Position numbers and translations under genes: made by a program
Part shown: piece by piece, positions 1 through 64,000 of the stretch
How the letters are laid out: each line of letters opens with the position of its first letter
Numbering within the stretch: the first letter of the stretch is position 1
Assembly: GCF_000024785.1 (NCBI RefSeq)
Contig: NC_013441.1
Coordinates: 806,001-870,000 of the forward strand
Length of the DNA: 64,000 nt
Reading direction: 5' to 3'
Source of the DNA: Gordonia bronchialis DSM 43247
Lineage (GTDB): Bacteria; Actinomycetota; Actinomycetes; Mycobacteriales; Mycobacteriaceae
Notes under the pieces: generated by a model
Database searches by the model: none
What the model saw: only the letters and a program-made list of their open reading frames with translations
What the model was told of the DNA's origin: nothing

Positions 1-2
1 TG

Positions 3-194
3 GGGGACTATCACATCCCCTCTCTCGTCGGACAGACACTGATCGGTGAGCCCGTCGACGATGACGGCATGCTCGAGTTGCTCGAACCCTATGCGGGACA
101 ACGTGGTCGGGTGGTGCGCATGTGCGAGCTGTTCGGCACCTTCCCGCAGCGCAAGGGCAACCGGATGTCGGTGCGGGACTACCGGTCGATCTGA
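3..194 (+). CDS. DNA-3-methyladenine glycosylase-like protein, C-terminal fragment
   Basis: The reading frame is open from the window edge to a TGA at 192-194 and gives 63 residues, so the N-terminus lies outside. The fragment contains GDYHIPSLVG, then MLELLEPYAGQRGRVVRM, which resembles the last helices of actinobacterial HhH-GPD DNA glycosylases (AlkA-like, excising alkylated bases for base-excision repair). The catalytic HhH and Asp are not in view, so the call rests on the C-terminal pattern only. It converges on the regulator gene that ends at 436. Confidence 0.5.
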   Translation, partial: GDYHIPSLVGQTLIGEPVDDDGMLELLEPYAGQRGRVVRMCELFGTFPQRKGNRMSVRDYRSI

Positions 195-291
195 GGACGA
201 CCCGTCCGGACAGGACTTCGGTCGTAACCGGCGGTTGGGCGGCCTCTGCTGGCAGAGGGTCCTGCTGTGGGGTTGTGGGTTGCGGGTGCGA

Positions 292-359
292 ACATTGTTG
301 TCGCACTGGTGGTTTCGACACGCGGCGGTTCGTTCCTCGCCGACGCGGCTCAACCAGCA
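292..359 (+). repeat. dispersed intergenic repeat, copy 1
   Basis: This unit begins ACATTGTTGTC, contains GGTTTCGACACGCGGC and ends GCGGCTCAACCAGCA. The same unit occurs at 53331-53400 (reverse) and 53428-53502 (forward). It is followed at about 360-420 by further partial copies of CAACCAGCAGGTGGGG and GAGCAGGTGGGG. Like the other copies it lies between two convergent genes. Nothing else is visible in the gene-free stretch 195-435. Confidence 0.7.
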
Positions 360-435
360 GGTGGGGTGGCGCAACGAGCAGGTGGGGTCGCGGCTCAACC
401 AGCAGGTGGGGCGGCTGAGTCGGTAGAGGGGTGCG

Positions 436-3400
436 TCAACCGATCTCGGCCAGTTGCCGACGGACATCGGCCATCACCGTCGCCGAGATCTCCCGATGGC
501 GCGCCGCGGCATCGGCATCGCCGCAGAGTTCGGCGAGTCCGGCCAGCAGGTCGTCCATCGGTCCGAAGACGACGCTCGTCGAGGTGAGCCCGGCGATGCT
601 GCCGCTCCAATCCTTCAGTTCCGCATACAGTTCCGCGGCTTCCTCGGCCATGCCGAGTTTGATCAGGGCGTAGGCATGGAAGGCTTCGAGTGCCGTCCAG
701 TAGTAGTCGCGCACCGTGCGATAGCCGCGAGCAGCGACGGTGCGCGCCTCGTCGAGGCGTCCGGCGTCGATGAGTGCGGCAGCATATACCCAGGCGATGG
801 ATTCCGGTGCGGTCTCGTAGATGTTGCGGAGTCCGGCGTCGATGAGGTGTCCGACGGACCCTCGGTACCAGCCGATAGACAATTCCTCGATGAGGGTGAA
901 CACCTCGCCGGCTGGGTTGCCGGCCGCCGCGAGCTGCGCCCCGATGGCGTGGTAGGTGGCCGCGGCCTTGTCGAGGTCCCCGCGCAGAACGTCGAGCACC
1001 GCGCCGAAAGTGGCTTGTACCACCACCAATTCGGCGACCTTACCGCTCGTCGCCGACTGCATCGCCAGACTCATCTCGCGGTGCGTGGCAACCAGATCGG
1101 TCTGTCCGGCGCGGGTCACAGCCATGAAGAAGTGGGCGGCCGCGGCGTAGTCGGTATTGCCGACGCTCTCTGCGGTGGCCACGAACTCCTCGGCGAATCC
1201 CGCGAGCAGATGGTTGTCGTCGGGACCGATAGCGGTGTGCACGCGGGAATTGAGTGCGGCACAAAGCAATTCCGGATCATCGACCGTTCGGGCCAGATCG
1301 AGGGCCTCCTGCGAACACTGCGCCGCGAACCGTTCCTCGTTGCCCTCGAACTCGGCGACGGCGGTCACCAGCAGCCATGCGCGGTCGGCACCGGTGGTGT
1401 GCGGCAACATCTCTCGGATCGCCGTGCTCATCACAGGATCGAGCAGTCGGTCCGGGCGGGTCGTCCAGATCGACGGAGTGCGCCAGCAGGTGAGAGCCGT
1501 CAGGACGAGGTGGTCGTCACCCACGGAGCGGGCCAGTGTCAGGGCCTCTTCCCGCCGCGACCGCGCTTCGCCGATCACACCCGAATGTGCCAGGGCGGTC
1601 ACCAGATTGCACAACGACTGGACCATCGCCCCCTTGTCGGAGGCGCCCGCGCTGTCGCGGTCGTGACCGGCCATCGCGTGCAGGTCCACCGCCGAGCGCC
1701 ACAGTCCGGCGGTGTCGTCTGCGCCGAAACGGTGCCGGGCAGCGTCTTCGACGATGCTCAGCGCTTCGCTCGTGGTGGCCGGGCTCGCACCCAACGCTGC
1801 GTGGTGGGCCAGCTCGTCGACCGAGGCGTCCGAGGTGGAGCGAAGGTGCTCCAGCACACGCCAGTGCAGACGCCGTCGTCGCAGCGCCGGGATGGCGTCA
1901 TAGATCGCCTCCCGCATCAGGACGTGATTGAACACAACCCGATCGACGGTGGCGGTGAGCAATCCGGCGACCACCGCCGAGTCGATCGCGTCGAGGACGG
2001 CATCCTCGCCGCCCGAGTCGTCGGGCCACAGCGCGATCAGGGTGTCGATGGCGGCCTCCCGTCCGCACATCGCGGCCAGCCGGAGCAGGGTGACAGCATT
2101 CTCGGGTAGGCGTTCTGCTCTGCGTAACAACACATCTCGCACCCCGCTGGGCACCGCGCGCTGCGCGTCCCGCGGACCGCGTGAGGCCACCAGCTTGGCG
2201 AGTTCCCGCACGAACAGCGGATTCCCGTCGGTTCGCGAACGCAGCAGTTCGACGGTGGCGTCATCGACCGGATCGAGCCCGGCCGACGCGGCGAGTTCCC
2301 GGATGCCGTCGTCGGACAATCCCGACAGTGCCAGCAGATCGGCGGTGACCGAGATCAGGGCCGCGCCGGAGGCCTGGAGTTCCACTTCTGCCTCCGACGG
2401 CCGGTAGGTCGCGAGAACCAGAATGGGCTGCTCGGCCAGCCAGGTCACCGCCTGCCGTAACACCTGAAGCGTTGCACTGTCCGCGCGGTGGACGTCGTCG
2501 AGCACGAGGAGGATTCCGTAGCGGTCAACACTGGTGGCCGACAACGCTTGACAGGCAGCGACGACCTCGCGGGCGATGGTGAACGGATCGTCGGCGGTGT
2601 GCGAATGGCCGAGGGCGTCGATGATCTCTCGCCATGCCCACGCGGTGGGGGCGCCGTCGACCTCGGGGCAATGCCCGACGGCCACCGGCCAGCCGGCCGA
2701 CCGTAGTCGCCGGACGAGGCCACGCGCCAATGTGGATTTGCCGCCACCGGCCTCCGCGGTCACCCATACGATGCGTAACCCGGTGCGGCGCACGGTATCG
2801 GCATGCATCATCAGCTTCTCGAGTTCCACCTCCCGGCCCGCCGATTCCTCGATGCCGGCGCCGGCCGCATCGGCCGGTTTCGGTGTCGGGACGGACGCGG
2901 CGGTAGGCTGCCTGGCAGCGTCGAGTGCCCGATCATGCTGCAGGATGGCGGTTTCCAGGTCACGAAGGGCTGGACCGGGGTCGACGCCGAGTTCGTCGGA
3001 GAGGTAATCGCGAACGGTGCGTAGCGTGGCCAGCGCATCGGCCTGCCGACCCAGCCGGTACTGCGCGAGCGCCAACAGCCGGAAGATCTCCTCGCGGGTG
3101 GGGTGGGAGTCGGTGAGACCCGTCAGCGCGGCCACGACCTCGGTGGGCCGGCCCAGATCCAGTGCGGCGGCGGCGCGTTGTTCGACGGCGGTGAGATGTA
3201 CCTCGCCGAGGCGCACCGTCTCGGCCCGCGCCCACTCGTCGGTGGCATGCGCGCCGAACGGTTCACCCCGCCACAGCGCCAGAGCGGCGTCGGAGTTGGC
3301 GTACCGGGCGGCCGGATCGTCGGCGGGGGTGGTGACGAGGTCGTCGAATCGCCACAGGTCCACGGCATCCCGCGGGAGGCGCAGCGCGTAGCCCGGCGCC

Positions 3401-3708
3401 TCGCTGACCAGGATGCGCGCGGGTGTTCGTGGCGCGCGTCCCGGCTCCAGGATGCGCCGCAGGTTGGAGACGTGGACCTGTAGTCCGGCCAGCGCCTTGG
3501 GTGGCGGTTCGCCGTTCCACAGGTCATCGATCAGCCGGTCGGTCGACACGACGTGACCGTCGGCGGCGACCAGCCGTGCCAGCACGGCACGTTCGCGGCG
3601 TGACTTGATGTCGGCGACGACGCCGTCGACTTCCACGCGGACCGTTCCGGACATGGTGATCGAGACGTGGTGATCGAGGTCATGGGCGGGTGCGGCGTCT
3701 GCCGGCAT
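436..3708 (-). CDS. SARP/AfsR-type transcriptional regulator with BTAD and ATPase domains
   Basis: This 1090-residue protein has an N-terminal winged-helix (OmpR-like) DNA-binding domain at about residues 20-95, including STDRLIDDLWNGEPPPKALAG and VHVSNLRRIL. A bacterial transcriptional activation domain follows at about 100-250. A P-loop ATPase carries AEAGGGKSTLARGLV near residue 325 and LLVLDDVHRAD as Walker B. The long helical C-terminal half looks TPR-like. Such proteins couple ATP binding to promoter activation, often of secondary metabolism, but no biosynthetic cluster is adjacent. The ABC exporter genes upstream point the same way and are possible targets (inference). An internal Met near residue 19 (MSGTVRVEVDG) is an alternative start. 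Confidence 0.85.
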   Translation of the reverse strand: MPADAAPAHDLDHHVSITMSGTVRVEVDGVVADIKSRRERAVLARLVAADGHVVSTDRLIDDLWNGEPPPKALAGLQVHVSNLRRILEPGRAPRTPARILVSEAPGYALRLPRDAVDLWRFDDLVTTPADDPAARYANSDAALALWRGEPFGAHATDEWARAETVRLGEVHLTAVEQRAAAALDLGRPTEVVAALTGLTDSHPTREEIFRLLALAQYRLGRQADALATLRTVRDYLSDELGVDPGPALRDLETAILQHDRALDAARQPTAASVPTPKPADAAGAGIEESAGREVELEKLMMHADTVRRTGLRIVWVTAEAGGGKSTLARGLVRRLRSAGWPVAVGHCPEVDGAPTAWAWREIIDALGHSHTADDPFTIAREVVAACQALSATSVDRYGILLVLDDVHRADSATLQVLRQAVTWLAEQPILVLATYRPSEAEVELQASGAALISVTADLLALSGLSDDGIRELAASAGLDPVDDATVELLRSRTDGNPLFVRELAKLVASRGPRDAQRAVPSGVRDVLLRRAERLPENAVTLLRLAAMCGREAAIDTLIALWPDDSGGEDAVLDAIDSAVVAGLLTATVDRVVFNHVLMREAIYDAIPALRRRRLHWRVLEHLRSTSDASVDELAHHAALGASPATTSEALSIVEDAARHRFGADDTAGLWRSAVDLHAMAGHDRDSAGASDKGAMVQSLCNLVTALAHSGVIGEARSRREEALTLARSVGDDHLVLTALTCWRTPSIWTTRPDRLLDPVMSTAIREMLPHTTGADRAWLLVTAVAEFEGNEERFAAQCSQEALDLARTVDDPELLCAALNSRVHTAIGPDDNHLLAGFAEEFVATAESVGNTDYAAAAHFFMAVTRAGQTDLVATHREMSLAMQSATSGKVAELVVVQATFGAVLDVLRGDLDKAAATYHAIGAQLAAAGNPAGEVFTLIEELSIGWYRGSVGHLIDAGLRNIYETAPESIAWVYAAALIDAGRLDEARTVAARGYRTVRDYYWTALEAFHAYALIKLGMAEEAAELYAELKDWSGSIAGLTSTSVVFGPMDDLLAGLAELCGDADAAARHREISATVMADVRRQLAEIG

Positions 3709-3819
3709 CGCTCACGCTCCTCGCCGCGGCCCGGATTGTCGGGGTTGGCCGCACCACGAAAGATTATCGCCGCATCGGCGGGGCCGCGTGTCGTTCGGTC
3801 GGTCGCATCGTGATGCGGT

Positions 3820-4629
3820 TCAGCGCCGACGACGCACCGCGAGGACCCCGCTGCCGAGCGCGAACATGCCCAGCGCGATGGCGCCGAGGTAGATCAGGGC
3901 GCCGTCGGGTCCCCAGGGTGGGAACAGCGAGAGTTCCTGACCGGTGCCGAAGACACCGTTGAGGAAGGGCATGTAGGTCTGCACCGTGTAACCGTTGGGG
4001 ATCAGGCTGATGGCATTCTCGACGATGTAGGCCCAGCCGAGCAGGACGGCGACGGCGGTGGCGGGATGGCCGATCACCGCGGCCAGCCCGACACCGACGC
4101 CGACGGCCAGCACGCCGTAGATCGGTACGGTGAGCAGGAAGCGGATTCCGGCCGACGAGGTCAGGTCGACTCCGCCGTACACCGTGGGGAACATGGTGGG
4201 CAGCACCAGCATGACGACGCAGACCAGGATGGCCGAGCAGATCGCCGACCACCCGCCGTAGACGATCCAGCGGGCCAGCGCCGCGGTCGCCGCGCGCGGA
4301 TACAGGTAGCGGGCGATCTCGCCGACCGGGCCGCGTTCACCCATCGCCTGCGCGTAGGTGGCGATGACCGCCCAGGTGATGACGGTGAAGGTGATCACCC
4401 AGTACACCGAGTTGGTGGTGGGGACCTCGCTCACGCTGATGCTGCTGGAGATGGTCGCGAACCGTTCGCCGACCATCGCGACGCCGAAGGTGACGATCAG
4501 CGGCAGGATCACCGCACCGGGGACGGCGCCGAACAGCAGGATGCTGCGCCGGCCACCGGACCGGGTGCTCTCGGCGCGGATGGCGCGTATGAGTTGTTCT
4601 GCTGCACAGCGGATTCCAGTGCGCGTCAT
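3820..4629 (-). CDS. ABC transporter permease (ABC-2 type)
   Basis: This 269-residue integral membrane protein has about six hydrophobic segments, for example SILLFGAVPGAVILPLIVTF and VYWVITFTVITWAVIATYA, and a short Arg-rich end (VRRRR). Its start overlaps the end of the upstream ATPase gene by 4 bases (ATGA), so the two are translationally coupled and form one exporter. The substrate cannot be read from sequence. ABC-2 permeases of this size commonly serve drug or peptide export or self-resistance. Confidence 0.8.
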   Translation of the reverse strand: MTRTGIRCAAEQLIRAIRAESTRSGGRRSILLFGAVPGAVILPLIVTFGVAMVGERFATISSSISVSEVPTTNSVYWVITFTVITWAVIATYAQAMGERGPVGEIARYLYPRAATAALARWIVYGGWSAICSAILVCVVMLVLPTMFPTVYGGVDLTSSAGIRFLLTVPIYGVLAVGVGVGLAAVIGHPATAVAVLLGWAYIVENAISLIPNGYTVQTYMPFLNGVFGTGQELSLFPPWGPDGALIYLGAIALGMFALGSGVLAVRRRR

Positions 4630-5381
4630 GTCGGCCCATCACCGGACCGAGCCGGGTTGCCCTCGCCCTGATCGGCTGTCTGGTCGTCACGGGTGACCGT
4701 TGCGATGTAGGCGTCCTCGAGCGTGTGGTGTCCGACGACGAACTCCTCGACGGTGGTATCGGCGACGACCCGTCCGCCGTCCAGCACGATCACCCGGTCA
4801 CCGGTGCGGCCCACCTCGTCCATCAGGTGGGAGGCGATGAGCAGGCTGCGGCCTTCGTCCGCGAGATCCCGCAGAAGGCCACGCAGCCAACGGATTCCGT
4901 CGATGTCGAGGCCATTGAGTGGTTCGTCGAGCAGGATCGTCGACGCGTCGCCGAGCAATGCGCCGGCCAGGCCGAGTCGCTGTTTCATGCCCAGCGACAG
5001 GTCGGTCACCCGACGGCTCCGGGCGTCGGCGAGCCCCACCTGGTCGAGCAGATCGTCGACCCGGCGACGGTCCACGCCACCGGCGTCGGCGAGCCACCGC
5101 AGATGGCGTCGTGCGGTGTGGCCGGGATGAAAAGCGTCGGTGCCCAGGTGGATTCCCACTTCGGTGAGTGGTCGGGGCGCCCGGGCGAGCGGGCGATCGT
5201 TGACCAGGACGGTGCCGGTCCGCGGACGGGTGATCCCGCAGATGGTGCGCAGCAGCGTGGATTTGCCCGCGCCATTGCGGCCCAGCAGATAGACCAGCTG
5301 ACCGGGCGCCACGGCGGTGCTCACCTCATCGAGAATCTGCTGCCCGCCCAGCCGGACGGACAGACCGTCGACGGTGATCAT
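4626..5381 (-). CDS. ABC transporter ATP-binding protein
   Basis: This 251-residue nucleotide-binding subunit has Walker A GRNGAGKSTLL near residue 35, a signature DLSLGMKQRLGLAG, Walker B STILLDEPLNGLD, and a switch His in LLIASHLMDE. It energises the permease encoded immediately downstream. The organisation (ATPase, then permease with a 4-base overlap) is typical of two-component ABC-2 exporters. Confidence 0.9.
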   Translation of the reverse strand: MITVDGLSVRLGGQQILDEVSTAVAPGQLVYLLGRNGAGKSTLLRTICGITRPRTGTVLVNDRPLARAPRPLTEVGIHLGTDAFHPGHTARRHLRWLADAGGVDRRRVDDLLDQVGLADARSRRVTDLSLGMKQRLGLAGALLGDASTILLDEPLNGLDIDGIRWLRGLLRDLADEGRSLLIASHLMDEVGRTGDRVIVLDGGRVVADTTVEEFVVGHHTLEDAYIATVTRDDQTADQGEGNPARSGDGPT

Positions 5382-5403
5382 CGTGGTGTGCCGAACCCGG
5401 TGC

Positions 5404-5865
5404 TCAGCGGTTGCAGTAGATGTTGAGGCCGACCCCCTTGACGCCCTGGCACAGCGAGCTGGCCGCGAGCTTCCAATTGCCCTGCTTCTTGAACTCGATG
5501 GTCATCTTGATGGTCGGGCGACCGGCGGAGCCGGCGTTCAGCGTGGCGGTGACGCTGTTGCCGCGCTGCACCAGTGGTCCGGTCATCTGGTGGCTGCCCT
5601 TGGGCGCCCGGAACAGACCCAGGTTGTAGACGGTCTTGGGCACGATCACCGCGTTGGTGCCGCCCTCGACGTTCGCGGCCTTCGCGCTGTCGGAGGCCGG
5701 CGTGCCGACCAGGAACTCGACGATGTCGTTGAGCTCGCCGAGCGACGGGCGTTCGCTGGTGACGGTGAAGTTGGGTGGGAACGTCTTGGCCGCAGCGGTG
5801 CCGCTGAACGAGACGGCCAGCATGACGGTCGCGATGGCGACGACGACCCGGCGGATCTGATGCAT
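5404..5865 (-). CDS. secreted protein of unknown function
   Basis: This 153-residue protein starts with a clear Sec signal peptide (MHQIRRVVVAIATVMLAVSF, then AAA cleavage near residue 26). The start is supported by AAAGGAG about 8 bases upstream. The mature part has PSLGELNDIVEFLVGTPAS and two Cys near the C-terminus (LCQGVKGVGLNIYCN), possibly a disulfide. I recognise no family. Its promoter carries an inverted repeat matching one upstream of the methyltransferase-cupin-regulator operon, so it is probably co-regulated with that operon. Confidence 0.75.
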   Translation of the reverse strand: MHQIRRVVVAIATVMLAVSFSGTAAAKTFPPNFTVTSERPSLGELNDIVEFLVGTPASDSAKAANVEGGTNAVIVPKTVYNLGLFRAPKGSHQMTGPLVQRGNSVTATLNAGSAGRPTIKMTIEFKKQGNWKLAASSLCQGVKGVGLNIYCNR

Positions 5866-5898
5866 GATGCACTCCTTTGTGTCGGGCGACCTCGCGCC

Positions 5899-5928
5899 CT
5901 ATTTAAAGGAATCTAATCATCTAAATAT
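5899..5928. promoter_or_regulatory. probable operator, degenerate copy (CTATTTAAAG-N10-ATCTAAATAT)
   Basis: The arms and 10-base spacer match the perfect inverted repeat at 7915-7944 (17 of 20 arm bases identical, same spacing). The site lies about 34 bases upstream of the secreted-protein start. It is strikingly AT-rich for this genome, as expected for a regulator binding site. Confidence 0.65.
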
Positions 5929-5941
5929 GCTGAGGCAACCC

Positions 5942-6637
5942 TTACCGCGGTGTGACGTTGCTCGCGGGGGTGCGCAGGCGGGACAGGCGCAGGGTGATCT
6001 CGCAGTCGCCCTCCGGATCGGGCAGGACGTCGACGAGGTACTGCGAGGCCAGTGCGGGCGAACTGGTGGCGAGGGTCTGCTCGATGACACCGCGCGCGAC
6101 GCCGCGGGCCACCTCCGGATGATCGCGAGCGATGTCCTTGAGTGGGCAGGAACAGATCCGCAGTTCGTGGGTGCCGAAGGCGCTGACCGTACCCGACACC
6201 CGAAAACCGAGCTGACCCAACGTTTCCGCGGCCACCGTGACGGGATCGGGCAGATCGGGCGTTGCCGACAGTGTGGATGTGGACGGGGGACTCGTGTGCG
6301 CGTCGGCCCAGAGCCGTCCGGCCTCCGCACCGGCACGTTCCCGCGCCGCCGGTGTGCTGCCGAGCTGGGCGAGCAGCGCACCGAGCAGATCGCCGACCGG
6401 CGGGCTCGACACCGCGACATAGCCGACGCGGGGCCGACCGGCCGTCGTCGAACGCATCGTCGTCGTCGAGACCCGGCCGTCGGACACCAGATTGTTCAGA
6501 TGAAACCGGGCGGTCGTGACATGGATGCCGAGGGCTGCGGCCACCTCCCGCACGTCACAGGGGGTGCCACGCTCGGTGAGGACCGCGAGCACGTTGGCGC
6601 GCGGATCGCCGTCGCGGGTCCGGGACTCCTCACCCAT
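5942..6637 (-). CDS. HTH transcriptional regulator (COG2345/SufR-like)
   Basis: This 231-residue protein has an N-terminal winged HTH (VREVAAALGIHVTTARFHLNNL) and a C-terminal regulatory half with ICSCPLKDIARDHPE. In this family that region (CP...HPEVVC) often binds an Fe-S cluster; here the later Cys is replaced (HPEVARGVARG). ATG 6637 is chosen because AGAGGAG lies 9 bases upstream; a TTG at 6655 is also in frame. It is the last gene of the methyltransferase-cupin-regulator transcription unit. It is the likely reader of the two CTATTTA-type operators flanking the cluster (inference). Confidence 0.75.
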   Translation of the reverse strand: MGEESRTRDGDPRANVLAVLTERGTPCDVREVAAALGIHVTTARFHLNNLVSDGRVSTTTMRSTTAGRPRVGYVAVSSPPVGDLLGALLAQLGSTPAARERAGAEAGRLWADAHTSPPSTSTLSATPDLPDPVTVAAETLGQLGFRVSGTVSAFGTHELRICSCPLKDIARDHPEVARGVARGVIEQTLATSSPALASQYLVDVLPDPEGDCEITLRLSRLRTPASNVTPR

Positions 6638-6662
6638 CGGGTCGGCTCCTCTCAACTCGTGT

Positions 6663-7058
6663 CTACTCGTGGTCGAGGACGAGCAGCGTCACCACGGCGT
6701 CGGTGACCGCGGTGAGCGCATGTGTCACACCGGCTTCCACGTGCACCGCGGCGCCGGGGCGCAGCGCGACGGTGTCACCGCCGACCGCGAAGTCGACCTC
6801 GCCGGTCTGGCCGAGGACCAGGATAGGCCGCGCGGCCCGATGGTCGGCCATCACCTGCCCGGCCCGGAACGACAGCCGGAGCACGTTGACGCCGGTGGCC
6901 CGGGCCAGTAGTGCGATGTCGGGCCGGCTACCGGGTTCGGCCGGGCCGGTCCCCGCCGCCTCGGCCAGGCCGGTCAGCGGGGTCCAGGTGGACGCGTCCC
7001 CGGCGACCGCCGGCCCGGTATTCCCGGCGACCGCCGGCCCGGTATTACTGCCGGTCAC
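6663..7058 (-). CDS. cupin-domain protein
   Basis: This 131-residue protein has a single beta-barrel cupin domain: VLRLSFRAGQVMADHRAARPILVLGQTGEVDF, then LRPGAAVHVEAGVTHALTAV. The metal-site residues are partly kept (H in ADHRA and VTHAL). The start is GTG 7058, which overlaps the methyltransferase stop as GTGA. A duplicated NTGPAVAG octapeptide near the N-terminus comes from a 24-base imperfect DNA duplication. It may act as a small-molecule sensor or enzyme alongside the methyltransferase. Confidence 0.75.
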   Translation of the reverse strand: MTGSNTGPAVAGNTGPAVAGDASTWTPLTGLAEAAGTGPAEPGSRPDIALLARATGVNVLRLSFRAGQVMADHRAARPILVLGQTGEVDFAVGGDTVALRPGAAVHVEAGVTHALTAVTDAVVTLLVLDHE

Positions 7059-7867
7059 GACCGGCCCGGCTTCACGGCGATGACCTCGATCGCGGCCAGT
7101 TCGTCGCGGTACTTGGTGAAGGTCGCGCGCATGCCGAGCACCCGTTTGCGGGCATCGCTGTCGCGCAGGACGTTGCCCACGAAGCGCAGGGTGCGCAGCG
7201 GTCCCTCGTCGGCGAGCACCCGTCGCGGTTGCAGTGGTGCCATCTTGGCGAAGCCGACCTTCTTGATCTCGAAACCGGCGTCGGTGAACAGTTTTCGCCA
7301 TTCCTGCTCGGTCAGCGGACGTGCGTTGACCTTGATGGAGCGGGCCAGCTGCTTGCGGATCTCGGTCTTGGCCTCGTCGGGCAGGGTATCGGGGTGCAGC
7401 GCGAGTTCGTGGATGGCATAGCGGCCGCCGGGGCGCAGCACGCGGAAGGCCTCGGCCACGATCTCGGCCTTGGCGCGATCGGACTGCATGGTGAGCATGG
7501 CCTCGCCGATGGCGACGTCCACGCTCTCGTCGTCGAGGCCGGTTGCCGACGCGTCGCCGGGTACCACGCGGCCGCGGTCACCCACCACACCTTCGGTGAG
7601 ACCGGCTGCGGCCGAATCGGATTCGACTCCGACGTAACTCCGGGGGGTGCGTTCGATGATCGACGCCGCAGTCTTGCCGAGACCGGGTGCGATCTCGAGG
7701 ACGTCGGCTCCGGCGAGGTCGGCGTCGTCGAGCAGGCGTTCGGTGAGTTCGCGGCCGCCGGGGCGGAGCACGCGCTTGCCGAGGCGGGCGAGCAGCCAGT
7801 GGCCCGGCAGATCCTCGGTCTTGCGACCGGCAAGGGGAAGTGCGTCGTGGGACGGCTGGCTGGGCAT
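7055..7867 (-). CDS. class I SAM-dependent methyltransferase
   Basis: This 270-residue Rossmann-fold methyltransferase has motif I VLEIAPGLGKTA, an acidic residue at GVESD, motif II DDESVDVAIGEAML and LRPGGRYAIHEL. The start is supported by AGGAG 6 bases upstream. It is the first gene of a three-gene unit with the cupin and HTH genes; a perfect inverted repeat lies 48 bases upstream. The substrate is unknown. Confidence 0.85.
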   Translation of the reverse strand: MPSQPSHDALPLAGRKTEDLPGHWLLARLGKRVLRPGGRELTERLLDDADLAGADVLEIAPGLGKTAASIIERTPRSYVGVESDSAAAGLTEGVVGDRGRVVPGDASATGLDDESVDVAIGEAMLTMQSDRAKAEIVAEAFRVLRPGGRYAIHELALHPDTLPDEAKTEIRKQLARSIKVNARPLTEQEWRKLFTDAGFEIKKVGFAKMAPLQPRRVLADEGPLRTLRFVGNVLRDSDARKRVLGMRATFTKYRDELAAIEVIAVKPGRS

Positions 7868-7914
7868 CGGTGCTCCTCAGATCGACGGATCGTCGATGCC
7901 ATGATCAGCATCGG

Positions 7915-7944
7915 CTATTTAGAGGATAACTCTGCTCTAAATAG
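7915..7944. promoter_or_regulatory. probable operator, perfect inverted repeat CTATTTAGAG-N10-CTCTAAATAG
   Basis: Two perfect 10-base arms are separated by 10 bases in an otherwise GC-rich genome, between the stop of the upstream methyltransferase gene (7957) and the start at 7867. There is no T-run, so a terminator is unlikely. The matching degenerate site at 5899-5928 precedes the other promoter of the cluster, which supports a shared regulator. Confidence 0.75.
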
Positions 7945-7956
7945 TCGTCCACGGGG

Positions 7957-8595
7957 TCAGGACTTGATACCGATCACGTACTGGCCCTGGCCGGTGATGG
8001 TCTGCTCCACGTGTTCGAGGCCGGCGGCACGCAGCCGGTCGACGATCTCGTGGCGGCCGAAGATCCGATAGCCCGACGCCCCGGCCACTTCGCGGACACC
8101 CGGTAGCGAGCTGACGCCGGTGACGACGGAGGTGAACACGATGACCTCCCCGCCGGTCCGCGCGACCCGGACCAACTCGTCGAGAACGGGGATCGGGTCG
8201 GGGATGAGGTAGAGCGCCGCCAGACAGGTGACGGTGTCGAAGGTGTTGTCGGCGAACGGCATTGCGTGTGCGTCGGCGCGCAGGTAGGCGGCGCGCTCGG
8301 TGCGGTTGGTGCGGGCGGCCCGGCTGAGCATCGGTGCGGAGTAATCGATCCCGATGCACCGGCCGTCGCCGGTCAGACCGTTGGCGATCTGGCGGGTGTA
8401 GTTCCCCGGCCCGCAGGCGACGTCGAGGACGAGGCGCTCGCCGGGGCGGGACAGGTAGGCGCGCAGGGCGCGGTCGTAGTCCTCGGTGGCGGTGCCGCCG
8501 AAGCTGAACAATCGGGTGAACGTCGGCCGCCAGAGGTGCTCATACACCTGTGCGAACAGCGGGTTCTTCATGAACCGCATGCTGAGTGAGTCCAT
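7957..8595 (-). CDS. class I SAM-dependent methyltransferase (UbiE-like)
   Basis: This 212-residue protein has motif I VLDVACGPGNYTRQIA, GIDYSAPML, a motif II region FADNTFDTVTCLAALYLIPDP and VARTGGEVIVF. It resembles small-molecule or lipid methyltransferases of the UbiE/COQ5 type. It starts 3 bases after the stop of the upstream carboxymuconolactone-decarboxylase-family gene, so the two form an operon. Confidence 0.85.
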   Translation of the reverse strand: MDSLSMRFMKNPLFAQVYEHLWRPTFTRLFSFGGTATEDYDRALRAYLSRPGERLVLDVACGPGNYTRQIANGLTGDGRCIGIDYSAPMLSRAARTNRTERAAYLRADAHAMPFADNTFDTVTCLAALYLIPDPIPVLDELVRVARTGGEVIVFTSVVTGVSSLPGVREVAGASGYRIFGRHEIVDRLRAAGLEHVEQTITGQGQYVIGIKS

Positions 8596-8598
8596 AGC

Positions 8599-9135
8599 TC
8601 ACGCCCGGGTGTCGCGCTGGATACGCAACGTGTGGATGGTGGTGGCCAGCCCGTCGTACTGCCCGACGAGCAGGACGAAGGCGATGAGCCGACGGTCGTC
8701 GAGGTGACGGGCGAGCGCGGCCCAGGTGGTGTCGGAGATGTCGTCGGTCTCGACGAGTTCGTCGGCCGCCCGCAGCATCGCCCGCTCCCGGTCGCCCCAG
8801 CCGGCGTCGGGGCCCTCGATGATCCGGGCGAACTCGTCGTTGTCGATTCCGGCGCGCTTGCCCAGGCGACGATGATGATCGAGTTCGTAGTCGCAGCTGC
8901 GCCGATGGGCGACGCGGATGATGATCATCTCGGAGTCCTTGCGGGACAACGCCCCGAACGGCATCAATCGGCCCGAGTAGTGCAGCCAGGCGCGGAAGAC
9001 ACCGCGGGTCCGGCCGAGCGTGGAGAAGATCCGGGCGTCGTCGACCCCGATGACGCGGGCGGCGCCCCGCGCGAAAACCCAGTTGAGCGGGCCGAGGTCG
9101 CGGAAGCGGCCGGGTGTGATGCGAGGGGTGCTCAT
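8599..9135 (-). CDS. carboxymuconolactone decarboxylase (CMD)-family protein
   Basis: This 178-residue helical protein has the CMD/AhpD-like core SRKDSEMIIIRVAHRRSCDYELDHHRRLGKRAGI. It lacks the CxxC pair of AhpD and so is more like the non-redox CMD members. ATG 9135 is used; GTG 9144 is an alternative. It is the first gene of a pair with the methyltransferase and is divergent from the MaoC hydratase gene. Confidence 0.8.
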   Translation of the reverse strand: MSTPRITPGRFRDLGPLNWVFARGAARVIGVDDARIFSTLGRTRGVFRAWLHYSGRLMPFGALSRKDSEMIIIRVAHRRSCDYELDHHRRLGKRAGIDNDEFARIIEGPDAGWGDRERAMLRAADELVETDDISDTTWAALARHLDDRRLIAFVLLVGQYDGLATTIHTLRIQRDTRA

Positions 9136-9215
9136 GTGGGCCACGGTAGACTACCGGCGCCGACGACAGGACCCGGATCATCCGGCCGGGCCACCCCACG
9201 AGATACGGAGACGCA

Positions 9216-9671
9216 ATGGCGCGCACCTTCACTTCAGTCGACGAGATCCGGGCCGCGATCGGGGAGGACCTCGGCAGCGGCGAGTGGCTCGAGATCACTC
9301 AGGATCGGGTGAACGCCTTCGCCGAGGCCACCGGCGATCACCAGTGGATCCACGTCGACCCCGAACGTGCGAAGTCGGGGCCGTTCGGTGCGCCGATCGC
9401 GCACGGATACCTCACCCTGTCCTTGCTGCCCATGCTCGCGGGCGACATCTTCGGCGTCGAGGGTCCCAAACTCGTCATCAATTACGGCATGAACAAGGTG
9501 CGCTTTCCCAATCCGGTGAAGGTCGGAGCGCGTATCCGCGCCAACGCCGTCATCGTCTCGGTCGACGAAACCTCCGCCGGGGTCAGCATGGTCGTCAAGA
9601 ATGCCGTCGAGATCGAGGGTGAGGACAAGCCGGCCTGTGTGGCCGAGAACGTGCGGGTTCTCGTCTACTGA
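9216..9671 (+). CDS. MaoC-family (R)-specific enoyl-CoA hydratase
   Basis: This 151-residue hot-dog-fold protein has the hydratase-2 dyad in ATGDHQWIHVD (D41 and H46) followed by GPFGAPIAHGYLTLSLLP. The family hydrates trans-2-enoyl-CoA to (R)-3-hydroxyacyl-CoA in fatty-acid turnover. It is close in length and sequence to the stand-alone hydratases of mycolate-producing bacteria. Confidence 0.9.
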   Translation: MARTFTSVDEIRAAIGEDLGSGEWLEITQDRVNAFAEATGDHQWIHVDPERAKSGPFGAPIAHGYLTLSLLPMLAGDIFGVEGPKLVINYGMNKVRFPNPVKVGARIRANAVIVSVDETSAGVSMVVKNAVEIEGEDKPACVAENVRVLVY

Positions 9672-9752
9672 CGCCCCGGCCGCGCGTTGATCGTGGGCAG
9701 GCTCAAGTGGTCAACGAAATTGCCTGCAAGGTCAACGGATTTGGCCGCACGG

Positions 9753-11165
9753 TCAGCGGGGCGGGCAGGTGGATTGGGCCGGTACGCCGCGTAGTCGCGC
9801 GTCGAGCCAGCTCATCGCGTCTCGGAAGGCGACGAAGACCGTCGTCATGTGTTCGCCGGGATACTCGCGATAGGTCGCGTCGGCGCCGAGGCGGCACTGC
9901 TCGGCGAACAGTGCACGCGCCTGACTCGCGGGGATCCACCATTCCTGGGCGCCGTGGTAGATGAACAGTGGCATCGCGGCCTTGTGCCCGGACATCGCGG
10001 TGATCTCGAAGATCCGTTGGGCCGTGGGCGATCTGAACGGGTCTGGGTCGGTGGAGAGCATCTGCGTCGCGCCGAAGGTGAAGCCGAAGTAGCCCATCGT
10101 CCCGGTGCACAGGTTCTTCAGCACGTCGTTTGTCGCGAGCCGGCGGGCGAGTTTGTTGGCCATCGGCAGCAGTTCCGGCCGTTCGCGGGCGATGCCGAGG
10201 ATCGCCGCATGGAAGACCCCAGAGGCCAGGTTGGCGTTCATCGCGCCGGCGAGGACCCGATAGTCGGCGGGCACTCCGCCGATGGCCGCGCCGACGAAAC
10301 GCTTGGCCACCTCGGGTGCATACGACGATGCGAGCTTGCTGGTCGCATTCGTCGCGATCGCGCCGCCCGAGTAGCCGAGCATCGCGATCGGTCCCGCGCC
10401 GAAGTTGCGCTTGTCGACGGTGGCGGCCGCGCGGATCGAGTCGAGGACCACGTGCGCGGCGACATACGGCTCGGCATAGGCCATCCGGGCGCCGGTGTGG
10501 TCCGGGACGATCACCGAGTAGCCGCGCGTGAGGGCCTCCTGGGTGGTCGGCGGCCGTAGGTCGGTGCTGTTGGTGTCGCCGGTCTTGCCGTGTGCGAAGG
10601 TGTATCCGGTGGTGCAGCGTGTGCCGAGGGCGACGATGGGCGGATTGTTCACCATGACCGGCCGCGCACCGCGACCCTGCCACGGCGCCGGCGGCACGAA
10701 CAGGGTCGCGGTGGCGAACAGTGGACGGTTCGCGGCGTCGACGGTGCGGAACTTGATCTGCCGCGCATAGGCGACGCGCACCTCGAGGAGTGGGGCTGCA
10801 ACCGGCGCCACGTCGCGCTGCGCGAGCAACTCGCCGGGGCGGTGGCGGGCGAGGTCGGCCGGCCACACATCGAAGAACGGGTCACCGGTCGGCGACGGCA
10901 TGATCGCCTCGCGCAGTTCCTGCAGTTCGCGGCTCGCGCCGGGAGTCTGCGCCCGAGCCGGGATGGACCGCAGATGAGGGATGTCGGGTGGCGGAACCAT
11001 GCGCTCGATCTGATTCGGTACCTGTCCGGGGATGGGCATCAGATTCGGTGGATCGGCCACGGCCGCACCACCTCCGGCGACGCTGGTGATCACGGCGGTC
11101 AGTGCCGTGGTGAGCGTGGCCGCTGCGCGCAGCAGCCATCGCCCCGGACCGGAAACAGCCGGCAT
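9753..11165 (-). CDS. secreted triacylglycerol lipase (LIP family)
   Basis: This 470-residue protein has a Sec signal peptide (LLRAAATLTTALTAVITSVA, cleavage near AVADPP). The alpha/beta-hydrolase nucleophile elbow is GYSGG at S266. Downstream MPLFIYHGAQEWWIP and GEHMTTV are consistent with the Asp and His of the triad. It is a paralogue of the next gene upstream (11308-12714), with the same length and the nucleophile at the same residue number. It probably releases fatty acids from host or environmental lipids outside the membrane. Confidence 0.85.
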   Translation of the reverse strand: MPAVSGPGRWLLRAAATLTTALTAVITSVAGGGAAVADPPNLMPIPGQVPNQIERMVPPPDIPHLRSIPARAQTPGASRELQELREAIMPSPTGDPFFDVWPADLARHRPGELLAQRDVAPVAAPLLEVRVAYARQIKFRTVDAANRPLFATATLFVPPAPWQGRGARPVMVNNPPIVALGTRCTTGYTFAHGKTGDTNSTDLRPPTTQEALTRGYSVIVPDHTGARMAYAEPYVAAHVVLDSIRAAATVDKRNFGAGPIAMLGYSGGAIATNATSKLASSYAPEVAKRFVGAAIGGVPADYRVLAGAMNANLASGVFHAAILGIARERPELLPMANKLARRLATNDVLKNLCTGTMGYFGFTFGATQMLSTDPDPFRSPTAQRIFEITAMSGHKAAMPLFIYHGAQEWWIPASQARALFAEQCRLGADATYREYPGEHMTTVFVAFRDAMSWLDARLRGVPAQSTCPPR

Positions 11166-11307
11166 CGCGTACTCCTCGAGGTCGGCGGCCGGGCTCGGCC
11201 CCGAGGCGGCTGCGCCGCCCTCGATGCCCTGTTCGCACTCCTACAACGTCGGGACATACTGTAAACCGACGTTCCGCCGGAGCGCGCGGCGAGGTGGCCG
11301 ACGGGAC

Positions 11308-12714
11308 TCAGCGCGGACAGGTCGATCGTGCCGGGATGCCACGCAGCCGTGCGTCGAGCCAGCCGGCCGCGTCCGGGTAACCGGCGACGGCGGCGATGAT
11401 GTGCTCGCCGAAGACCTCCCGGTAGGTGGCGTTGGCGCCGAGCCGGCACTGCTCACGGAACAGGTTGCGCGCCCCGGCGGCCGGTATCCACCATTCCTGC
11501 GTCCCGTTGTAGATGTAGAGCGGCACAACGGATTTCCGGTCGCTCATCTTGGTGACCCGGTAGATGTTCTCGGCCACCGGGGAATGGAAGGGATCGGGGT
11601 CGCTCGACAGTAGCTGCATGGGCATGAAGGTCTGTCCGGCGAGCGCCTCGGGGACCACGCAGACGTTCTTGAGTGGCGACGTCGCTATCCATTGCGCGAC
11701 ATGGTTTGCCATCGTGAGGATCTCGGGACGTTCCCGGGCGATGCCGAAGGTGGCGGCGTGGAAGAGTCCGGTGGCGAGGTTGGCGTTCATGCTGCCGACG
11801 AGCATCCGGAAATCGGCGGGCACCCCACCGAGTGCGGCGCCGACGATGCGTGCGGCCACCTCGGGGGCGTAGGACGCTGCCAACTTCGCCGCACCGTTGG
11901 TGGCGATCGCGCCGCCCGAGTATCCGGTCATGGCGATCCGGCTGTGCCCGAACCGTTCCGGGTCGTAGGCCGCGGCGGCGCGCAGGGAGTCGAGGACGAT
12001 GTGGCCGGCGGTGGTCGGTTCGGCGTAGGCCATCCGTGGGCCCTGATGATCGGGCACGATGACGGTGTAGCCGCGGGACAGGGCCAGCTGCGTGCTCGGC
12101 GGGAGGAAATCGGTGAATCCGGTTGCCACACCGACACCGTGGGCCAGCGTCGCGCCGGGCGTGCAGGCCGCCCCCAGGGAATCGATGGGCAGGTTGTTGA
12201 CGAGGATCGGACGCGGTCCCCGGCCCGTCCACGCCTGTCGCGGGGACAACACGGTGGCGGTCCCGAAGGGGGGCCGGCCGGTGCCGTCGCGGGTGGCGAA
12301 CTTGAGCTGCACGGCACGTGAGATCGGCACGGTCACAAGGACTCCCGCCGGCCAGGTGACGTCGCGGGTGGTGAGCACCGCTCCCGGCCGGTGGCCGCCG
12401 AGGTCGGGTGCCCAGCGGTCGAAGAATGGATCGCCCGACGGCGTCGGCAGTGTGGCCTCACGCAGTTCCTGCAGCCGCCACCCGAAACCCGGTGCGACGG
12501 CCCGCTGCGGAATGCGAGACAGGTGCGGATACGGCGGTGCGGGAACGGTGCCGTCGATGGCACGCGGTATCTGCGGCGGGATGCCGTTCATGGTGAACGG
12601 CTCGGCTCCGGCTCGAGCGGCCGGCACGATCAGGCCGGAGACGAGTAGCAGGACGGCGACGGCAATGAGCCGTCGGAAGCGGATCGAGATCCGGCTCGCA
12701 GCACGACAGGACAT
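11308..12714 (-). CDS. secreted triacylglycerol lipase (LIP family), paralogue
   Basis: This 468-residue protein has a signal peptide (RRLIAVAVLLLVSGLIVPAA, cleavage near ARAGA). The nucleophile elbow is GYSGG at S266, with VPLYIYNGTQEWWIP and GEHIIAA toward the C-terminus. It is a tandem paralogue of 9753-11165, same strand, with 142 bases between them. Lipase secretion next to the glyoxylate-shunt genes fits growth on fatty acids (inference). Confidence 0.85.
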   Translation of the reverse strand: MSCRAASRISIRFRRLIAVAVLLLVSGLIVPAARAGAEPFTMNGIPPQIPRAIDGTVPAPPYPHLSRIPQRAVAPGFGWRLQELREATLPTPSGDPFFDRWAPDLGGHRPGAVLTTRDVTWPAGVLVTVPISRAVQLKFATRDGTGRPPFGTATVLSPRQAWTGRGPRPILVNNLPIDSLGAACTPGATLAHGVGVATGFTDFLPPSTQLALSRGYTVIVPDHQGPRMAYAEPTTAGHIVLDSLRAAAAYDPERFGHSRIAMTGYSGGAIATNGAAKLAASYAPEVAARIVGAALGGVPADFRMLVGSMNANLATGLFHAATFGIARERPEILTMANHVAQWIATSPLKNVCVVPEALAGQTFMPMQLLSSDPDPFHSPVAENIYRVTKMSDRKSVVPLYIYNGTQEWWIPAAGARNLFREQCRLGANATYREVFGEHIIAAVAGYPDAAGWLDARLRGIPARSTCPR

Positions 12715-12843
12715 GCGAAATCCCCTCTGCCGTGAGGAAATCCCCGCGATGACCCCACGCCTGGTGAGACTAGGACGATCCGGTGGACAACCGCCTGGGA
12801 CACGCGACCCAGACTATCGACCGTTATGCAAATGTGATATGAA

Positions 12844-14271
12844 TCACTCGACTTCGGCGTTCATATACGGCGAGACGCTGCTGCGGTGCTCCTGGACGCG
12901 CAGCGGTGCGCCGAGGGCCGGAAACGCGCGTTGTGGACACTTCTGCCGCTCGCACACACGGCAACCCGCGCCGATCGGGGTGACCCTGGCCTGCGGTCCG
13001 ATCTCGAGGCCGTCGGAGTAGACCACCCGCCCGGCGTGCCGCAGTTCGCAGCCGAGTCCGATGGCGAAGGTCTTGCCCGGCTGGCCGAATCGCGCGGCGC
13101 GGCGCTCGACGGTACGGGCCACCCAGAGGTAGTTGCGGCCATCGGGCATCTCGGCGATCTGCGTGGAGATCTTGCCGGGGGAGGCGAAGGTCTCGTACAC
13201 ATTCCACAGCGGGCAGGTGCCGCCGCTCGAGGAGAAGTGAAAGCCGGTGGCGGACTGGCGTTTCGACATGTTTCCCGCGCGATCCACGCGGACGAACGAC
13301 CACGGGATGCCGCGTAGGTTGGGTCGCTGCAGGGTGGAGAGCCGATGACAGATCGTCTCGTAGGAGACCGCGTAGAAGGCCGACAGTCGTTCGATGTCGT
13401 AGCGGTAATCCTCGGCGGCGCCGTGGAATTGGTTGTAGGGGAGGACGGCCGCGGCGGCAAAGTAGTTGGCCAGGCCGAGCTGTGCCAGTGACCGCGCATC
13501 CTCGCTGGTGAAATTGCCCTCGTCGACGAGATCGTCGAGTAGGTCCCGATATTCGAGCAGGCACAGTTCGGTGGCGAGTTTGAAGGTCCGTTGTCCCGCC
13601 GACAGCGCCGCCGAGAACTCGAGCCGGCGCGTCTGCGGATCGAAGCTATGCAGGGTGTAGTCGCCGAGGTCCACGCGGCGCACGATGCTCACGCCGTGCA
13701 CGTTCTCGAGCCGATTGCTGATCTCGCGCCGGATGTCGGCGGAATGCATGCGCATCCGCGAGGTCATCTCCTCGGCGGCGACGTCGAGTTCGTGAATGTA
13801 GTTGCGGCGCTGATAGAAGTAGTCGCGCACCTCTTCATGGGGAGCGGTGATGGTGCCCCGCATGCTGCGATCGCCGCGCTCGTCGGTGGCCGCGGCGAGC
13901 TGGTCGGTGGCCACGCGGTAGCGGCGATGGAGGTTCACCATCGCCTGGGCCATCGCCGGGTGGGTGGCGACGAAGGTGCTGACCTCCTGGGCGTCGACGG
14001 GACCCGCCGGCGTCTCCACGTCGTCGTCGAGCAGCACCTCGCGCAACTCGGCGACGAGCCGGACGTCGTCCTGGGAGTCGAAGAACCCGGCGTCGACGCC
14101 GAACGCCTCGGTGATGTGGCTGAGGACCTTGGGGGTCAGCGGCCGCGCGTCGTGCTCGATCTGGTTGAGGTACGACGGTGAGAGCGAAAGCGTCTGGGCC
14201 AGTGCCACCTGCGAGAGGCCGCGTTCGGAGCGGAGCTGACGCAACCGTGATCCGACGTAGGTCTTGGTCAT
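12844..14271 (-). CDS. ramB: RamB-type regulator of acetate and glyoxylate metabolism
   Basis: This 475-residue protein has an N-terminal XRE HTH (RLRQLRSERGLSQVALAQTLSLSPSYLNQIE), a central IrrE/DUF955-like region and a C-terminal Cys-bearing domain (CPLWNVYETF and CRVCERQKCPQRAFP). This is the architecture of the short-chain fatty acyl transcriptional regulators, including RamB of Corynebacterium and Rv0465c. In those bacteria RamB controls isocitrate lyase according to carbon source. Here isocitrate lyase lies 1.2 kb away on the other strand with a RamB-like motif upstream. GGGAGGTG precedes the start. Confidence 0.88.
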   Translation of the reverse strand: MTKTYVGSRLRQLRSERGLSQVALAQTLSLSPSYLNQIEHDARPLTPKVLSHITEAFGVDAGFFDSQDDVRLVAELREVLLDDDVETPAGPVDAQEVSTFVATHPAMAQAMVNLHRRYRVATDQLAAATDERGDRSMRGTITAPHEEVRDYFYQRRNYIHELDVAAEEMTSRMRMHSADIRREISNRLENVHGVSIVRRVDLGDYTLHSFDPQTRRLEFSAALSAGQRTFKLATELCLLEYRDLLDDLVDEGNFTSEDARSLAQLGLANYFAAAAVLPYNQFHGAAEDYRYDIERLSAFYAVSYETICHRLSTLQRPNLRGIPWSFVRVDRAGNMSKRQSATGFHFSSSGGTCPLWNVYETFASPGKISTQIAEMPDGRNYLWVARTVERRAARFGQPGKTFAIGLGCELRHAGRVVYSDGLEIGPQARVTPIGAGCRVCERQKCPQRAFPALGAPLRVQEHRSSVSPYMNAEVE

Positions 14272-14319
14272 CGGAGTTCACCTCCCGATCGGGATCTGTT
14301 CTCAGGGTACGGTGACCGC

Positions 14320-15102
14320 GTGCGTCTGCTCGCGGGGATCATCAGGCCTGCGCCGGCGTGTGCGCTGCTGGCCGGGGTACTGGCCGTGGTTCTGACAGTT
14401 GCCGGATGCGGATCGGGAGCACCGGATGCCGCGAGTACGCGACTGGCGCCGGCCGACCTGCTGCTCGATCCCTCCGACCTCCCGCCCGGCTTCACCGTCA
14501 CGCCGTTCACGGTCGCCGAACTGGTGGACGGCAACAGCGCAGCGATCGAGTCGGCTGCCAGGACGCGCGTGGAACCAGACTTCTGCCGGCCGACTGCCGA
14601 CGCCGCTCTCAACGGGCAGTTGCGCGCCGACAACTCCGCGGTCCTCGGGGCCCGACGGTTCAACACCTCGCTGGTGGAGCTGGTGAGCACCGCCCGCCGC
14701 GACGTCGGCGCCGACCTGTTCGCGACGTCGGCACAGTGTGCCCGCACGGAGACCACCATCACCGCCGGCAATCTCGCCGGGGCACGCATCGTGACCGAGT
14801 ACGCCGCGTTGCCGGTGCCGCCGGTCACCGGCGGTCTGCGCACCGGTGAGCGGGCGGTGCTGGTGCGCTCGACGGTCACCACCCGGTTGCCCGACGGCGG
14901 AGTGCGCAGCCAGGTCGGGTTCGCCGGGTACGCGCTGCTCGATCGCCCGGCGTCGGGGGCGGTCACCGTGCAGCTGACGGTGTCGGGCGAGCCGACCCCG
15001 GCGACCACCCCGCCGACACCCGCGCCCAGCCCGTTGACGGATGCGCAATTCGTCGATCTGTTCGGTCGCGCGCTCGCCCAGGCCACCGCGGACGGCCACT
15101 GA
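14320..15102 (+). CDS. putative lipoprotein
   Basis: This 260-residue protein starts at GTG and has a lipobox (LAVVLTVAGC) near residue 30, so it is predicted to be lipid-anchored outside the membrane. The mature part is Ala/Thr-rich and holds two Cys (DFCRP and SAQCART) that may pair. A proline/threonine-rich stretch precedes the C-terminal helix. It is divergent from ramB with 48 bases between starts. I recognise no specific family beyond actinobacterial sensor-domain-like lipoproteins. Confidence 0.7.
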   Translation: MRLLAGIIRPAPACALLAGVLAVVLTVAGCGSGAPDAASTRLAPADLLLDPSDLPPGFTVTPFTVAELVDGNSAAIESAARTRVEPDFCRPTADAALNGQLRADNSAVLGARRFNTSLVELVSTARRDVGADLFATSAQCARTETTITAGNLAGARIVTEYAALPVPPVTGGLRTGERAVLVRSTVTTRLPDGGVRSQVGFAGYALLDRPASGAVTVQLTVSGEPTPATTPPTPAPSPLTDAQFVDLFGRALAQATADGH

Positions 15103-15514
15103 GCCAGCCCGTCTCGTGTGAATGGCGTCACACCCGACCCGTGTCCGGGGTGTGTCGGGGCGGTCGAGAACCGCATCGCGGCGCTACCGGCGAGTGGACC
15201 CGGCACCGGCAAAAACGCAGTACGCGCGTACTTTTTTGTTGGACGGGCCGGGTTCTTCACATGTCGAGATTCGCAAACTTTGCAAAGCCGCGTCAAAGTT
15301 GGCCCAATTTTGCAGGACAAAACGATTGGACCTGCACGTTTTCTGTATGGCACCCTGGGTGCAGGCACTACCGAGGGACGACGCCGGTTTCGCAAATTCT
15401 GCTCCACAGCACCACGGAGCAACGGTCCACGCGAACCGAAACGCCCGTCGGATGTCTGTCAGCACCGGACCCGGCCGCAGCGGCCGGAGCAGGACAACGA
15501 AAGCGAAGTAGGCA
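15103..15514 (+). promoter_or_regulatory. isocitrate lyase upstream region
   Basis: This 412-base gene-free stretch contains a strong RamB-like motif at 15274-15287. Two weaker TTTTGC/CGCAAATT half-sites lie at 15306-15315 and 15391-15400. I see no convincing protein here; open frames crossing it are not supported by start signals or codon pattern. Confidence 0.5.
15274..15287. promoter_or_regulatory. RamB-like binding site (CAAACTTTGCAAAG)
   Basis: The sequence CAAACTTTGCAAAG fits the published Corynebacterium RamB motif, an A/C-rich half followed by TTTGCAAA. It lies about 230 bases upstream of the isocitrate lyase start and 1 kb from ramB, a configuration known in corynebacteria. Binding is inferred. 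Confidence 0.65.
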
Positions 15515-16810
15515 ATGAGCAACGTCGGAAAGCCCCGCACCGCCGCCGAGATCCAGCAGGACTGGGACACCAACCCCCGCTGGGACAACGTCACGCGCGA
15601 CTACACCGCCGAGCAGGTGGCCCAGCTTCAGGGCTCGGTCGTCGAGGAGCACACCCTCGCCCGCCGCGGTGCCGAGATCCTCTGGGAAGGCGTCAACCAG
15701 AAGGACGGCAGCTACATCAACGCGCTCGGTGCGCTGACCGGTAACCAGGCCGTGCAGCAGGTCCGCGCCGGCCTCAAGGCCGTGTACCTCTCCGGCTGGC
15801 AGGTCGCCGGCGATGCGAACCTGTCCGGCCACACCTACCCCGACCAGTCGCTGTACCCGGCGAACTCGGTCCCCAACGTGGTCCGTCGCATCAACAACGC
15901 TCTGCTGCGCGCCGACGAGATCTCGCGCGTCGAGGGCGACGACTCCGTCGACAACTGGCTCGTGCCGATCGTCGCCGACGGTGAGGCCGGCTTCGGTGGC
16001 GCGCTCAACGTCTACGAGCTGCAGAAGGCCATGATCGCCGCGGGTGCCGCCGGTACCCACTGGGAGGATCAGCTCGCGTCGGAGAAGAAGTGCGGCCACC
16101 TCGGTGGCAAGGTGCTCATCCCCACCCAGCAGCACGTCCGCACCCTGAACTCGGCTCGTCTGGCCGCTGACGTCGCCGGTGTGCCGACCGTCGTCATCGC
16201 CCGCACCGACGCCGAGGCCGCCACCCTGATCACCTCCGACGTCGACGAGCGCGACAAGGAATTCATCACCGGTGAGCGCACCGCCGAGGGCTACTACCAC
16301 GTCAAGAACGGCATCGAGCCGTGCATCGCGCGTGCAAAGTCCTACGCCCCGTACGCCGACATGATCTGGATGGAGACCGGTACCCCCGATCTCGAGCTCG
16401 CCCGCAAGTTCGCCGAGGCCGTCAAGTCCGAGTACCCGGACCAGCTGCTCTCCTACAACTGCAGCCCGTCCTTCAACTGGAGCAAGCACCTCGACGACAG
16501 CACCATCGCCAAGTTCCAGAACGAGCTCGGCGCCATGGGCTTCACCTTCCAGTTCATCACCCTGGCCGGCTTCCACTCGCTCAACTACGGCATGTTCGAC
16601 CTGGCCTACGGTTACGCCCGCGAGCAGATGAGCGCCTTCGTCGACCTGCAGAACCGCGAGTTCAAGGCCGCCGAAGAGCGTGGCTTCACCGCCGTCAAGC
16701 ACCAGCGTGAGGTCGGCGCCGGCTACTTCGACAACATCGCCACCACCGTCGACCCCAACAGCTCGACCACCGCGCTGAAGGGATCGACCGAGGAAGGCCA
16801 GTTCCACTAG
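15515..16810 (+). CDS. icl: isocitrate lyase (glyoxylate shunt)
   Basis: This 431-residue enzyme cleaves isocitrate to glyoxylate and succinate and allows growth on acetate or fatty acids. The catalytic loop KKCGHLGGK has its Cys at residue 193; [23 protein letters not shown] and YNCSPSFNW are typical of the short (about 430 aa) isocitrate lyases. Its codon use is strongly biased to GC-ending codons, as in highly expressed genes. fadB2 follows on the same strand after a hairpin. Confidence 0.97.
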
Positions 16811-16852
16811 GAACTCGGCTCGACCGCCTCTCCGAGGTTTTTTCGAACCAGT

Positions 16853-16886
16853 CAGGCGGCCCGTGACTTACGTTGCGGGCCGCCTG
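16853..16886 (+). terminator. hairpin after isocitrate lyase
   Basis: A perfect 11-bp stem (CAGGCGGCCCG / CGGGCCGCCTG) has a 12-base loop, 43 bases after the stop. A six-T run lies just before it (16839-16844). It probably acts as a transcription terminator or attenuates read-through into fadB2. Confidence 0.65.
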
Positions 16887-16986
16887 CTGGCATCTTGGGG
16901 GCTTTGCTCGTACCCGGTGAGTTACCCATGTACTTACGAAATCTGTTGTCTAGTTGTGCTTTTCGGTTGTGTTGTTAGGAGTTCTC

Positions 16987-17847
16987 GTGGTTGGTTCTAT
17001 CACACGGGTGGGGGTTGTGGGTGCCGGGCAGATGGGTGCCGGGATCGCCGAGGTGTGTGCCCGCGCCGACACCGACGTGCTGGTCTACGAATCCACCCGA
17101 GAGCTGGCCGTGGCGGGACGCGCCCGGGTGCTGGAATCGCTCGATCGTGGAGTGTCGAGCGGCAAGCTCACCGAGCGGGAACGTGAACAGGCGTGCGCAC
17201 GCCTGCGCTTCACCTCCGACCTCGGCGACTTCGCCGACCGGCAGCTGGTGTGCGAGGCCGTCGTCGAAGACGAGGACCTGAAGATCGAGATCTTCACCCA
17301 GCTCGACAAAGTGGTCACCGACCCGCAGGCGGTACTCGCCTCCAACACCTCGTCGATCCCGATCATGAAGCTGGGCAAGGCCACCGGCGATGCCGGCCGC
17401 GTGATCGGCATGCACTTCTTCAATCCCGTGCCGGTGTTGCCGCTCGTCGAGGTGGTCACCACGCTGATGACCTCCCCCGAGGTGACCGCGCGCGCTGAGA
17501 CCTTCGCCCACGACGTGCTGGGCAAGCAGGTGGTCCGCTCGGCCGACCGTTCCGGGTTCGTCGTCAACGCACTGCTCGTGCCCTACCTGCTCTCCGCGAT
17601 CCGCATGGTGGAAACCGGTTTCGCCACCGCCGAGGACATCGACAAGGCCATGGTGCTCGGCTGCGCGCACCCGATGGGCCCGCTCAAACTCGCCGACCTC
17701 GTCGGCCTCGACACCGTCAAGGCCATCGCCGACACCATGTATGCGGAGTTCAAGGAGCCACTGCACTCACCGCCGTCGCTGCTGTTGCGCATGGTCGAGG
17801 CCGGCCGACTCGGCAAGAAGACCGGACAGGGCTTCTACCACTACTGA
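16987..17847 (+). CDS. fadB2: 3-hydroxybutyryl-CoA dehydrogenase
   Basis: This 286-residue protein has an NAD-binding Rossmann motif at the very N-terminus (GVVGAGQMGAGIA), SNTSSIPI, and HFFNPVPVLPLVEVV with the catalytic His. The C-terminal helical domain ends GKKTGQGFYHY. GTG 16987 is chosen because TAGGAG lies 6 bases upstream and because it gives the usual family length; an earlier in-frame start at 16954 lacks a ribosome site. It oxidises 3-hydroxyacyl-CoA in beta-oxidation, which fits its place next to isocitrate lyase. Confidence 0.93.
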   Translation: MVGSITRVGVVGAGQMGAGIAEVCARADTDVLVYESTRELAVAGRARVLESLDRGVSSGKLTEREREQACARLRFTSDLGDFADRQLVCEAVVEDEDLKIEIFTQLDKVVTDPQAVLASNTSSIPIMKLGKATGDAGRVIGMHFFNPVPVLPLVEVVTTLMTSPEVTARAETFAHDVLGKQVVRSADRSGFVVNALLVPYLLSAIRMVETGFATAEDIDKAMVLGCAHPMGPLKLADLVGLDTVKAIADTMYAEFKEPLHSPPSLLLRMVEAGRLGKKTGQGFYHY

Positions 17848-17962
17848 CCCTGCACCCATCGCACGCGTCAAAGCTGTACATCCGAACCGCAGCACGCGGA
17901 TGGTGCAGCTCGCGGCACCCCTCGGTACAGATTTCGGTGCGATCCCGTGACCTCCACCACTC

Positions 17963-18006
17963 TGCTAGCAGATTGCTTGCATTTGCTAGCACAGCGTGGA
18001 TACTGG
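17963..18006 (+). promoter_or_regulatory. probable promoter/operator of hbhA
   Basis: TGCTAGCA at 17963-17970 is followed by TTGCTTGCATTTGCTAGCA at 17973-17991 and GATACTGG at 17999-18006. The block TGCTTGCAYTTGCTAGCA plus GATACTGG recurs before the XRE regulator gene (25475-25508). TTGCAT and GATACT are 16 bases apart and could be -35 and -10. The palindromic TGCTAGCA units look like regulator half-sites. Confidence 0.65.
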
Positions 18007-18141
18007 TTAGTGGAAGCACCAATACCGATAGCGCCGCGGATGCTCATCCCGGTCGACGGCAGATGTCAATGATGACGCCGAGATTGACGAGACCGCCAGT
18101 GCTGCAGCGCGATTGGTGACTACAATCAAAGGAGTCCCCCT

Positions 18142-18831
18142 GTGACCACCGCAGAACGCACCCTCGCGAACCCCCTCTATGTCGCTGTTGGCGCGGGCGA
18201 TTACGCCTACCAGCAGGTGACCGACAAGCTCACCGAGATCCGTGAGCGCACCGAGACCGCTGCCGAGAAGGCGCAGGCTCGTCTCGAAGCCCGCTTCGAG
18301 GAGACCAAGACCCGCGTCGAGGCCCTCCCGGAGGAGGTCCCCAGCGTCGAGGAACTGCGCGCCAAGCTGACCGTCGATGAGCTGCGCAAGATCGCAGATC
18401 CCTACGTGGACAAGGCAACCGAGTTCTACAACTCGCTCGCCGAGCGCGGTGAGGCGGCCGTGGAGAAGCTCCGCACCCGTCCCGTGGTCCAGGAGAACCT
18501 GACCCGTGCGGAGAAGGCCTACAACGACGCCGTCGACCTCACCGAGGACGCGCTGGGCGTGGTCTCGAGCCAGACCCGGCTCGTCGGTGATCGTGCCGCC
18601 AAGCTGACCGGTCGCCTGAGTGGCAAGGTCGAGGACGCCGCCGGCGCCATCGAGGAAGCCGGACTGAATCTGCGCGACGAGGCCGATGACCTCGCCGAGG
18701 AGATCAGCGGCGCCGCCGGCACCGTCGAGGCCAAGGGCCGCACCGCCAACTCGTCGCCGGCCAAGAAGGTCGCGGCGGCCAAGAAGGCCCCGGCCAAGAA
18801 GGCGCCGGCCCGGAAGGCTCCCGCCAAGTAG
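18142..18831 (+). CDS. hbhA: heparin-binding hemagglutinin-like protein
   Basis: This 229-residue protein starts at GTG after AAAGGAG. It is a long amphipathic helix (LTEIRERTETAAEKAQARLEARFEE) with no signal peptide. It ends in a Lys/Ala/Pro-rich tail (KKAPAKKAPARKAPAK) like the heparan-sulfate-binding domain of mycobacterial HbhA. HbhA proteins are surface-associated adhesins that also bind lipid bodies. A paralogue with a longer tail is at 26108-27178. Confidence 0.85.
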   Translation: MTTAERTLANPLYVAVGAGDYAYQQVTDKLTEIRERTETAAEKAQARLEARFEETKTRVEALPEEVPSVEELRAKLTVDELRKIADPYVDKATEFYNSLAERGEAAVEKLRTRPVVQENLTRAEKAYNDAVDLTEDALGVVSSQTRLVGDRAAKLTGRLSGKVEDAAGAIEEAGLNLRDEADDLAEEISGAAGTVEAKGRTANSSPAKKVAAAKKAPAKKAPARKAPAK

Positions 18832-18850
18832 GCCAGACAACGTCATAAAG

Positions 18851-18886
18851 CAACGGCCCCTGCGGAATTCACCGCGGGGGCCGTTG
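18851..18886. terminator. bidirectional terminator hairpin
   Basis: A 15-bp stem (CAACGGCCCCTGCGG with one wobble partner) has a 6-base loop and sits between the convergent ends of hbhA (18831) and the XRE-cupin gene (18897). AAAG upstream on the plus strand gives a T-rich tail on the minus strand. Confidence 0.75.
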
Positions 18887-18896
18887 GCGTCGGTGG

Positions 18897-19445
18897 CTAC
18901 CGGGGTGGCGGAGTGTGAATGGTCAGCACCGCCTGCGCGCCGGCGTCGGATCGATAGGTATGGCGCACATCGCTGATCCACTGCAGCGTCTCGCCCGGCC
19001 CGGCGGAGTTCTCGGCGCCTCGTCGTCCGGCCGTGAGGTTCCCGCTCACCACGTGCACGTTCTCCACGACGCCGGGACCGTGAGCCGGGGATTCCCGGAC
19101 GTCACCGGGGGTGACCGTGAGCCAGAAGACCTCCGTCACGGCGCCGTCGGGATGGTGTTCGACGTGCAGCAGGCGCGCCGACAGTGACCGGCCGCTGCCC
19201 TCGGTACCCGACTCCTCGCCGAGCAGCGCGGATAACGGAACCCCCAGTGGTCCGGCCACGGCATACAGGGTGTCGATTGTCGGATTGCGTTGTCCGGATT
19301 CGAGTTCGGACAACGAGCCCTTGCCGATTCCGGCCGCCCGCGCCAGGGCGGACAGGCTCATCGACCGGGCAGTGCGAAGTTCGGTGATGCGAGCACCGAT
19401 AGCCGTGCGCCGATCCTCGGCGGACCGTCGACCGGTTGATGGCAT
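18897..19445 (-). CDS. XRE-family regulator with cupin domain
   Basis: This 182-residue protein has an N-terminal HTH (LSALARAAGIGKGSLSELESG) and a C-terminal cupin (PAHGPGVVENVHVVSGNLTAG). Proteins of this layout sense small molecules through the cupin. ATG 19445 is chosen because AGGAG stands 8 bases upstream; a longer in-frame extension to 19550 has no support. It is divergent from the methyltransferase gene at 19589. Confidence 0.85.
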   Translation of the reverse strand: MPSTGRRSAEDRRTAIGARITELRTARSMSLSALARAAGIGKGSLSELESGQRNPTIDTLYAVAGPLGVPLSALLGEESGTEGSGRSLSARLLHVEHHPDGAVTEVFWLTVTPGDVRESPAHGPGVVENVHVVSGNLTAGRRGAENSAGPGETLQWISDVRHTYRSDAGAQAVLTIHTPPPR

Positions 19446-19588
19446 GCCGACCTCTCCTTTCGGCCTCGATGGCCCGACGACGCGAATCATACTGGTCTCG
19501 CCGGGATTCCGATCTTGCCGAGGCGTCCGGTGCCGCGATAGGTTCGCCACAGCACACAGCGACGACGTCGTCTCGGGGGAGTGATCGC

Positions 19589-20173
19589 ATGGTCAGCATG
19601 TCCGGACTCGAGGCGAGGTTCTGTCGTTCGCTGCCGTGGCGCCGGATCACCCGGCATCAGGTGATACCGCGTGTCGCTGGTCGGGTCGAGGGGCCCACAG
19701 TCCTCGAAATCGGTTGCGGTAGTGGCGCGATGGCCGCAGAGGTGCTGCGTGCTCGCCCCGATATCGAGCGCTACATCGCCACGGACATCGACCCGGCCAT
19801 GGTCCGTGCCGCCCGTCGCAGACTGGCCCGCTTCGGTGGACGGGCGCACGTGCAACTGGTCGACGCTGCGGGACTGGGATTCGACGACGAATCCTTCGAT
19901 ACCGTGTGCAGTTGGCTGATGCTGCACCACACCATCGAGTGGCAGCGGGTGATCGACGACTGCGTGCGGGTGCTGCGGCCAGGCGGGCGGTTGATCGGAT
20001 ACGACCTCCCCGACAATCTGCTCGGACGCACCGTGCATCGCGTCACCCGGTCGTCGGTGGTCCTCGTCGACCCCGATCGGCTCGTCGCCCACCTGGACGA
20101 CCTGGGTCTGCGTGAGGTCATCACGGAGCCGATGCTCGCCGGGCAGACCTACCGGTTTGAGGCGATGCGCTGA
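19589..20173 (+). CDS. class I SAM-dependent methyltransferase
   Basis: This 194-residue protein has motif I VLEIGCGSGAMAAEVL, an acidic residue in ATDIDP, a motif II region FDDESFDTVCSWLMLHH and LRPGGRLIGYDL. ATG 19589 has GGGGGAG 7 bases upstream; the longer open frame to 19436 overlaps the neighbouring promoter. Its substrate is unknown. Confidence 0.8.
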   Translation: MVSMSGLEARFCRSLPWRRITRHQVIPRVAGRVEGPTVLEIGCGSGAMAAEVLRARPDIERYIATDIDPAMVRAARRRLARFGGRAHVQLVDAAGLGFDDESFDTVCSWLMLHHTIEWQRVIDDCVRVLRPGGRLIGYDLPDNLLGRTVHRVTRSSVVLVDPDRLVAHLDDLGLREVITEPMLAGQTYRFEAMR

Positions 20174-20190
20174 GCCCCGCACGATCGACT

Positions 20191-20206
20191 GTTCCGTAAA
20201 CGGAAC
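20191..20206. promoter_or_regulatory. palindrome GTTCCGTAAACGGAAC before benE
   Basis: Seven-base arms flank a 2-base centre, and CGATC/GATCG repeats outside extend the symmetry. It ends 12 bases before the benE GTG start and probably overlaps the promoter, so it is a likely operator. No dedicated regulator gene is adjacent other than the XRE-cupin at 18897. Confidence 0.55.
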
Positions 20207-20217
20207 GATCGGGTAAG

Positions 20218-21420
20218 GTGCCGGTCGTGATCACCGAGCAACGCGGAAACGCGACCGAACCGATCATCGCCGGTGTCGTCACCGCGCTGGTCGGGTTCAC
20301 GTCGTCGTTCGCCGTCGTGGTCGCCGGGCTTCGCGCAGTGGGTGCCGACCCCGCCCAGGCCGCCTCCGGGCTGCTAGCCCTGACCGTGACCTTCGGCATC
20401 GGTACCGCGGTGCTGTGCATCGTCTACCGACGCCCGATTACCCTGGCCTGGTCCACGCCGGGTGCGGCGATGCTGGCATCGATGGGGGCGTCTTATCACG
20501 CGGGTTGGTCGGCGGCGGTGGGGGCGTTTCTGGTGGTCGGCCTGCTGATCGTCGCGACCGGGCTGATCCCGGCGCTCGGCGAACTCATCGGTGCGATCCC
20601 CACTCCGATCGCGCAGGCGATGCTGGCCGGGGTGTTGCTCACGCTGTGTCTGGCGCCGATGACATCGCCTGCCGCGCAACCACTCCTGACCGTTCCCATT
20701 CTGCTGGTGTGGCTGGCGGCGACACGCTGGGTGCCGCGTTGGGCGCTGCCGATCGCCCTGGCCACCGCCCTCGCGGTGATCGGAATCCACCTAGCGGTCA
20801 ATGGTCACACCGACGCCCCGGACACCACCTGGTGGCCGCAATTGACCTGGACCACACCGACATTCGATGCGGCTGCGGTCGTCGGCATCGCGGTTCCGCT
20901 CTACATCGTCACCATGGCCTCGCAGAATGTGCCGGGGGTGGCGGTGCTGAAGTCCTTCGGTTACGAGACCCCCTGGCGGGCGGCCATGTTCGTGACCGGC
21001 GCGGCCACCCTGGTCAGCGCGCCGCTCGGTGGGCATGCCAACAACCTGGCCGCGCTGTCGGCCGCACTGTCGGCAGGAGAGGAGGCCGGCGCCGACCGGT
21101 CCCGACGCTGGATCGCCGGAGTGTCCGCCGGAGCAAGCTATCTGGTGCTTGCGGTGTTGTCGGGTGCGCTGGTCACCATCGCCACGATCGCGCCGGCCGG
21201 ATTGCTCGAGGCGGTCGCCGGACTCGCCCTGCTCGCGACCTTTGGCAACGCTCTCCTCGGTGCGCTCAGCCATGTCGAGTACCGAATCCCGTCGGCGCTC
21301 ACCTTTGTCACCGCGGCTGCGGGTGTCACCTTCGGTGGGATCGGTGGTGCGTTCTGGGCGCTCGTCGTCGGACTGGTCGCGTGGCTGGTGCTGCGGACGC
21401 GGGCGGGATCGTCAGAGTAG
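20218..21420 (+). CDS. benE: BenE-family benzoate/H+ symporter
   Basis: This 400-residue polytopic membrane protein has about 11-12 hydrophobic segments. Typical BenE blocks include TLAWSTPGAAML, LIGAIPTPIAQAMLAGVLL and YIVTMASQNVPGVAVLKSFGY. The family imports benzoate or related aromatic acids. No benzoate degradation genes are in view, so the substrate is uncertain. GTG 20218 is used; GTG 20227 is possible. Confidence 0.88.
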   Translation: MPVVITEQRGNATEPIIAGVVTALVGFTSSFAVVVAGLRAVGADPAQAASGLLALTVTFGIGTAVLCIVYRRPITLAWSTPGAAMLASMGASYHAGWSAAVGAFLVVGLLIVATGLIPALGELIGAIPTPIAQAMLAGVLLTLCLAPMTSPAAQPLLTVPILLVWLAATRWVPRWALPIALATALAVIGIHLAVNGHTDAPDTTWWPQLTWTTPTFDAAAVVGIAVPLYIVTMASQNVPGVAVLKSFGYETPWRAAMFVTGAATLVSAPLGGHANNLAALSAALSAGEEAGADRSRRWIAGVSAGASYLVLAVLSGALVTIATIAPAGLLEAVAGLALLATFGNALLGALSHVEYRIPSALTFVTAAAGVTFGGIGGAFWALVVGLVAWLVLRTRAGSSE

Positions 21421-21434
21421 GCCCGGCCCGTCCG

Positions 21435-21510
21435 CACGCAGAAACCGCGTGTCCCGTCAGAAACGCCGTTTGTGTTCGCGGTTTCTGACGGGACACGCGG
21501 TTTCTACGTG
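21435..21510. terminator. long palindrome between convergent benE and ppk2
   Basis: Perfect 25-base arms at 21440-21464 and 21481-21505 (beginning AGAAACCGCGTGTCC) are separated by 16 bases. They extend to 30 bases with one mismatch. It lies between convergent stops, so it can serve as a bidirectional terminator. The length and internal repetition (CGCGGTTTCT occurs twice within the right half) also suggest a dispersed palindromic repeat. Confidence 0.7.
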
Positions 21511-21526
21511 ACGACACGCCGGTGGG

Positions 21527-22387
21527 TCAGTCCACCGCAGCCAGGCGCCTGCGCTCGGCCTCGACGTCGAAATCGGCTTTCGGCCAGTCGAGTTCGAGTC
21601 CCTGCAGCGCCTCGATGAGCAGCTCACACACCGACAGCCGCGCGAACCATTTCTTGTTGGCCGGGATCAGATGCCAGGGGGCGTCATCGGTGTCGGTGAG
21701 ATCGAAGATCGCCTGATAGGCCTCGAGATACTGATCCCAGTAGCCGCGCTCGTCGATGTCGCCGGGGTTGTACTTCCAGTACTTGTCGGGACGCTCGAGA
21801 CGTTCGGTGAGCCGGGCTTTCTGCTCGTCCTTGCTGACCACCAGGCAACATTTGATGACGGTGGTGCCGACCTTCACCAGGTAGGCCTCGAACTGATTGA
21901 TCAGGTCATAGCGCTTCTCCCATTCCGATTGCGGCACAAGGTTGTGCACGCGAACCGGGAGTACGTCCTCGTAGTGGGAGCGGTCGAAGATGCCGATCCG
22001 GCCGGCCGGCGGGAGGGCCTTGTGGATACGCCACAGGAAGTCGTGCTGCAGTTCTTCCGGGGTGGGCTTGCCGAATCCCTTGATGGCCAGGCCCTGCGGG
22101 TCGACGAGACCACCGACGTGGCGGACGATACCGCCCTTGCCCGCGGTGTCCATGCCCTGCAGGACCAGCAGCACCGACCGGGTGTCGCCGGATCGGCCGT
22201 TGGCGTACAACAGTTCCTGCAGATCGGCGAGCACCTCGCCGCGTTCGCCCAGCAGTTGCTTGCCGAGTGCCTTGTCGCCGGTGAAACCGGGGGTTGATTC
22301 CGGGTCGAAGGTCGCGATGGGACCGACCGCGCTGACGCGTAGTGCGGCGTCGGCGCTCTCGGACCAACCCTGCTTGTCCTTGCTCAT
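21527..22387 (-). CDS. polyphosphate kinase 2 family protein
   Basis: This 286-residue protein has Walker A GMDTAGKGG near residue 80, the lid-type sequence FDRSHYEDVL, and LERPDKYWKYNPGDIDERGYWDQY. These are hallmarks of single-domain PPK2 enzymes, which phosphorylate nucleotides with polyphosphate. The start overlaps the SDR stop as ATGA, so it belongs to a TetR-SDR-PPK2 operon. Confidence 0.92.
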   Translation of the reverse strand: MSKDKQGWSESADAALRVSAVGPIATFDPESTPGFTGDKALGKQLLGERGEVLADLQELLYANGRSGDTRSVLLVLQGMDTAGKGGIVRHVGGLVDPQGLAIKGFGKPTPEELQHDFLWRIHKALPPAGRIGIFDRSHYEDVLPVRVHNLVPQSEWEKRYDLINQFEAYLVKVGTTVIKCCLVVSKDEQKARLTERLERPDKYWKYNPGDIDERGYWDQYLEAYQAIFDLTDTDDAPWHLIPANKKWFARLSVCELLIEALQGLELDWPKADFDVEAERRRLAAVD

Positions 22388-23217
22388 TCGTTCGCACCCT
22401 TCTGTGGTGGTGTCGCACCGTGCCCGTCGGCGCTCGCCGGTGGGAACAACCCTCCGCCGCCGAAGGCGGACCGATGCGAATCCGGTGGTGTCCCATCGTT
22501 GTTGACGATCCCGTAGCCCGCACCCAATTCGGCGGTGATCAGCGTGTGGCCGTTGTATTCGGGTAGGTGCGGATCTCGCGCCAGGGCGGCGATGACGCGT
22601 CCCACGAACTCGGGGTCCTCGGCGCGTTGCAGCGAGAACCCCGCGAACTCGTCGACGCCGAGCGACAGCAGCAGCTCGGTACGAATCAGCCCGAGCCACA
22701 ACGAGACCGCGGTGACGCCGGTGCCGTCGAGTTCGGTGCCCATGTCGAAGGCCATCTTGTCCAGGGCGCTTTTGCTCATGCCGTAGAGTACCGAGTGCAG
22801 ATGGCCGCGGGAACCGAAGGAGGAGATGTTGGCGATGAGCCCGGACCCGGCGGCGGTCATCATCGCCGCTGCGTGCACCGAGGCCACGTAGTGGGCGCGC
22901 AATCCGACCCCGATCAGGGTGTCCCAGTCCGACACCGGGCGTTCCCAGAATCGGTCGGAGAATCCGCCGAATCCGCGCGGCGCGGCCCACGCGTTGTTCA
23001 CCAGCAGATCGAGTCGGCCGGCCTCGGCGGAGATCTGCTCGAAGACCGCGGCCACGGCGTCGTCGTCGGTGTGATCGCAGGCCAGCGGCAGCGCGCCGTC
23101 GGGCCCGGTGCCGTGCCGGGAGGTGACGTAGGTGGTCCAGCCGTCGGCGATCAACGCCGACGCGACGCCGTGTCCCACGCCCCGGCTCGCGCCGGTCACC
23201 AGCGCGACGCGGCTCAT
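22384..23217 (-). CDS. short-chain dehydrogenase/reductase
   Basis: This 277-residue protein has the NAD(P) motif TGASRGVGHGVA at the N-terminus and LVNNAWA. The catalytic region is ISSFGSRGHLHSVLYGMSKSAL, where the YxxxK is Y-G-M-S-K. It overlaps the TetR gene upstream and the PPK2 gene downstream by 4 bases each. The substrate is unknown. Confidence 0.88.
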   Translation of the reverse strand: MSRVALVTGASRGVGHGVASALIADGWTTYVTSRHGTGPDGALPLACDHTDDDAVAAVFEQISAEAGRLDLLVNNAWAAPRGFGGFSDRFWERPVSDWDTLIGVGLRAHYVASVHAAAMMTAAGSGLIANISSFGSRGHLHSVLYGMSKSALDKMAFDMGTELDGTGVTAVSLWLGLIRTELLLSLGVDEFAGFSLQRAEDPEFVGRVIAALARDPHLPEYNGHTLITAELGAGYGIVNNDGTPPDSHRSAFGGGGLFPPASADGHGATPPQKGANE

Positions 23218-24017
23218 GAGGCGTCCGACCCGGACTCGGGCAGCGGTGGCGGCGCGGCCAGGAACTTCTCGCGCGACCCGTTGACCGCGGCGATGCCGAC
23301 GATGGAACTCCACGCCATCATCGTGAGGTAGTCGATGAGCTCGTCGGCTGCCATCACGGTCTGATCGGCCATCCACCAGTCCACGACCCGCTGGATGCCA
23401 CCGACGAGCGCGTTGGACCACACCGCGGCGCCCGCGGTGTCGGCGGAGCGTTCGGTCATGCGCAGCACGATGGTCGCGGTGAGCAGTTGGGTCACCATCT
23501 TCTCCGACCCGGCCGGCGCCGGCGAGGACGTCGGGGAGCTGGCCAGGGCGAAGCTGTAGAGGTTGGGCTCGCCGGCGACGGCGTGCACGTACACCCCGAT
23601 CACGGTGCGGGTCAGGGTGTATTCGTCGACGTCGTCATGGATGGCGTCGATCAGCCGGGGCAGCAGCGTGGTCTCGAAGAAGCGCACGGTGGTGGCGACG
23701 CCGAGATCGTTCTTGTCGGCGAAATACCGGTAGAGGACCGTCTTGGAGACGCCGATGTGTCCGGCGATCTCGTCCATGCCGACGTCGGCGCCGAGCTCGC
23801 GGACGGCATTCATCACCCCGTCGGTCAGTTCGGTCCGGCGGTTCTGTTTGTGTTTCTCCCAGCGCTGACGCCGGCCGTCGGGCTTGGTTCCGGATTCGGG
23901 GGTGCCGAGGCCTTCGACGGTGTTCAGCAGGGCCTGTTCGAGACCGCGGGTCATGTTCGCCGCCGCCGTCACCGCGGCGCGCGCGGCTGCCGCGGGGTTG
24001 GGGCGATTGGTCTTCAT
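23214..24017 (-). CDS. TetR-family transcriptional regulator
   Basis: This 267-residue protein has an HTH in MDEIAGHIGVSKTVLYRYFADKNDL and a helical ligand domain, with an N-terminal extension of about 50 residues. It is the first gene of the operon with the SDR and PPK2 genes and probably autoregulates it. It is divergent from the DUF445 gene at 24131. Confidence 0.88.
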   Translation of the reverse strand: MKTNRPNPAAAARAAVTAAANMTRGLEQALLNTVEGLGTPESGTKPDGRRQRWEKHKQNRRTELTDGVMNAVRELGADVGMDEIAGHIGVSKTVLYRYFADKNDLGVATTVRFFETTLLPRLIDAIHDDVDEYTLTRTVIGVYVHAVAGEPNLYSFALASSPTSSPAPAGSEKMVTQLLTATIVLRMTERSADTAGAAVWSNALVGGIQRVVDWWMADQTVMAADELIDYLTMMAWSSIVGIAAVNGSREKFLAAPPPLPESGSDAS

Positions 24018-24130
24018 AGGGTCGGTGTTCTGGGTCGGAGGGGATGTGACCCGGCCGCGAGAGAGTGGGTCGCTGTTGAGTGGTCTGGCACGACACCCAA
24101 CACTAATCGCAGCAGGGTAAGACTGGTTCC

Positions 24131-25468
24131 ATGTCTTCTGCTGCTGTTCCCGACATTGCGGACCCCTCCGCCGGCCCAGCGGCGCGTTCCGCGCCGGGCT
24201 TCGCGGGGGATGGTGCCGGTGATGCCCGGCGTCGCCGCGATCTGCGCAAGATGAAGGTCGTCGCGACCGGCTTCCTGGTGTTTGCCGCGATCGTTTACCT
24301 GTTCACCCGCTACCTCGAGCATCGCGACGGCACCGACGTGGCCGCGTGGGTCGGTTATGTGCGGGCGGCGTCGGAAGCGGGCATGGTGGGTGCGCTGGCG
24401 GACTGGTTTGCGGTGACCGCACTGTTCCGTCATCCGTTGGGCCTGCCGATCCCGCACACCGCGCTGATCCGTAAGAAGAAGGACGACATCGGTGATCAGC
24501 TCGGCGAGTTCATCGAGCAGAACTTCATGATCCCCGACGTGGTGGTGCAGCGGGCCCAGCAGCTCGATCTGCCGCGCCGGTTGTCCACGTGGCTGGCCGA
24601 TCCGCGCAACGCGCCCCAGGTGTCCGACGAGGCGACCCGGGTGATCGGACTGGCCGCCGAGATGCTGCGCGACGAGGATGTCGAGCAGCTCATCCAGGCG
24701 GCACTGAAGTGGGCCGCCGAACCGGAGTGGGCGCCGCCGACGGGCCGCATCCTGGAACAGCTCATCGCCGAGGACCGGCTGGAGCCGGTGTTCCAGCTGC
24801 TGTGCGACCGCGCGCATGAATGGGCGTTGGGCAGCCAGGACCTCATCGACCGCGTCGTCGACAAGGACGGACCGTCGTGGACGCCGAAATTCGTCAACAA
24901 CCTGGTGGGCGACAAGATCTATCGGGAGCTGGTGGAGTTCACCTACAAGGTGCGCACCAACCCCGATCACGAACTCCGTCGCTCCATGCACGAGTTCGCG
25001 CAGCACTTCTCCCAGGACCTTCAGCACGATCCGGAGATGATCGCGAAATTCGAGGGCATCAAGCAGGAGCTGGTGGGGCGCGACGAGGTGACCGGTGCCG
25101 CGTCGACGGCCTGGAAGACCGGTAAGGCCGTGATCGAACAGATGTTGGCCGATCCCAACAGCACTCTGCGGAACACGTTGTCGGACTCCGTGATCCGGCT
25201 CGCTGTGCGCATCCGCGACGATCGTCCGCTGCAGGAGAAGATGAACGGCTGGGTGGCGCGGGTGGCCCATCACGTCGCGTCGAACTACTCGCAGGAGATC
25301 ATCTCGGTCATCACCGAGACCGTCCGCGGATGGGATGCCGACGACACCAGTCGCAAGATCGAGCTGCAGGTGGGTCGCGACCTGCAGTTCATCCGGATCA
25401 ACGGCACGGTCGTCGGGTCGCTGGCGGGGCTGGCGATCTACACGGTGTCGGTTCTCATCTTCGGTTAA
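24131..25468 (+). CDS. DUF445 membrane-associated protein
   Basis: This 445-residue protein has a transmembrane segment near residues 43-62 (VVATGFLVFAAIVYLFTRYL), the DUF445 core EAGMVGALADWFAVTALFRHPLGLPIPHTALI, and a C-terminal transmembrane helix ending VSVLIFG. The long middle is predicted helical. The family's function is unknown; it is common in actinobacteria. Confidence 0.85.
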   Translation: MSSAAVPDIADPSAGPAARSAPGFAGDGAGDARRRRDLRKMKVVATGFLVFAAIVYLFTRYLEHRDGTDVAAWVGYVRAASEAGMVGALADWFAVTALFRHPLGLPIPHTALIRKKKDDIGDQLGEFIEQNFMIPDVVVQRAQQLDLPRRLSTWLADPRNAPQVSDEATRVIGLAAEMLRDEDVEQLIQAALKWAAEPEWAPPTGRILEQLIAEDRLEPVFQLLCDRAHEWALGSQDLIDRVVDKDGPSWTPKFVNNLVGDKIYRELVEFTYKVRTNPDHELRRSMHEFAQHFSQDLQHDPEMIAKFEGIKQELVGRDEVTGAASTAWKTGKAVIEQMLADPNSTLRNTLSDSVIRLAVRIRDDRPLQEKMNGWVARVAHHVASNYSQEIISVITETVRGWDADDTSRKIELQVGRDLQFIRINGTVVGSLAGLAIYTVSVLIFG

Positions 25469-25474
25469 CCGGTG

Positions 25475-25506
25475 TGCTTGCACTTGCTAGCACCCGGGTC
25501 GATACT
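25475..25506 (+). promoter_or_regulatory. probable promoter/operator of the XRE regulator gene
   Basis: TGCTTGCACTTGCTAGCA at 25475-25492 and GATACT at 25501-25506 repeat the element upstream of hbhA. TTGCAC (25478-25483) and GATACT are 17 bases apart, a good promoter spacing. The implied transcript start is about 19 bases before ATG 25532. Confidence 0.65.
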
Positions 25507-25531
25507 GGGATCGGTCGACGATGGGAGCACG

Positions 25532-26005
25532 ATGGGAGCTCAGGAGCGCAACGGGTCCGGCGAGGCGGGGGACCCAGAGGTGAGCGCCGACGCCGAGTCT
25601 GCGGCGCCCCCCGAGTCCGACGCCGACGACGGATCGTCGAATCCTGTTGAGGCGGTGGCCAATGCGGCCCAGGACATCGGCGCGTTCATCCGCTCGCAAC
25701 GTGTGGCGGCGGAGGTCTCGCTGCGGCAACTCGCCGAACGTGCGGGCGTGAGCAACCCATATCTCAGCCAGATCGAACGGGGGCTGCGGAAGCCGTCGGC
25801 CGATGTGCTGGCACAGATCGCCAAGGGTTTGCGCGTGTCGGCCGAGGTTTTGTACGTGCGGGCAGGGATTCTGGAGGAGCGCCCGGCGAGTCCGGTGCGC
25901 GACGCCCTGATCGCCGACGATTCGATCAACGAACGACAGAAGCAGATGTTGCTGGAGATCTACGACTCTTTCCGCAAGGAGAACGCGGCAGCAGACGAGT
26001 CGTGA
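25532..26005 (+). CDS. XRE-family regulator (Rv0474-like)
   Basis: This 157-residue protein has an acidic, low-complexity N-terminus and then an HTH: RVAAEVSLRQLAERAGVSNPYLSQIERGLRKPSADVLAQIAKGL. In mycobacteria the equivalent gene sits just upstream of hbhA, as here. ATG 25532 is chosen because GGGAG lies 5 bases upstream and because a longer open frame would start inside the promoter element. It is the likely reader of the TGCTAGCA sites before itself and before the first hbhA (inference). Confidence 0.85.
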   Translation: MGAQERNGSGEAGDPEVSADAESAAPPESDADDGSSNPVEAVANAAQDIGAFIRSQRVAAEVSLRQLAERAGVSNPYLSQIERGLRKPSADVLAQIAKGLRVSAEVLYVRAGILEERPASPVRDALIADDSINERQKQMLLEIYDSFRKENAAADES

Positions 26006-26107
26006 TCTCCTGAAGCCCGACGATGCCATTCGTCGACGTCACCGTCGGGTGACCTCGGTGCCTGGTATCGGCACCCCACCCAGTACACCCGGCAAGGAGC
26101 GAAGGAC

Positions 26108-27178
26108 ATGACCGAGAATCCGTTGACCACTGCCGTCGCCCAGGTGTCGGCGCTGCTTGCCGAGGTGCGTGAGCGCGGTGAGGCGGCCACCGAGCAGGCC
26201 CAATCCCGTCTCGCCGTGACTGCCGAGAAGACCCAGTCGAGGCTTGCCGAGACTGCCGAGAAGACCCAGTCGAGGCTTGCCGAGACTGCCGAGAAGACCC
26301 AGTCGAGGCTTGCCGAGACTGCCGAGAACACGCAGGCCCGGATCGATGATGCGCTGGCGACGGCACTGGCGTTGTTCGAGGAGGCGCGGGTGAAACTGTC
26401 GTCCCTGCCCATCGAGGTGCCGGCCGAAATCGAGGAGTTGCGCAACAGGTTTTCGCCGGAGGAGCTGCGCAGCGTCGCCGAGGCGTATCTGGCCGTCGCC
26501 GCCGGTTTGTTGACGTCGCTGTCCGAGCGTGGTGAAGAGGTGGTGGACAAGCTCAAGTCGCAGCCGGTGGTCGGCTCGAATCTGCCGAAGCTGGAGAAGG
26601 TCTACAACGATGCCGTCGGGCTGACCGGTGACGCGCTGGGTGTGGTGTCGGCGCAGACCCGTCTCGTCGGGGAGCGTGCGGCGAAGTTGGCCGGTGCCGC
26701 TGACGACACCCGCGAACTGCCCGCCCAGAAGTCACCTGCCGCCAAGGCGCCCGCGACGGTGGCCGAGGCGGTCGGTGCGCCCGCGAAGACAGCTGTCGCG
26801 AAGACCGGTGCGGCGACGAAGGCGGCACCCAACAAGTTGCCGGCGAAGAAGGCCGCAGCGACGACGGCCCCGGCGACGAAAGCTCCGGCCAAGAAGGCGG
26901 CCCCGGCCAAGAAGGCGGCAGCCACCAAGGCCCCGGTCAAGAAGGCCGCCCCGGCGAAGAAGGCGGCTGCCAAGAAGGCCGAATCGGTGAAGGCCCCCGC
27001 CCAGAAGGCCGCCGCCAAGAAGGTCGCCGCCAAGAAAGTCGCTGCCAAGAAGGTCACCGCGAAGAAGACCGCTGCCAAGAAGGCCGCACTTGCCAAGGCG
27101 GCCAAGAAAGCAGTCCCGGCCAAGAAGGCTCCTGCCAAGAAAGCTCCGGCCAAGAAGGCCCCCGGCTCGGGGAGCTGA
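26108..27178 (+). CDS. hbhA: heparin-binding hemagglutinin-like protein, repeat-bearing paralogue
   Basis: This 356-residue protein follows AAGGAG. It opens with an amphipathic helix containing about four 11-residue repeats (TAEKTQSRLAE) and has a middle helix like that of the first paralogue. It ends in a Lys/Ala/Pro tail of about 140 residues (many KKA, KAPAKKA units). The tail is far longer than in the 18142-18831 paralogue or in mycobacterial HbhA, as I recall that protein. No signal peptide is visible. It is predicted to be a polycationic adhesin or nucleoid/lipid-body-binding protein. Confidence 0.85.
   Translation: MTENPLTTAVAQVSALLAEVRERGEAATEQAQSRLAVTAEKTQSRLAETAEKTQSRLAETAEKTQSRLAETAENTQARIDDALATALALFEEARVKLSSLPIEVPAEIEELRNRFSPEELRSVAEAYLAVAAGLLTSLSERGEEVVDKLKSQPVVGSNLPKLEKVYNDAVGLTGDALGVVSAQTRLVGERAAKLAGAADDTRELPAQKSPAAKAPATVAEAVGAPAKTAVAKTGAATKAAPNKLPAKKAAATTAPATKAPAKKAAPAKKAAATKAPVKKAAPAKKAAAKKAESVKAPAQKAAAKKVAAKKVAAKKVTAKKTAAKKAALAKAAKKAVPAKKAPAKKAPAKKAPGSGS
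26213..26334 (+). repeat. 33-bp tandem repeats in hbhA
   Basis: Nearly identical 33-base units (containing GCCGAGAAGACCCAGTCGAG) encode the 11-residue TAEKTQSRLAE motif. The last unit has diverged (TAENTQARIDD). The perfect DNA identity between units suggests recent expansion and possible length variation among strains. Confidence 0.85.
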
Positions 27179-27225
27179 GGCGCGCCGCCCCACAGGCGTC
27201 TGCCGTCGACCACTACAGTAAAAGC

Positions 27226-27540
27226 GTGGATTCTCTCTTCTCGATCACCGCTGCCGGGCAGAGCCTCATCCTGTGGACGCTGACCGTGGTTGCGGGGGTG
27301 GTCTCGCTGATCGCCCTGGTGCATGCGTCGATCCAGCGCAAGGACGCCTTCCCGGCTGTCGACCGGCAGTCCAAGGTCGTGTGGGTGGCGCTGCTTGCCG
27401 GCTCGACATTGTTCATCTGGTTCTTCCAGGCGCCGTCGCTGCTCTACCTCGTCGGTGTCGTCGCGATGCTCGTCTACCTCGTGGACGTGCGGCCCCGCGT
27501 GGACTCCATCCAGGGCAAGTCGTGGTTCAAGAAGGCATGA
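27226..27540 (+). CDS. DUF2516 small membrane protein (Rv0476-like)
   Basis: This 104-residue protein starts at GTG and has three hydrophobic segments: SLILWTLTVVAGVVSLIALV, VWVALLAGSTLFIWFF and LLYLVGVVAMLVYLVDV. The RPRVDSIQG ending is typical. In mycobacteria it follows hbhA directly, and the same order is kept here. Function unknown. Confidence 0.85.
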   Translation: MDSLFSITAAGQSLILWTLTVVAGVVSLIALVHASIQRKDAFPAVDRQSKVVWVALLAGSTLFIWFFQAPSLLYLVGVVAMLVYLVDVRPRVDSIQGKSWFKKA

Positions 27541-27576
27541 GCGTGACTACCGACCCGGTAGGAAGGCGCTGAGCGC

Positions 27577-28395
27577 GTGGCGGAGTATCGGATCAACGAG
27601 CTGGCCGACGCGTCGGGAGTGAGCGTCCGCAACATCCGGGTCTATCAGGATCGGGGGTTGTTGCCGCCGCCGGCGATTCGTGGCCGGGTCGGCTGGTATT
27701 CCGACGAACACCTGGTGCGCCTGAATCTGATCTCCCGCATGCTCGAGCGCGGCTACACATTCGCGACGATCAGCGAGTTGCTGCATGCCGCTCACTACGG
27801 GATGCGCGTCGAGCAGATCCTGCGCGGTACCCCGAAGGGTGGCCGTTTCCGCAACTTCAAGCGCGCGGCGACGATCACCATCACCGAGCTCCGCAAAACC
27901 CTCAACGCCAGCGACCGGTCCATCGCGCTCAGCCAGAAACTCGGTCTGCTCACCAAGGACGGTGCGCATTACGCGATCAAGAACCCGGAGGTCCTCGAGG
28001 GCGCCGAACTGCTGGTGAAGAGCGGCATCGACATCGACGTGCTCCTCGACCGCTGGGTTCGCGTGCAGGGTGACCTCGAAGATGTCGCGCAGAGCTTCGT
28101 CTCGATCATCACCGACAAATACTTCGACGAGAACCTGCCGGACATGGACGAGGCGGCGGTCAGCAAGATGGCCGAGCTGATCGGGACGGTGCGGCCGATG
28201 GCCCACGACATCGTGGAGACCACCTTCCGTAAGGCGCTCGACGAGCAGATCTCCAAGGCGATCGGGGAGGCGGCCACCTACTTCGACGCCGCGGATGCGG
28301 TCGACGCCGCCGACGCGGGTGAGGACCCAGCGGCGACGACCCCGGACAATACGTCAATGAACATTGGTACATTGGACTCCGACACCACGCAGTGA
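27577..28395 (+). CDS. MerR-family transcriptional regulator
   Basis: This 272-residue protein has an N-terminal MerR HTH (RINELADASGVSVRNIRVYQDRGLLPPP) and the second wing RGRVGWYSDEHLVRLNLI. A long C-terminal helical domain of unknown ligand follows. The end is Asp/Ala-rich. It starts at GTG, 36 bases after the DUF2516 gene. Confidence 0.87.
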   Translation: MAEYRINELADASGVSVRNIRVYQDRGLLPPPAIRGRVGWYSDEHLVRLNLISRMLERGYTFATISELLHAAHYGMRVEQILRGTPKGGRFRNFKRAATITITELRKTLNASDRSIALSQKLGLLTKDGAHYAIKNPEVLEGAELLVKSGIDIDVLLDRWVRVQGDLEDVAQSFVSIITDKYFDENLPDMDEAAVSKMAELIGTVRPMAHDIVETTFRKALDEQISKAIGEAATYFDAADAVDAADAGEDPAATTPDNTSMNIGTLDSDTTQ

Positions 28396-28441
28396 TGAGC
28401 CACTCTCCTGCTCATCCGTGCTGGTGAGTAGGGAGTAGACG

Positions 28442-29506
28442 GTGAAGAAGAGTTCAGTTGCCATGGCCGGTGTCGCGCTCGGTGCGGGCGTGGTCGGCGT
28501 GGGTGTCGGCACGATCTTCGCGGGCATCGCCCGAGATGCGTTCCGGGCCGAGCCGGCTGTCGACGACGGTCCCGACGAACTGCTCCGCGAGCCCGCCCGG
28601 GCCCCTGAGCGCCGACAGGTTCGCAGCGCCGACGGCACCCGACTCAACGTCGAGGTCTACGGACCCGACGCCGCAGACTCCGACGACATCGTCGTCATGG
28701 TGCACGGCTGGACCTGCAACACCGCCCACTGGTACCCGCAGATCAACGCGCTGGCCGAGCGGACGACCGTGGTCGCCTACGATCAGCGCGGTCACGGCCG
28801 CAGCGAACGCGGTCGCGCCCGGCCCACGGTCGCCATGCTCGGCCAGGACCTCGATGCGGTTCTCGACGCCGTGGTCGGCGACGGTCGTCGCGCGGTCCTC
28901 GTCGGGCACAGCATGGGGGGCATGACCATCATGTCGTGGGCCGCGCAGTACGCCGACAAGGTACCCACGACGGTGTCCGGTGTCGCGCTCACCTCCACCG
29001 CGGCCAAGGCGGTCCTGCAGAATCACACCCTGATCCCGATGAATCTGCCGCGCTACACGCGTCCCTTCGAGGCGACGGTCGGCAAGTTGTTCACCTCGGC
29101 ACCCGTGCCGATCCCGAAAACCCCTTATGGCGGCCGACTTTCGCACTACATCGCGCTCGGACCCAACGCCCGCAAGGCACACGTGGATTTCGTCGACGAC
29201 ATGATCGGCGCCTGCCCACCCCGGTCGCGTGCGGGATGGGGTGCCGCGATGGGCAAACTCGATGTGACCGCCGGGCTCGAGGCGCTGACGGTGCCGACCA
29301 CCGTCATCGTCGGCACCGACGACCGCCTGACACCTGCCTCACACGCGGAGCAGATGGCAGAAGTGTTGCGGCGCAACGGACATCTGCGAGACCTGGTGAT
29401 CTACGACGGCGTAGGGCACATGTCGAGCATCGAGGCCGCGGAGCGGTTCAACGAGTTGCTGGCCGACATCCTCGCCGAGGTGGGGTCGGAGAAGGTGCCG
29501 GCCTGA
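28442..29506 (+). CDS. alpha/beta hydrolase
   Basis: This 354-residue protein has an N-terminal hydrophobic segment (VAMAGVALGAGVVGVGVGTIFAGIA), so it may be membrane-anchored or secreted. The hydrolase core holds VMVHGWTCN (oxyanion region), the nucleophile elbow GHSMGG, IVGTDDRLTP for the acid and GVGHMSSIE for the His. It resembles esterases and non-haem peroxidase-like hydrolases; the substrate is unknown. Confidence 0.85.
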   Translation: MKKSSVAMAGVALGAGVVGVGVGTIFAGIARDAFRAEPAVDDGPDELLREPARAPERRQVRSADGTRLNVEVYGPDAADSDDIVVMVHGWTCNTAHWYPQINALAERTTVVAYDQRGHGRSERGRARPTVAMLGQDLDAVLDAVVGDGRRAVLVGHSMGGMTIMSWAAQYADKVPTTVSGVALTSTAAKAVLQNHTLIPMNLPRYTRPFEATVGKLFTSAPVPIPKTPYGGRLSHYIALGPNARKAHVDFVDDMIGACPPRSRAGWGAAMGKLDVTAGLEALTVPTTVIVGTDDRLTPASHAEQMAEVLRRNGHLRDLVIYDGVGHMSSIEAAERFNELLADILAEVGSEKVPA

Positions 29507-29521
29507 GCCGGTGCGCCGTAC

Positions 29522-29589
29522 AGGAAGGTCACCGCTGAGGACACCGGCATGTACCGGTGCACCTCGACCCGCCCAGCGGTGACCTTTCT
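29522..29589. terminator. nested inverted repeat between convergent genes
   Basis: The outer arms AGGAAGGTCACCGCTG and CAGCGGTGACCTTTCT pair with one mismatch. An inner hairpin CACCGG-CATGTA-CCGGTG sits between them. It lies between the convergent hydrolase (29506) and murB (29601) stops and is probably a bidirectional terminator. Confidence 0.65.
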
Positions 29590-29600
29590 GGATACTCGCC

Positions 29601-30689
29601 CTAGATCGCGCAGTTGACCAGCACCGGTTCTGGCCGCAGCGTGACGCCGAAGGCGTCGAAGACGCCGTCGCGGACGTCGCGAGCCAGGTCGAGGAGTTCG
29701 TCGGTGGTCGCGGCACCCCGATTGGTCAGTGCCAGTGTGTGTTTGGTGGACAGCCGCACCGGTGAGTCCGGTCCGGGATAGCCGCGGGAGAAGCCGGCGC
29801 GTTCGATCAGCCACCCGGCTGACAGCTTGATCCCGGCGTTCTCATCGGCGGCGTCGGCGGGATAGGACGGCACGCTGACATCGGCGCCGACGACCGTCCT
29901 GATGCGATGCAACGCCGTGGTGGCGGCCTGGGCGTCGAGGATCGGATTGGTGAAAAACGAACCGGCACTCCAGGTGTCGTGATCGTCGGGATCGAGGACC
30001 ATACCTTTGCCGCGACGCAGCGCCAGCACCTGTTCGCGGACCGCCGCGGCGTCGACCCGATCGCCCGGTTGCACCCCGAGCATCGTCGACAACTCGCGAT
30101 AACTCACCGGCTGTGATTCGCGGTTCTCGTTGAGCCAGAACGACACGGCGACGACGACGAAGTCGCAGCGATGTTTGAGATTGCTGGTGCGGTAGCCGAG
30201 ACCGAGTTCGGCCGGCGCCACCCATCGCAGGCCGCCGGAACGCCGGTCGAGCACCTGGACCTCGCGCAGGATGTCGGCGACCTCCACCCCGTAGGCGCCG
30301 ACGTTCTGCACGGGCGTCGCACCGGCCGCGCCGGGGATGCCGGAGAGACATTCGAGGCCACCGAAGCCGGCGTCGACGGTGGCGGCGACCAGATCGTCCC
30401 AGGCGACCCCGGCGTCGGCCGTCACGTGCGTGCGCCCGGACTCGCGGCCGGTCCCGAACTCGATGCGGTCGCTGCCGATGACCATGGCGGTGCCGTCGAA
30501 TCCCTCGTCGGCGATCACCAGGTTGGACCCGCCACCGATGATGAGGACCGGTTCGCCCTGCTGATCGAGGTCGGTGACGGTTTCCACCACGCTGCGCGTG
30601 TCGTCGCAGCGGACGACGACGCGGGCGGGTCCGCCGAGTCGCAGGGTGGTCCGGCCGGCCAGCGGCTCGCTCCGACGAGTGTCTGTCAC
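29601..30689 (-). CDS. murB: UDP-N-acetylmuramate dehydrogenase
   Basis: This protein of about 362 residues reduces UDP-GlcNAc-enolpyruvate to UDP-MurNAc in peptidoglycan synthesis. The FAD-binding region includes PVLIIGGGSNLVIADEG, then SGIPGAAGATPVQNVGAYGVEV. YRTSNLKHRCDFVV and AGSFFTNPIL match type I MurB, with the catalytic Ser in AGSFF. GTG 30689 is used; ATG 30719 is in frame, and a longer extension to 31271 would cover the divergent DUF2505 gene and is rejected. Confidence 0.92.
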   Translation of the reverse strand: MTDTRRSEPLAGRTTLRLGGPARVVVRCDDTRSVVETVTDLDQQGEPVLIIGGGSNLVIADEGFDGTAMVIGSDRIEFGTGRESGRTHVTADAGVAWDDLVAATVDAGFGGLECLSGIPGAAGATPVQNVGAYGVEVADILREVQVLDRRSGGLRWVAPAELGLGYRTSNLKHRCDFVVVAVSFWLNENRESQPVSYRELSTMLGVQPGDRVDAAAVREQVLALRRGKGMVLDPDDHDTWSAGSFFTNPILDAQAATTALHRIRTVVGADVSVPSYPADAADENAGIKLSAGWLIERAGFSRGYPGPDSPVRLSTKHTLALTNRGAATTDELLDLARDVRDGVFDAFGVTLRPEPVLVNCAI

Positions 30690-30758
30690 GGCCCCAACGG
30701 TAGCCGTAGCGGTGCACATCACTGCCCCGGCACCTGCCGAACAGGTAGCGTTCTGCCC

Positions 30759-31259
30759 ATGTCGAGCAAGCTGCAGCATTCGGTCACCTATCCCTTTTCG
30801 ACACAGCGGTTGTGGGAGCTCGTCACCAACGAGCAGTACTGGCACGACCTCATCGAGCGCATCAATTCCAGCCATGGACACATCGACAGCTACACCCGCG
30901 ACGGCGACACCGTGGTCGTCGAGATGCATCAGGGGATCCCGGCCGACAAACTGCCGTCGGGGGTCACCAAGATCAAACCCGGCGACATGGAGATCCCGCG
31001 CCGCAACACCTTCCGGCTCGTCGGCGACACCATCGAGGGGGAGATCGCCGCAACCGTCGACGGCGCCCCGGTCAAGATCAACGGGACCCTGACGATGTCG
31101 GGGGATCCGGCCCGCACCGACTACACCGCGGACGTCGCGGTGAGCATCCCGCTGCTCGGCGGGAAGATCGAGAAGCAGGTCATCGGACATTTGATCGACT
31201 TGCTCGACAGCGAACACGGACACACCGTCGATTGGGAGCAGGAGAATCGCCTGACGTAG
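30759..31259 (+). CDS. DUF2505 protein (Rv0481c-like)
   Basis: This 166-residue protein has an START/SRPBCC-like pattern (TYPFSTQRLWELVTNEQYWHDLIERI). It is divergent from murB with about 70 bases between starts, as in mycobacteria. No ribosome site is visible, and a TAGCGT element about 10 bases upstream suggests a leaderless transcript. Function unknown; SRPBCC folds bind lipids or hydrophobic ligands. Confidence 0.82.
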   Translation: MSSKLQHSVTYPFSTQRLWELVTNEQYWHDLIERINSSHGHIDSYTRDGDTVVVEMHQGIPADKLPSGVTKIKPGDMEIPRRNTFRLVGDTIEGEIAATVDGAPVKINGTLTMSGDPARTDYTADVAVSIPLLGGKIEKQVIGHLIDLLDSEHGHTVDWEQENRLT

Positions 31260-31269
31260 CCTGGTCGAC

Positions 31270-31779
31270 ATGGCACGACGGCTCAGCTATTCCGCACGGT
31301 ACAAGCATCCCGCGGAGAAGCTCTATCAGGCGCAGAGCACCCGCCAGTACTGGGACGACATGATGGCGGGCTTCCAGATGATCTCGCCGCACTGCGAGGT
31401 GGCCTCCTTCACCTCCGACGAGACCGGCCTCAAGGTGGTGCTCAAGCAGACCATCGGTCGTGATCAGCTCCCGCCGCTGGCGCAGACGGTGCTGATGAAG
31501 GACATGATCATCACCCGCGAGGAGTCCTTCGGTCCGTTCGACCCGGACAACACCAAGGGCACCTACAACGCGTCGATCCCGGCCGGTCCGGGCAGCCTCA
31601 ACGGCTGGCAGGAACTGTTCCCCACCGAGACCGGTTGCACGATCCGCAAGACCACCGAGGTCAAGGTCTTCATCCCGTTCGTCAACGGCAAGCTCGAGCA
31701 GATGATGCTGGTGAACCTGGTGGATCTCTTCCGGGCCGAGGCGGAGTACGCCAAGGACTGGATCGACAAGAACATGTGA
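31270..31779 (+). CDS. DUF2505 protein, tandem paralogue
   Basis: This 169-residue protein is related to the preceding one (SARYKHPAEKLYQAQSTRQYWDDMMAGF and a C-terminal FVNGKLEQMMLVNLVDLFRAEAEYAKDWI). It starts 10 bases after it. The pair probably arose by tandem duplication. The stop overlaps the next start as GTGA, giving a three-gene operon with the methyltransferase. Confidence 0.82.
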   Translation: MARRLSYSARYKHPAEKLYQAQSTRQYWDDMMAGFQMISPHCEVASFTSDETGLKVVLKQTIGRDQLPPLAQTVLMKDMIITREESFGPFDPDNTKGTYNASIPAGPGSLNGWQELFPTETGCTIRKTTEVKVFIPFVNGKLEQMMLVNLVDLFRAEAEYAKDWIDKNM

Positions 31780-32555
31780 GCGGGCCCGGCCCGCTCGGCC
31801 GCATCACCCGCGGCACCACCAACATCAACCGGCTGCGTCGCGTCGATCGGTGGATGACGCACGATCCGCGGGTCCTCGCCGCACTCGGCGACCGTCCGGT
31901 GCCGCTGGCCGTCGACCTCGGCTACGGAGCCCGCCCCGACACCACCCTGGAATTCGCCTCCCGGCTACGTCGCGTCGCACCGCGTGTGGAGGTCGTGGGC
32001 CTGGAGATCGACCCGGAGCGAGTGGTTGCCGCCCGTGACGGCGTGCGGTTCGGCGTCGGCGGATTCGAACTCGCCGGCCTGCGACCCGATGTGGTGCGTG
32101 CCTTCAACGTGCTTCGCCAATACGACGAGAACGAGGTGGCCGACGCGTGGGCGCGCATGTGTGGTGCGCTGGCACCGGGCGGGGTCATCGTCGAAGGCAC
32201 CTGCGACGAGATCGGACGCCGATGCGCCTGGGTTCTCCTCGACGCCGGCGGCCCGGTGAGTCTGACGCTGAGCTGGGCGCCCGAGCACACCGGCCGTCCG
32301 TCCGAGCTGGCCGAACGCCTACCCAAAGCGCTGATCCATCGGAACATTCCGGGGGAAGGTATCCACCGGCTGCTGACGTCGGCCGACGAATGCTGGGACA
32401 TCGCGGCACCGCACGCGCCCTACGGTCCGCGACGACGCTGGCACGAGACACTGAGATTGCTGCGCTCGCGGGGAATCGACTGTGCCGTACCGCGCGGCCG
32501 GTCCGTGGACAACGTCCTGTCGGTTCCCTGGCGTCTGGTTGCGCCCGCGGAGTGA
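31776..32555 (+). CDS. SAM-dependent methyltransferase-like protein
   Basis: This 259-residue protein has a glycine motif VDLGYGARPDTTLEFASRL and an acidic GLEIDP at the end of strand two, followed by VVRAFNVLRQYDENEVADAW and LAPGGVIVEGT. The motif I variant (GYGARP) is unusual but keeps the fold. GTG 31776 overlaps the DUF2505 stop by 4 bases. Substrate unknown. Confidence 0.75.
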   Translation: MSGPGPLGRITRGTTNINRLRRVDRWMTHDPRVLAALGDRPVPLAVDLGYGARPDTTLEFASRLRRVAPRVEVVGLEIDPERVVAARDGVRFGVGGFELAGLRPDVVRAFNVLRQYDENEVADAWARMCGALAPGGVIVEGTCDEIGRRCAWVLLDAGGPVSLTLSWAPEHTGRPSELAERLPKALIHRNIPGEGIHRLLTSADECWDIAAPHAPYGPRRRWHETLRLLRSRGIDCAVPRGRSVDNVLSVPWRLVAPAE

Positions 32556-32571
32556 CATTACTGTGAGCCGT

Positions 32572-33423
32572 ATGCGTGTGGCGATGGCCCAGATCAGCTC
32601 GAGCGACGACGTCGAGGCGAACCTCGCGACCGTCGTCGCCGGAATCGGGGAGGCGGCCGCGAACGGTGCCGAGCTCGTTGTGTTCCCGGAGGCCGCCATG
32701 TGCCGGTTCGGGGTGCCGCTCGGGCCGGTCGCGCAGCAGCTCGACGGTCCGTGGGCCGACGCGGTGTCCGCGGCCGCCGTCGACGCCGGGATCAGCGTCG
32801 TGGCCGGCATGTTCACCCCCGCCGACGACGGCCGCGTCCACAACACGCTACTGATCGCGACACCCGGCGGGGAGCGCATCGAATACTACAAGATCCACCT
32901 CTACGACGCCTTCGGATTCCGGGAGTCACGGACCGTCGCACCCGGGGACCGGCCGGTGACCTTCGCCGTCGGCGACGCCACGGTCGGCGTGGCCACCTGC
33001 TACGACGTGCGTTTTCCCAATCTGTTCACCACGTTGGCGCGCCGCGGGGCCGACGTCATCGTGGTGCCCACGTCCTGGGGTTCCGGGCGCGGGAAACTGC
33101 ATCAGTGGGAGGTGCTGGTAACGGCGCGGGCGCTGGATTCGACATCGTTTGTGGTGGGTGTCGGCCAGGCGGCACCGGCCGATCCCGACGTCGCAGCCTC
33201 CGGTGCACCCACCGGAATAGGCCACAGCCAAATCACAGATCCCTTCGGTAGCGTGGTCGCCGCGTACGACGAGAACGTCCGGATCGACGTCCACGACATC
33301 GACCTGACGCTGGTGGGGAAGGCGCGTGAGCAACTGGCCGTCCTAGCCAATGAAACCCATCTGCCGGTGAACACATCCGCCGGACAGTTCCGGCGCCCCG
33401 AGACCGAGGAACCCCGACGGTAG
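32572..33423 (+). CDS. carbon-nitrogen hydrolase (nitrilase family, Rv0480c-like)
   Basis: This 283-residue protein has the Glu-Lys-Cys triad in VVFPEAAM (E40), YYKIHLYD (K107) and ATCYDVRFP (C143). The length and motifs match branch-10 nitrilase-like amidases such as Nit1/YafV, which repair deaminated glutathione or act on omega-amides. The exact substrate in a mycothiol-using bacterium is unclear. ATG 32572 is used; GTG 32563 is an alternative. Confidence 0.88.
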   Translation: MRVAMAQISSSDDVEANLATVVAGIGEAAANGAELVVFPEAAMCRFGVPLGPVAQQLDGPWADAVSAAAVDAGISVVAGMFTPADDGRVHNTLLIATPGGERIEYYKIHLYDAFGFRESRTVAPGDRPVTFAVGDATVGVATCYDVRFPNLFTTLARRGADVIVVPTSWGSGRGKLHQWEVLVTARALDSTSFVVGVGQAAPADPDVAASGAPTGIGHSQITDPFGSVVAAYDENVRIDVHDIDLTLVGKAREQLAVLANETHLPVNTSAGQFRRPETEEPRR

Positions 33424-33453
33424 GGCACACACCCGCCACCGAGGACGGAATCC

Positions 33454-34746
33454 ATGACCGACGACAAGCGACCAGACCATCCGTCGTCACCGGACACCAC
33501 GTCCGGTGACACCCCCGCTGACGCCTCGACGCCGAGCGCCCCGGACAGCCCTGCCGGCCCGGCTTCACCCGCCGAGCAGCCGACGAGGCAGCACGCCACC
33601 GGCGGACATGCGACGCCCGCACCGGGTGACGACGCGCCGGCGACCGAGCAGATCCCCCAGACCGGGCCACATGCCACCGAGCAGATCCAGCGTCCGGTCA
33701 CCGAGCCGGCGGCGCGGGCGTACTCGCAGGTGCCCCCGTCGCAGGCACCCGGCACCGCCCAGTTCCCGACCGGCACGCAGCCGGCCGACGACTTCGGGCC
33801 GGTCGGGCCGAGTTCCGGACCGCAAGACGCCACCACCGGCCCGGTGCGGACGGCGCCCACCAAACGCAAGCGCAGCCGGCTCACGATCGCCGTCGCATCG
33901 GTGCTCGCCGTCGTCCTCGTCCTCATCATCGCCGGCGTCGGCAGCGAGTTGTACCTGCGACACCGGCTCACCAGCTGCGTCTCCGATTCGGTCAGCGATT
34001 CCGCCGGTTTCCCGGTCGACGTCTCGTTGAGCAAGAAACCCATTCTGCTGCAATGGATCAGCGGCAGTGCCCCGTGGGCCGAGCTGCACGGCAACGGTGA
34101 CAACGGCGAGCACATCGACGTGCGCGTCGAGGACGTGGGACTGTCCGGCGGTGAGGTCGGCAGCGTCGACGGCACGGTGAACATCAACGGCGTCGCTCTC
34201 GACGGGCGTGCCGACAACGTCAAGGGCGACGGCAGTGAGGCGGTCACCCTCGGCAAACTCGATGCCACCGGAAGCGTCGATTTCAATCGGGTCGTCGCCG
34301 CGAGCAAAGCGGCCGCCGACACCAACGGCGGTACCGAGGGACAGCCCACCGGAATGGCCGGCGGCATCGAGAGCATCACCGGCAATGCCGCCGACCAGAC
34401 CATCCAGGTGGTCTCCAATTTCCCGGCGCTGTTCATGACGATCCCGGTCACCACGATCATCAAGCCGGTCCTCAACCAGGGGAAAGTGACCTTTGAGGCG
34501 GTCAAGACCACCGCCGAGGTCCCCCTGCTGAGCAGCATCGAGATCCCGCAGAACTGGGCCCAGCAGATCATCGACCAGGTGACCCCGCAGATGTTCGGGT
34601 CGTTCTTCAACGAGGTCAACATCACCACCCTCAAGGTGACCGGCAACGGTGTCGACTTCGCCCTCAACGGCACCGACGTGCGGCTTGATCAGCAGACGAC
34701 CTCGATGTCGGGTCAGGGCAAGTCCTTCGACTGCTCGATCATCTGA
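33454..34746 (+). CDS. DUF2993 (LmeA-like) membrane-anchored protein
   Basis: This 430-residue protein has a disordered Pro/Thr/Gly-rich cytoplasmic N-terminus of about 135 residues. A Lys/Arg-flanked transmembrane helix follows (LTIAVASVLAVVLVLIIAGV), then an extracellular DUF2993 domain (GFPVDVSLSKKPILLQWISG, FALNGTDVRLDQQ). LmeA, a DUF2993 protein, supports lipomannan maturation in mycobacteria. In M. tuberculosis this gene neighbours the nitrilase gene, as here. Confidence 0.8.
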   Translation: MTDDKRPDHPSSPDTTSGDTPADASTPSAPDSPAGPASPAEQPTRQHATGGHATPAPGDDAPATEQIPQTGPHATEQIQRPVTEPAARAYSQVPPSQAPGTAQFPTGTQPADDFGPVGPSSGPQDATTGPVRTAPTKRKRSRLTIAVASVLAVVLVLIIAGVGSELYLRHRLTSCVSDSVSDSAGFPVDVSLSKKPILLQWISGSAPWAELHGNGDNGEHIDVRVEDVGLSGGEVGSVDGTVNINGVALDGRADNVKGDGSEAVTLGKLDATGSVDFNRVVAASKAAADTNGGTEGQPTGMAGGIESITGNAADQTIQVVSNFPALFMTIPVTTIIKPVLNQGKVTFEAVKTTAEVPLLSSIEIPQNWAQQIIDQVTPQMFGSFFNEVNITTLKVTGNGVDFALNGTDVRLDQQTTSMSGQGKSFDCSII

Positions 34747-34837
34747 GCGATCGGGCGCCGATGGTGAATCGGTACCCTGGAGCATGTCCGATTTGCCGGG
34801 CCGACCGGCCGGACCCGCCGACAGTCTGGAGGCCACA

Positions 34838-35626
34838 ATGCCCACCCTCATCCTGATCGCCGTCATTGTCCTGATCGTGGTGGCGGTCGTCGTCGTCGCC
34901 CAGCAGCGGTCCGGTGCGAACCGGGCCGAGGCACTCGACGACGCCAAAGCCGATGCCCGACAGGTCATCGAGCGGCTCGGTGGGCAGGTGTATCAACTTG
35001 TCGGCGACGGTCCGGCGTCGAAGCAGGCCCTCGCCGACGCCGGGGAGCGGTACAACGCGGCCGGGTCGCAGATCGAGCAGGCCAACACGCCCGCGCAGGC
35101 GCGGCTGGCCAAGCAGACCGCCATCGAGGGGCTGTACTACATCCGGGCCGCCCGCACCGCGATGGACATCGATCCCGGACCGCCGATCCCCGAGCTCGAG
35201 GGGCAGAAGAGCGCGGGTGCGGTGACCGAGAAGCGGGCCGTCGAATTCGAGGGGCGCGAGGTCGAGGCATCACCGGAACCGTCGTCGACGACTCCCAACT
35301 ACTATCCGGGCGGCCGGGTCGCCGGACGACCGGTTCCGGCGGGCTGGTACTCCGAGCCGTGGTGGAAACCGGCGCTGGTCGCCGGCGCCTGGGGTGTCGG
35401 CTCGATGTTGCTGTTCTCGACGCTCTTTTCCGGCATGGCCGGCGTGAACTACGACGCGGCCGCCTTCGAGAACGGTGCCGGTGACGGTTCCGACGCCGGA
35501 GCGCTCGACGCCGGTGACATGGGCGACGGGGGCGGCGGGGGCGACTTCGGCGACGGGGGCGGCGATTTCGGTGGTGGCGATTTCGGTGGTGGCGACTTCG
35601 GCGGTGGCGACTTCGGGGGTTTCTGA
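34838..35626 (+). CDS. membrane-anchored protein with Gly/Asp/Phe-rich tail
   Basis: This 262-residue protein opens with a transmembrane helix (LILIAVIVLIVVAVVVVAQQ), a helical segment (about 25-110), a Pro-rich linker, a second hydrophobic stretch (LVAGAWGVGSMLLFSTLFSG) and a tail of GGGDFGGGDFGG units. ATG 34838 is chosen because TGGAGG lies 6 bases upstream; ATG 34784 is weaker. It resembles DUF1542-type actinobacterial membrane proteins; function unknown. Confidence 0.75.
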   Translation: MPTLILIAVIVLIVVAVVVVAQQRSGANRAEALDDAKADARQVIERLGGQVYQLVGDGPASKQALADAGERYNAAGSQIEQANTPAQARLAKQTAIEGLYYIRAARTAMDIDPGPPIPELEGQKSAGAVTEKRAVEFEGREVEASPEPSSTTPNYYPGGRVAGRPVPAGWYSEPWWKPALVAGAWGVGSMLLFSTLFSGMAGVNYDAAAFENGAGDGSDAGALDAGDMGDGGGGGDFGDGGGDFGGGDFGGGDFGGGDFGGF

Positions 35627-35659
35627 CCATCACCCGGAACCGCTCCCGCGTCGGCCGTT

Positions 35660-36217
35660 CTACTCCGTGGCGAAGGTGAACCGCGTGCAGTCCGTCGGGA
35701 ACGACGACCATGCGAATGCGCGTCGCGGCGTGATGGCACGCAGGCCGCCGCCGTTGGTCATCGACTCCCACGCGTTGGCCTCCGGCGAGTAGCCGAGTTC
35801 GGCATACTTGCCGAACGCCGCCGCGATGCGCTCACCGAGACCATCGGCGCGTGCGCGGACGGCAACCGAATTGCCTTCGACGATCACCACATCCGTGCCG
35901 CTCTCCAGGGTCAGTGTGCACGCTGGATTGACTTCGACGTTGCGTGTGTGCCGGGTCGTCGGGGCGCCGTCGTAGAAGAATCGACCGGCGACCCAGACCC
36001 CCCAACGGGGCACCGTGTGTGGGGTGCCGTCCGGACGTACCGAACACAGCCAATAGTGTTGTGCAGCAACGAGTTTTTGCTCCGCCGACGCCCAGTCGCG
36101 GGCGCCGGCGGGGTCGGTGTCGACGCCATAGCCGTCGGGGAAGCGGGGGCGGTCGATGGCAGGATCAGGAACGGGCGGAAGGGAATCGGCTTCGCGGATG
36201 GGTGTGCTCGTCGTCAT
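35660..36217 (-). CDS. pyridoxamine 5'-phosphate oxidase-fold protein
   Basis: This 185-residue protein has a split-barrel flavin/F420-binding pattern: LVAAQHYWLCSVRPDGTPHTVPRWGVWVAGRFFYDG, then TRHTRNVEVNPACTLTLESG and RRAFAWSSFPTDCTRFTF. Such proteins in mycolate bacteria often use F420 or flavin to reduce small molecules. It converges with the preceding gene. Confidence 0.85.
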   Translation of the reverse strand: MTTSTPIREADSLPPVPDPAIDRPRFPDGYGVDTDPAGARDWASAEQKLVAAQHYWLCSVRPDGTPHTVPRWGVWVAGRFFYDGAPTTRHTRNVEVNPACTLTLESGTDVVIVEGNSVAVRARADGLGERIAAAFGKYAELGYSPEANAWESMTNGGGLRAITPRRAFAWSSFPTDCTRFTFATE

Positions 36218-36383
36218 GGTGCGACACTACGACGTGACGGGTCTTCGGCACCCGACCGTTCTTGCGCTGTTGCGGTTACCGCTCTATCCCCGCCGGCCGC
36301 CCGGACGTCCGGACGGCCGACGTCGGCCGGCAACGTCCGAAGGCCCGTCTACATCCGCTGGTTGAGCGCCCGGGACCGCCGGC

Positions 36384-37334
36384 TCAGCTGAACACCACCG
36401 TCTTGCGGCCATGGACCAGGATCCGGTCTTCGAGATGCCAGCGCAAACCCCGTGCGAGAACCAGTGTTTCGATGTCGCGACCCTGACGCACCATGTCCGA
36501 CACGGAATCTCCGTGGTCGACGCGGATGACGTCCTGCTCGATGATGGGTCCGGCGTCGAGGTCGGCGGTCACATAGTGGCAGGTGGCGCCGATCAGTTTG
36601 ACGCCCCGCGCGAAGGCCTGGTGGTAGGGCCGGGCGCCGACGAAGCTCGGCAGGAAGCTGTGATGGATGTTGAGGGCGCGCCCGGCCCACGCGTCGCACA
36701 GCTGGGGCGGCAGGATCTGCATGAACCGGGCCAGCACGATGGCGTCGGGTGAGTGGGCGTCGACGATCCGGCCGACCTCGGCGAAGGCCTCGGCCTTGCG
36801 TTCGCCGGCGAACGGCACGTGATGGAAGGGGATGCCGAATCGGGTGGGCAGTTCCTCGAGATCGCGGTGATTGCCGATCACGGCCTCGATGGATGCGGGC
36901 AACTCGCCCCGGTAGGCGCGGCCCAGCAGGTCGGTGAGACAGTGGCTCTCCTTGCTCACCAGCAGCACCACGGACTTGCGTTCGCCGGTGTCGGTGAGCC
37001 GCCAATCCGTTTCGTCGCCGAGTTCGGGGGCCACCTCGGTGGCGAAGCGCTCGCGCAGCTGATCCGCGGTGGATGCGACCGAATCGGCCCGCACGGCCTG
37101 ACGGGTGAAGAACCAGCCGGTCTCGGCGTCCGAGTGGTAGGCCGCCTCGGTGATCCAGCCGCCGACGTCGGCGAGGAAGGACGAGATGCGGGCGACGATG
37201 CCGGTACGGTCCGGGCATCCCAGGGTGAGGACGTAGCGTCGCCCCGCGGGATCGGGAAGGACGGGGCTGGATGTTCCTGCACCGGATGTTCCTGCACCGG
37301 AAGTCTCTGCGCTGGATGTCTCTGCACTGGCCAC
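36384..37334 (-). CDS. purU: formyltetrahydrofolate deformylase
   Basis: This 316-residue protein has an N-terminal ACT domain ([26 protein letters not shown]) and a formyltransferase-like catalytic domain with [19 protein letters not shown] and [12 protein letters not shown]. It releases formate from 10-formyl-THF to balance one-carbon pools. GTG 37334 is chosen; an in-frame extension to 37856 covers deoC and is not credible. The first about 25 residues are a pentapeptide repeat (AETSS/AGTSG) encoded by four 15-bp units. Confidence 0.9.
37270..37333 (-). repeat. 15-bp tandem repeat at the start of purU
   Basis: Four consecutive 15-base units of the form CYGGATGTTCCTGCA (plus strand) encode the N-terminal A-E/G-T-S-S/G pentapeptides of PurU. 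The repeat ends at the start codon and lies beside the divergent deoC start, so copy-number change would alter only the dispensable-looking N-terminus. Confidence 0.75.
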
Positions 37335-37361
37335 GGAACCCAGTGTGCCAAGCTCGACTCT

Positions 37362-38039
37362 GTGACCAACACCGACCTGCGCCGTGGCGATGTCGCCGCG
37401 ATCATCGACCACACCCTGCTCAAGCCGGAAGCCACCCACGCCGACGTGCAGGCCACTCTCGCCGAGGCCGCAGACCTCGGTGTGTACGCGGTCTGTGTCT
37501 CGCCGTCGATGCTCCCGGTCGACGCCGGAACGCAACGGACCTGTGTGGTCGCCGGTTTCCCGTCGGGTAAGCACCACTCGCTGGTCAAGGCGGCCGAGGC
37601 GCGTCTCGCCGTGGACACGGGAGCCGACGAGATCGACATGGTGATCGACGTGGGCGCCGCTGTGGACGGGCGGTTCGACGAGGTCTTCGCCGACATCCTC
37701 ACCGTGCGGGAGGCTGTCGCCGACGACGCGCTCCTGAAGGTGATCATCGAATCGGCGGCGCTGCTCGAACTCGCCGGCCCGGACGCGGTGACCGAGGTGT
37801 GTCGGCGCGCGGTCGACGCCGGGGCGGCATATGTGAAGACCTCCACCGGATTTCACCCGGCCGGTGGCGCGAGTGTGCGGGCGGTCGAGCTGATGCGAGC
37901 CGCGGTCGGCGACACCGTCGGTGTGAAGGCATCCGGTGGCATTCGCACGGCCGAGTTCGCCGAAGAACTCATCGTGGCGGGTGCCAGCCGGCTGGGACTC
38001 TCGGCGTCACGCGCGGTGCTCGACGGGTTCCCGGATTAG
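37362..38039 (+). CDS. deoC: deoxyribose-phosphate aldolase
   Basis: This 225-residue class I aldolase has the Schiff-base lysine in [10 protein letters not shown] (K159) and [10 protein letters not shown] for the assisting lysine. [11 protein letters not shown] at the N-terminus is diagnostic. It cleaves deoxyribose-5-phosphate in nucleoside catabolism. GTG 37362 lies 27 bases from the divergent purU start, so the two promoters must overlap the opposite coding ends. Confidence 0.95.
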
Positions 38040-38044
38040 GGCGG

Positions 38045-38077
38045 GTCTCCCAATCCCTCGCAGTGGAATCGGGAGAC
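38045..38077 (+). terminator. hairpin after deoC
   Basis: GTCTCCC and GGGAGAC form a 7-bp stem, with an inner TCC/GGA pair strengthening it. It starts 6 bases after the deoC stop. Confidence 0.55.
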
Positions 38078-38177
38078 ATGCCCTAGCTCCCCGACCATTC
38101 GTCTATAGCTGAGTTCTGGGCGAATAATTGTGCGGTGCAGCGTATTACAGATTCCTTCGAAAAGGTTTGCGATTTCC
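38078..38177. other. upstream flank cut off from the 13E12/HNH gene
   Basis: No gene is visible. Joining this flank, through the 15-bp duplicated target, to 43839 onward restores a continuous upstream region for the HNH gene. The stretch is AT-richer than its surroundings and probably held that gene's promoter before the transposon inserted. Confidence 0.5.
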
Positions 38178-38192
38178 CTTGCATACTCGCCA
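38178..38192 (+). repeat. target-site duplication, left copy
   Basis: CTTGCATACTCGCCA is identical to 43824-43838 and directly abuts the left inverted repeat of the arsenic transposon. Confidence 0.85.
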
Positions 38193-38266
38193 TGTCATCT
38201 CGCAGGACATCGGTGACACTTCCGCATCAAGACATCGGTGACAGTTTGAGGGGTCTAGGTGGTGAC
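38193..38266. repeat. left end of the transposon with three motif copies
   Basis: GACATCGGTGACA occurs at 38206-38218 and 38231-38243, and TAGGTGGTGACA near 38255-38266. These are probably transposase-binding sites and face the inverted set at the right end. Confidence 0.75.
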
Positions 38267-38370
38267 ACTTTCATTGGTGTCCGCCACGCAACGCTATGTG
38301 CGTTGCGTGGCGCGGTTGCCGACGAGGGGGAGCCTGACGCAGGTGCTCAACTGACCGCGCCTGCGACGGT

Positions 38371-38733
38371 TCAGCAGCACCCTGTGGTGGCGCTGAGAAC
38401 GCTGCGTAGCGCTTCCAACGACTCTGGCCGTGCGCGGTAGTAGACGTTCATCCCTCGTCGGTCAGGAGCGACCATGCCGGCCTTGCGGAGCTGCCCCAGG
38501 TGGTGGCTCGTGGTGGTCTCGGTGAGGCCGACCGCGGTCGCGAGGTCGCAGGTGCAGATCCCGTTCCCGGTGTCGGCGAGCAGGATCGAGACGAGTTTAA
38601 TCCGGACCGGATCGGCCAGGGCCTTGAGTCGCAGAGCGATTTCTAGGGCGGTGTCGTCATCGAGCGGGGCCGCGGATACCGGTGCGCAGCAGATCGGGGC
38701 ACTGATGTCGACCATCGGCAAGGTCTTCGGCAT
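38371..38733 (-). CDS. arsR: ArsR-family arsenite-responsive repressor
   Basis: This 120-residue winged-helix repressor has HTH LATAVGLTETTTSHHLGQLRKAGM. Candidate As(III)-binding Cys are C60 and C62 (GICTCDL), C15-C16 near the N-terminus and a C-terminal CC pair. It is divergent from arsI. It should release DNA when arsenite or antimonite binds. Confidence 0.9.
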   Translation of the reverse strand: MPKTLPMVDISAPICCAPVSAAPLDDDTALEIALRLKALADPVRIKLVSILLADTGNGICTCDLATAVGLTETTTSHHLGQLRKAGMVAPDRRGMNVYYRARPESLEALRSVLSATTGCC

Positions 38734-38757
38734 GACCTGACCATACTGGTGTCCTTA

Positions 38758-38811
38758 ATATATGTCGAAAAGGTGGGCACGCTGCATGGTGACCGTAGTT
38801 CGATATATGTC
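38758..38811. promoter_or_regulatory. arsR-arsI divergent control region
   Basis: ATATATGTC occurs at 38758-38766 and 38803-38811, and TCGAAAA/TTCGATAT give partial inverted symmetry between them. AT-rich elements of this kind are usual ArsR operators, and their position between the divergent starts fits. Confidence 0.5.
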
Positions 38812-38832
38812 TCACAGGTGAAGGTGATGGTC

Positions 38833-39318
38833 ATGTCCCGTATGCAGCTGGCGCTCAATGTCGATGATCTCGATACCGCAATCGAGTTCTACTCCAAGCT
38901 GTTCAACACCAGCCCGGCCAAACGCAAGCCGGGATACGCCAACTTCGCGGTGGTCGAGCCGCCGCTGAAGCTGGTGCTGCTGGAGAATCCCGGCCAGGGC
39001 GGCACGATCAACCATCTCTGCGTCGAGGTCGAGTCGAGCGAGAAGGTGCACGCCGAGATCGCCCGGTTGTCCGGGGAGGGCCTGTTCACCCAGGAGGAGA
39101 TCAACTCCACCTGCTGTTTCGCGACGCAGGACAAGGTGTGGGTGACCGGACCGGCGAAGGAGAAGTGGGAGGTCTACACCGTGCTCGCTGACTCCGAGAC
39201 GTTCGGGACCAGCCCGAAACTGCTGGAACAGAACGCCACCGAGGACGCCGAGCAGGGCTCGGTGTGCTGCGGCGGCAGCGCCGCAGACCAGGCCGAGGCG
39301 CGCACAGCCTGCTGCTGA
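38833..39318 (+). CDS. arsI: ArsI/CadI-family arsenic-carbon lyase-like dioxygenase
   Basis: This 161-residue vicinal-oxygen-chelate protein has likely Fe(II) ligands Q5, H61 (TINHLCVEV) and E113 (KWEVYTV). The vicinal Cys pair C94-C95 (NSTCCFAT) is the trivalent-organoarsenical site of ArsI. ArsI breaks the C-As bond of methylarsenite; the related CadI binds cadmium. A tail with CCGG and TACC adds Cys that could bind metal. ATG 38833 has AAGGTG 6 bases upstream; ATG 38827 is possible. Confidence 0.85.
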   Translation: MSRMQLALNVDDLDTAIEFYSKLFNTSPAKRKPGYANFAVVEPPLKLVLLENPGQGGTINHLCVEVESSEKVHAEIARLSGEGLFTQEEINSTCCFATQDKVWVTGPAKEKWEVYTVLADSETFGTSPKLLEQNATEDAEQGSVCCGGSAADQAEARTACC

Positions 39319-39340
39319 CAGCCTCGGTTCGCGTTCTCGC

Positions 39341-39751
39341 CTACCGCGCGATGCGGTCGGCGAGAACGCGAATCCGGGCGGTGATGTCGTCGCGGATCAA
39401 CCGCATCCGTTCGATGCCGTCGATGCCCCGTTCGGAGGGTTCGTCGGTGTTCCACACTTCGAGGGCGACGCCGTCGGGTGGGGTGACCTCGGCGGTGCCC
39501 ACCACCACGACGAGATCTGCAGTTTGCATCAGTTCGTCGGTGAGTTGCCGCGGCTGGTGTCCGGCGACGTCGGCGCCGACTTCGGCGAGCGCCTGGGCGG
39601 ACAGGTCGTTGACCTGTCCGCCGATCTTCGCACTCGTTCCGGCCGAGGATGGGGTGATCCGGTCGGTGACCGTGGGTGTGAGGTGTTCGGCCATCACGGA
39701 TTTGCCGCGGTTGGACACGCACACGAACAACACCTTCGGTGGTGTGCTCAC
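39341..39751 (-). CDS. ArsC-like low-molecular-weight phosphatase (CX5K variant)
   Basis: This 136-residue LMW-PTP-fold protein starts LFVCVSNRGKSVMAEHL. The P-loop Arg of CX5R is Lys here. That variant occurs in corynebacterial-type arsenate reductase homologues, so it may be arsenate reductase-like or a related phosphatase. It ends the reverse ars operon and overlaps the upstream arsC by 4 bases. Confidence 0.75.
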   Translation of the reverse strand: MSTPPKVLFVCVSNRGKSVMAEHLTPTVTDRITPSSAGTSAKIGGQVNDLSAQALAEVGADVAGHQPRQLTDELMQTADLVVVVGTAEVTPPDGVALEVWNTDEPSERGIDGIERMRLIRDDITARIRVLADRIAR

Positions 39752-40173
39752 TGGCCGACCTGCTGGTTAGCGGGGAGCAGTTCGTCGAGGAGGTCCGCGA
39801 CCAGTGCGCGGATCTGATCGCGGATCGGGCGGACCGCGTCGATGCCTTGGCCGGCGGGGTCGTCGAGGGCCCAGTCGCGGTAGCTGACGCCGGGGAATAC
39901 TGGGCATGTATCGCCACAGCCCATGGTGATCACCACATCGGAGGATTCGACGGTGTCGGGGGTGAGGACCTTGGGTGACTGTGCCGAGATGTCGATACCG
40001 ACTTCAGCCATCGCCTCGACCGCGGCGGGATTGATCGAGTCGGCGGGCGCAGATCCGGCGGAGCGGACCTCGACACTGCCCTGGCTGAGCGCGGTGAGGA
40101 ACCCCGCGGCCATCTGTGAGCGGCCGGCATTGTGGACGCACACGAACAGCACGCTAGGTCGAGAGGAAGGCAT
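39748..40173 (-). CDS. arsC: arsenate reductase (arsenate-mycothiol transferase type)
   Basis: This 141-residue protein has the P-loop CVHNAGRSQMAAG and MGCGDTCPVFPG, the latter carrying the extra Cys of thiol-linked arsenate reductases. It reduces As(V) to As(III), probably with mycothiol/mycoredoxin in this lineage, for export by Acr3. Confidence 0.88.
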   Translation of the reverse strand: MPSSRPSVLFVCVHNAGRSQMAAGFLTALSQGSVEVRSAGSAPADSINPAAVEAMAEVGIDISAQSPKVLTPDTVESSDVVITMGCGDTCPVFPGVSYRDWALDDPAGQGIDAVRPIRDQIRALVADLLDELLPANQQVGQ

Positions 40174-40214
40174 GAGACACAGTCCCTTTCAGCTGTGGAG
40201 GAATGCTCGGAAAG

Positions 40215-40898
40215 TCACACATGGTTGGCCGTGAGTTCGGCAAGGAGCTCACGAACCCGGGCGTCAAGGTCATCGCGGATCGCGCGAACCTCGCTAAGTG
40301 GACGGCCTTCGGGATCGGAGACCGTCCAATCGAGATACCGCTTGCCGGGATAGATCGGGCACGCGTCGCCGCAGCCCATGGCTACGACCACGTCGGCGGC
40401 GGCGACTACATCGTCGGTGAGTGGTTTGGGGTACTGCGTGCCCAAGTCGACGCCGATCTCGGTCATTGCTTCGACGACGGTCGGGTTGATCGAGTGCGCG
40501 GGGGCTGACCCGGCGGAGCGCACGTGTACCCGACCTGTGGCGTGGTGGGTCATCAATCCGGCGGCCATCTGCGAGCGGCCGGCGTTCTGCACGCAGATGA
40601 ACAGGACTTCGGGCACATCCTTGGGCGCCGATCCATCGGCCTGGGCCAGGGCGCGTAATCGATCGGCAGCGAACCGGCCCGCCAAGGTCGTCAGATGCGC
40701 ATGCACCCGGGAGGTGCGCCGTAACGCGGTGTAGGACTCGAAAACACAGCGTTCCACCGTCTGCCGAGACACCACCCCCTCGTACTTGGCGGCCAAGTCA
40801 GCTGCGGTACGGGCGAGCACGGTATGCGGCATCAGCAGCTCGGGTTGGGCGCGGTGTTCGCCGCGACTTAGCTGTTCGTCCAACACATTCTCAGACAT
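40215..40898 (-). CDS. arsC: arsenate reductase with N-terminal three-helix domain
   Basis: This 227-residue protein has an N-terminal helical domain of about 95 residues (TAADLAAKYEGVVSRQTVERCVFESYTALRRTSRVHAHL), then an arsenate reductase domain with CVQNAGRSQMAAG and MGCGDACPIYPG. The helical part resembles the dimerisation domain of extended actinobacterial ArsC proteins. Its start overlaps the acr3 stop by 8 bases. Confidence 0.85.
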   Translation of the reverse strand: MSENVLDEQLSRGEHRAQPELLMPHTVLARTAADLAAKYEGVVSRQTVERCVFESYTALRRTSRVHAHLTTLAGRFAADRLRALAQADGSAPKDVPEVLFICVQNAGRSQMAAGLMTHHATGRVHVRSAGSAPAHSINPTVVEAMTEIGVDLGTQYPKPLTDDVVAAADVVVAMGCGDACPIYPGKRYLDWTVSDPEGRPLSEVRAIRDDLDARVRELLAELTANHV

Positions 40899-41994
40899 CG
40901 CGAACAGGCTCCTTCGATACATCTGGGCTGGAGGCGGTCGTCGGACTGGTGAAGCGTTTCCGCAGTGCCAGGGACACATAGACCAGCGCGACGAGGACGG
41001 GCACCTCGATGAGTGGGCCGATGACTCCGGCAAGAGCCTGACCGGAGGTCGCACCATAGGTCGCGATCGCAACGGCGATCGCGAGCTCGAAGTTGTTGCC
41101 GGCGGCGGTGAACGCCAGCGTGGTGGTCCGTGCGTAACCCAGCCCCATCGCGGCGCCGAGGACGAATCCGCCACCCCACATCACCGCGAAGTAGATCAGC
41201 AGCGGCAGCGCGATCCGCACGACGTCCCACGGGTGAGAGGTGATCTGCTCCCCCTGCAGGGCGAACAGGATGGCGATGGTGAACAGCAGGCCGTAGAGGG
41301 CCCACGGCCCCAATCGGGGGAGGAACGAGGATTCGTACCATTCGCGGCCTCTGGCCCGTTCGCCGATGCGGCGGGTGAGATAGCCGGCGACCAAGGGGAT
41401 TCCGAGGAAGATCAGCACCGACTTCGCGATCTGCCACGGCGAGGTGTCGATGGTCGTCTGTTCCAGGCCGAGCCATCCGGGTAGCACCGAGAGGTAGAAC
41501 CAGCCCAGCACGGCGAACATGATCACCTGGAACACCGAGTTCAGTGCGACGAGGACGGCAGCCGCCTCGCGGTCGCCGCACGCCAGGTCGTTCCAGATGA
41601 TGACCATCGCGATACAGCGCGCCAGACCGACGATGATCAGTCCGGTCCGGTACTCCGGTAGGTCGGGGAGCAGGAGCCAGGCCAGCGCGAACATCAACGC
41701 GGGTCCGAGGATCCAGTTCAACGCCAGCGACCCGAGCAGCAGGCGACGGTCGCCGGTGACCGAGTCGAGTCGGTCGTAGCGCACCTTGGCCAGCACCGGA
41801 TACATCATGATCAGCAGTCCGAGAGCGATCGGCAGCGAGATGCCGTCGATCTCCACGGCCGCCAGGGCGTCACCCAGGCCGGGAACGGTGCGGCCCAGCA
41901 GCAGGCCCGCGACCATCGCTGCGCCGATCCACACCGGCAGGAATCGGTCCAGCGTCGACAGCTTGCCCGCGACCGCGGTGTCGGAGGCGGTCAC
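40891..41994 (-). CDS. acr3: ACR3-family arsenite efflux permease
   Basis: This 367-residue protein has about ten transmembrane helices. The essential Cys lies in VGLARCIAMVIIWNDLA (C127). AGNNFELAIAVAIATYG and GPLIEVPVLVALVYVSL are typical of Acr3. It exports As(III) using the proton-motive force. It overlaps arsR upstream and the extended arsC downstream, so the genes are one operon. Confidence 0.93.
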   Translation of the reverse strand: MTASDTAVAGKLSTLDRFLPVWIGAAMVAGLLLGRTVPGLGDALAAVEIDGISLPIALGLLIMMYPVLAKVRYDRLDSVTGDRRLLLGSLALNWILGPALMFALAWLLLPDLPEYRTGLIIVGLARCIAMVIIWNDLACGDREAAAVLVALNSVFQVIMFAVLGWFYLSVLPGWLGLEQTTIDTSPWQIAKSVLIFLGIPLVAGYLTRRIGERARGREWYESSFLPRLGPWALYGLLFTIAILFALQGEQITSHPWDVVRIALPLLIYFAVMWGGGFVLGAAMGLGYARTTTLAFTAAGNNFELAIAVAIATYGATSGQALAGVIGPLIEVPVLVALVYVSLALRKRFTSPTTASSPDVSKEPVRDV

Positions 41995-42353
41995 TGGTCC
42001 ACCTCACACGAGCGTGTTTCCCCCACGACGGTGGCGAGATCGTCCAGCAGGTCCGACAGTTGCTGCAGCGCTTCAGCGTTCACCCGGTAGTACACCCACG
42101 TCGCGCGGCGCTCACTGGTCACCAAGCCCGCTTCGCGCAGCACCTTCAGGTGATGTGAGATCGTCGGCTGCGACAACTCGAAGGGTCCGGAAATGTCGCA
42201 CACGCAGGCTTCGCCTCCCGGATGCGCGGCAACCTCGGACAACAACCGCAACCGAACCGGGTCCGCAAGCGCCTTCAACAGTGGGGTGACAGCCCCGGTC
42301 TGGTCACCACTGAGGCCGCGGCCCGGTGGCAGCAGAAGATTCTTATTCGACAC
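41991..42353 (-). CDS. arsR: ArsR-family arsenite-responsive repressor
   Basis: This 120-residue repressor has the classical metal-site helix EACVCDISGPFELSQPTISHHLKVL, with C50 and C52 as As(III) ligands. It is first in the operon arsR-acr3-arsC-arsC-arsC-like on the minus strand. It differs from the repressor at 38371, so the element carries two sensors. Confidence 0.92.
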   Translation of the reverse strand: MSNKNLLLPPGRGLSGDQTGAVTPLLKALADPVRLRLLSEVAAHPGGEACVCDISGPFELSQPTISHHLKVLREAGLVTSERRATWVYYRVNAEALQQLSDLLDDLATVVGETRSCEVDQ

Positions 42354-42355
42354 TC

Positions 42356-42367
42356 GTCAATATTGAC
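42356..42367. promoter_or_regulatory. palindrome GTCAATATTGAC before the arsR-acr3 operon
   Basis: This perfect 12-base palindrome starts 3 bases upstream of the arsR start, within the sequence expected for the promoter or a leaderless start. It is a likely ArsR operator. Confidence 0.6.
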
Positions 42368-42488
42368 ATACGTCGATGCAAGCGACAAGGCGTCGATCCC
42401 GTTTAGCGGGTACGACACGCCCGATGGGCTCCAGCCAAGCCGGCACCCTGGCCTTCGGTTCACACTGCAAGCACTCGACGCTCAGGTG

Positions 42489-43763
42489 GTGGTAGTTAAC
42501 GAACCTATCGATCCTGTCGTGCGGCTGGCGATCTCGCAGTGGCCTGATGATGCACCCCGCGGAGCGGTCTCGACATTCTGCGCCGAACACGGGATTTCGC
42601 GGAAGTCGTTCTACGAGTTGCGTAAACGAGCACGAGCGGATGGGCCGTCAGCGGTCCTGGAACCCCGTACCCGCCGCCCGAAGTCGAGCCCGTCAGCGCT
42701 CAATGACGAGGTCAAAGCGCAGGCGGTGGCCGTGCGCGCCGCTCTGGAAGCCTCAGGTCTGGATCACGGGCCGATCAGCGTGCACGACAAGATGCAGTCG
42801 ATGGGGTTGACTCAGGTGCCCTCGACGGCCTCGCTGGCTCGGATCTTCCGCGAAGCCGGTGTCGCTCGCCGTGAGCCAAAGAAGAAGCCCCGCTCGGCGT
42901 GGCGGAGGTTCGTCTACCCGGCGCCGAATGCGTGCTGGCAACTCGATGGCACCGAGTACGTCCTGACCGGTGGACGCAGGTGCGTCATCCTGCAGCTCAT
43001 CGACGATCACTCTCGCTACGCCGTGGGCTCACATGTGGCCGCAGGCGAAACGGCTGAGGCTGCGATCGCCGTGTTCGACAAGGCAGTGACCGCCCACGGA
43101 GTACCTCAACGACTCCTCACCGACAATGGGCCCGCGCTCAACCCCTCGCGGCGCGGCCGTCTCGGTCAGCTCGTCGAGCACGTCCGCGTGCTCGGGGTGG
43201 AAACGATCACCGGCAAGCCCTACAAGCCGACCACGCAGGGAAAGAACGAGCGATTCCATCAGACGTTGTTCCGGTATCTGGACAAGCAGCCATTGGCTGA
43301 CACCCTGGCCGAGCTGCAGGCCCAGGTTGATGCGTTCGATCACATCTACAACACCCAACGGCCTCACCAGGGCCTGCCAGGGCGCGTCACACCACTAGCC
43401 GCGTGGCAAGCCACACCGAAAGCCCATGCACCACAACCGATAGCCGGTGGATCACTGTTCGATCGGCCTACATCGCGCCCGCCCGCGCCGCGCCCAACCG
43501 CCGATCTACCCGAGGGCGTCCTGGTCAGGACTGTCAGCACTTCCGGCACCATCAGCGTGGACTCAGTCACCTACATGGTCGATGTGGACCACGCCTTCAA
43601 CCAGGTCCTCGTCGTCGCCGACGACAGCGCGATCGTCATCGCGAACACCGATGGAGAGGTCGTAGTCGAACACCCTCGACCCGCTCCCGGAGTTCGCTAC
43701 GTCGGCAACCGACAACCCCGCGGCCCACGCCCCACGAAGACCAGACCGTCACCGAAGTCCTGA
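42489..43763 (+). CDS. IS481-family transposase
   Basis: This protein of about 424 residues has an N-terminal HTH (FCAEHGISRKSFYELRKRA) and an integrase core with D153 (WQLDGTEYVL), D212 (LLTDNGPAL) and E254 (TTQGKNERFHQTL). A C-terminal domain resembles that of IS481/ISL-type enzymes (SGTISVDSVTYMVD). GTG 42489 (or 42486) is the inferred start; the open frame runs back antisense into arsR without start signals. The stop lies inside the first right-end motif, so gene and element end together. Confidence 0.88.
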   Translation: MVVNEPIDPVVRLAISQWPDDAPRGAVSTFCAEHGISRKSFYELRKRARADGPSAVLEPRTRRPKSSPSALNDEVKAQAVAVRAALEASGLDHGPISVHDKMQSMGLTQVPSTASLARIFREAGVARREPKKKPRSAWRRFVYPAPNACWQLDGTEYVLTGGRRCVILQLIDDHSRYAVGSHVAAGETAEAAIAVFDKAVTAHGVPQRLLTDNGPALNPSRRGRLGQLVEHVRVLGVETITGKPYKPTTQGKNERFHQTLFRYLDKQPLADTLAELQAQVDAFDHIYNTQRPHQGLPGRVTPLAAWQATPKAHAPQPIAGGSLFDRPTSRPPAPRPTADLPEGVLVRTVSTSGTISVDSVTYMVDVDHAFNQVLVVADDSAIVIANTDGEVVVEHPRPAPGVRYVGNRQPRGPRPTKTRPSPKS

Positions 43764-43823
43764 CACACCAACTGTCACCGAAGTCCTGACACAGAACTGT
43801 CACCGAAGACCCGATACATCACA
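43747..43823. repeat. right end of the transposon with three motif copies
   Basis: CGTCACCGAAGTC at 43747, TGTCACCGAAGTC at 43773 and TGTCACCGAAGAC at 43798 are inverted relative to the left-end copies and spaced 25-26 bases apart. Confidence 0.75.
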
Positions 43824-43838
43824 CTTGCATACTCGCCA
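43824..43838 (+). repeat. target-site duplication, right copy
   Basis: CTTGCATACTCGCCA is identical to 38178-38192 and directly follows the right inverted repeat. Confidence 0.85.
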
Positions 43839-43852
43839 ACTGCTCGGTATTG

Positions 43853-43868
43853 TCGAACATAGTTTCGA
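43853..43868. promoter_or_regulatory. LexA (SOS) box before the 13E12/HNH gene
   Basis: TCGAACATAGTTTCGA matches the actinobacterial SOS box TCGAAC-N4-GTTCGA with one mismatch. It is 20 bases upstream of the HNH gene start. LexA control of 13E12-repeat genes is known in mycobacteria. Confidence 0.7.
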
Positions 43869-43887
43869 TACGGCGGGAGGGGGTCCG

Positions 43888-45724
43888 GTGGCCGACAACA
43901 ATCGGAATGATCAGCAGCAGCGTGATCAGCCGTTGCCGGATGACTCGCGTTCGTCGGCAGGTTTCGAGTCGTGGGAGGTGTGGCGGCCGGGTCAGGGGTG
44001 GGAGCCGGATCTGCCGCAGTCGTATGCGGCGTTGATGGCCGCGCGGATCGCGACCGGACGCGATCCGGCACCGACTGTGGAGTCTGCGGAGTCGTCGGGC
44101 CCCGACGGTGATCTGCCGGCTCTGTATGCGTTGTTGGGGCAGGTGGTCGATCAGATCGCGGTGGCGGAGTCCTCGGGTTTGTCGGATGCGCAGGTCGTGG
44201 AGGTGGCCGAGGCGCATGAGCTGATCGCTCGCCGGTTGTGGGGGTTGGGGCATCGGCGCGTGATGGACATCTCGGACCGTGGTGCGTTCACCAAGACCGG
44301 CCATAAGTCGATCCGCCAGTTCATGGACGACCGGCTGCGGATCACTGATCTGCGTGGTCGGGTCGCGGCGATGGACGCGATCTGTGCCAAGTATTCGATG
44401 CAGGGTGAACGACTCACCCCGAAGCATCCGTATCTGGCCGACGCGGTGGCTGAGGGCGCTCTCGGACCGAGTCATGTGACCGCGGTGTTGGAGGCACTCG
44501 ACAAGATTCCCGCCGCAGTGATTCCGGAGAAGAAGCACGCCGCGGAAATGCTGCTGGTCGATGCCGCCCGATCGTGCACGCCCACCCAGATCGCCAAGGT
44601 GGGGCAGAAGATCCTGGGCTATCTGGATCCGGATGGATCGTTGACCGAGGACCGCGACCGGGCTCGGCGGCGCGGGATTCGCCTGTCCCCGCAGGACTCG
44701 CAGTTGATGTCGAAGATCGTCGGGCATCTGGATCCGGTCACCCGGGCCATGTTCGACATGGTGTTGGCGGCCTGGGCCGCGAAGGGCATGAACAACCCGG
44801 CCGACGAGGTCCCGTTGGTAGGACCGGTCGACGGGGTCGACGAACAACAGGTGGCCGAGGCCGCCGGGCGTGATGATCGCAGCCCGGAGCAACGCAACCA
44901 CGATGCGTTGAAGGCGATTCTGCGGGCGGCCCTGGATGGTGGGGTGTTGGGGCAATCGCATCGCGGCCTGCCGCCGCATCTGGTTGTGAAGATCACCGAA
45001 TCCGAGTTGCGCGAGCAGGCCGGGGTCGGGGAAACCACCACCGGCGCGATGTTGCCGATCTCCGATGTCATCGCCTTGGCAGCCGAAGCCCAGCAGCATT
45101 TGGCGGTGTTCGCCGATCACACCGAAGCCCCCTTGTATTTGGGGCATGGGGAACGGTTGGCATCACGCGATCAGCGGTACATGATCGTCGCTCACCAACC
45201 GGGCTGCACCTGCCCGGGCTGCACTACCTCGACCGCCTACAGCGAGATCCATCACGCGGCGAAGGATTGGGCTGATGGTGGGACGACCGAAATCTCGATA
45301 CGCCTCGGGCTCGCAAGCTCGCACGTGGCTACTCGATCCAAGTATCGACACCCTGACCACTGCGTGCGGGCCGCACAACCGGATGGTGGGACCGAAACCC
45401 GGCCAGTACACCACCAGCGTCCTCACCGACGGGCCGGATGCCGGTCGGACGGCGTGGCGGTTGAACACCGAGGACGGGATGGCGTCGAATGAGGCGCGGA
45501 TCAATCGGGTCAATGACATCGGCCCGCAGATCGTGGCCTACCTGAAAGTCATTCGTGTCCAACGCGAACGCGACCAACAATCCCGGGCCGCGACGACCGC
45601 CCCGCTGATCCGGGATGTGCGGGACACCCCCGACAGTCGTCGTATCCGCCGGATGATCGCCGGCTGCTGGACCATCCGCCGCATCAACCTCGACAACGAC
45701 GACCGCCTCCGAGCCGGACCCTGA
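43888..45724 (+). pseudogene. 13E12/DUF222-HNH endonuclease gene, disrupted
   Basis: GTG 43888 follows GGGAGGGGG. The DUF222 part is intact (VVEVAEAHELIARRLWGLGHRRVMD through LRDRDRARRR-like regions). The HNH part starts CTCPGCTTSTAYSEIHHAAKDWADGG in frame 1. It resumes as DTLTTACGPHNRMVGPKPGQYTT in frame 2 after about 52 extra bases at 45292-45343. In frame 1 translation runs to a stop at 45492 without the ACGPHN half of the nuclease. The original frame-2 end runs to 45724 (DDRLRAGP). Hence the nuclease is predicted inactive unless the insertion is a recent allele. Confidence 0.85.
45292..45343. repeat. about 52-bp repeat insertion inside the HNH gene
   Basis: The inserted stretch begins TCTCGATACGCCTCGGGCTC and ends with GGCTACTCGATCC, the pattern of short dispersed palindromic repeats of actinobacteria. 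It is similar in outline to the TTTCGACACGCGGC...GGCTCAACCAGC repeats at 292, 53331 and 53428. Its length (1 modulo 3) explains the frame change. Exact ends are uncertain by a few bases. Confidence 0.65.
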
Positions 45725-45788
45725 CCCCGCCCCACCGTCAGCACTCACCCCGCCACCAGCCACCGGTGGCGGGGCACAAGTGCAGGCG

Positions 45789-46763
45789 CTAACGGGTCGT
45801 CATCGCCGTCACGAGTGCATCGGCGTCCTGCGCCACCAGATCGGCGTTGACGGCCGCCCCGGCCTGCACGCCCGCGCCCATCGACACCGTCACCATGGCC
45901 GCGAGGTCGGCGGTGTTGCCGGCCGCCCACACACCCGGAACGGCGGTCTGGCCCATCACGCCGGTCTCGATGAAGGTGCCGCCCATCGGATGTGGCGAGG
46001 CGGTGCCGCCGAGTTGCTCGTAGAGGTCGGTGCGCGCGACGAAGCGCGGCGCAACCACCACGGCGTCGGCGGCCAGCGTCGAACCGTCGGCCAGCACCAC
46101 GCCGCCCAGCCGCGCGGTGCCGTCGTTGTCGACCACCACGTCGAGGTGATCCACCGCAGCGTCGACGATGTCGATGCCGCGGGCTGCGAGTCGTGCGGCG
46201 TCGGCCTCCGGTAGAGACGGCATCGCATGGGCGATGACGCTGACGTGCTCGGACAGCTGCCGGAACAGGAGTGCCTGGTGAGCGACCATCGCGTTGGTCG
46301 CGATCACCGCAATTCGCTTGCCGCGCACCTCCCAGCCGTGGCAGTACGGGCAGTGCAGGACGTCGGTGCCCCATAGTGCCGCCACGCCGGGGATGTCGGG
46401 CAGCTCGTCGACGAGGCCGGTGGCCAGGATGAGCCGACGGGCGTGTAGCTGCTCGCCGGACGCGAGCGAGAGTGCGAAGCCGTCGTCATCACGGGTCACG
46501 GTGCGCACCCGATCGGTGCGCAGGATGCCACCGTAAGCGGCGAGTTCGGCGCGCCCGGCGGCGAGGAGGTCGCGCGGCGCGATGCCTTCGTGACCGAGGA
46601 CGTTGTGCGCGCCCGCGGCGGGTGCGTTGCGGGGTTCGCCGGCGTCGACGACGACGACCGACCGCAACGATCGGGCCAGAGCGGTGGCCGCGGCGAGTCC
46701 CGCGGGACCGCCGCCCACAATCGCCACCTCACAGCTCGTCACATCGCAGGTGTCGGAGTTCAT
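45789..46763 (-). CDS. thioredoxin-reductase-like NAD(P)/FAD oxidoreductase
   Basis: This 324-residue protein has an FAD motif VAIVGGGPAGLAAA, a second dinucleotide site (KRIAVIATNAMVAHQ) and a redox pair C138-P-Y-C141. AVPGVWAAGNTADL lies near the C-terminus. The second nucleotide motif lacks the usual GxGxxA pattern. It may reduce a small thiol partner or act as a stand-alone oxidase, as in gliotoxin-type TrxR-like proteins. It overlaps the frameshifted methyltransferase gene upstream by 4 bases (ATGA). Confidence 0.85.
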   Translation of the reverse strand: MNSDTCDVTSCEVAIVGGGPAGLAAATALARSLRSVVVVDAGEPRNAPAAGAHNVLGHEGIAPRDLLAAGRAELAAYGGILRTDRVRTVTRDDDGFALSLASGEQLHARRLILATGLVDELPDIPGVAALWGTDVLHCPYCHGWEVRGKRIAVIATNAMVAHQALLFRQLSEHVSVIAHAMPSLPEADAARLAARGIDIVDAAVDHLDVVVDNDGTARLGGVVLADGSTLAADAVVVAPRFVARTDLYEQLGGTASPHPMGGTFIETGVMGQTAVPGVWAAGNTADLAAMVTVSMGAGVQAGAAVNADLVAQDADALVTAMTTR

Positions 46764-47612
46764 GGGTCCGTCCTTTCGGTCGGTCGTGCGATCCAGACGA
46801 GACGCCCGGCTCGTACCGAGAGATCGGCGCGTCGTCGTAGTGCCAGTGGGTTCTGGTCGTCGAGCAGGATGTCGAGCGCCGCGAGGTCGTCGGCGTCGAG
46901 GACGTCGGCGAGTCCGGTCCGCAATCGGGTGTACCACTGCACCGCGTATTCGGCGGCCTGTGGTGGCACCCCGTCGGGTTCGACGCGGATCGTCACCTGG
47001 TCGAGAACGTCGAATCCCGCACCTCGAAGCTGAGTTGTCCACTCCGGGAAGGAGTTCCATCCGTTCGACGACATCGCGCGTTCGCAGCGATCCTCCAGTC
47101 CGGGCCGGCCGACCCCGGCGTCGTCGGGAAGGAAGCGCGGTGCCCCGTCGATCTCGACTACCGCGAGAATGCCGTCCGGGACGAGCGCCGACGACAGCGC
47201 GCGCAGAAATCGGTCGGGGTCGGCGATGTGGTGTAGCGACGACGACGCCCACACCACGTCGGGTGTCCCCGCAGCCGTGGGCCAGCCGTCGTCGAGGTCG
47301 GCTGCCACAGTGCGCACGCGCTGGAGGTACCCGCCGCGCCGGGCGCGCTCGGTCAGCATCGCGGCGAGTTCGGGGGGAGTGGTCGACGGCCACGATCTCC
47401 GCGTCGTCGAGGTGCGCCGCGAGCCGGTCGGTACCGGTGCCGGTGCCCGCGCCGATGTCCACCACCGTCCGCGGACGCCGGCCCAGTGCGCTGGCGACGA
47501 GGTCGATGGCGTCGTCGATGTAGCTGCCGACGACCGTCGCGTCGAGGTCGAGGACGCTCGCCATCTGGTGATCCTGCGGGTGGTGGTGCGGGTGGTGATG
47601 ATGGTGGGCCAT
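46760..47612 (-). pseudogene. class I SAM-dependent methyltransferase, frameshifted
   Basis: Residues 1-80 (from ATG 47612) read a His-rich start (MAHHHHHPHHHPQDHQM), ALGRRPRTVVDIGAGTGTGTDRLA and EIVAVDHSP. They then go out of frame at a run of six G on the plus strand (47372-47377). The rest continues in another frame: ELAAMLTERARRGGYLQRVR, VVWASSSLHHIADPDRFLRALSSALVPDGILAVVEIDG, ending at 46760. Deleting one base of the run restores one protein of about 283 residues. The cause is either a real lesion, slippage-based variation or a sequencing error. Confidence 0.8.
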
Positions 47613-47632
47613 GAGTCCACGGTAGCGAATGA

Positions 47633-47647
47633 ATGCCATAACGGCAT
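47633..47647. promoter_or_regulatory. inverted repeat ATGCC-ATAAC-GGCAT
   Basis: This sits in the 47-base gap between the divergent methyltransferase and XRE-cupin genes. TACACT (47647-47652) could be the -10 of a leaderless XRE-cupin transcript. It is a likely operator for that regulator. Confidence 0.55.
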
Positions 47648-47659
47648 ACACTCTTGCCT

Positions 47660-48238
47660 ATGGCGCAAGAACTCGATGTGGTGGTCCGGCAGCGTATCCG
47701 TGGACTGCGAATCGCCAAGGGGTGGACCCTCGACGCGCTGGCGGCCCGATGTTTCCTCAGTCCGTCGACGTTGAGCCGGATCGAGACCGGTCATCGTCGG
47801 GTGGCGCTCGACCAGCTGGTTCCGATCGCGCAGGCACTCGGCACCACCCTCGATCAGCTCGTCGAACCCGCCGACGACGGCGACGTGGTGATCCGTCCCG
47901 AACCACACACCGCAGAAGGCGTCACCGTGTGGGTGCTCTCGCGCGAGGGCTCACCGCAGGGCGTCCACGTCGCCAAGATGCGGATCGAGTCCACGCACCC
48001 CAACAGTCGTGATCACATGCGTGTTCACCCAGGTCGGGAGTGGTTCACGGTACTGTCCGGAACCGTTCGGCTACTGCTGGGTGACCGCACCATCCTGGTG
48101 CCGGCCGGCGACGCCGCCGAGTTCTCCACGATGGTTCCGCATTCGATCGGTGCGCACGGCGGACCGGTCGAGGTGTTGTCGATCTTCGATCACGAAGGTG
48201 AGCGAGCCCACCTCCCGGGTGCGGTCGCAGCCCGCTGA
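47660..48238 (+). CDS. XRE-family regulator with cupin domain
   Basis: This 192-residue protein has HTH LDALAARCFLSPSTLSRIETGHRRV and a cupin (RVHPGREWFTVLSGTVRLLLGDRTILVPAGDAAEFSTMVPHSIG) with metal-site-like His residues. It is divergent from the methyltransferase/oxidoreductase pair and probably controls it. ATG 47660 follows a TACACT box by 7 bases, suggesting leaderless translation. Confidence 0.86.
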   Translation: MAQELDVVVRQRIRGLRIAKGWTLDALAARCFLSPSTLSRIETGHRRVALDQLVPIAQALGTTLDQLVEPADDGDVVIRPEPHTAEGVTVWVLSREGSPQGVHVAKMRIESTHPNSRDHMRVHPGREWFTVLSGTVRLLLGDRTILVPAGDAAEFSTMVPHSIGAHGGPVEVLSIFDHEGERAHLPGAVAAR

Positions 48239-48268
48239 CCGGCGCTTCGATCGGTAGAGTTGTGTGCG

Positions 48269-49540
48269 ATGAACACCCAGTCCTCCCCACTGAATCGGCG
48301 CACCGTGCTCGCCGCTGCCGGCCTCGGCGTCCTCGGCGTTGCGGCGGCCGCCTGCTCGGGCTCGTCGTCGAACTCCGGCGAGGCCAAAAAGCCTGACGCG
48401 CCCGTCGTCGGCATCACCTTCACCCCGGCGCTCGACGCCGAGGCGCCCAACCCGACCGCCGAGTTCTCGGTGAAGGTCTCCGACGGCGTCCTGAACCCCG
48501 ACGTGAAGCTGAGCAACCCGCGCGGACGCGCTGTGGCCGGCAAGCTGTCCGACGACCGAACGACCTTCACCGTCACCGAACCACTGGGTTACGACACCGA
48601 GTACACGTGGAGCGGCAGCGCGACCGGCACCGACCGCAAGACCAAACCGATCGAGGGCAGCTTCACCACGCTCGCGCCCCGCAGCCAGCTCAACGTCGTC
48701 GTCAACATCGCCGACGGTCAGGAAGTCGGCATCGCGGCCCCGATCATCCTCAAGTTCGACGGCACCGTGGAAGACAAGGCCGCCGTCGAACGCGCGCTGA
48801 CGGTGACCACCACCCCGCACACCGAAGGTGCGTGGGCGTGGCTGGGCGAGGACAACGGGTCACGCGTGCACTGGCGGACCAAGGAGTACTACGCACCGGG
48901 CACCAAGGTGCACATGGCGGCCAAGCTGTACGGCCTCGACCACGGCGACGGCGCGTACGGTGCAGCCGATGTGACCAGCGACTTCACCATCGGCCGGGCC
49001 CAGGTGGTCAAGGCCGAGGCGTCGTCGCATCAGATCGTGGTGGTCCGCGACGGGTCGACGCTGATGACGCTGCCGTGCAGTTACGGCGGCGGCGACCTCG
49101 ACCGCAACGTCACCAGATCCGGCATCCATGTGGTGAGCGAGAAGTACGAGGACTTCTACATGTCCAACCCGGCCGCCGGGTACTTCAACATTCGCGAACG
49201 CTGGGCCGTGCGCATCTCCAACAACGGTGAGTTCATCCATGCCAATCCGGAAACCGTTGGCGTGCAAGGGTCGTCGAATGTGACCAACGGATGCATCAAC
49301 CTGTCGCTGGACAACGCGCAACGCTACTTCGAGTCTGCGATCTACGGGGACCCGGTGGAGGTGACCGGTACCCGCATCGCGCTGTCGGAGGCCGACGGCG
49401 ACATCTACGACTGGATCTTCGACTGGTCGACGTGGAAAGGGATGTCGGCGATCCAGGGCGAGGCCCGCAGCACATCCGCCCCAGCGACTCCGCGCGGCGC
49501 CCCGACCCCCAACGCCACCACCCCGGCGCCGCCACGCTGA
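48269..49540 (+). CDS. lipoprotein L,D-transpeptidase (LdtMt5/Rv0483-like)
   Basis: This 423-residue protein has an RR-bearing signal ([21 protein letters not shown]) with lipobox Cys 29. Two Ig-like domains (about 45-250) and a YkuD catalytic domain follow. The active site has H324 ([10 protein letters not shown]) and C342 ([11 protein letters not shown]). The position before GC, usually His in SHGC, is Asn 340. It forms 3-3 cross-links in peptidoglycan at the outer membrane face. A Pro/Thr-rich tail ends the protein. Confidence 0.92.
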
Positions 49541-49585
49541 GGTTGCGGTTTGGCTCGCTGAGCGAGGCAAACCGCGACGTCGACC

Positions 49586-50365
49586 TCAGCCCGTCTTCAC
49601 ATTCCGCCGCGCCGACGCCTGATCGCGGGGTTTGAGCACGATCTGATCGAGGTTCACGTGCGGCGGACGGGACGCGACGAAGCCGATGACCTCGGCAACG
49701 TCGTCGGCGGTCAGCGGGGTCAGTCCCTCGTAGACGGCGTTGGCGCGTTCTTTGTCGCCTTCGAACCGGACCAGGGAGAAGTCGGTCTCCACCATGCCGG
49801 GTGCGATCTCGGTGAGCCGCACCGGTTTGCCGAGCAACTCGTAGCGCAACGTCCGGTGCGTGACGGCTTGCGCATGTTTGGCCGAGGTGTACCCGGCGCC
49901 GTTGTCGTAGGCCTCCAGAGCTGCGATCGACGTGATCGAAACGATCAGACCGTCACCCGACGCGATCAGCGCCGGGATCAGCGCCTTGGTGATCCGCAGA
50001 CTGCCGAGCACGTTGGTCTCCCACATCCAGCGCCAGTCGTCGAGGTCGGCGTTCGCGACCGGATCGAGTCCCTTGGCGCCGCCGGCGTTGTTGACGAGGA
50101 CGTGCACGGTATCGAGGCCGTCGACGAATCGGGCCACCGATTCCTCGTCAGTGACGTCGAGTTGTCTTCCGTCACCGCCGATCTCGGCTGCGAGTGCTTT
50201 GATGCGGTCGACGCGGCGGGCGCCGAGGACCACGTGATACCCCTGCCGCGCGAGTTGTCGGGCGGTGGCCGCGCCGATGCCGGAACTGGCGCCGGTCACC
50301 ACTGCGATCTTCGACGACGCGCCCGAGCGCGCCCCGGTGGTTTCCGAATCTGTGTCAGTGCTCAT
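49586..50365 (-). CDS. short-chain dehydrogenase/reductase (Rv0484c-like)
   Basis: This 259-residue SDR has TGASSGIGAATARQLA, LVNNAGGAKGLDP, a catalytic Ser in VSITSIAAL and YTSAKH (YxxxK). It lies between the L,D-transpeptidase and ROK genes, as in mycobacteria. Substrate unknown; the group includes serine/3-hydroxy acid-type dehydrogenases. Confidence 0.9.
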   Translation of the reverse strand: MSTDTDSETTGARSGASSKIAVVTGASSGIGAATARQLARQGYHVVLGARRVDRIKALAAEIGGDGRQLDVTDEESVARFVDGLDTVHVLVNNAGGAKGLDPVANADLDDWRWMWETNVLGSLRITKALIPALIASGDGLIVSITSIAALEAYDNGAGYTSAKHAQAVTHRTLRYELLGKPVRLTEIAPGMVETDFSLVRFEGDKERANAVYEGLTPLTADDVAEVIGFVASRPPHVNLDQIVLKPRDQASARRNVKTG

Positions 50366-50414
50366 GGAATTCAGCTTACGACCGGGCGCCGAGAGGCCCT
50401 GCTAGATTCTCACC

Positions 50415-51539
50415 ATGATCGGGGTGGTGCCGGCGACGTTGCAGGTCACGTCTACTCCCGCGGCCGCCGTCCTGCACGCGGTGCGGATGGGTGGTCCGAT
50501 GACCCGCGATCACATCACCTCGACGACGGGACTCTCGGCGGCCACCGTCAACCGGCAGGTGCATGCGCTCGCCGCGCACGGGCTGATCGTCGAACGCCCC
50601 GACCTCACCGACCCGGGCGCCATCGGGCGCCCCAAGAACCCGCTGACCATCGACCGGGATTCGCTGTGTGTGGCCGGGATGCACATCGGGGCCCGACGCA
50701 CGGTACTGGCGATCGCCGACCTCGGCGGGCGCACCCTCTACAGCCATGCGGTGCTGACGCCGGAGGGTGAGGCGAGCGCAGCCGTCGACGCCCTGTGCGC
50801 GCTGCTCGCCGAACTCGCCGGACGATTCAGCGGTCGCCGCCTGCTCTGGGGTGGCGTGGCGATCGGCGGAGCGGTCGACACCGAGACCGGTGTGGTCAGT
50901 CACCCCGTCCTCGGCTGGCGCCAACAGCGCATCGGCGCGCGGCTCGCCGAGGCGCTCGGCGTGCCGGTCTCGGTGTGCGAACACGTCGAGGCGATGGCCG
51001 CCGCCGAACTGCTGCTCACCTCACCGCGCGCCGACGACGGGTCCGGCCTGTTCTTCTATGCACGCGAAACCGCCGGTATGGCAATGACTCTCGACGGCCG
51101 AGTGCACGTGCCGCAGCGGGGAGCGGGAACCATCGCGCATCTGCCGGTGCAGGCGCCGGTCCTCCTCGGCGACGACGCGCAGGCCCGCCTGCAGGACGTC
51201 ATCGGCGACGAGCCGGCACTGGCCGCCGCAACCCGCCTGGGTGTGGGAGTCGACGATCCGCGCATCGTCGACGAACGCGCGCGCCTTCTCGGCCGGTGTG
51301 TCGCGATGATCCGCGACGTCATCAATCCCGACTCGATCGTCGTCGCCGGTGACGCCTTCGCGGCACATCCCGCCGGGCTCGCGCCGGTACAGGCCGCCTT
51401 CGACGAGGCCACCACCCTCGCGTGGCCGTTGGAAATCTCACCGTCGAGATTCGGTGTGCGAGTTCAGGAAGCGTCCGCGATCGTGGTTGCGCTCAGCGTG
51501 ATTTATGCCGACCCGGTGGCGGCGGTCGTGCCGATCTAG
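50415..51539 (+). CDS. ROK-family transcriptional regulator (Rv0485-like)
   Basis: This 374-residue protein has an N-terminal winged HTH (MTRDHITSTTGLSAATVNRQVHAL) and a ROK domain (VAGMHIGARRTVLAIADLGG, GVAIGGAVDTETGVV). The zinc-binding Cys cluster normal in sugar kinases is absent. In M. tuberculosis Rv0485 affects PE/PPE gene expression. It is divergent from the SDR gene. Confidence 0.87.
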   Translation: MIGVVPATLQVTSTPAAAVLHAVRMGGPMTRDHITSTTGLSAATVNRQVHALAAHGLIVERPDLTDPGAIGRPKNPLTIDRDSLCVAGMHIGARRTVLAIADLGGRTLYSHAVLTPEGEASAAVDALCALLAELAGRFSGRRLLWGGVAIGGAVDTETGVVSHPVLGWRQQRIGARLAEALGVPVSVCEHVEAMAAAELLLTSPRADDGSGLFFYARETAGMAMTLDGRVHVPQRGAGTIAHLPVQAPVLLGDDAQARLQDVIGDEPALAAATRLGVGVDDPRIVDERARLLGRCVAMIRDVINPDSIVVAGDAFAAHPAGLAPVQAAFDEATTLAWPLEISPSRFGVRVQEASAIVVALSVIYADPVAAVVPI

Positions 51540-51596
51540 GCAGATCACCCGTGGCCCGATGTGCCCTGCGCAGCGGATTACCCTACGGTGGGGTCC

Positions 51597-52406
51597 ATGA
51601 CCCTACCCCGCGATGTCGCCGCCAAGCTCGAGGTATTCGTCGGCGCGCCCACCGAACTGGAAATGCAGATCACCGTCGCCAAGCTGCCGGGCCTGGAGCT
51701 GACCGAGGAACTCAAGGTGGAGGTCGACGGTTCCGCCATCACCCCCGAGGAGATCGTCGACGAACACGGGTCGCGGATCCATCGGCTCGATCTGCAGGGC
51801 GGACTGGTCACCATCGACTACTCGGCCTCGGTCACCAAACCGGCCGACCCGCTGGCGGTGAACATCACCGACCGGTCGAAGTATTTGCGGCCCAGTCGGT
51901 ATGCCGAGTGCGACAAGTTCTTCGGCTTCGCTGCCGGCCAGTTCGACCCGTCGCTGCCGGACGCCGAGCTGCTCAATCAGGTGACCGCCTTCGTCGAAGA
52001 TCGGCTGAGCTACATCCCGGGCGCGAGCGACCCGATCGACGGGGCCGCCGACACTCTACTGGCCGGGGCCGGCGTCTGCCGTGACTATGCCCACCTCGTG
52101 GTGGCGCTGTTGCGCGCACTCAACATCCCCGCCCGGCTCGTGGCCGTGTACGCACCCGGCTGCGATCCGATGGACTTCCATGCGGTGGCCGAGGCCATCA
52201 TCGACGGACAATGGGTGGTCGTCGACGCCACGCGGCTGGCTCCGCGGCAGAGTCTGGTCCGGATCGCCACCGGACGCGACGCCGCGGACACCGCGTTCCT
52301 GGACAACCATCGTGGTTCCATCACGCTCAACTCCTATGAGGTGACCGCCACCGTGCGCGGTGACCTGCCCGTCGACGACGGGTCGCAGCGCATCTGCATC
52401 GGTTGA
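51597..52406 (+). CDS. transglutaminase-like cysteine peptidase-fold protein
   Basis: This 269-residue protein has a beta-rich N-terminal domain and a transglutaminase core with C161 (GAGVCRDYAHLVVALLRALNIPARLV), a His in MDFHAVAEA and an Asp in VVVDATRL. Such bacterial proteins are usually proteases or amidases. ATG 51597 is used. Confidence 0.87.
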   Translation: MTLPRDVAAKLEVFVGAPTELEMQITVAKLPGLELTEELKVEVDGSAITPEEIVDEHGSRIHRLDLQGGLVTIDYSASVTKPADPLAVNITDRSKYLRPSRYAECDKFFGFAAGQFDPSLPDAELLNQVTAFVEDRLSYIPGASDPIDGAADTLLAGAGVCRDYAHLVVALLRALNIPARLVAVYAPGCDPMDFHAVAEAIIDGQWVVVDATRLAPRQSLVRIATGRDAADTAFLDNHRGSITLNSYEVTATVRGDLPVDDGSQRICIG

Positions 52407-52440
52407 GCCAGGTGCGGCAGCCGTGACATAGGGTGAGCGC

Positions 52441-53293
52441 GTGCATGCGCTCACCTGCCCGATCTGCAACGGGCTGTCGGGGTTCGACCATCGTGAGTGT
52501 CCGTTCTGCGGAACGCCCGTCGGGGTTCACCTGCCCAGCCGGTCGCTGGTGGTCGCGTCCGACGAGGGCGTCGAGATCGGTGGCCGGCGCTGGGCCACCT
52601 GTTCCAACCGCGCCGACACCGGCTGCAACTGGATGACGCTGGCCGAGGTCGACGACGCCAGTCTGGGATTGCGCGGCCGCTGTTTTCCCGGGTCACTCGT
52701 ACGTAACCGTCCGGATGCCGGTGACACCATCGCGCTGGAGAAGCTTCGGCCGGCCACCTTCGATCTGCGGATGCTGATCTATCAGCTCGTCGACCTCGGC
52801 CTGCCCGTGGAACCGTTCTGGCGCTCCGACGGCGGACTCGCCTTCGACCTGCTCTCCAGCCAGACCCTCGGCCGACCCGTCACCATCGGACATGCGAACG
52901 GCGTCATCACCATCGACCTCGCCGAGACCCAGGACGCCGGACTTCGCGGAATGCTTCGCGCACTACCTGCACATCACCGGAACCATCGACACCGCACGGG
53001 AATCCGGCCTCATGCTGGAGAGCGATCAGGTGCGCTTCTCGATGGACCGCGACATCGTGCCGCTGGAATCCTACGCCGATCAGCCCATCGAACGTCTGCT
53101 GTATGACTGGAAGTGGTTGTCCACCATGTTCAATCGCGTCAACGTCGCGATGGGACTCTCGCCGCTGTACCCCTTCGACATCCCCACGCCCGTTGTACGA
53201 AAACTGGGTTTCGTGCACCGCGTCATCCGGGAGTCGGCCAAGCGGCACCCATCGTCGGATCCGTTGGTGGTGGCGCCCCCAGCTGCTGAGTGA
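52441..53293 (+). pseudogene. zinc-ribbon metallopeptidase (COG4307-like) with internal deletion
   Basis: The N-terminal zinc ribbon is intact (CPICNGLSGFDHRECPFCGTP), as is FDLLSSQTLGRPVTIGHANGVITIDLAE. The frame then breaks at 52930-52942 and the other frame resumes directly at DFAECFAHYLHITGTIDTA, the C-terminal part of the family. The normal intervening segment of roughly 90 residues, with the HExxH zinc site, is missing. A deletion has therefore removed the catalytic centre and shifted the frame. Confidence 0.8.
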
Positions 53294-53330
53294 GCTGCTC
53301 CCTGTTCGGCTGGTAGCCGCTTTCCGTTCT

Positions 53331-53400
53331 GCTGGTTGAGCCGCGACCGGCGAGCGCAGCGAGACGGCCGCGTGTCGAAACCGCCAGTGAGACAACGATG
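53331..53400 (-). repeat. dispersed intergenic repeat, copy 2 (reverse)
   Basis: This runs from GCTGGTTGAGCCGCGACC to GTGTCGAAACCGCCAGTGAG and on to GACAACGATG. It is the reverse complement of the unit at 292-359. Confidence 0.7.
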
Positions 53401-53427
53401 TCAGCGCCCACCGGCTTCCTGTGGTGG

Positions 53428-53502
53428 CGAATACTTCTGTCTCACCGGTGGTTTCGACACGCGGCGGACATCGCTCCGCTCGTCCGTCGCGGCTCAACCA
53501 GC
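53428..53502 (+). repeat. dispersed intergenic repeat, copy 3
   Basis: This contains GGTGGTTTCGACACGCGGCG and ends GCGGCTCAACCAGC. With copy 2 it forms an inverted pair, and a partial GCGGCTCAACCGGCC reaches into the end of the DUF4185 gene at 53518. Confidence 0.7.
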
Positions 53503-53517
53503 GAAACGGGCTGCGGC

Positions 53518-54750
53518 TCAACCGGCCTGACCGGGGGCCGCCCGCATGGCCTCACGCAACTCGCGCAGCGACCGTTCGGCTCTCGCCACCTCGTCGGCGG
53601 TGCCCGATGCCCGAAGGCGCTCGAGCGTGACCAGCCAGTCGTCGATCTGCCGCACGGTCCGCGCGGTATCCGACGACGTGGTCGGAGGCGAGGACAGGGT
53701 GGTCGCGAATTGCATCACGCGATAAGGCCAGTGGGTGCGGGTATTCCATTGCGACACAGCAAGATGAATCCCGCCCGGGGTGTCGAGGGATGAGCCGGGC
53801 ACGATGTAGCCGCCGTAGGCCTGGGCGACGCGACCGGCCGGGTGATCCTCCTTGCCCCAGTCGGAGATCTCGGATATCGGCATCGTCTTCACCCGCGCAC
53901 CGACGTCGTCGGTGGGGTCGGCGAGCACTCGGTAGGAGAGTCCGCGGTCGGAGATGCAGTAGCCGCCGAGCACCCACCCGACGCCGGCAGTACCCCGAAG
54001 TCGCCGAAAGGTGGTCTCCCGCCACAGTTCTCCCTGCGGAGTGATCACCGTGGGCGGATTCCCCCAGTCCCATCGGCCGTCGCGGAAACCCCAGGTCTCA
54101 TACAGGTGGCGATCGCCGATACCTGCGGGCCGGACGCGACGCAGGATCATTCCCGAACCCGACTGGAACGCCGACGACATGACGTACACCCAGCCGTCGT
54201 CGGGGTCGAAGTCCCATGTCCACGACTGCGCGAAACCGCCGTACAGATCGGCACCGAAGACGGCGTCGCGACCCATGTGTCCCCAGGTGACGCCACCGTC
54301 GGAGGAGCGCCAGATCTCCGTCCAGTGCACATGCGGGAATCCGCGAATCACCATGACGTGCAAGAAGAGATCGTCGCCGACGCGCAGGATGTCGCTCGGG
54401 ATCACGGTGGAGAAACCCCCGCTGCGCCACGGCGGCGAATCATGTACATACGGCCAGAGTTGCCGCGCGTACTCCGGGTCGGGCCCGCCGGCACGGTCCC
54501 AGACGAGTTGCCCGGCGTCGTCGCGGTGGCCGATCAGGATCACCGGTGACCGCCAGTCCGGCGATCCGGCCCGCGCATCACGGTAGGTGTCGCCGAACAC
54601 CGAGATGATCTCGCCGCCCGGCAGATCGGTCATCGCCCCGAGATCGGCTGCGCCGACGCCGAACCGGTCCGAACACTGCGGGCCGGTCAGATCGCAGACC
54701 TTCATTCCGCCGACATCGTCGGTGGCCTGCTCGGTCCGTCGCCAGCGCAT
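53518..54750 (-). CDS. DUF4185 protein (possible endo-D-arabinanase fold)
   Basis: This protein of about 410 residues has a five-bladed-propeller-like pattern with repeated WRSSDGG, GGFSTVIPSDILRVGDD, WTWDFDPDDGWVYVMSSAFQ and GGYIVPGSSLDTPGG. DUF4185 includes enzymes reported to cut D-arabinan (GH183). No signal peptide is visible, so the location is uncertain. ATG 54750 is 11 bases after the otsB stop, making it the last gene of the trehalose operon. Its C-terminal codons run into the dispersed repeat. Confidence 0.7.
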   Translation of the reverse strand: MRWRRTEQATDDVGGMKVCDLTGPQCSDRFGVGAADLGAMTDLPGGEIISVFGDTYRDARAGSPDWRSPVILIGHRDDAGQLVWDRAGGPDPEYARQLWPYVHDSPPWRSGGFSTVIPSDILRVGDDLFLHVMVIRGFPHVHWTEIWRSSDGGVTWGHMGRDAVFGADLYGGFAQSWTWDFDPDDGWVYVMSSAFQSGSGMILRRVRPAGIGDRHLYETWGFRDGRWDWGNPPTVITPQGELWRETTFRRLRGTAGVGWVLGGYCISDRGLSYRVLADPTDDVGARVKTMPISEISDWGKEDHPAGRVAQAYGGYIVPGSSLDTPGGIHLAVSQWNTRTHWPYRVMQFATTLSSPPTTSSDTARTVRQIDDWLVTLERLRASGTADEVARAERSLRELREAMRAAPGQAG

Positions 54751-54760
54751 GGGCGTCGCC

Positions 54761-55546
54761 TCAGGTCCCGCCTGTGAGGAATGTCCGGCGTCGGGCCGCG
54801 ACGAACTCCAGAACCGTTGCGACGTCATCGGTGTCGGTGATCCGGTACGCGGCGACGGTGTCCCCGTCGCCGACCTTGATGCCGACGTCGCCGGCACGCA
54901 GGTGGGCGAACGCCTTCTCGTCGGTGACGTCGTCACCGAGGTAGATCACCGAGTCGGCACCGAACTTCGCCCGCAAGGCGTCGATGGCGTGGCCCTTGCT
55001 GGTTTCGATGACGGCCAGCTCGATGACCGATTTGCCCTCGGTCACCTGCACTCCCGTCCAGCCGGCCGGGCCGGAGCGGGCCGCATCGAGCGCGGCGTCG
55101 GCGTCCTGCGCCGACGCGTTGCGGACGTGCAGCACCGTCGACGCCGGTTTGGTCTCGACCATGGTTCCGGGGAACCGACCTGCGATGGAACGCAATTCGT
55201 CGATGAGTCGAGCGAGCAGGGCACGGTGGGCGTCGGTCACCTCGACCGCGAAACCGGTGTCGAACTCGCTGCCGTGACTGCCGACCAGACTCACGGGCGT
55301 GCCGAGACCGGACAGTTCGGTCAACACCGCGAGTTCACGCCCGGACACCACGGCCGCGTATGTGCGGGGCAGTGCGGCGGCCGCCTCGATCGCGGCGATC
55401 GACGCAGGGTTGGGCACGGCGTCCTCGGGTCTCGACACCAGCGGCGAGATGCACCCGTCGTAATCCGAGGACACCAGCAGCGTTCCGCACTCGGCGGCGG
55501 CCACCAGCGCGGTCCGCAGGTCTGGGGGAATCCCGTTGGCGCTCAT
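54761..55546 (-). CDS. otsB: trehalose-6-phosphate phosphatase
   Basis: This 261-residue HAD phosphatase has nucleophile motif [22 protein letters not shown], the Lys region [10 protein letters not shown] and [12 protein letters not shown]. The residue after DYDG is Cys where Thr is usual. It completes trehalose synthesis from OtsA product. The start overlaps the otsA stop as ATGA. Confidence 0.92.
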
Positions 55547-57072
55547 GCGTTCTGGTCGGGCGCGGCGACGAGTTGTACCCCGCGGTCGGCGGACGTCGTG
55601 GTCTCCGCATCCGCGGACAACGCACCCAGGAACGACTCGGCCCACTTGGCCACGTCGTGGGTGAGGACCTGGCGACGCAACGCCCGCATCCGACGACGTC
55701 CCTCGTGCGGGGTTTGATCAACGGCGGCCGCGATCGCATCCTTGACGCCGTCGAGGTCGTACGGATTGGCCTGGTAGGCCGACTTCAATTCTGCTGCGGC
55801 ACCGGTGAACTCACTGAGCACCAGGGCTCCGCCGAGATCGCTGCGGCAGGCCACGTACTCCTTGGCCACCAGGTTCATCCCGTCCCGTAACGGCGTGACC
55901 AGCATGACGTCGGCGGCGACGAAGAATGCGATGAGTTCATCGCGGGGGACCGGGCGGTGCAGGTACTGGATGACCGGCTGCCCGACGACGCTGTAGCTGC
56001 CGTTGATGTTGCCGACCAACTGCTCGATCTCGGCCCGCATCTTCACATAGCTGTCGACGCGTTCGCGGCTCGGTGTCGCCAGCTGCACCATCACCGTCTC
56101 GTGCGGGTCGATCCGTTTCTCGGCGAGCAGTTCGGACAGCGCGCGCAACCGGACGTCGATGCCCTTGGTGTAGTCGAGGCGGTCGACACCGAGCAGGACG
56201 GTCTTCGGATTGCCGAGTTCCGCCCGGATCTCGGCGGCGCGTGCGCGGATCTCCTTGGAGCGCGCCTTCGCGTCGAGTTCGCCGGAATCGATGGAGATGG
56301 GGAAGGCACCCACGCGGACCGTGCGGAAGCCGACCTGCACCACACCGAAGCGGGACCGCACGCCGACGCTGCCCTTGCTGGTGGCCTGTCCGGCGAGGCG
56401 CCGGGCCAGGTAGAGGAAGTTCTGCGCACCACCGGGCAGGTGGAAACCGATCAGGTCGGCACCGAGCAGACCTTCGATGATCTCGGTCCGCCACGGCATC
56501 TGCATGAACAGTTCCACGGGCGGGAACGGGATGTGCAGGAAGAAGCCGATCCGCAGATCCGGCCGCAGCATCCGCAGCATCTTCGGGACGAGCTGCAGCT
56601 GATAGTCCTGCACCCACACCACGGCGCCGTGACCGGCAGCCTTGGAGGTCTCCTCGGCGAAGCGGCGGTTGACCTCCACGTAGGTGTTCCACCACTCGCG
56701 GTGGTACTCGGGTTTGACGATGACGTCGTGATAGAGCGGCCACAAAGTGGCGTTGGAGAACCCCTCGTAGTACTCGGCGATCTCGCTCGTCGACAGCGGC
56801 ACCGCATGGATGTCGATGCCCTCGATGTCGGGGTTGTCGTCGGAGTCGGCGATGCCCGACCAGCCGACCCAGGCACCCGTCCGCGATCGCAGGATCGGTT
56901 CGAGTGCGGTCACCAGTCCGCCGGGACTGCGTTTCCAGTGCACCGTCCCGTCGGCCTGGACCTCTTTGTCCACCGGCAGCCGATTGGCCACCACCACGAA
57001 TTCGGCACCGCGGTGCCCGTCTGCGCGGGGATCGGCCGTCGGCTGAAGTTCCTCGCCCGGCTGTGGCGTCAC
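55543..57072 (-). CDS. otsA: trehalose-6-phosphate synthase
   Basis: This 509-residue GT20 enzyme has [13 protein letters not shown] at the N-terminus, [33 protein letters not shown] and [30 protein letters not shown] closes the nucleotide site. It makes trehalose-6-phosphate from UDP- or ADP-glucose and G6P. It is followed by otsB and preceded 4 bases upstream by a small gene. Confidence 0.95.
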
Positions 57073-57076
57073 CGGG

Positions 57077-57241
57077 TTAGGCGTTCTCGCCCGGCGCGAT
57101 ACCCAGCATGGACAGCAGCATCCGGCACTCGTCGGCGTCGGTGGCGTACGCGGCGACGACGCGGCGCGCCGAGTTGGCGGTCTCGTCGGCTACCGGCGCG
57201 AGCTCTTCGTCGGCGGCGATGTCGGTGGTCTTCGCGGGCAT
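57077..57241 (-). CDS. 54-residue hypothetical protein in the ots operon
   Basis: This begins [20 protein letters not shown] and ends [13 protein letters not shown], with one Cys in DECRMLLSM. It is acidic and helical. It is 4 bases from the otsA start and on the same strand, so it is probably translated with the trehalose genes. Codon third positions are GC-rich throughout, unlike the shadow frames here. I recognise no family. Confidence 0.6.
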
Positions 57242-57401
57242 CTCGTCCTCTCGTCGTACTCATGATCGGTCGTCATGAAGGCTGGTCGCGGCGGTCTCGT
57301 CCGAGGTGGACATACAGACACGCCCCGAGGTGATTCTACCTGGCCATCGGCGTGCCCCGGTCCGGCACCGGTCGGCGTACTCAGACGCGCGGGCGCCGCC
57401 G

Positions 57402-58826
57402 CTACTCACGGGCGGACAGCCGCCGGCGCAGCAACCACTCGGGATGCGGCGGGGTGAATCGCGGACGCCGCATCGTGCGCGCGACGAACTCGCCCAGAGT
57501 GACGCCGGCGGCCAGCGCGCACCCCACAGCGAGTGCCGACGCGACCCAGGTGAAACCTTCGAGGGTTTGCTCGTTGAGGATGCCGTAGAGGCCGCGGTAC
57601 ACGGCCAGACCCGGTAGCAGCGGGGTGATGCCGGCGACGGCCACAACAAGCGGCGGAACCAGTGCGCGACGGGCGAGCAGACCACCGATCAGGCCGACGC
57701 AGGCAGCGGCGACACCATTGGCGATCACGTCGCCCACCGAGAGGAAATACGTCACGGCCACCACCACACCCGAGCCGATCAGACCACCGAGGAAGGCCAC
57801 CGGCAGCGCCCGTCGCTGCGCATAACAGCCCAGCGCATAGGCCCCGGCGGCAACCGCACCCGCGGCCACCCGGGCCGGGATCTCGACCGCATCGAAGGCT
57901 GTCGACGTGGTGATGGTGGGCAGATAGATGCCGGTGATCTCGAGTCCGCGCAAGGCGATGCCGACGCCGGCGATGATGCCGCCGGTCATCAGCAACAGTT
58001 CGAAGAACCGCGCGACACCGGTGATCGGAGCCCCGGTGATGGCATCCTGCACGGACCCCACCAGCGACAACCCGGACAGCAACACCACGATGCCGGCGGC
58101 GATGACCTGCGAGGGTGCGATGGTGATGCCCAGGCGCTCGGCATTTCCGTACACGACCGCCGCCGGGACCACGGCGATGAACCCGCCCATCACCTGCTGG
58201 AAGAAGACGGGGGTGCCGATCCGGTTCAGCTTGCGGTTCACCGTGATGGTGACGACAGTGCTGACGAAGGCCAGCACCGCCACCAGGACGTGCCCGCCGA
58301 GCAGGACGCCGATGGCCGACGCCATGACCCCCCACGCGGCGGTGGCGATGGAGTACCGGTAGGGGTGCGGCGCGGTGATGATGGCGTCGACCAGCCGGTG
58401 CGCGGTCGACGGTGTGATACCGGTGTCGCGGATCTTGCGGATCAGCCGGTCCACCTCGGCGAGGCGAGTGAAGTCCATCGAGCGGTAGTAGACCTGCTCC
58501 ATCGTCGTGATCGGCGGGAGGGTGGCGCCGCGCCGGGCGCTCACCACGATCGTGTTGTAAGTGACGTCGACGTCCACATCGGCCAGGCCGTAGACACCGG
58601 CGACGAACTTGATCTGACTCTGGGTATCGACGGCCGCGGTACCCGAATCCAGCAGTACCGCGCCGATCTTGGTGGCGAGATCGAGAACCTCGGTGATGGC
58701 CGCGACGTCGAACCGATCGATCGGTTTGCGCGGCGACACCATGATGCTGCCGGGTTCGATGGTGTCGATCGTCGCCTGGCTGGTGCCGGTGAGGCGACGC
58801 AACGCGCGGCCGATATACTCGCGCAC
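57402..58826 (-). CDS. threonine/serine exporter (ThrE family)
   Basis: This 474-residue protein has an N-terminal cytoplasmic domain (FDVAAITEVLDLATKIGAVLLDSG, with VYYRSMDFTRLAEVDRLIRKI) and about ten transmembrane helices. This is the fused DUF1212 layout of corynebacterial ThrE. It exports L-threonine and L-serine. GTG 58826 places the start 4 bases from the divergent tRNA gene; ATG 58742 would give 446 residues and free the tRNA promoter. Confidence 0.87.
   Translation of the reverse strand: MREYIGRALRRLTGTSQATIDTIEPGSIMVSPRKPIDRFDVAAITEVLDLATKIGAVLLDSGTAAVDTQSQIKFVAGVYGLADVDVDVTYNTIVVSARRGATLPPITTMEQVYYRSMDFTRLAEVDRLIRKIRDTGITPSTAHRLVDAIITAPHPYRYSIATAAWGVMASAIGVLLGGHVLVAVLAFVSTVVTITVNRKLNRIGTPVFFQQVMGGFIAVVPAAVVYGNAERLGITIAPSQVIAAGIVVLLSGLSLVGSVQDAITGAPITGVARFFELLLMTGGIIAGVGIALRGLEITGIYLPTITTSTAFDAVEIPARVAAGAVAAGAYALGCYAQRRALPVAFLGGLIGSGVVVAVTYFLSVGDVIANGVAAACVGLIGGLLARRALVPPLVVAVAGITPLLPGLAVYRGLYGILNEQTLEGFTWVASALAVGCALAAGVTLGEFVARTMRRPRFTPPHPEWLLRRRLSARE
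58814..58819 (+). promoter_or_regulatory. -10 box (TATACT) of the tRNA-Thr gene
   Basis: TATACT lies 12 bases before the mature tRNA 5' end. It lies inside the 5' coding part of thrE if that gene starts at 58826. Confidence 0.6.
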
Positions 58827-58830
58827 GCAG

Positions 58831-58905
58831 GCCTCCTTAGCTCAGTGGTAGAGCACTCGCCTTGTAAGCGAGCGGTCGTCAGTTCAATCCTGACAGGGGG
58901 CTCCA
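58831..58905 (+). tRNA. tRNA-Thr (anticodon TGT)
   Basis: The acceptor stem GCCTCCT/AGGGGGC pairs with one wobble. The D arm is GCTCAGTGGTAGAGC. The anticodon stem CTCGC/GCGAG flanks loop CTTGTAA (anticodon TGT). The T arm is GTCAG-TTCAATC-CTGAC. The 3' CCA is encoded. Confidence 0.93.
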
Positions 58906-59022
58906 CTACGTTTCGTGGCGGGAACCCCGACGGCAACGACCTCCGACGTCGCGTGGGTTCCGACGTGTGACGAGGCTCATCGAGCTTGTCGCGACCCCCG
59001 GCCGGGGGCATCAGTACACCAG

Positions 59023-59922
59023 TCACACCACGCAGCGAAAGCCCAGATGTGACGTCGCGCTGTCGTCGGATTGCGCCGACCGCGCCGCCGGACGATACCG
59101 CCGGCAGTACTCGGGGGCGCAGATGTAGGAGCCGCCCTTGGTGACCCGCATGATCCTCGGCGAGGTCGTCGGCGCCAGGAGGTCGGGGCGGCCGTCGGCG
59201 TCGACGTGGACGTCGTCGGGCCGGACGTGACGGGGTGTGAAGACGTCAGACGTCCGCTCCCACACGTTGCCGATCATGTCGAACAGCCCGAAACCGTTGG
59301 GCGGGCACGTCCCCACCGGTGACGTGGTGCCCCAGCCCTCGTTGCGGTACGGGAAGCGGCCCTTCCAGGTGTTGGCCAGGTCGGCACCGTCGGGGTGGAG
59401 TTCATCGCCCCAGGCGAATTCGGCTGCGGCGAGCCCGCCCCGTGCCGCGTACTCCCATTCGGCTTCGGTGGGCAGTCGGCGGCCCGCCCAGCCGGCGTAC
59501 GCGGCCGCGTCGCGGTAGGCGATGTGCACGACGGGGTGATCCGGCCGGTCCTCGACGCCGGACCCCGGACCCTCGGGGCGATGCCACGCCGCGCCGGGCT
59601 GCCACCGCCACCACTGCTGCCAGTCGGCCAGGTTCACCGGACCGGCGGTCGGGGTGAAGACCAGCGCACCGGGGACGAGGTCGCCGGGGTCGGCGCCGGG
59701 GAAATCGGCGGGGTCGATCGGTTCCTCGGCGACGGTGACATATCCGGTGTCGGCGACGAACTCGGCGAAGGCGGCGTTGGTCACCGGATGGCGTTCGATG
59801 GCGAAGGCGCCGACCGCCCGGTCATGGGCGGGGCGTTCCTCGGCGTAGTGACGGTCCGAGCCCATGCGGAAGACTCCGCCGGGCAGGTCGACGAGTTCGG
59901 TGAGCGCCATGGCTTCGACCAT
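59023..59922 (-). CDS. formylglycine-generating enzyme
   Basis: This 299-residue SUMF1-type protein has GGVFRMGSDRHYAEERPAHD, RLPTEAEWEYAARGG and DMIGNVWERTSD. The copper-binding pair is C268 and C273 in GGSYICAPEYCRRYRPAARS. It oxidises a Cys in sulfatases to formylglycine. ATG 59922 (MVEAMAL) is used; ATG 59910 is in frame. No sulfatase gene is in the window. Confidence 0.9.
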   Translation of the reverse strand: MVEAMALTELVDLPGGVFRMGSDRHYAEERPAHDRAVGAFAIERHPVTNAAFAEFVADTGYVTVAEEPIDPADFPGADPGDLVPGALVFTPTAGPVNLADWQQWWRWQPGAAWHRPEGPGSGVEDRPDHPVVHIAYRDAAAYAGWAGRRLPTEAEWEYAARGGLAAAEFAWGDELHPDGADLANTWKGRFPYRNEGWGTTSPVGTCPPNGFGLFDMIGNVWERTSDVFTPRHVRPDDVHVDADGRPDLLAPTTSPRIMRVTKGGSYICAPEYCRRYRPAARSAQSDDSATSHLGFRCVV

Positions 59923-59961
59923 AAACCTGTATGGGTTCCTCGCTCGCGGCATGATCGGACC

Positions 59962-61584
59962 ATGTCGACCGACAACACGCCCCGAGCTGCGGCCCCCACC
60001 GCCGACGATGCCGCCGTCCCCGCCGATGGTGCGCAACCGGCGGTGCGTACGCACCTCGGTCCGGTCCGTGGTCGACGACGGGAATCCGGAGCCGGCGCGG
60101 TTGACGTGTGGCGCGGCATCCCGTTCGCAGCGCCGCCGGTCGGCGAGTTACGGTGGCGGCGAGCCCGGCCGGCGACGCCATTCGAGGGTGAATTCGACGC
60201 CGCGACAACCGGTCCGGTGTGCCCGCAGGAACGCAACCCGGCGATCCGGCTCGGCGCCGACACGGTCATGGACGAGGACTGTCTGAACTGCAATGTCTGG
60301 CGACCGGCCGATACCGGGCCGGACGCGCGCTTGCCGGTGATGGTCTGGATTCACGGTGGTGCTTACGTTTTCGGCTCGGGGAGTCAACCGCTGTACGACG
60401 GCGCCCGGCTGTCCGCGACGGGCGGCGTCGTCGTCGTGACCTTCAACTACCGCCTCGGCGCCCTCGGATTCGCCGACCTGTCCGCTCTCGGCGACGAATT
60501 CGAGACCAATGCCGCGCTGAGTGATGTGCTCGCCGCGCTGGGCTGGGTGCGCGACACCATCGGCGCCTTCGGCGGAGATCCCGCCAATGTGACCGTCTTC
60601 GGCGAGTCCGCCGGTGGGGGCATTGTCACCACGCTGCTGACCATGCCGGCCGCACACGGCCTGTTCCACCGGGCCATCGCGCAGAGCTCGCCGGCGACGT
60701 CGATGTACGAGCAGGCCCGGGCGCAACGCGTCACCGCAGCCTTCCTCGAAGCGCTCGGACTCGGTGACTCGCCGAGCGTCGATCAGCTCCGTGAGGTCGA
60801 TGCGGCGGCCACGGTGGTGGCCTCGATGCGCGCGTTCACCGACGTTCCGAGCACCAACCCCGGCACCATCGCCTTCGCCCCGGTGATCGACGGTGACCTG
60901 GTGCCGCAGCATCCGCTCGACGTGTTCCGGGCGGGGGAATCCCACCCGGTGCCGTTGCTGATCGGTACCAATCGCGATGAGGCCAATCTGTTCAAGTGGA
61001 TGAAATCGCCACTCATGCCGATCACGACGGCCGACATCGAGCGCATGTTCGCCGACATCGCGCGTGAACACCCGGAGGTGACGCTGCCCGCCCGGGCCGA
61101 GGTGGCCGCGGCCTACTCGGGGTTGCGCCCCAAGGTGGCCGGGCTCGGCGTCGCCCGCGATGTCGCGTTCCGGATGCCCACGATCTGGGTTGCGGACGCG
61201 CATTCGGCGCGGGCGCCGGTCTATGTCTACCGGTTCGACTGGGCCACCCGAATGCTCCGGATGCTGCGCCTCGGGGCCGCACACGCAACCGAATTGCCGT
61301 ATGTCTGGGGCAATCTCGTCAGTGGCTCCAAGGACATCACCTTCTTGCTGGGTGGTCGTGCCGACGGTGAGAAGCTCTCGCGCCGGACCCTGGGGCGGTG
61401 GGCGGCGTTCGCCCGGACCGGTGTGCCGGACGTCGACGACGACAATCAGGACGCGCCGGAGTGGGTCGGCTACACCACCGACTCGCGAGCCGTCCTCGTC
61501 ATCGACGCGCAGGATCGGGTGGTCGACGATCTCGACGCAGATCTGCGTCGCGCGTGGGGAGCCGACGTCCTGGGCTTCCGCTGA
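59962..61584 (+). CDS. type-B carboxylesterase/lipase
   Basis: This 540-residue protein has GIPFAAPPVGELRWR, EDCLNCNVWRP, VWIHGGAYVFGSG (oxyanion hole) and the nucleophile GESAGGG (S216). LLIGTNRDEANLF follows, and a His is expected near AAHATELPYVWG. There is no signal peptide; it is probably cytoplasmic and acts on esters. It is divergent from the FGE gene with 39 bases between starts. Confidence 0.9.
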   Translation: MSTDNTPRAAAPTADDAAVPADGAQPAVRTHLGPVRGRRRESGAGAVDVWRGIPFAAPPVGELRWRRARPATPFEGEFDAATTGPVCPQERNPAIRLGADTVMDEDCLNCNVWRPADTGPDARLPVMVWIHGGAYVFGSGSQPLYDGARLSATGGVVVVTFNYRLGALGFADLSALGDEFETNAALSDVLAALGWVRDTIGAFGGDPANVTVFGESAGGGIVTTLLTMPAAHGLFHRAIAQSSPATSMYEQARAQRVTAAFLEALGLGDSPSVDQLREVDAAATVVASMRAFTDVPSTNPGTIAFAPVIDGDLVPQHPLDVFRAGESHPVPLLIGTNRDEANLFKWMKSPLMPITTADIERMFADIAREHPEVTLPARAEVAAAYSGLRPKVAGLGVARDVAFRMPTIWVADAHSARAPVYVYRFDWATRMLRMLRLGAAHATELPYVWGNLVSGSKDITFLLGGRADGEKLSRRTLGRWAAFARTGVPDVDDDNQDAPEWVGYTTDSRAVLVIDAQDRVVDDLDADLRRAWGADVLGFR

Positions 61585-61765
61585 GGCGACCACTCTGCGG
61601 CCGCCGACTGTTCACTCGTTTGTCACGTTGTGGCGCAGGAGAATTCGACGTTCCCCTGCGATCTGCATCACATGCGACGACGGGCGTTCGCGAATCGGGG
61701 GCGGCGATCGTAGATTGAGCATGCCATCAGGCAGCAGTCTTCAACTGAACAGGAAAGGCAGTCCA

Positions 61766-62608
61766 ATGGGTCGGGGAATCAATGGATTGGATATGTCCGC
61801 AGGGGGATCGGCGATCGCGTCGTCGGGCACCGCGGCGGGACGCACGTGGATGGGCCGCGCGGTGGGCGCCGGACTCGCCGGGATCGCGATCACCGGCGCG
61901 CTCGCCGTGGCCACGCCGTCGGCGAGTGCCGGGGTGACCGCCACGCGGGCGGTCACTGAGACGGTGATCTCCGCGACCTCGTCGGTGGACCAGGTGTCGT
62001 CGAAACTCGTTCGCACGGTGGTGATTCCGGCGAGCCCGGTGGACCTGACCGCCGCCGCACCGGGTCGGACGGTCGTCGCCTATCTGCCCGGGCGCCATGA
62101 GGTCGCCTCGCCGGAGGCCATCGGGACGTCGACCGCCGTCGGCGCCGGTGTGGGTGCGGTGGTGGGCTTCGGTATCGGCTTCCTGGCCGCCCCGCTGGTG
62201 GGCACCATCGGGGCGGCAGTGGCGGGAGCGGTCAGCGCGGCGGTCTGCGCCGGCGCCACCGCGGGTCTCACCTGCGGCATCGTGATCCCACTCGTCGTCG
62301 CCATCTCCTGGCCCGTTGCGGTCATCGCCTCACCGCTGGTGGGCATGGGGATCGGTGCGGCCATCGGTGCCGGAATCGGCGCGGCCGTGGGCACCACCTA
62401 TGCATCCGCGGAGGTTTCCGCGCCGAAGGTGCCGCAGGCCACCCGGGTGCAGGCGCCCGCAGCGGTTGTCGCGCCGAAGCCCGTTGCGGAGATCGCCAAG
62501 GACCCGACGGTGCAGAACATCGTGACCGCCGTCGACCGTGCCATCGCCACGAACCCGCAGCTGGGACCGGTCGGCGACCTCGCCCGGTCGTTCCTGCCCA
62601 AGCACTGA
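61766..62608 (+). CDS. secreted or membrane hydrophobic Gly/Ala-rich protein
   Basis: This 280-residue protein has AGGAAAGG 7 bases before ATG 61766. A signal-like segment (AVGAGLAGIAITGALAVATPSASA) is followed by several Gly/Ala helices (GAGVGAVVGFGIGFLAAPLVG, LVGMGIGAAIGAGIGAAVG) and a helical C-terminus. The glycine-zipper look suggests a membrane-embedded or pore-like protein. Family not recognised. Confidence 0.75.
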   Translation: MGRGINGLDMSAGGSAIASSGTAAGRTWMGRAVGAGLAGIAITGALAVATPSASAGVTATRAVTETVISATSSVDQVSSKLVRTVVIPASPVDLTAAAPGRTVVAYLPGRHEVASPEAIGTSTAVGAGVGAVVGFGIGFLAAPLVGTIGAAVAGAVSAAVCAGATAGLTCGIVIPLVVAISWPVAVIASPLVGMGIGAAIGAGIGAAVGTTYASAEVSAPKVPQATRVQAPAAVVAPKPVAEIAKDPTVQNIVTAVDRAIATNPQLGPVGDLARSFLPKH

Positions 62609-62805
62609 CGCGAACGTCCGGGGGCGCGACGCTGGTCGTCTCGTCCCCCGGATCAGTTCGTCGGACGTGACCTGCACCACGGCAATTTGCGATCGGCGTG
62701 AGACGCAACCTAAGGTTCGTCTCGTTGTCAATGAATGATGTCGTGATCACCTGACTCGCGGGGGTCTGCCGGGTGGGCGCATCCCGCGAGCAAAGGTGTG
62801 CAGTC

Positions 62806-64000
62806 GTGATCAGTCCCCGTGCCGGAAAAGATCGTCGACGGTCGCCGAATATGTTGTGGCGAACCGTGATCGGCCTGTCGGTGGCCGTTGCCGCGCTTGT
62901 CTCGGTCGTCATGGCGGCCGGGGCGCCGGCCGCCGCCGCGCCACCCAACCGGACTCCGAATCCGAACGAGATCTTCAACGGATACGTCCTCGGCACCTTC
63001 ACCAACGGCCGGGTGGCCAGTCCGCAGGAGATCTTCACACCGCTCGTGTCGGCGGATCCGTGGTACGTGGAACCGCGTCTGCGCGGTACCGAGAAGCCCG
63101 GCGCGATCGTGAAGGCGCGCAAGGTCGCCGTCCAGTTCACCGGATTCCGGCCGGGCAATCTCGACGCCTACCAGCTCATGTACGTCACCCGCGGGCTGCA
63201 CGGTGAACCGGAGATCAGTACCGGAATCCTGATGGTCCCGGTGGACGGCCGCGCGAATGCGACACGCCGCGTCGTCGGCTATCAGTTCGCCAACGACAGC
63301 GTCGGAGCGTGGTGTCATCCCTCCACGATGTGGACCGGCAAGGACCCGATGGACGGTGCGTCGTGGTCGGCGTTGGGTCCGCTCGCGCTCATGTTCGGCA
63401 AGGGCTACGCGGTGATGATCAGCGACGTCGGCAACAACGGCGACCCGCATCCGCACGGCGTGTTCGCCGGGAAGTTCGGCGGTAACGCACTTCTCGACGG
63501 ACTTCGGGCTGCGCTTGCCCATCGCGACGCCGGACTGTCGGCTTCGGCGCCCATCTCGTTGTTCGGCATCGCCGGCGGCGGTGTGGGAGCCGCCTTCGCC
63601 GCGGAGAACGCGGCAGCCTATGCGCCCGAACTCAACATCAGGGCAACGGTTCTCGAGGGCATGGCTGTCGATCAGCGCAACTTCATCCGGACGTCGTCGG
63701 GCTCGATCGGTTCCGGTTTCGCCTTCGCCACCCTCCTCGGTCTCGAACCCCGCTACCCGGAGATGAAGATCGACGAAAAGCTGTCCCCGGCGGGCAAAGC
63801 CCTTGCCGACGTGTTCCGCACGCAGTGTCAGACGCCCGCCTATTTCGCCACCCCATTCCTGCCGCTGCAGGCCTTGTTCAAGAACGGGCAGCATCCCGCC
63901 GACATCCCCGACTTCCAGGCCGCCTATCGCGACAATGTGTTGGGGCACAAGGCACCCAAGGCGCCCGTCCTCATCGCGTCCTGCGCCGCCGACGACTCGT
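62806..64000 (+). CDS. LIP-family secreted lipase homologue lacking the catalytic serine (partial)
   Basis: GTG 62806 has AAAGG about 10 bases upstream. A signal peptide follows (RTVIGLSVAVAALVSVVMA, cleavage near PAAAA). The fold resembles the LIP lipases at 9753 and 11308 (GILMVPVDG, GYAVMISDVGNNGDP), but the elbow reads LFGIAGGGVGAA, with Ala 256 where the paralogues have the nucleophilic Ser in GYSGG. A C-terminal part continues past the window (VLIASCAADDS). Confidence 0.85.
   Translation, partial: MISPRAGKDRRRSPNMLWRTVIGLSVAVAALVSVVMAAGAPAAAAPPNRTPNPNEIFNGYVLGTFTNGRVASPQEIFTPLVSADPWYVEPRLRGTEKPGAIVKARKVAVQFTGFRPGNLDAYQLMYVTRGLHGEPEISTGILMVPVDGRANATRRVVGYQFANDSVGAWCHPSTMWTGKDPMDGASWSALGPLALMFGKGYAVMISDVGNNGDPHPHGVFAGKFGGNALLDGLRAALAHRDAGLSASAPISLFGIAGGGVGAAFAAENAAAYAPELNIRATVLEGMAVDQRNFIRTSSGSIGSGFAFATLLGLEPRYPEMKIDEKLSPAGKALADVFRTQCQTPAYFATPFLPLQALFKNGQHPADIPDFQAAYRDNVLGHKAPKAPVLIASCAADDS

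What the first reader, a model, noticed from the sequence alone, without database searches (positions are those of the whole stretch)
38193..43823. A transposon that carries a full arsenic operon and three transposase-type sites at each end
The 15-bp duplication CTTGCATACTCGCCA at 38178 and 43824 brackets a 5.6-kb unit with inverted ends. Each end shows three GGTGACA-type motifs at about 25-base spacing, in opposite orientation. One IS481-family transposase sits at the right end, and the ars genes lie between it and the left end with no second internal end visible. A single IS481-type element carrying resistance cargo would be unusual; these elements are normally passenger-free.
Basis: partly seen in the sequence, partly recalled or inferred. 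Interest (0 to 1): 0.85.

Follow-up and report, generated by a model that had tools for sequence, protein, structure and literature searches.

The report
Arsenic transposon targeting SOS-operator sites
This is a real jumping DNA element carrying arsenic-resistance genes, and it belongs to a lineage of bacterial jumping genes that mostly land at one fixed distance from the DNA switch (the SOS box) that controls the DNA-damage response.

Summary
A 5,631-bp element (38193-43823) has inverted ends, an exact 15-bp target duplication, three GGTGACA-type sites per end, one transposase and seven arsenic-type genes. A paralogous gene in the same genome shows the empty site. The same unit sits elsewhere in other Gordonia; a sister copy carries merB/efflux genes instead; most relatives are ~1.4-kb passenger-free IS. 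Passengers on IS481-type elements were already in print.

The unexpected part is the target. In the transposase's clade, 24 of 29 insertions with exact duplications lie 26-30 nt from a LexA operator (SOS box, TCGAAC-N4-GTTCGA). Across 78 flanks, 28 boxes with at most one mismatch stand at that offset against 0.005 expected. Seven of seven further insertions with both flanks visible agree. Neighbouring genes include lexA itself, a DNA-polymerase-III-alpha gene and many DUF222 genes, so the operator is the shared landmark. A sister clade shows none (0 of 53 flanks). Whether the transposase reads the box or contacts bound LexA is not shown. Four literature searches found no report of such targeting. 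New variant of a known kind.

The parts
38178..38192 (.). left copy of the 15-bp target duplication CTTGCATACTCGCCA
   Evidence: empty counterpart in L110
38193..38270 (+). left end module, 78 bp, TGT tip, GGTGACA-type motifs at element positions 20, 45, 69 (38212, 38237, 38261)
   Evidence: the first 78-81 bp are the left part shared with copies that carry other cargo or none
38371..38733 (-). ArsR regulator, Rv2640c family
   Evidence: NF041413, 195.9 bits, cutoff 155
38833..39318 (+). ArsI/CadI-type metalloenzyme
   Evidence: NF041414, 218.2 bits, cutoff 116
39341..39751 (-). low-molecular-weight phosphatase / arsenate-reductase-like protein
   Evidence: PF01451
39748..40173 (-). arsenate reductase (ArsC-like)
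   Evidence: PF01451 over cutoff; TIGR02689 93.5 bits, below its cutoff of 157.6
40215..40895 (-). arsenate reductase-like protein with N-terminal three-helix domain
   Evidence: PF21234 + PF01451
40891..41994 (-). Acr3-family arsenite efflux transporter
   Evidence: TIGR00832, 444.6 bits, cutoff 282.8
41991..42353 (-). ArsR/SmtB regulator
   Evidence: NF033788, 100 bits, cutoff 55
42468..43763 (+). IS481-like DDE transposase (431 aa homologous part; exact start codon not settled)
   Evidence: NF033577 210.8 bits, just below cutoff 224; rve, rve_3; tree; model
43747..43823 (-). right end, ACA tip, TGTCACC-type motifs at 43798, 43773, 43747
43824..43838 (.). right copy of the 15-bp target duplication
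43853..43868 (.). SOS box (LexA operator) TCGAACATAGTTTCGA, 29 nt from the element end, one mismatch to TCGAAC-N4-GTTCGA
   Evidence: consensus from PMC4181829 and PMC9380542
43825..45492 (+). open frame of the target gene, DUF222 (13E12-type); the true start probably lies downstream of the SOS box
   Evidence: PF02720, 204.1 bits; three other copies 96% identical over the first 560 bases after the duplication in the genome

Best explanation
The unit is a single-transposase element of the IS481-like group that makes about 15-bp target duplications. It has arsenic genes lodged between a fixed 78-bp left end and the transposase gene. The transposase probably binds the three repeated sites at each end, pairs the ends and joins them to the target (inferred from anatomy and from the IstA/TnsB/MuA-like model). 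Its lineage does not insert at random: it mostly inserts 12-14 bp from the edge of a LexA operator, so the element ends 26-30 nt from the box, with the box on either end of the element. This fixed placement is shown by sequence. What reads the operator is inferred: either bound LexA or the transposase itself, perhaps through its C-terminal barrel domain.
For: Ends, duplication, motifs and lack of an inner end. Empty site in the same genome: the flanks align to a paralogous DUF222 locus, with 61 bp on the left at 87% and 892 bp on the right at 96% overlapping by 14 bp at the duplication. Same element at other sites: L013 (duplication 14 of 15) and L112 (exact), both with a box; L014 and L016 with a box at the right flank. 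Modular cargo: L112 (ars) and L011 (merB, TetR, two SMR genes) share only the left 78-81 bp and the right 1.39 kb. Target: 24 of 29 exact-duplication insertions in the clade have a box (at most 2 mismatches) at 26-30 nt. Over 78 flanks: 13 exact boxes at 26-30 and none in 222,992 other positions; with at most 1 mismatch, 28 against 0.005 expected. Sister clade: 0 of 53 flanks. Later loci: 7 of 7 with both flanks seen. Box-side genes include lexA, a DNA-polymerase-III-alpha gene (dnaE2 by inference) and DUF222.
Against: Five of the 29 do not fit the rule: L039, L044, L053 have no box, L025 has 3 mismatches at 27, L046 has a 2-mismatch box at 33. Copies without an exact duplication are mixed: L015 has no box on the right flank held, L068 has one at 94 rather than about 29, and L050, L090, L031/L032 have both flanks scored and none at the offset. 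One-flank remnants L126 and L133 show none. No transposition was seen. The transposase scores just under the NCBIfam IS481 cutoff. Box counts treat several sites in one genome (L034, L035, L037, L038; L047, L048; L023, L055) as separate events.
Confidence: 0.93

Rival explanations
1. The target is the DUF222 (13E12-type) gene, not the SOS box; the box comes along because these genes are LexA-controlled.
For: 15 of 29 box-bearing flanks have a DUF222 gene on the box side and 3 more on the other side (home-made profile); DUF222 copies are repeated in the genome.
Against: 11 of 29 have no DUF222 hit on either flank held, up to 4 kb. Box-side genes include lexA and a DNA-polymerase-III-alpha gene. 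Two plasmid sites, L011 and L012, have the box without DUF222. The distance is constant to the box.
Confidence: 0.05
2. The transposase itself reads the SOS-box DNA, with no role for the LexA protein.
For: The C-terminal barrel is the part that differs most between the box clade and the sister clade: 0.30 identity between clades against 0.76 in the catalytic core. The box is palindromic and can face either element end.
Against: The C-terminal domain is also weakly conserved within each clade (0.57 and 0.39). The flanks share the operator of a known host protein, which fits contact with bound LexA equally well. Nothing here separates the two.
Confidence: 0.45
3. Insertion is random and only insertions upstream of SOS genes survive.
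For: Gaps upstream of DUF222 or SOS genes may be harmless places.
Against: Survival cannot produce a spacing fixed to 26-30 nt, nor 13 exact boxes there and none elsewhere in 222,992 positions. A sister clade with the same length of duplication shows none.
Confidence: 0.01
4. The arsenic genes are resident and the repeats are chance; or the unit is a composite of two IS copies.
For: Ars operons about 91% identical sit on three Gordonia plasmids without this transposase or its ends in the stretches fetched.
Against: Exact duplication, empty paralogous site, same unit at other sites, and no second transposase or inner end. A composite may have been the ancestral state, since reduced to one left end.
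Confidence: 0.01

Closest known systems
IS481-family elements with about 15-bp duplications, e.g. ISArsp8 (PMC6305408, passages seen)
   Same: TGT tips, long ends with repeated motifs, 15-bp duplication, one transposase
   Different: ISArsp8 has no passengers; only its duplication was seen, so SOS-box placement was not checked
IS481-family elements with passengers: ISArsp12 / ISPfr21 (PMC6305408)
   Same: IS481 transposase plus passengers including an ArsR regulator
   Different: two passengers, 20-bp ends and 6-bp duplication in ISArsp12; no SOS-box link in the passages seen
Tn5053/Tn402 res-site hunters (PMC7765201, passages seen)
   Same: works like it in one respect: insertion at a DNA site bound by a protein that the element does not encode; carries metal resistance
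   Different: needs TniABQ and a target-site resolvase, 5-bp duplications, res sites; here one transposase, 15 bp, LexA operators
IS21 (IstA/IstB), Tn7-like TnsB/TnsC, phage Mu
   Same: Foldseek ranks IstA, TnsB and MuA first for the model, over its whole length but with low TM scores; repeated end sites (recalled for these systems)
   Different: no AAA+ helper ATPase among the element's eight proteins scanned

Membership tests
IS481 family | IS481-type transposase by curated model | tested here: inconclusive
   Best of the NCBIfam models listed, 210.8 bits, but the cutoff is 224; IS3 87.2, ISNCY_2 70.5
IS481 family | DDE catalytic triad in an rve domain | tested here: met
   PF00665 and PF13683 over cutoff; D160, D219, E261 invariant in the 30 aligned rows, window included; that these are the catalytic residues is inferred
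IS481 family | TGT...ACA tips (recalled) and duplication of 2-15 bp (PMC10045372) | tested here: met
   TGT/ACA tips, 15 bp (for the range)
IS481 family | single transposase gene, inverted ends | tested here: met
IS21 family | IstB-type AAA+ helper encoded with IstA | tested here: not met
   none among the element's eight proteins scanned
Tn5053/Tn402 family | tniABQR genes and 5-bp duplications | tested here: not met
   one transposase, 15-bp duplication
Composite transposon | two IS copies flank the cargo | tested here: not met
   one transposase; no inner end
SOS-box-associated IS481 clade (proposed here) | LexA operator 26-30 nt from one element end | tested here: met
   window 29 nt; 24 of 29 clade members with exact duplications

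The most novel reading that the evidence does not exclude
The host's SOS repressor LexA, bound to its operators, is the target-site guide for a whole actinobacterial clade of one-protein transposases: LexA-operator hunters. Sister clades use other protein-marked sites. Target choice would then drop or shift when LexA is cleaved during DNA damage.
Probability: 0.42. Interest if true: 0.9.

Novelty: new variant of a known kind. Interest (0 to 1): 0.77.

Why it matters
A simple one-protein transposase that finds a regulatory operator at near base-pair spacing would be a compact system for studying target choice without helper ATPases or guide RNAs. It would tie the movement of metal-resistance genes to the operators of the DNA-damage response, which occur on chromosomes and plasmids of actinobacteria, and it makes a direct test of LexA as a target guide possible.

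Tried and rejected
a home-made DUF222 profile drifted because open frames crossed the element end and picked up transposase; discarded and redone on flanks only. Search for a matching duplication or a further left end for L014-L017: none found; L014 and L017 share 2.28 kb of left flank with L010 at 99.96%, L015 1.54 kb at 99.87%, and they look rearranged. Orthologous empty site in other Gordonia: only short matches to the right flank in the 58 other genomes. My note says 6 of 6 for later loci; one search added L116, which I had fetched but not checked, making 7 of 7 (L115 from the same fetch has no recognisable end and was not counted). The annotated transposase next to the ars operon on pGKT1 was checked: it does not match this transposase. 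The structure second look shows mainly retroviral integrase cores because one domain fills the list; IstA, TnsB and MuA were taken from Foldseek, with low whole-length TM scores and a model of mean pLDDT 72. Considered and rejected: random insertion, survivor bias, DUF222 as the target, composite transposon.
Full report
What is there. The window lies at G000:C1:806001-870000 of a 5.29-Mb genome in two contigs. The genus is Gordonia by inference: a genome of the same genus, G014, has a second-contig transposase match at the same coordinates as plasmid pGo-1 of G. hongkongensis. The element spans 38193-43823. The sequence CTTGCATACTCGCCA stands directly on both sides. The tips are TGT and ACA. 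Three GGTGACA-type motifs stand at element positions 20, 45 and 69 on the left and 20, 45 and 71 on the right. Between the ends lie seven arsenic-type genes (two ArsR regulators, ArsI/CadI, three LMWP/ArsC-like proteins, Acr3) and one transposase. No further end is found inside.

Is it an inserted unit? Yes. The target gene, a DUF222 gene, has three further copies in the same genome, 96% identical over the first 560 bases after the duplication. One of them (L110) continues without a break through the insertion point: 61 bp of left flank at 87% and 892 bp of right flank at 96% overlap by 14 bases at the duplication. That is an empty site, at a paralogue rather than in a sister strain. Full or near-full copies of the ars unit occur elsewhere in Gordonia: L013 (G. 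paraffinivorans, 96%, duplication matching 14 of 15), L112 (G. hongkongensis chromosome, 5,774 bp, exact duplication), and L014, L015, L016 and L017 (88-89%, right ends intact; left flanks without a matching duplication, or, in L016, cut off). The own genome holds a second, truncated ars copy at C1 about 2,866,409-2,871,460, 89% identical.

Cargo. The ars operon alone (about 38369-42391) is about 91% identical to operons on Gordonia plasmids pCP86, pCP89 and pGKT1. In the stretches fetched (4 kb each side for pCP86 and pGKT1, 0.5 kb for pCP89) there is neither this transposase nor its ends; the annotated transposase beside the operon on pGKT1 is a different protein. G. hongkongensis carries two relatives: the chromosomal ars copy and a plasmid copy (L011, 5,474 bp, exact 15-bp duplication) with merB, a TetR regulator and two SMR transporters. 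The two share only the first 78-81 bp and the last 1.39 kb. In ten passenger-free relatives printed, the same kind of left end is followed almost directly by the transposase. Cargo is therefore exchanged in one slot. Of 29 clade members with exact duplications, 26 are 1.2-1.7 kb, and three are larger: the window, L011 and L027 (2,858 bp, with a 310-aa open frame as its main extra).

The target. While reading the flanks I saw the palindrome TCGAAC-N4-GTTCGA at a near-constant distance from one end. This is the LexA operator: TCGAAC(N)4GTTCGA in M. tuberculosis (PMC4181829 passages) and tCGAAC-N4-GNNCGa in Streptomyces (PMC9380542 passages). The loci came from one scan with the transposase (best 80 of 242 relatives kept) plus the window, L010, L011 and L012. 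A tree of 83 of the 84 transposases splits them into two groups (97/90). One has 49 rows: 31 with a box (at most two mismatches, offset 25-33, so L046 at 33 counts here), 6 with both flanks and no box, 12 lacking a scored flank. The other has 34 rows, none with a box, 21 of them with both flanks scored. Three of the 12 (L013, L036, L049) do show a box at 29 nt on a short or unscored left flank. In the first group 29 insertions have an exact duplication of 13-15 bp; 24 have a box with at most two mismatches at 26-30 nt (23, plus L049). The misses are L025 (three mismatches, at 27), L039, L044, L053 (none) and L046 (at 33). In the second group 0 of 11 exact-duplication insertions have one, two of the 11 being identical (L057, L058).

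Chance. Over 78 flanks of the first group (near-identical L017, L032 and, in the second group, L058 dropped before counting), exact boxes number 13 at offsets 26-30 and none in 222,992 other positions. With one mismatch allowed: 28 against 3 elsewhere, 0.005 expected. With two: 29 against 42 elsewhere, 0.073 expected. In the second group, 53 flanks give none at the offset. In the whole own genome there is one exact box, and 658 with up to two mismatches against 151 for the reversed control pattern. The gap between box and duplication is 14 bp in 16 of 23 cases, 13 in two and 12 in five.

Test on loci not used to form the idea. Of loci fetched otherwise, seven had both ends visible and no counterpart in the first set. 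All seven have a box at 27-29 nt on one side: L112, L116, L122, L124, L128, L130, and L134 (two mismatches). L112, L124, L130 and L134 have clear duplications; L116, L122 and L128 do not, L116 is an internally deleted copy, and L128 has two candidate right tips. Three more showed one flank only: L125 yes, L126 no, L133 no (a remnant end). L115 has no recognisable end. L113, L114, L117, L118-L121, L123, L127 and L129 repeat loci of the first set by sequence or contig length and were not counted.

Box or gene? Of 29 box-bearing flanks, 15 have a DUF222 gene on the box side, 3 on the other side and 11 neither (home-made profile). 13E12-family genes belong to the LexA regulon in M. tuberculosis (PMC4181829; PMC5005354 passages). 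At L021 the box-side gene is lexA itself (LexA_DNA_bind and Peptidase_S24), and at L037 a DNA-polymerase-III-alpha gene, probably dnaE2. L011 and L012 are on plasmids. The operator is the common feature. The 3.2-kb stretch around the own genome's lexA also holds a one-mismatch box.

How it may work. Shown: ends, duplication, fixed spacing, box on either end of the element. Inferred: the transposase binds the repeated end sites, pairs the ends and joins them to the target. The model (mean pLDDT 72) has N-terminal helices, an RNase-H-type core and a C-terminal run of strands read as a barrel. Foldseek ranks IstA, TnsB and MuA first over the whole length, though TM scores are low. Those systems use a separate ATPase for target choice (recalled); none is among the proteins scanned here. 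The C-terminal part (alignment columns 355-445) is 0.30 identical between the two groups against 0.76 for the core. It is a candidate reader, but it is also the least conserved or nearly so within each group. I put slightly less than even odds on contact with bound LexA.

Against what is known. IS481 elements with passengers, and others with 15-bp duplications, are in print. Res-site hunters of the Tn5053 family are the nearest functional likeness (PMC7765201 passages). I found no report of LexA operators as transposon targets in four searches of the open library (listings only); subscription papers are mostly absent from it. I rate this a new variant of a known kind.

Noticed in passing
L084, L087, L073, L082: In the sister clade these insertions lie close upstream of a TrwC-type relaxase gene, so other sub-clades may use other marked sites, such as transfer origins.
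   Followed up: partly
L054, L075, L076, L079, L091: Right flanks hold a direct repeat of the TGCCCACA type 21-33 nt from the element end; meaning unknown.
   Followed up: no
L074, L081, L083: Arthrobacter copies have a GTGTGCACA-type palindrome about 20 nt from the right end; a serine resolvase gene lies 0.5 kb away in L074.
   Followed up: partly
L010 2130-4409, L014, L015, L017: 2.28 kb left of the truncated ars copy in the own genome is 99.96% identical to L014/L017 (1.54 kb, 99.87%, in L015), each from a different Gordonia species: a recently moved larger block.
   Followed up: partly
L010 14760-15843: A second acr3-like stretch (77% to the window's) lies about 5 kb beyond the truncated ars copy in the own genome.
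   Followed up: no
window 43825-45492 and G000:C1 about 4097107, 4492373, 4990457: Four near-identical DUF222 genes in one genome, all with a box-like palindrome at the same place: a 13E12-like repeat family.
   Followed up: partly
L011 7880-13353: The same transposase type on linear plasmid pGo-1 of G. hongkongensis carries merB, a TetR regulator and two SMR transporters.
   Followed up: yes
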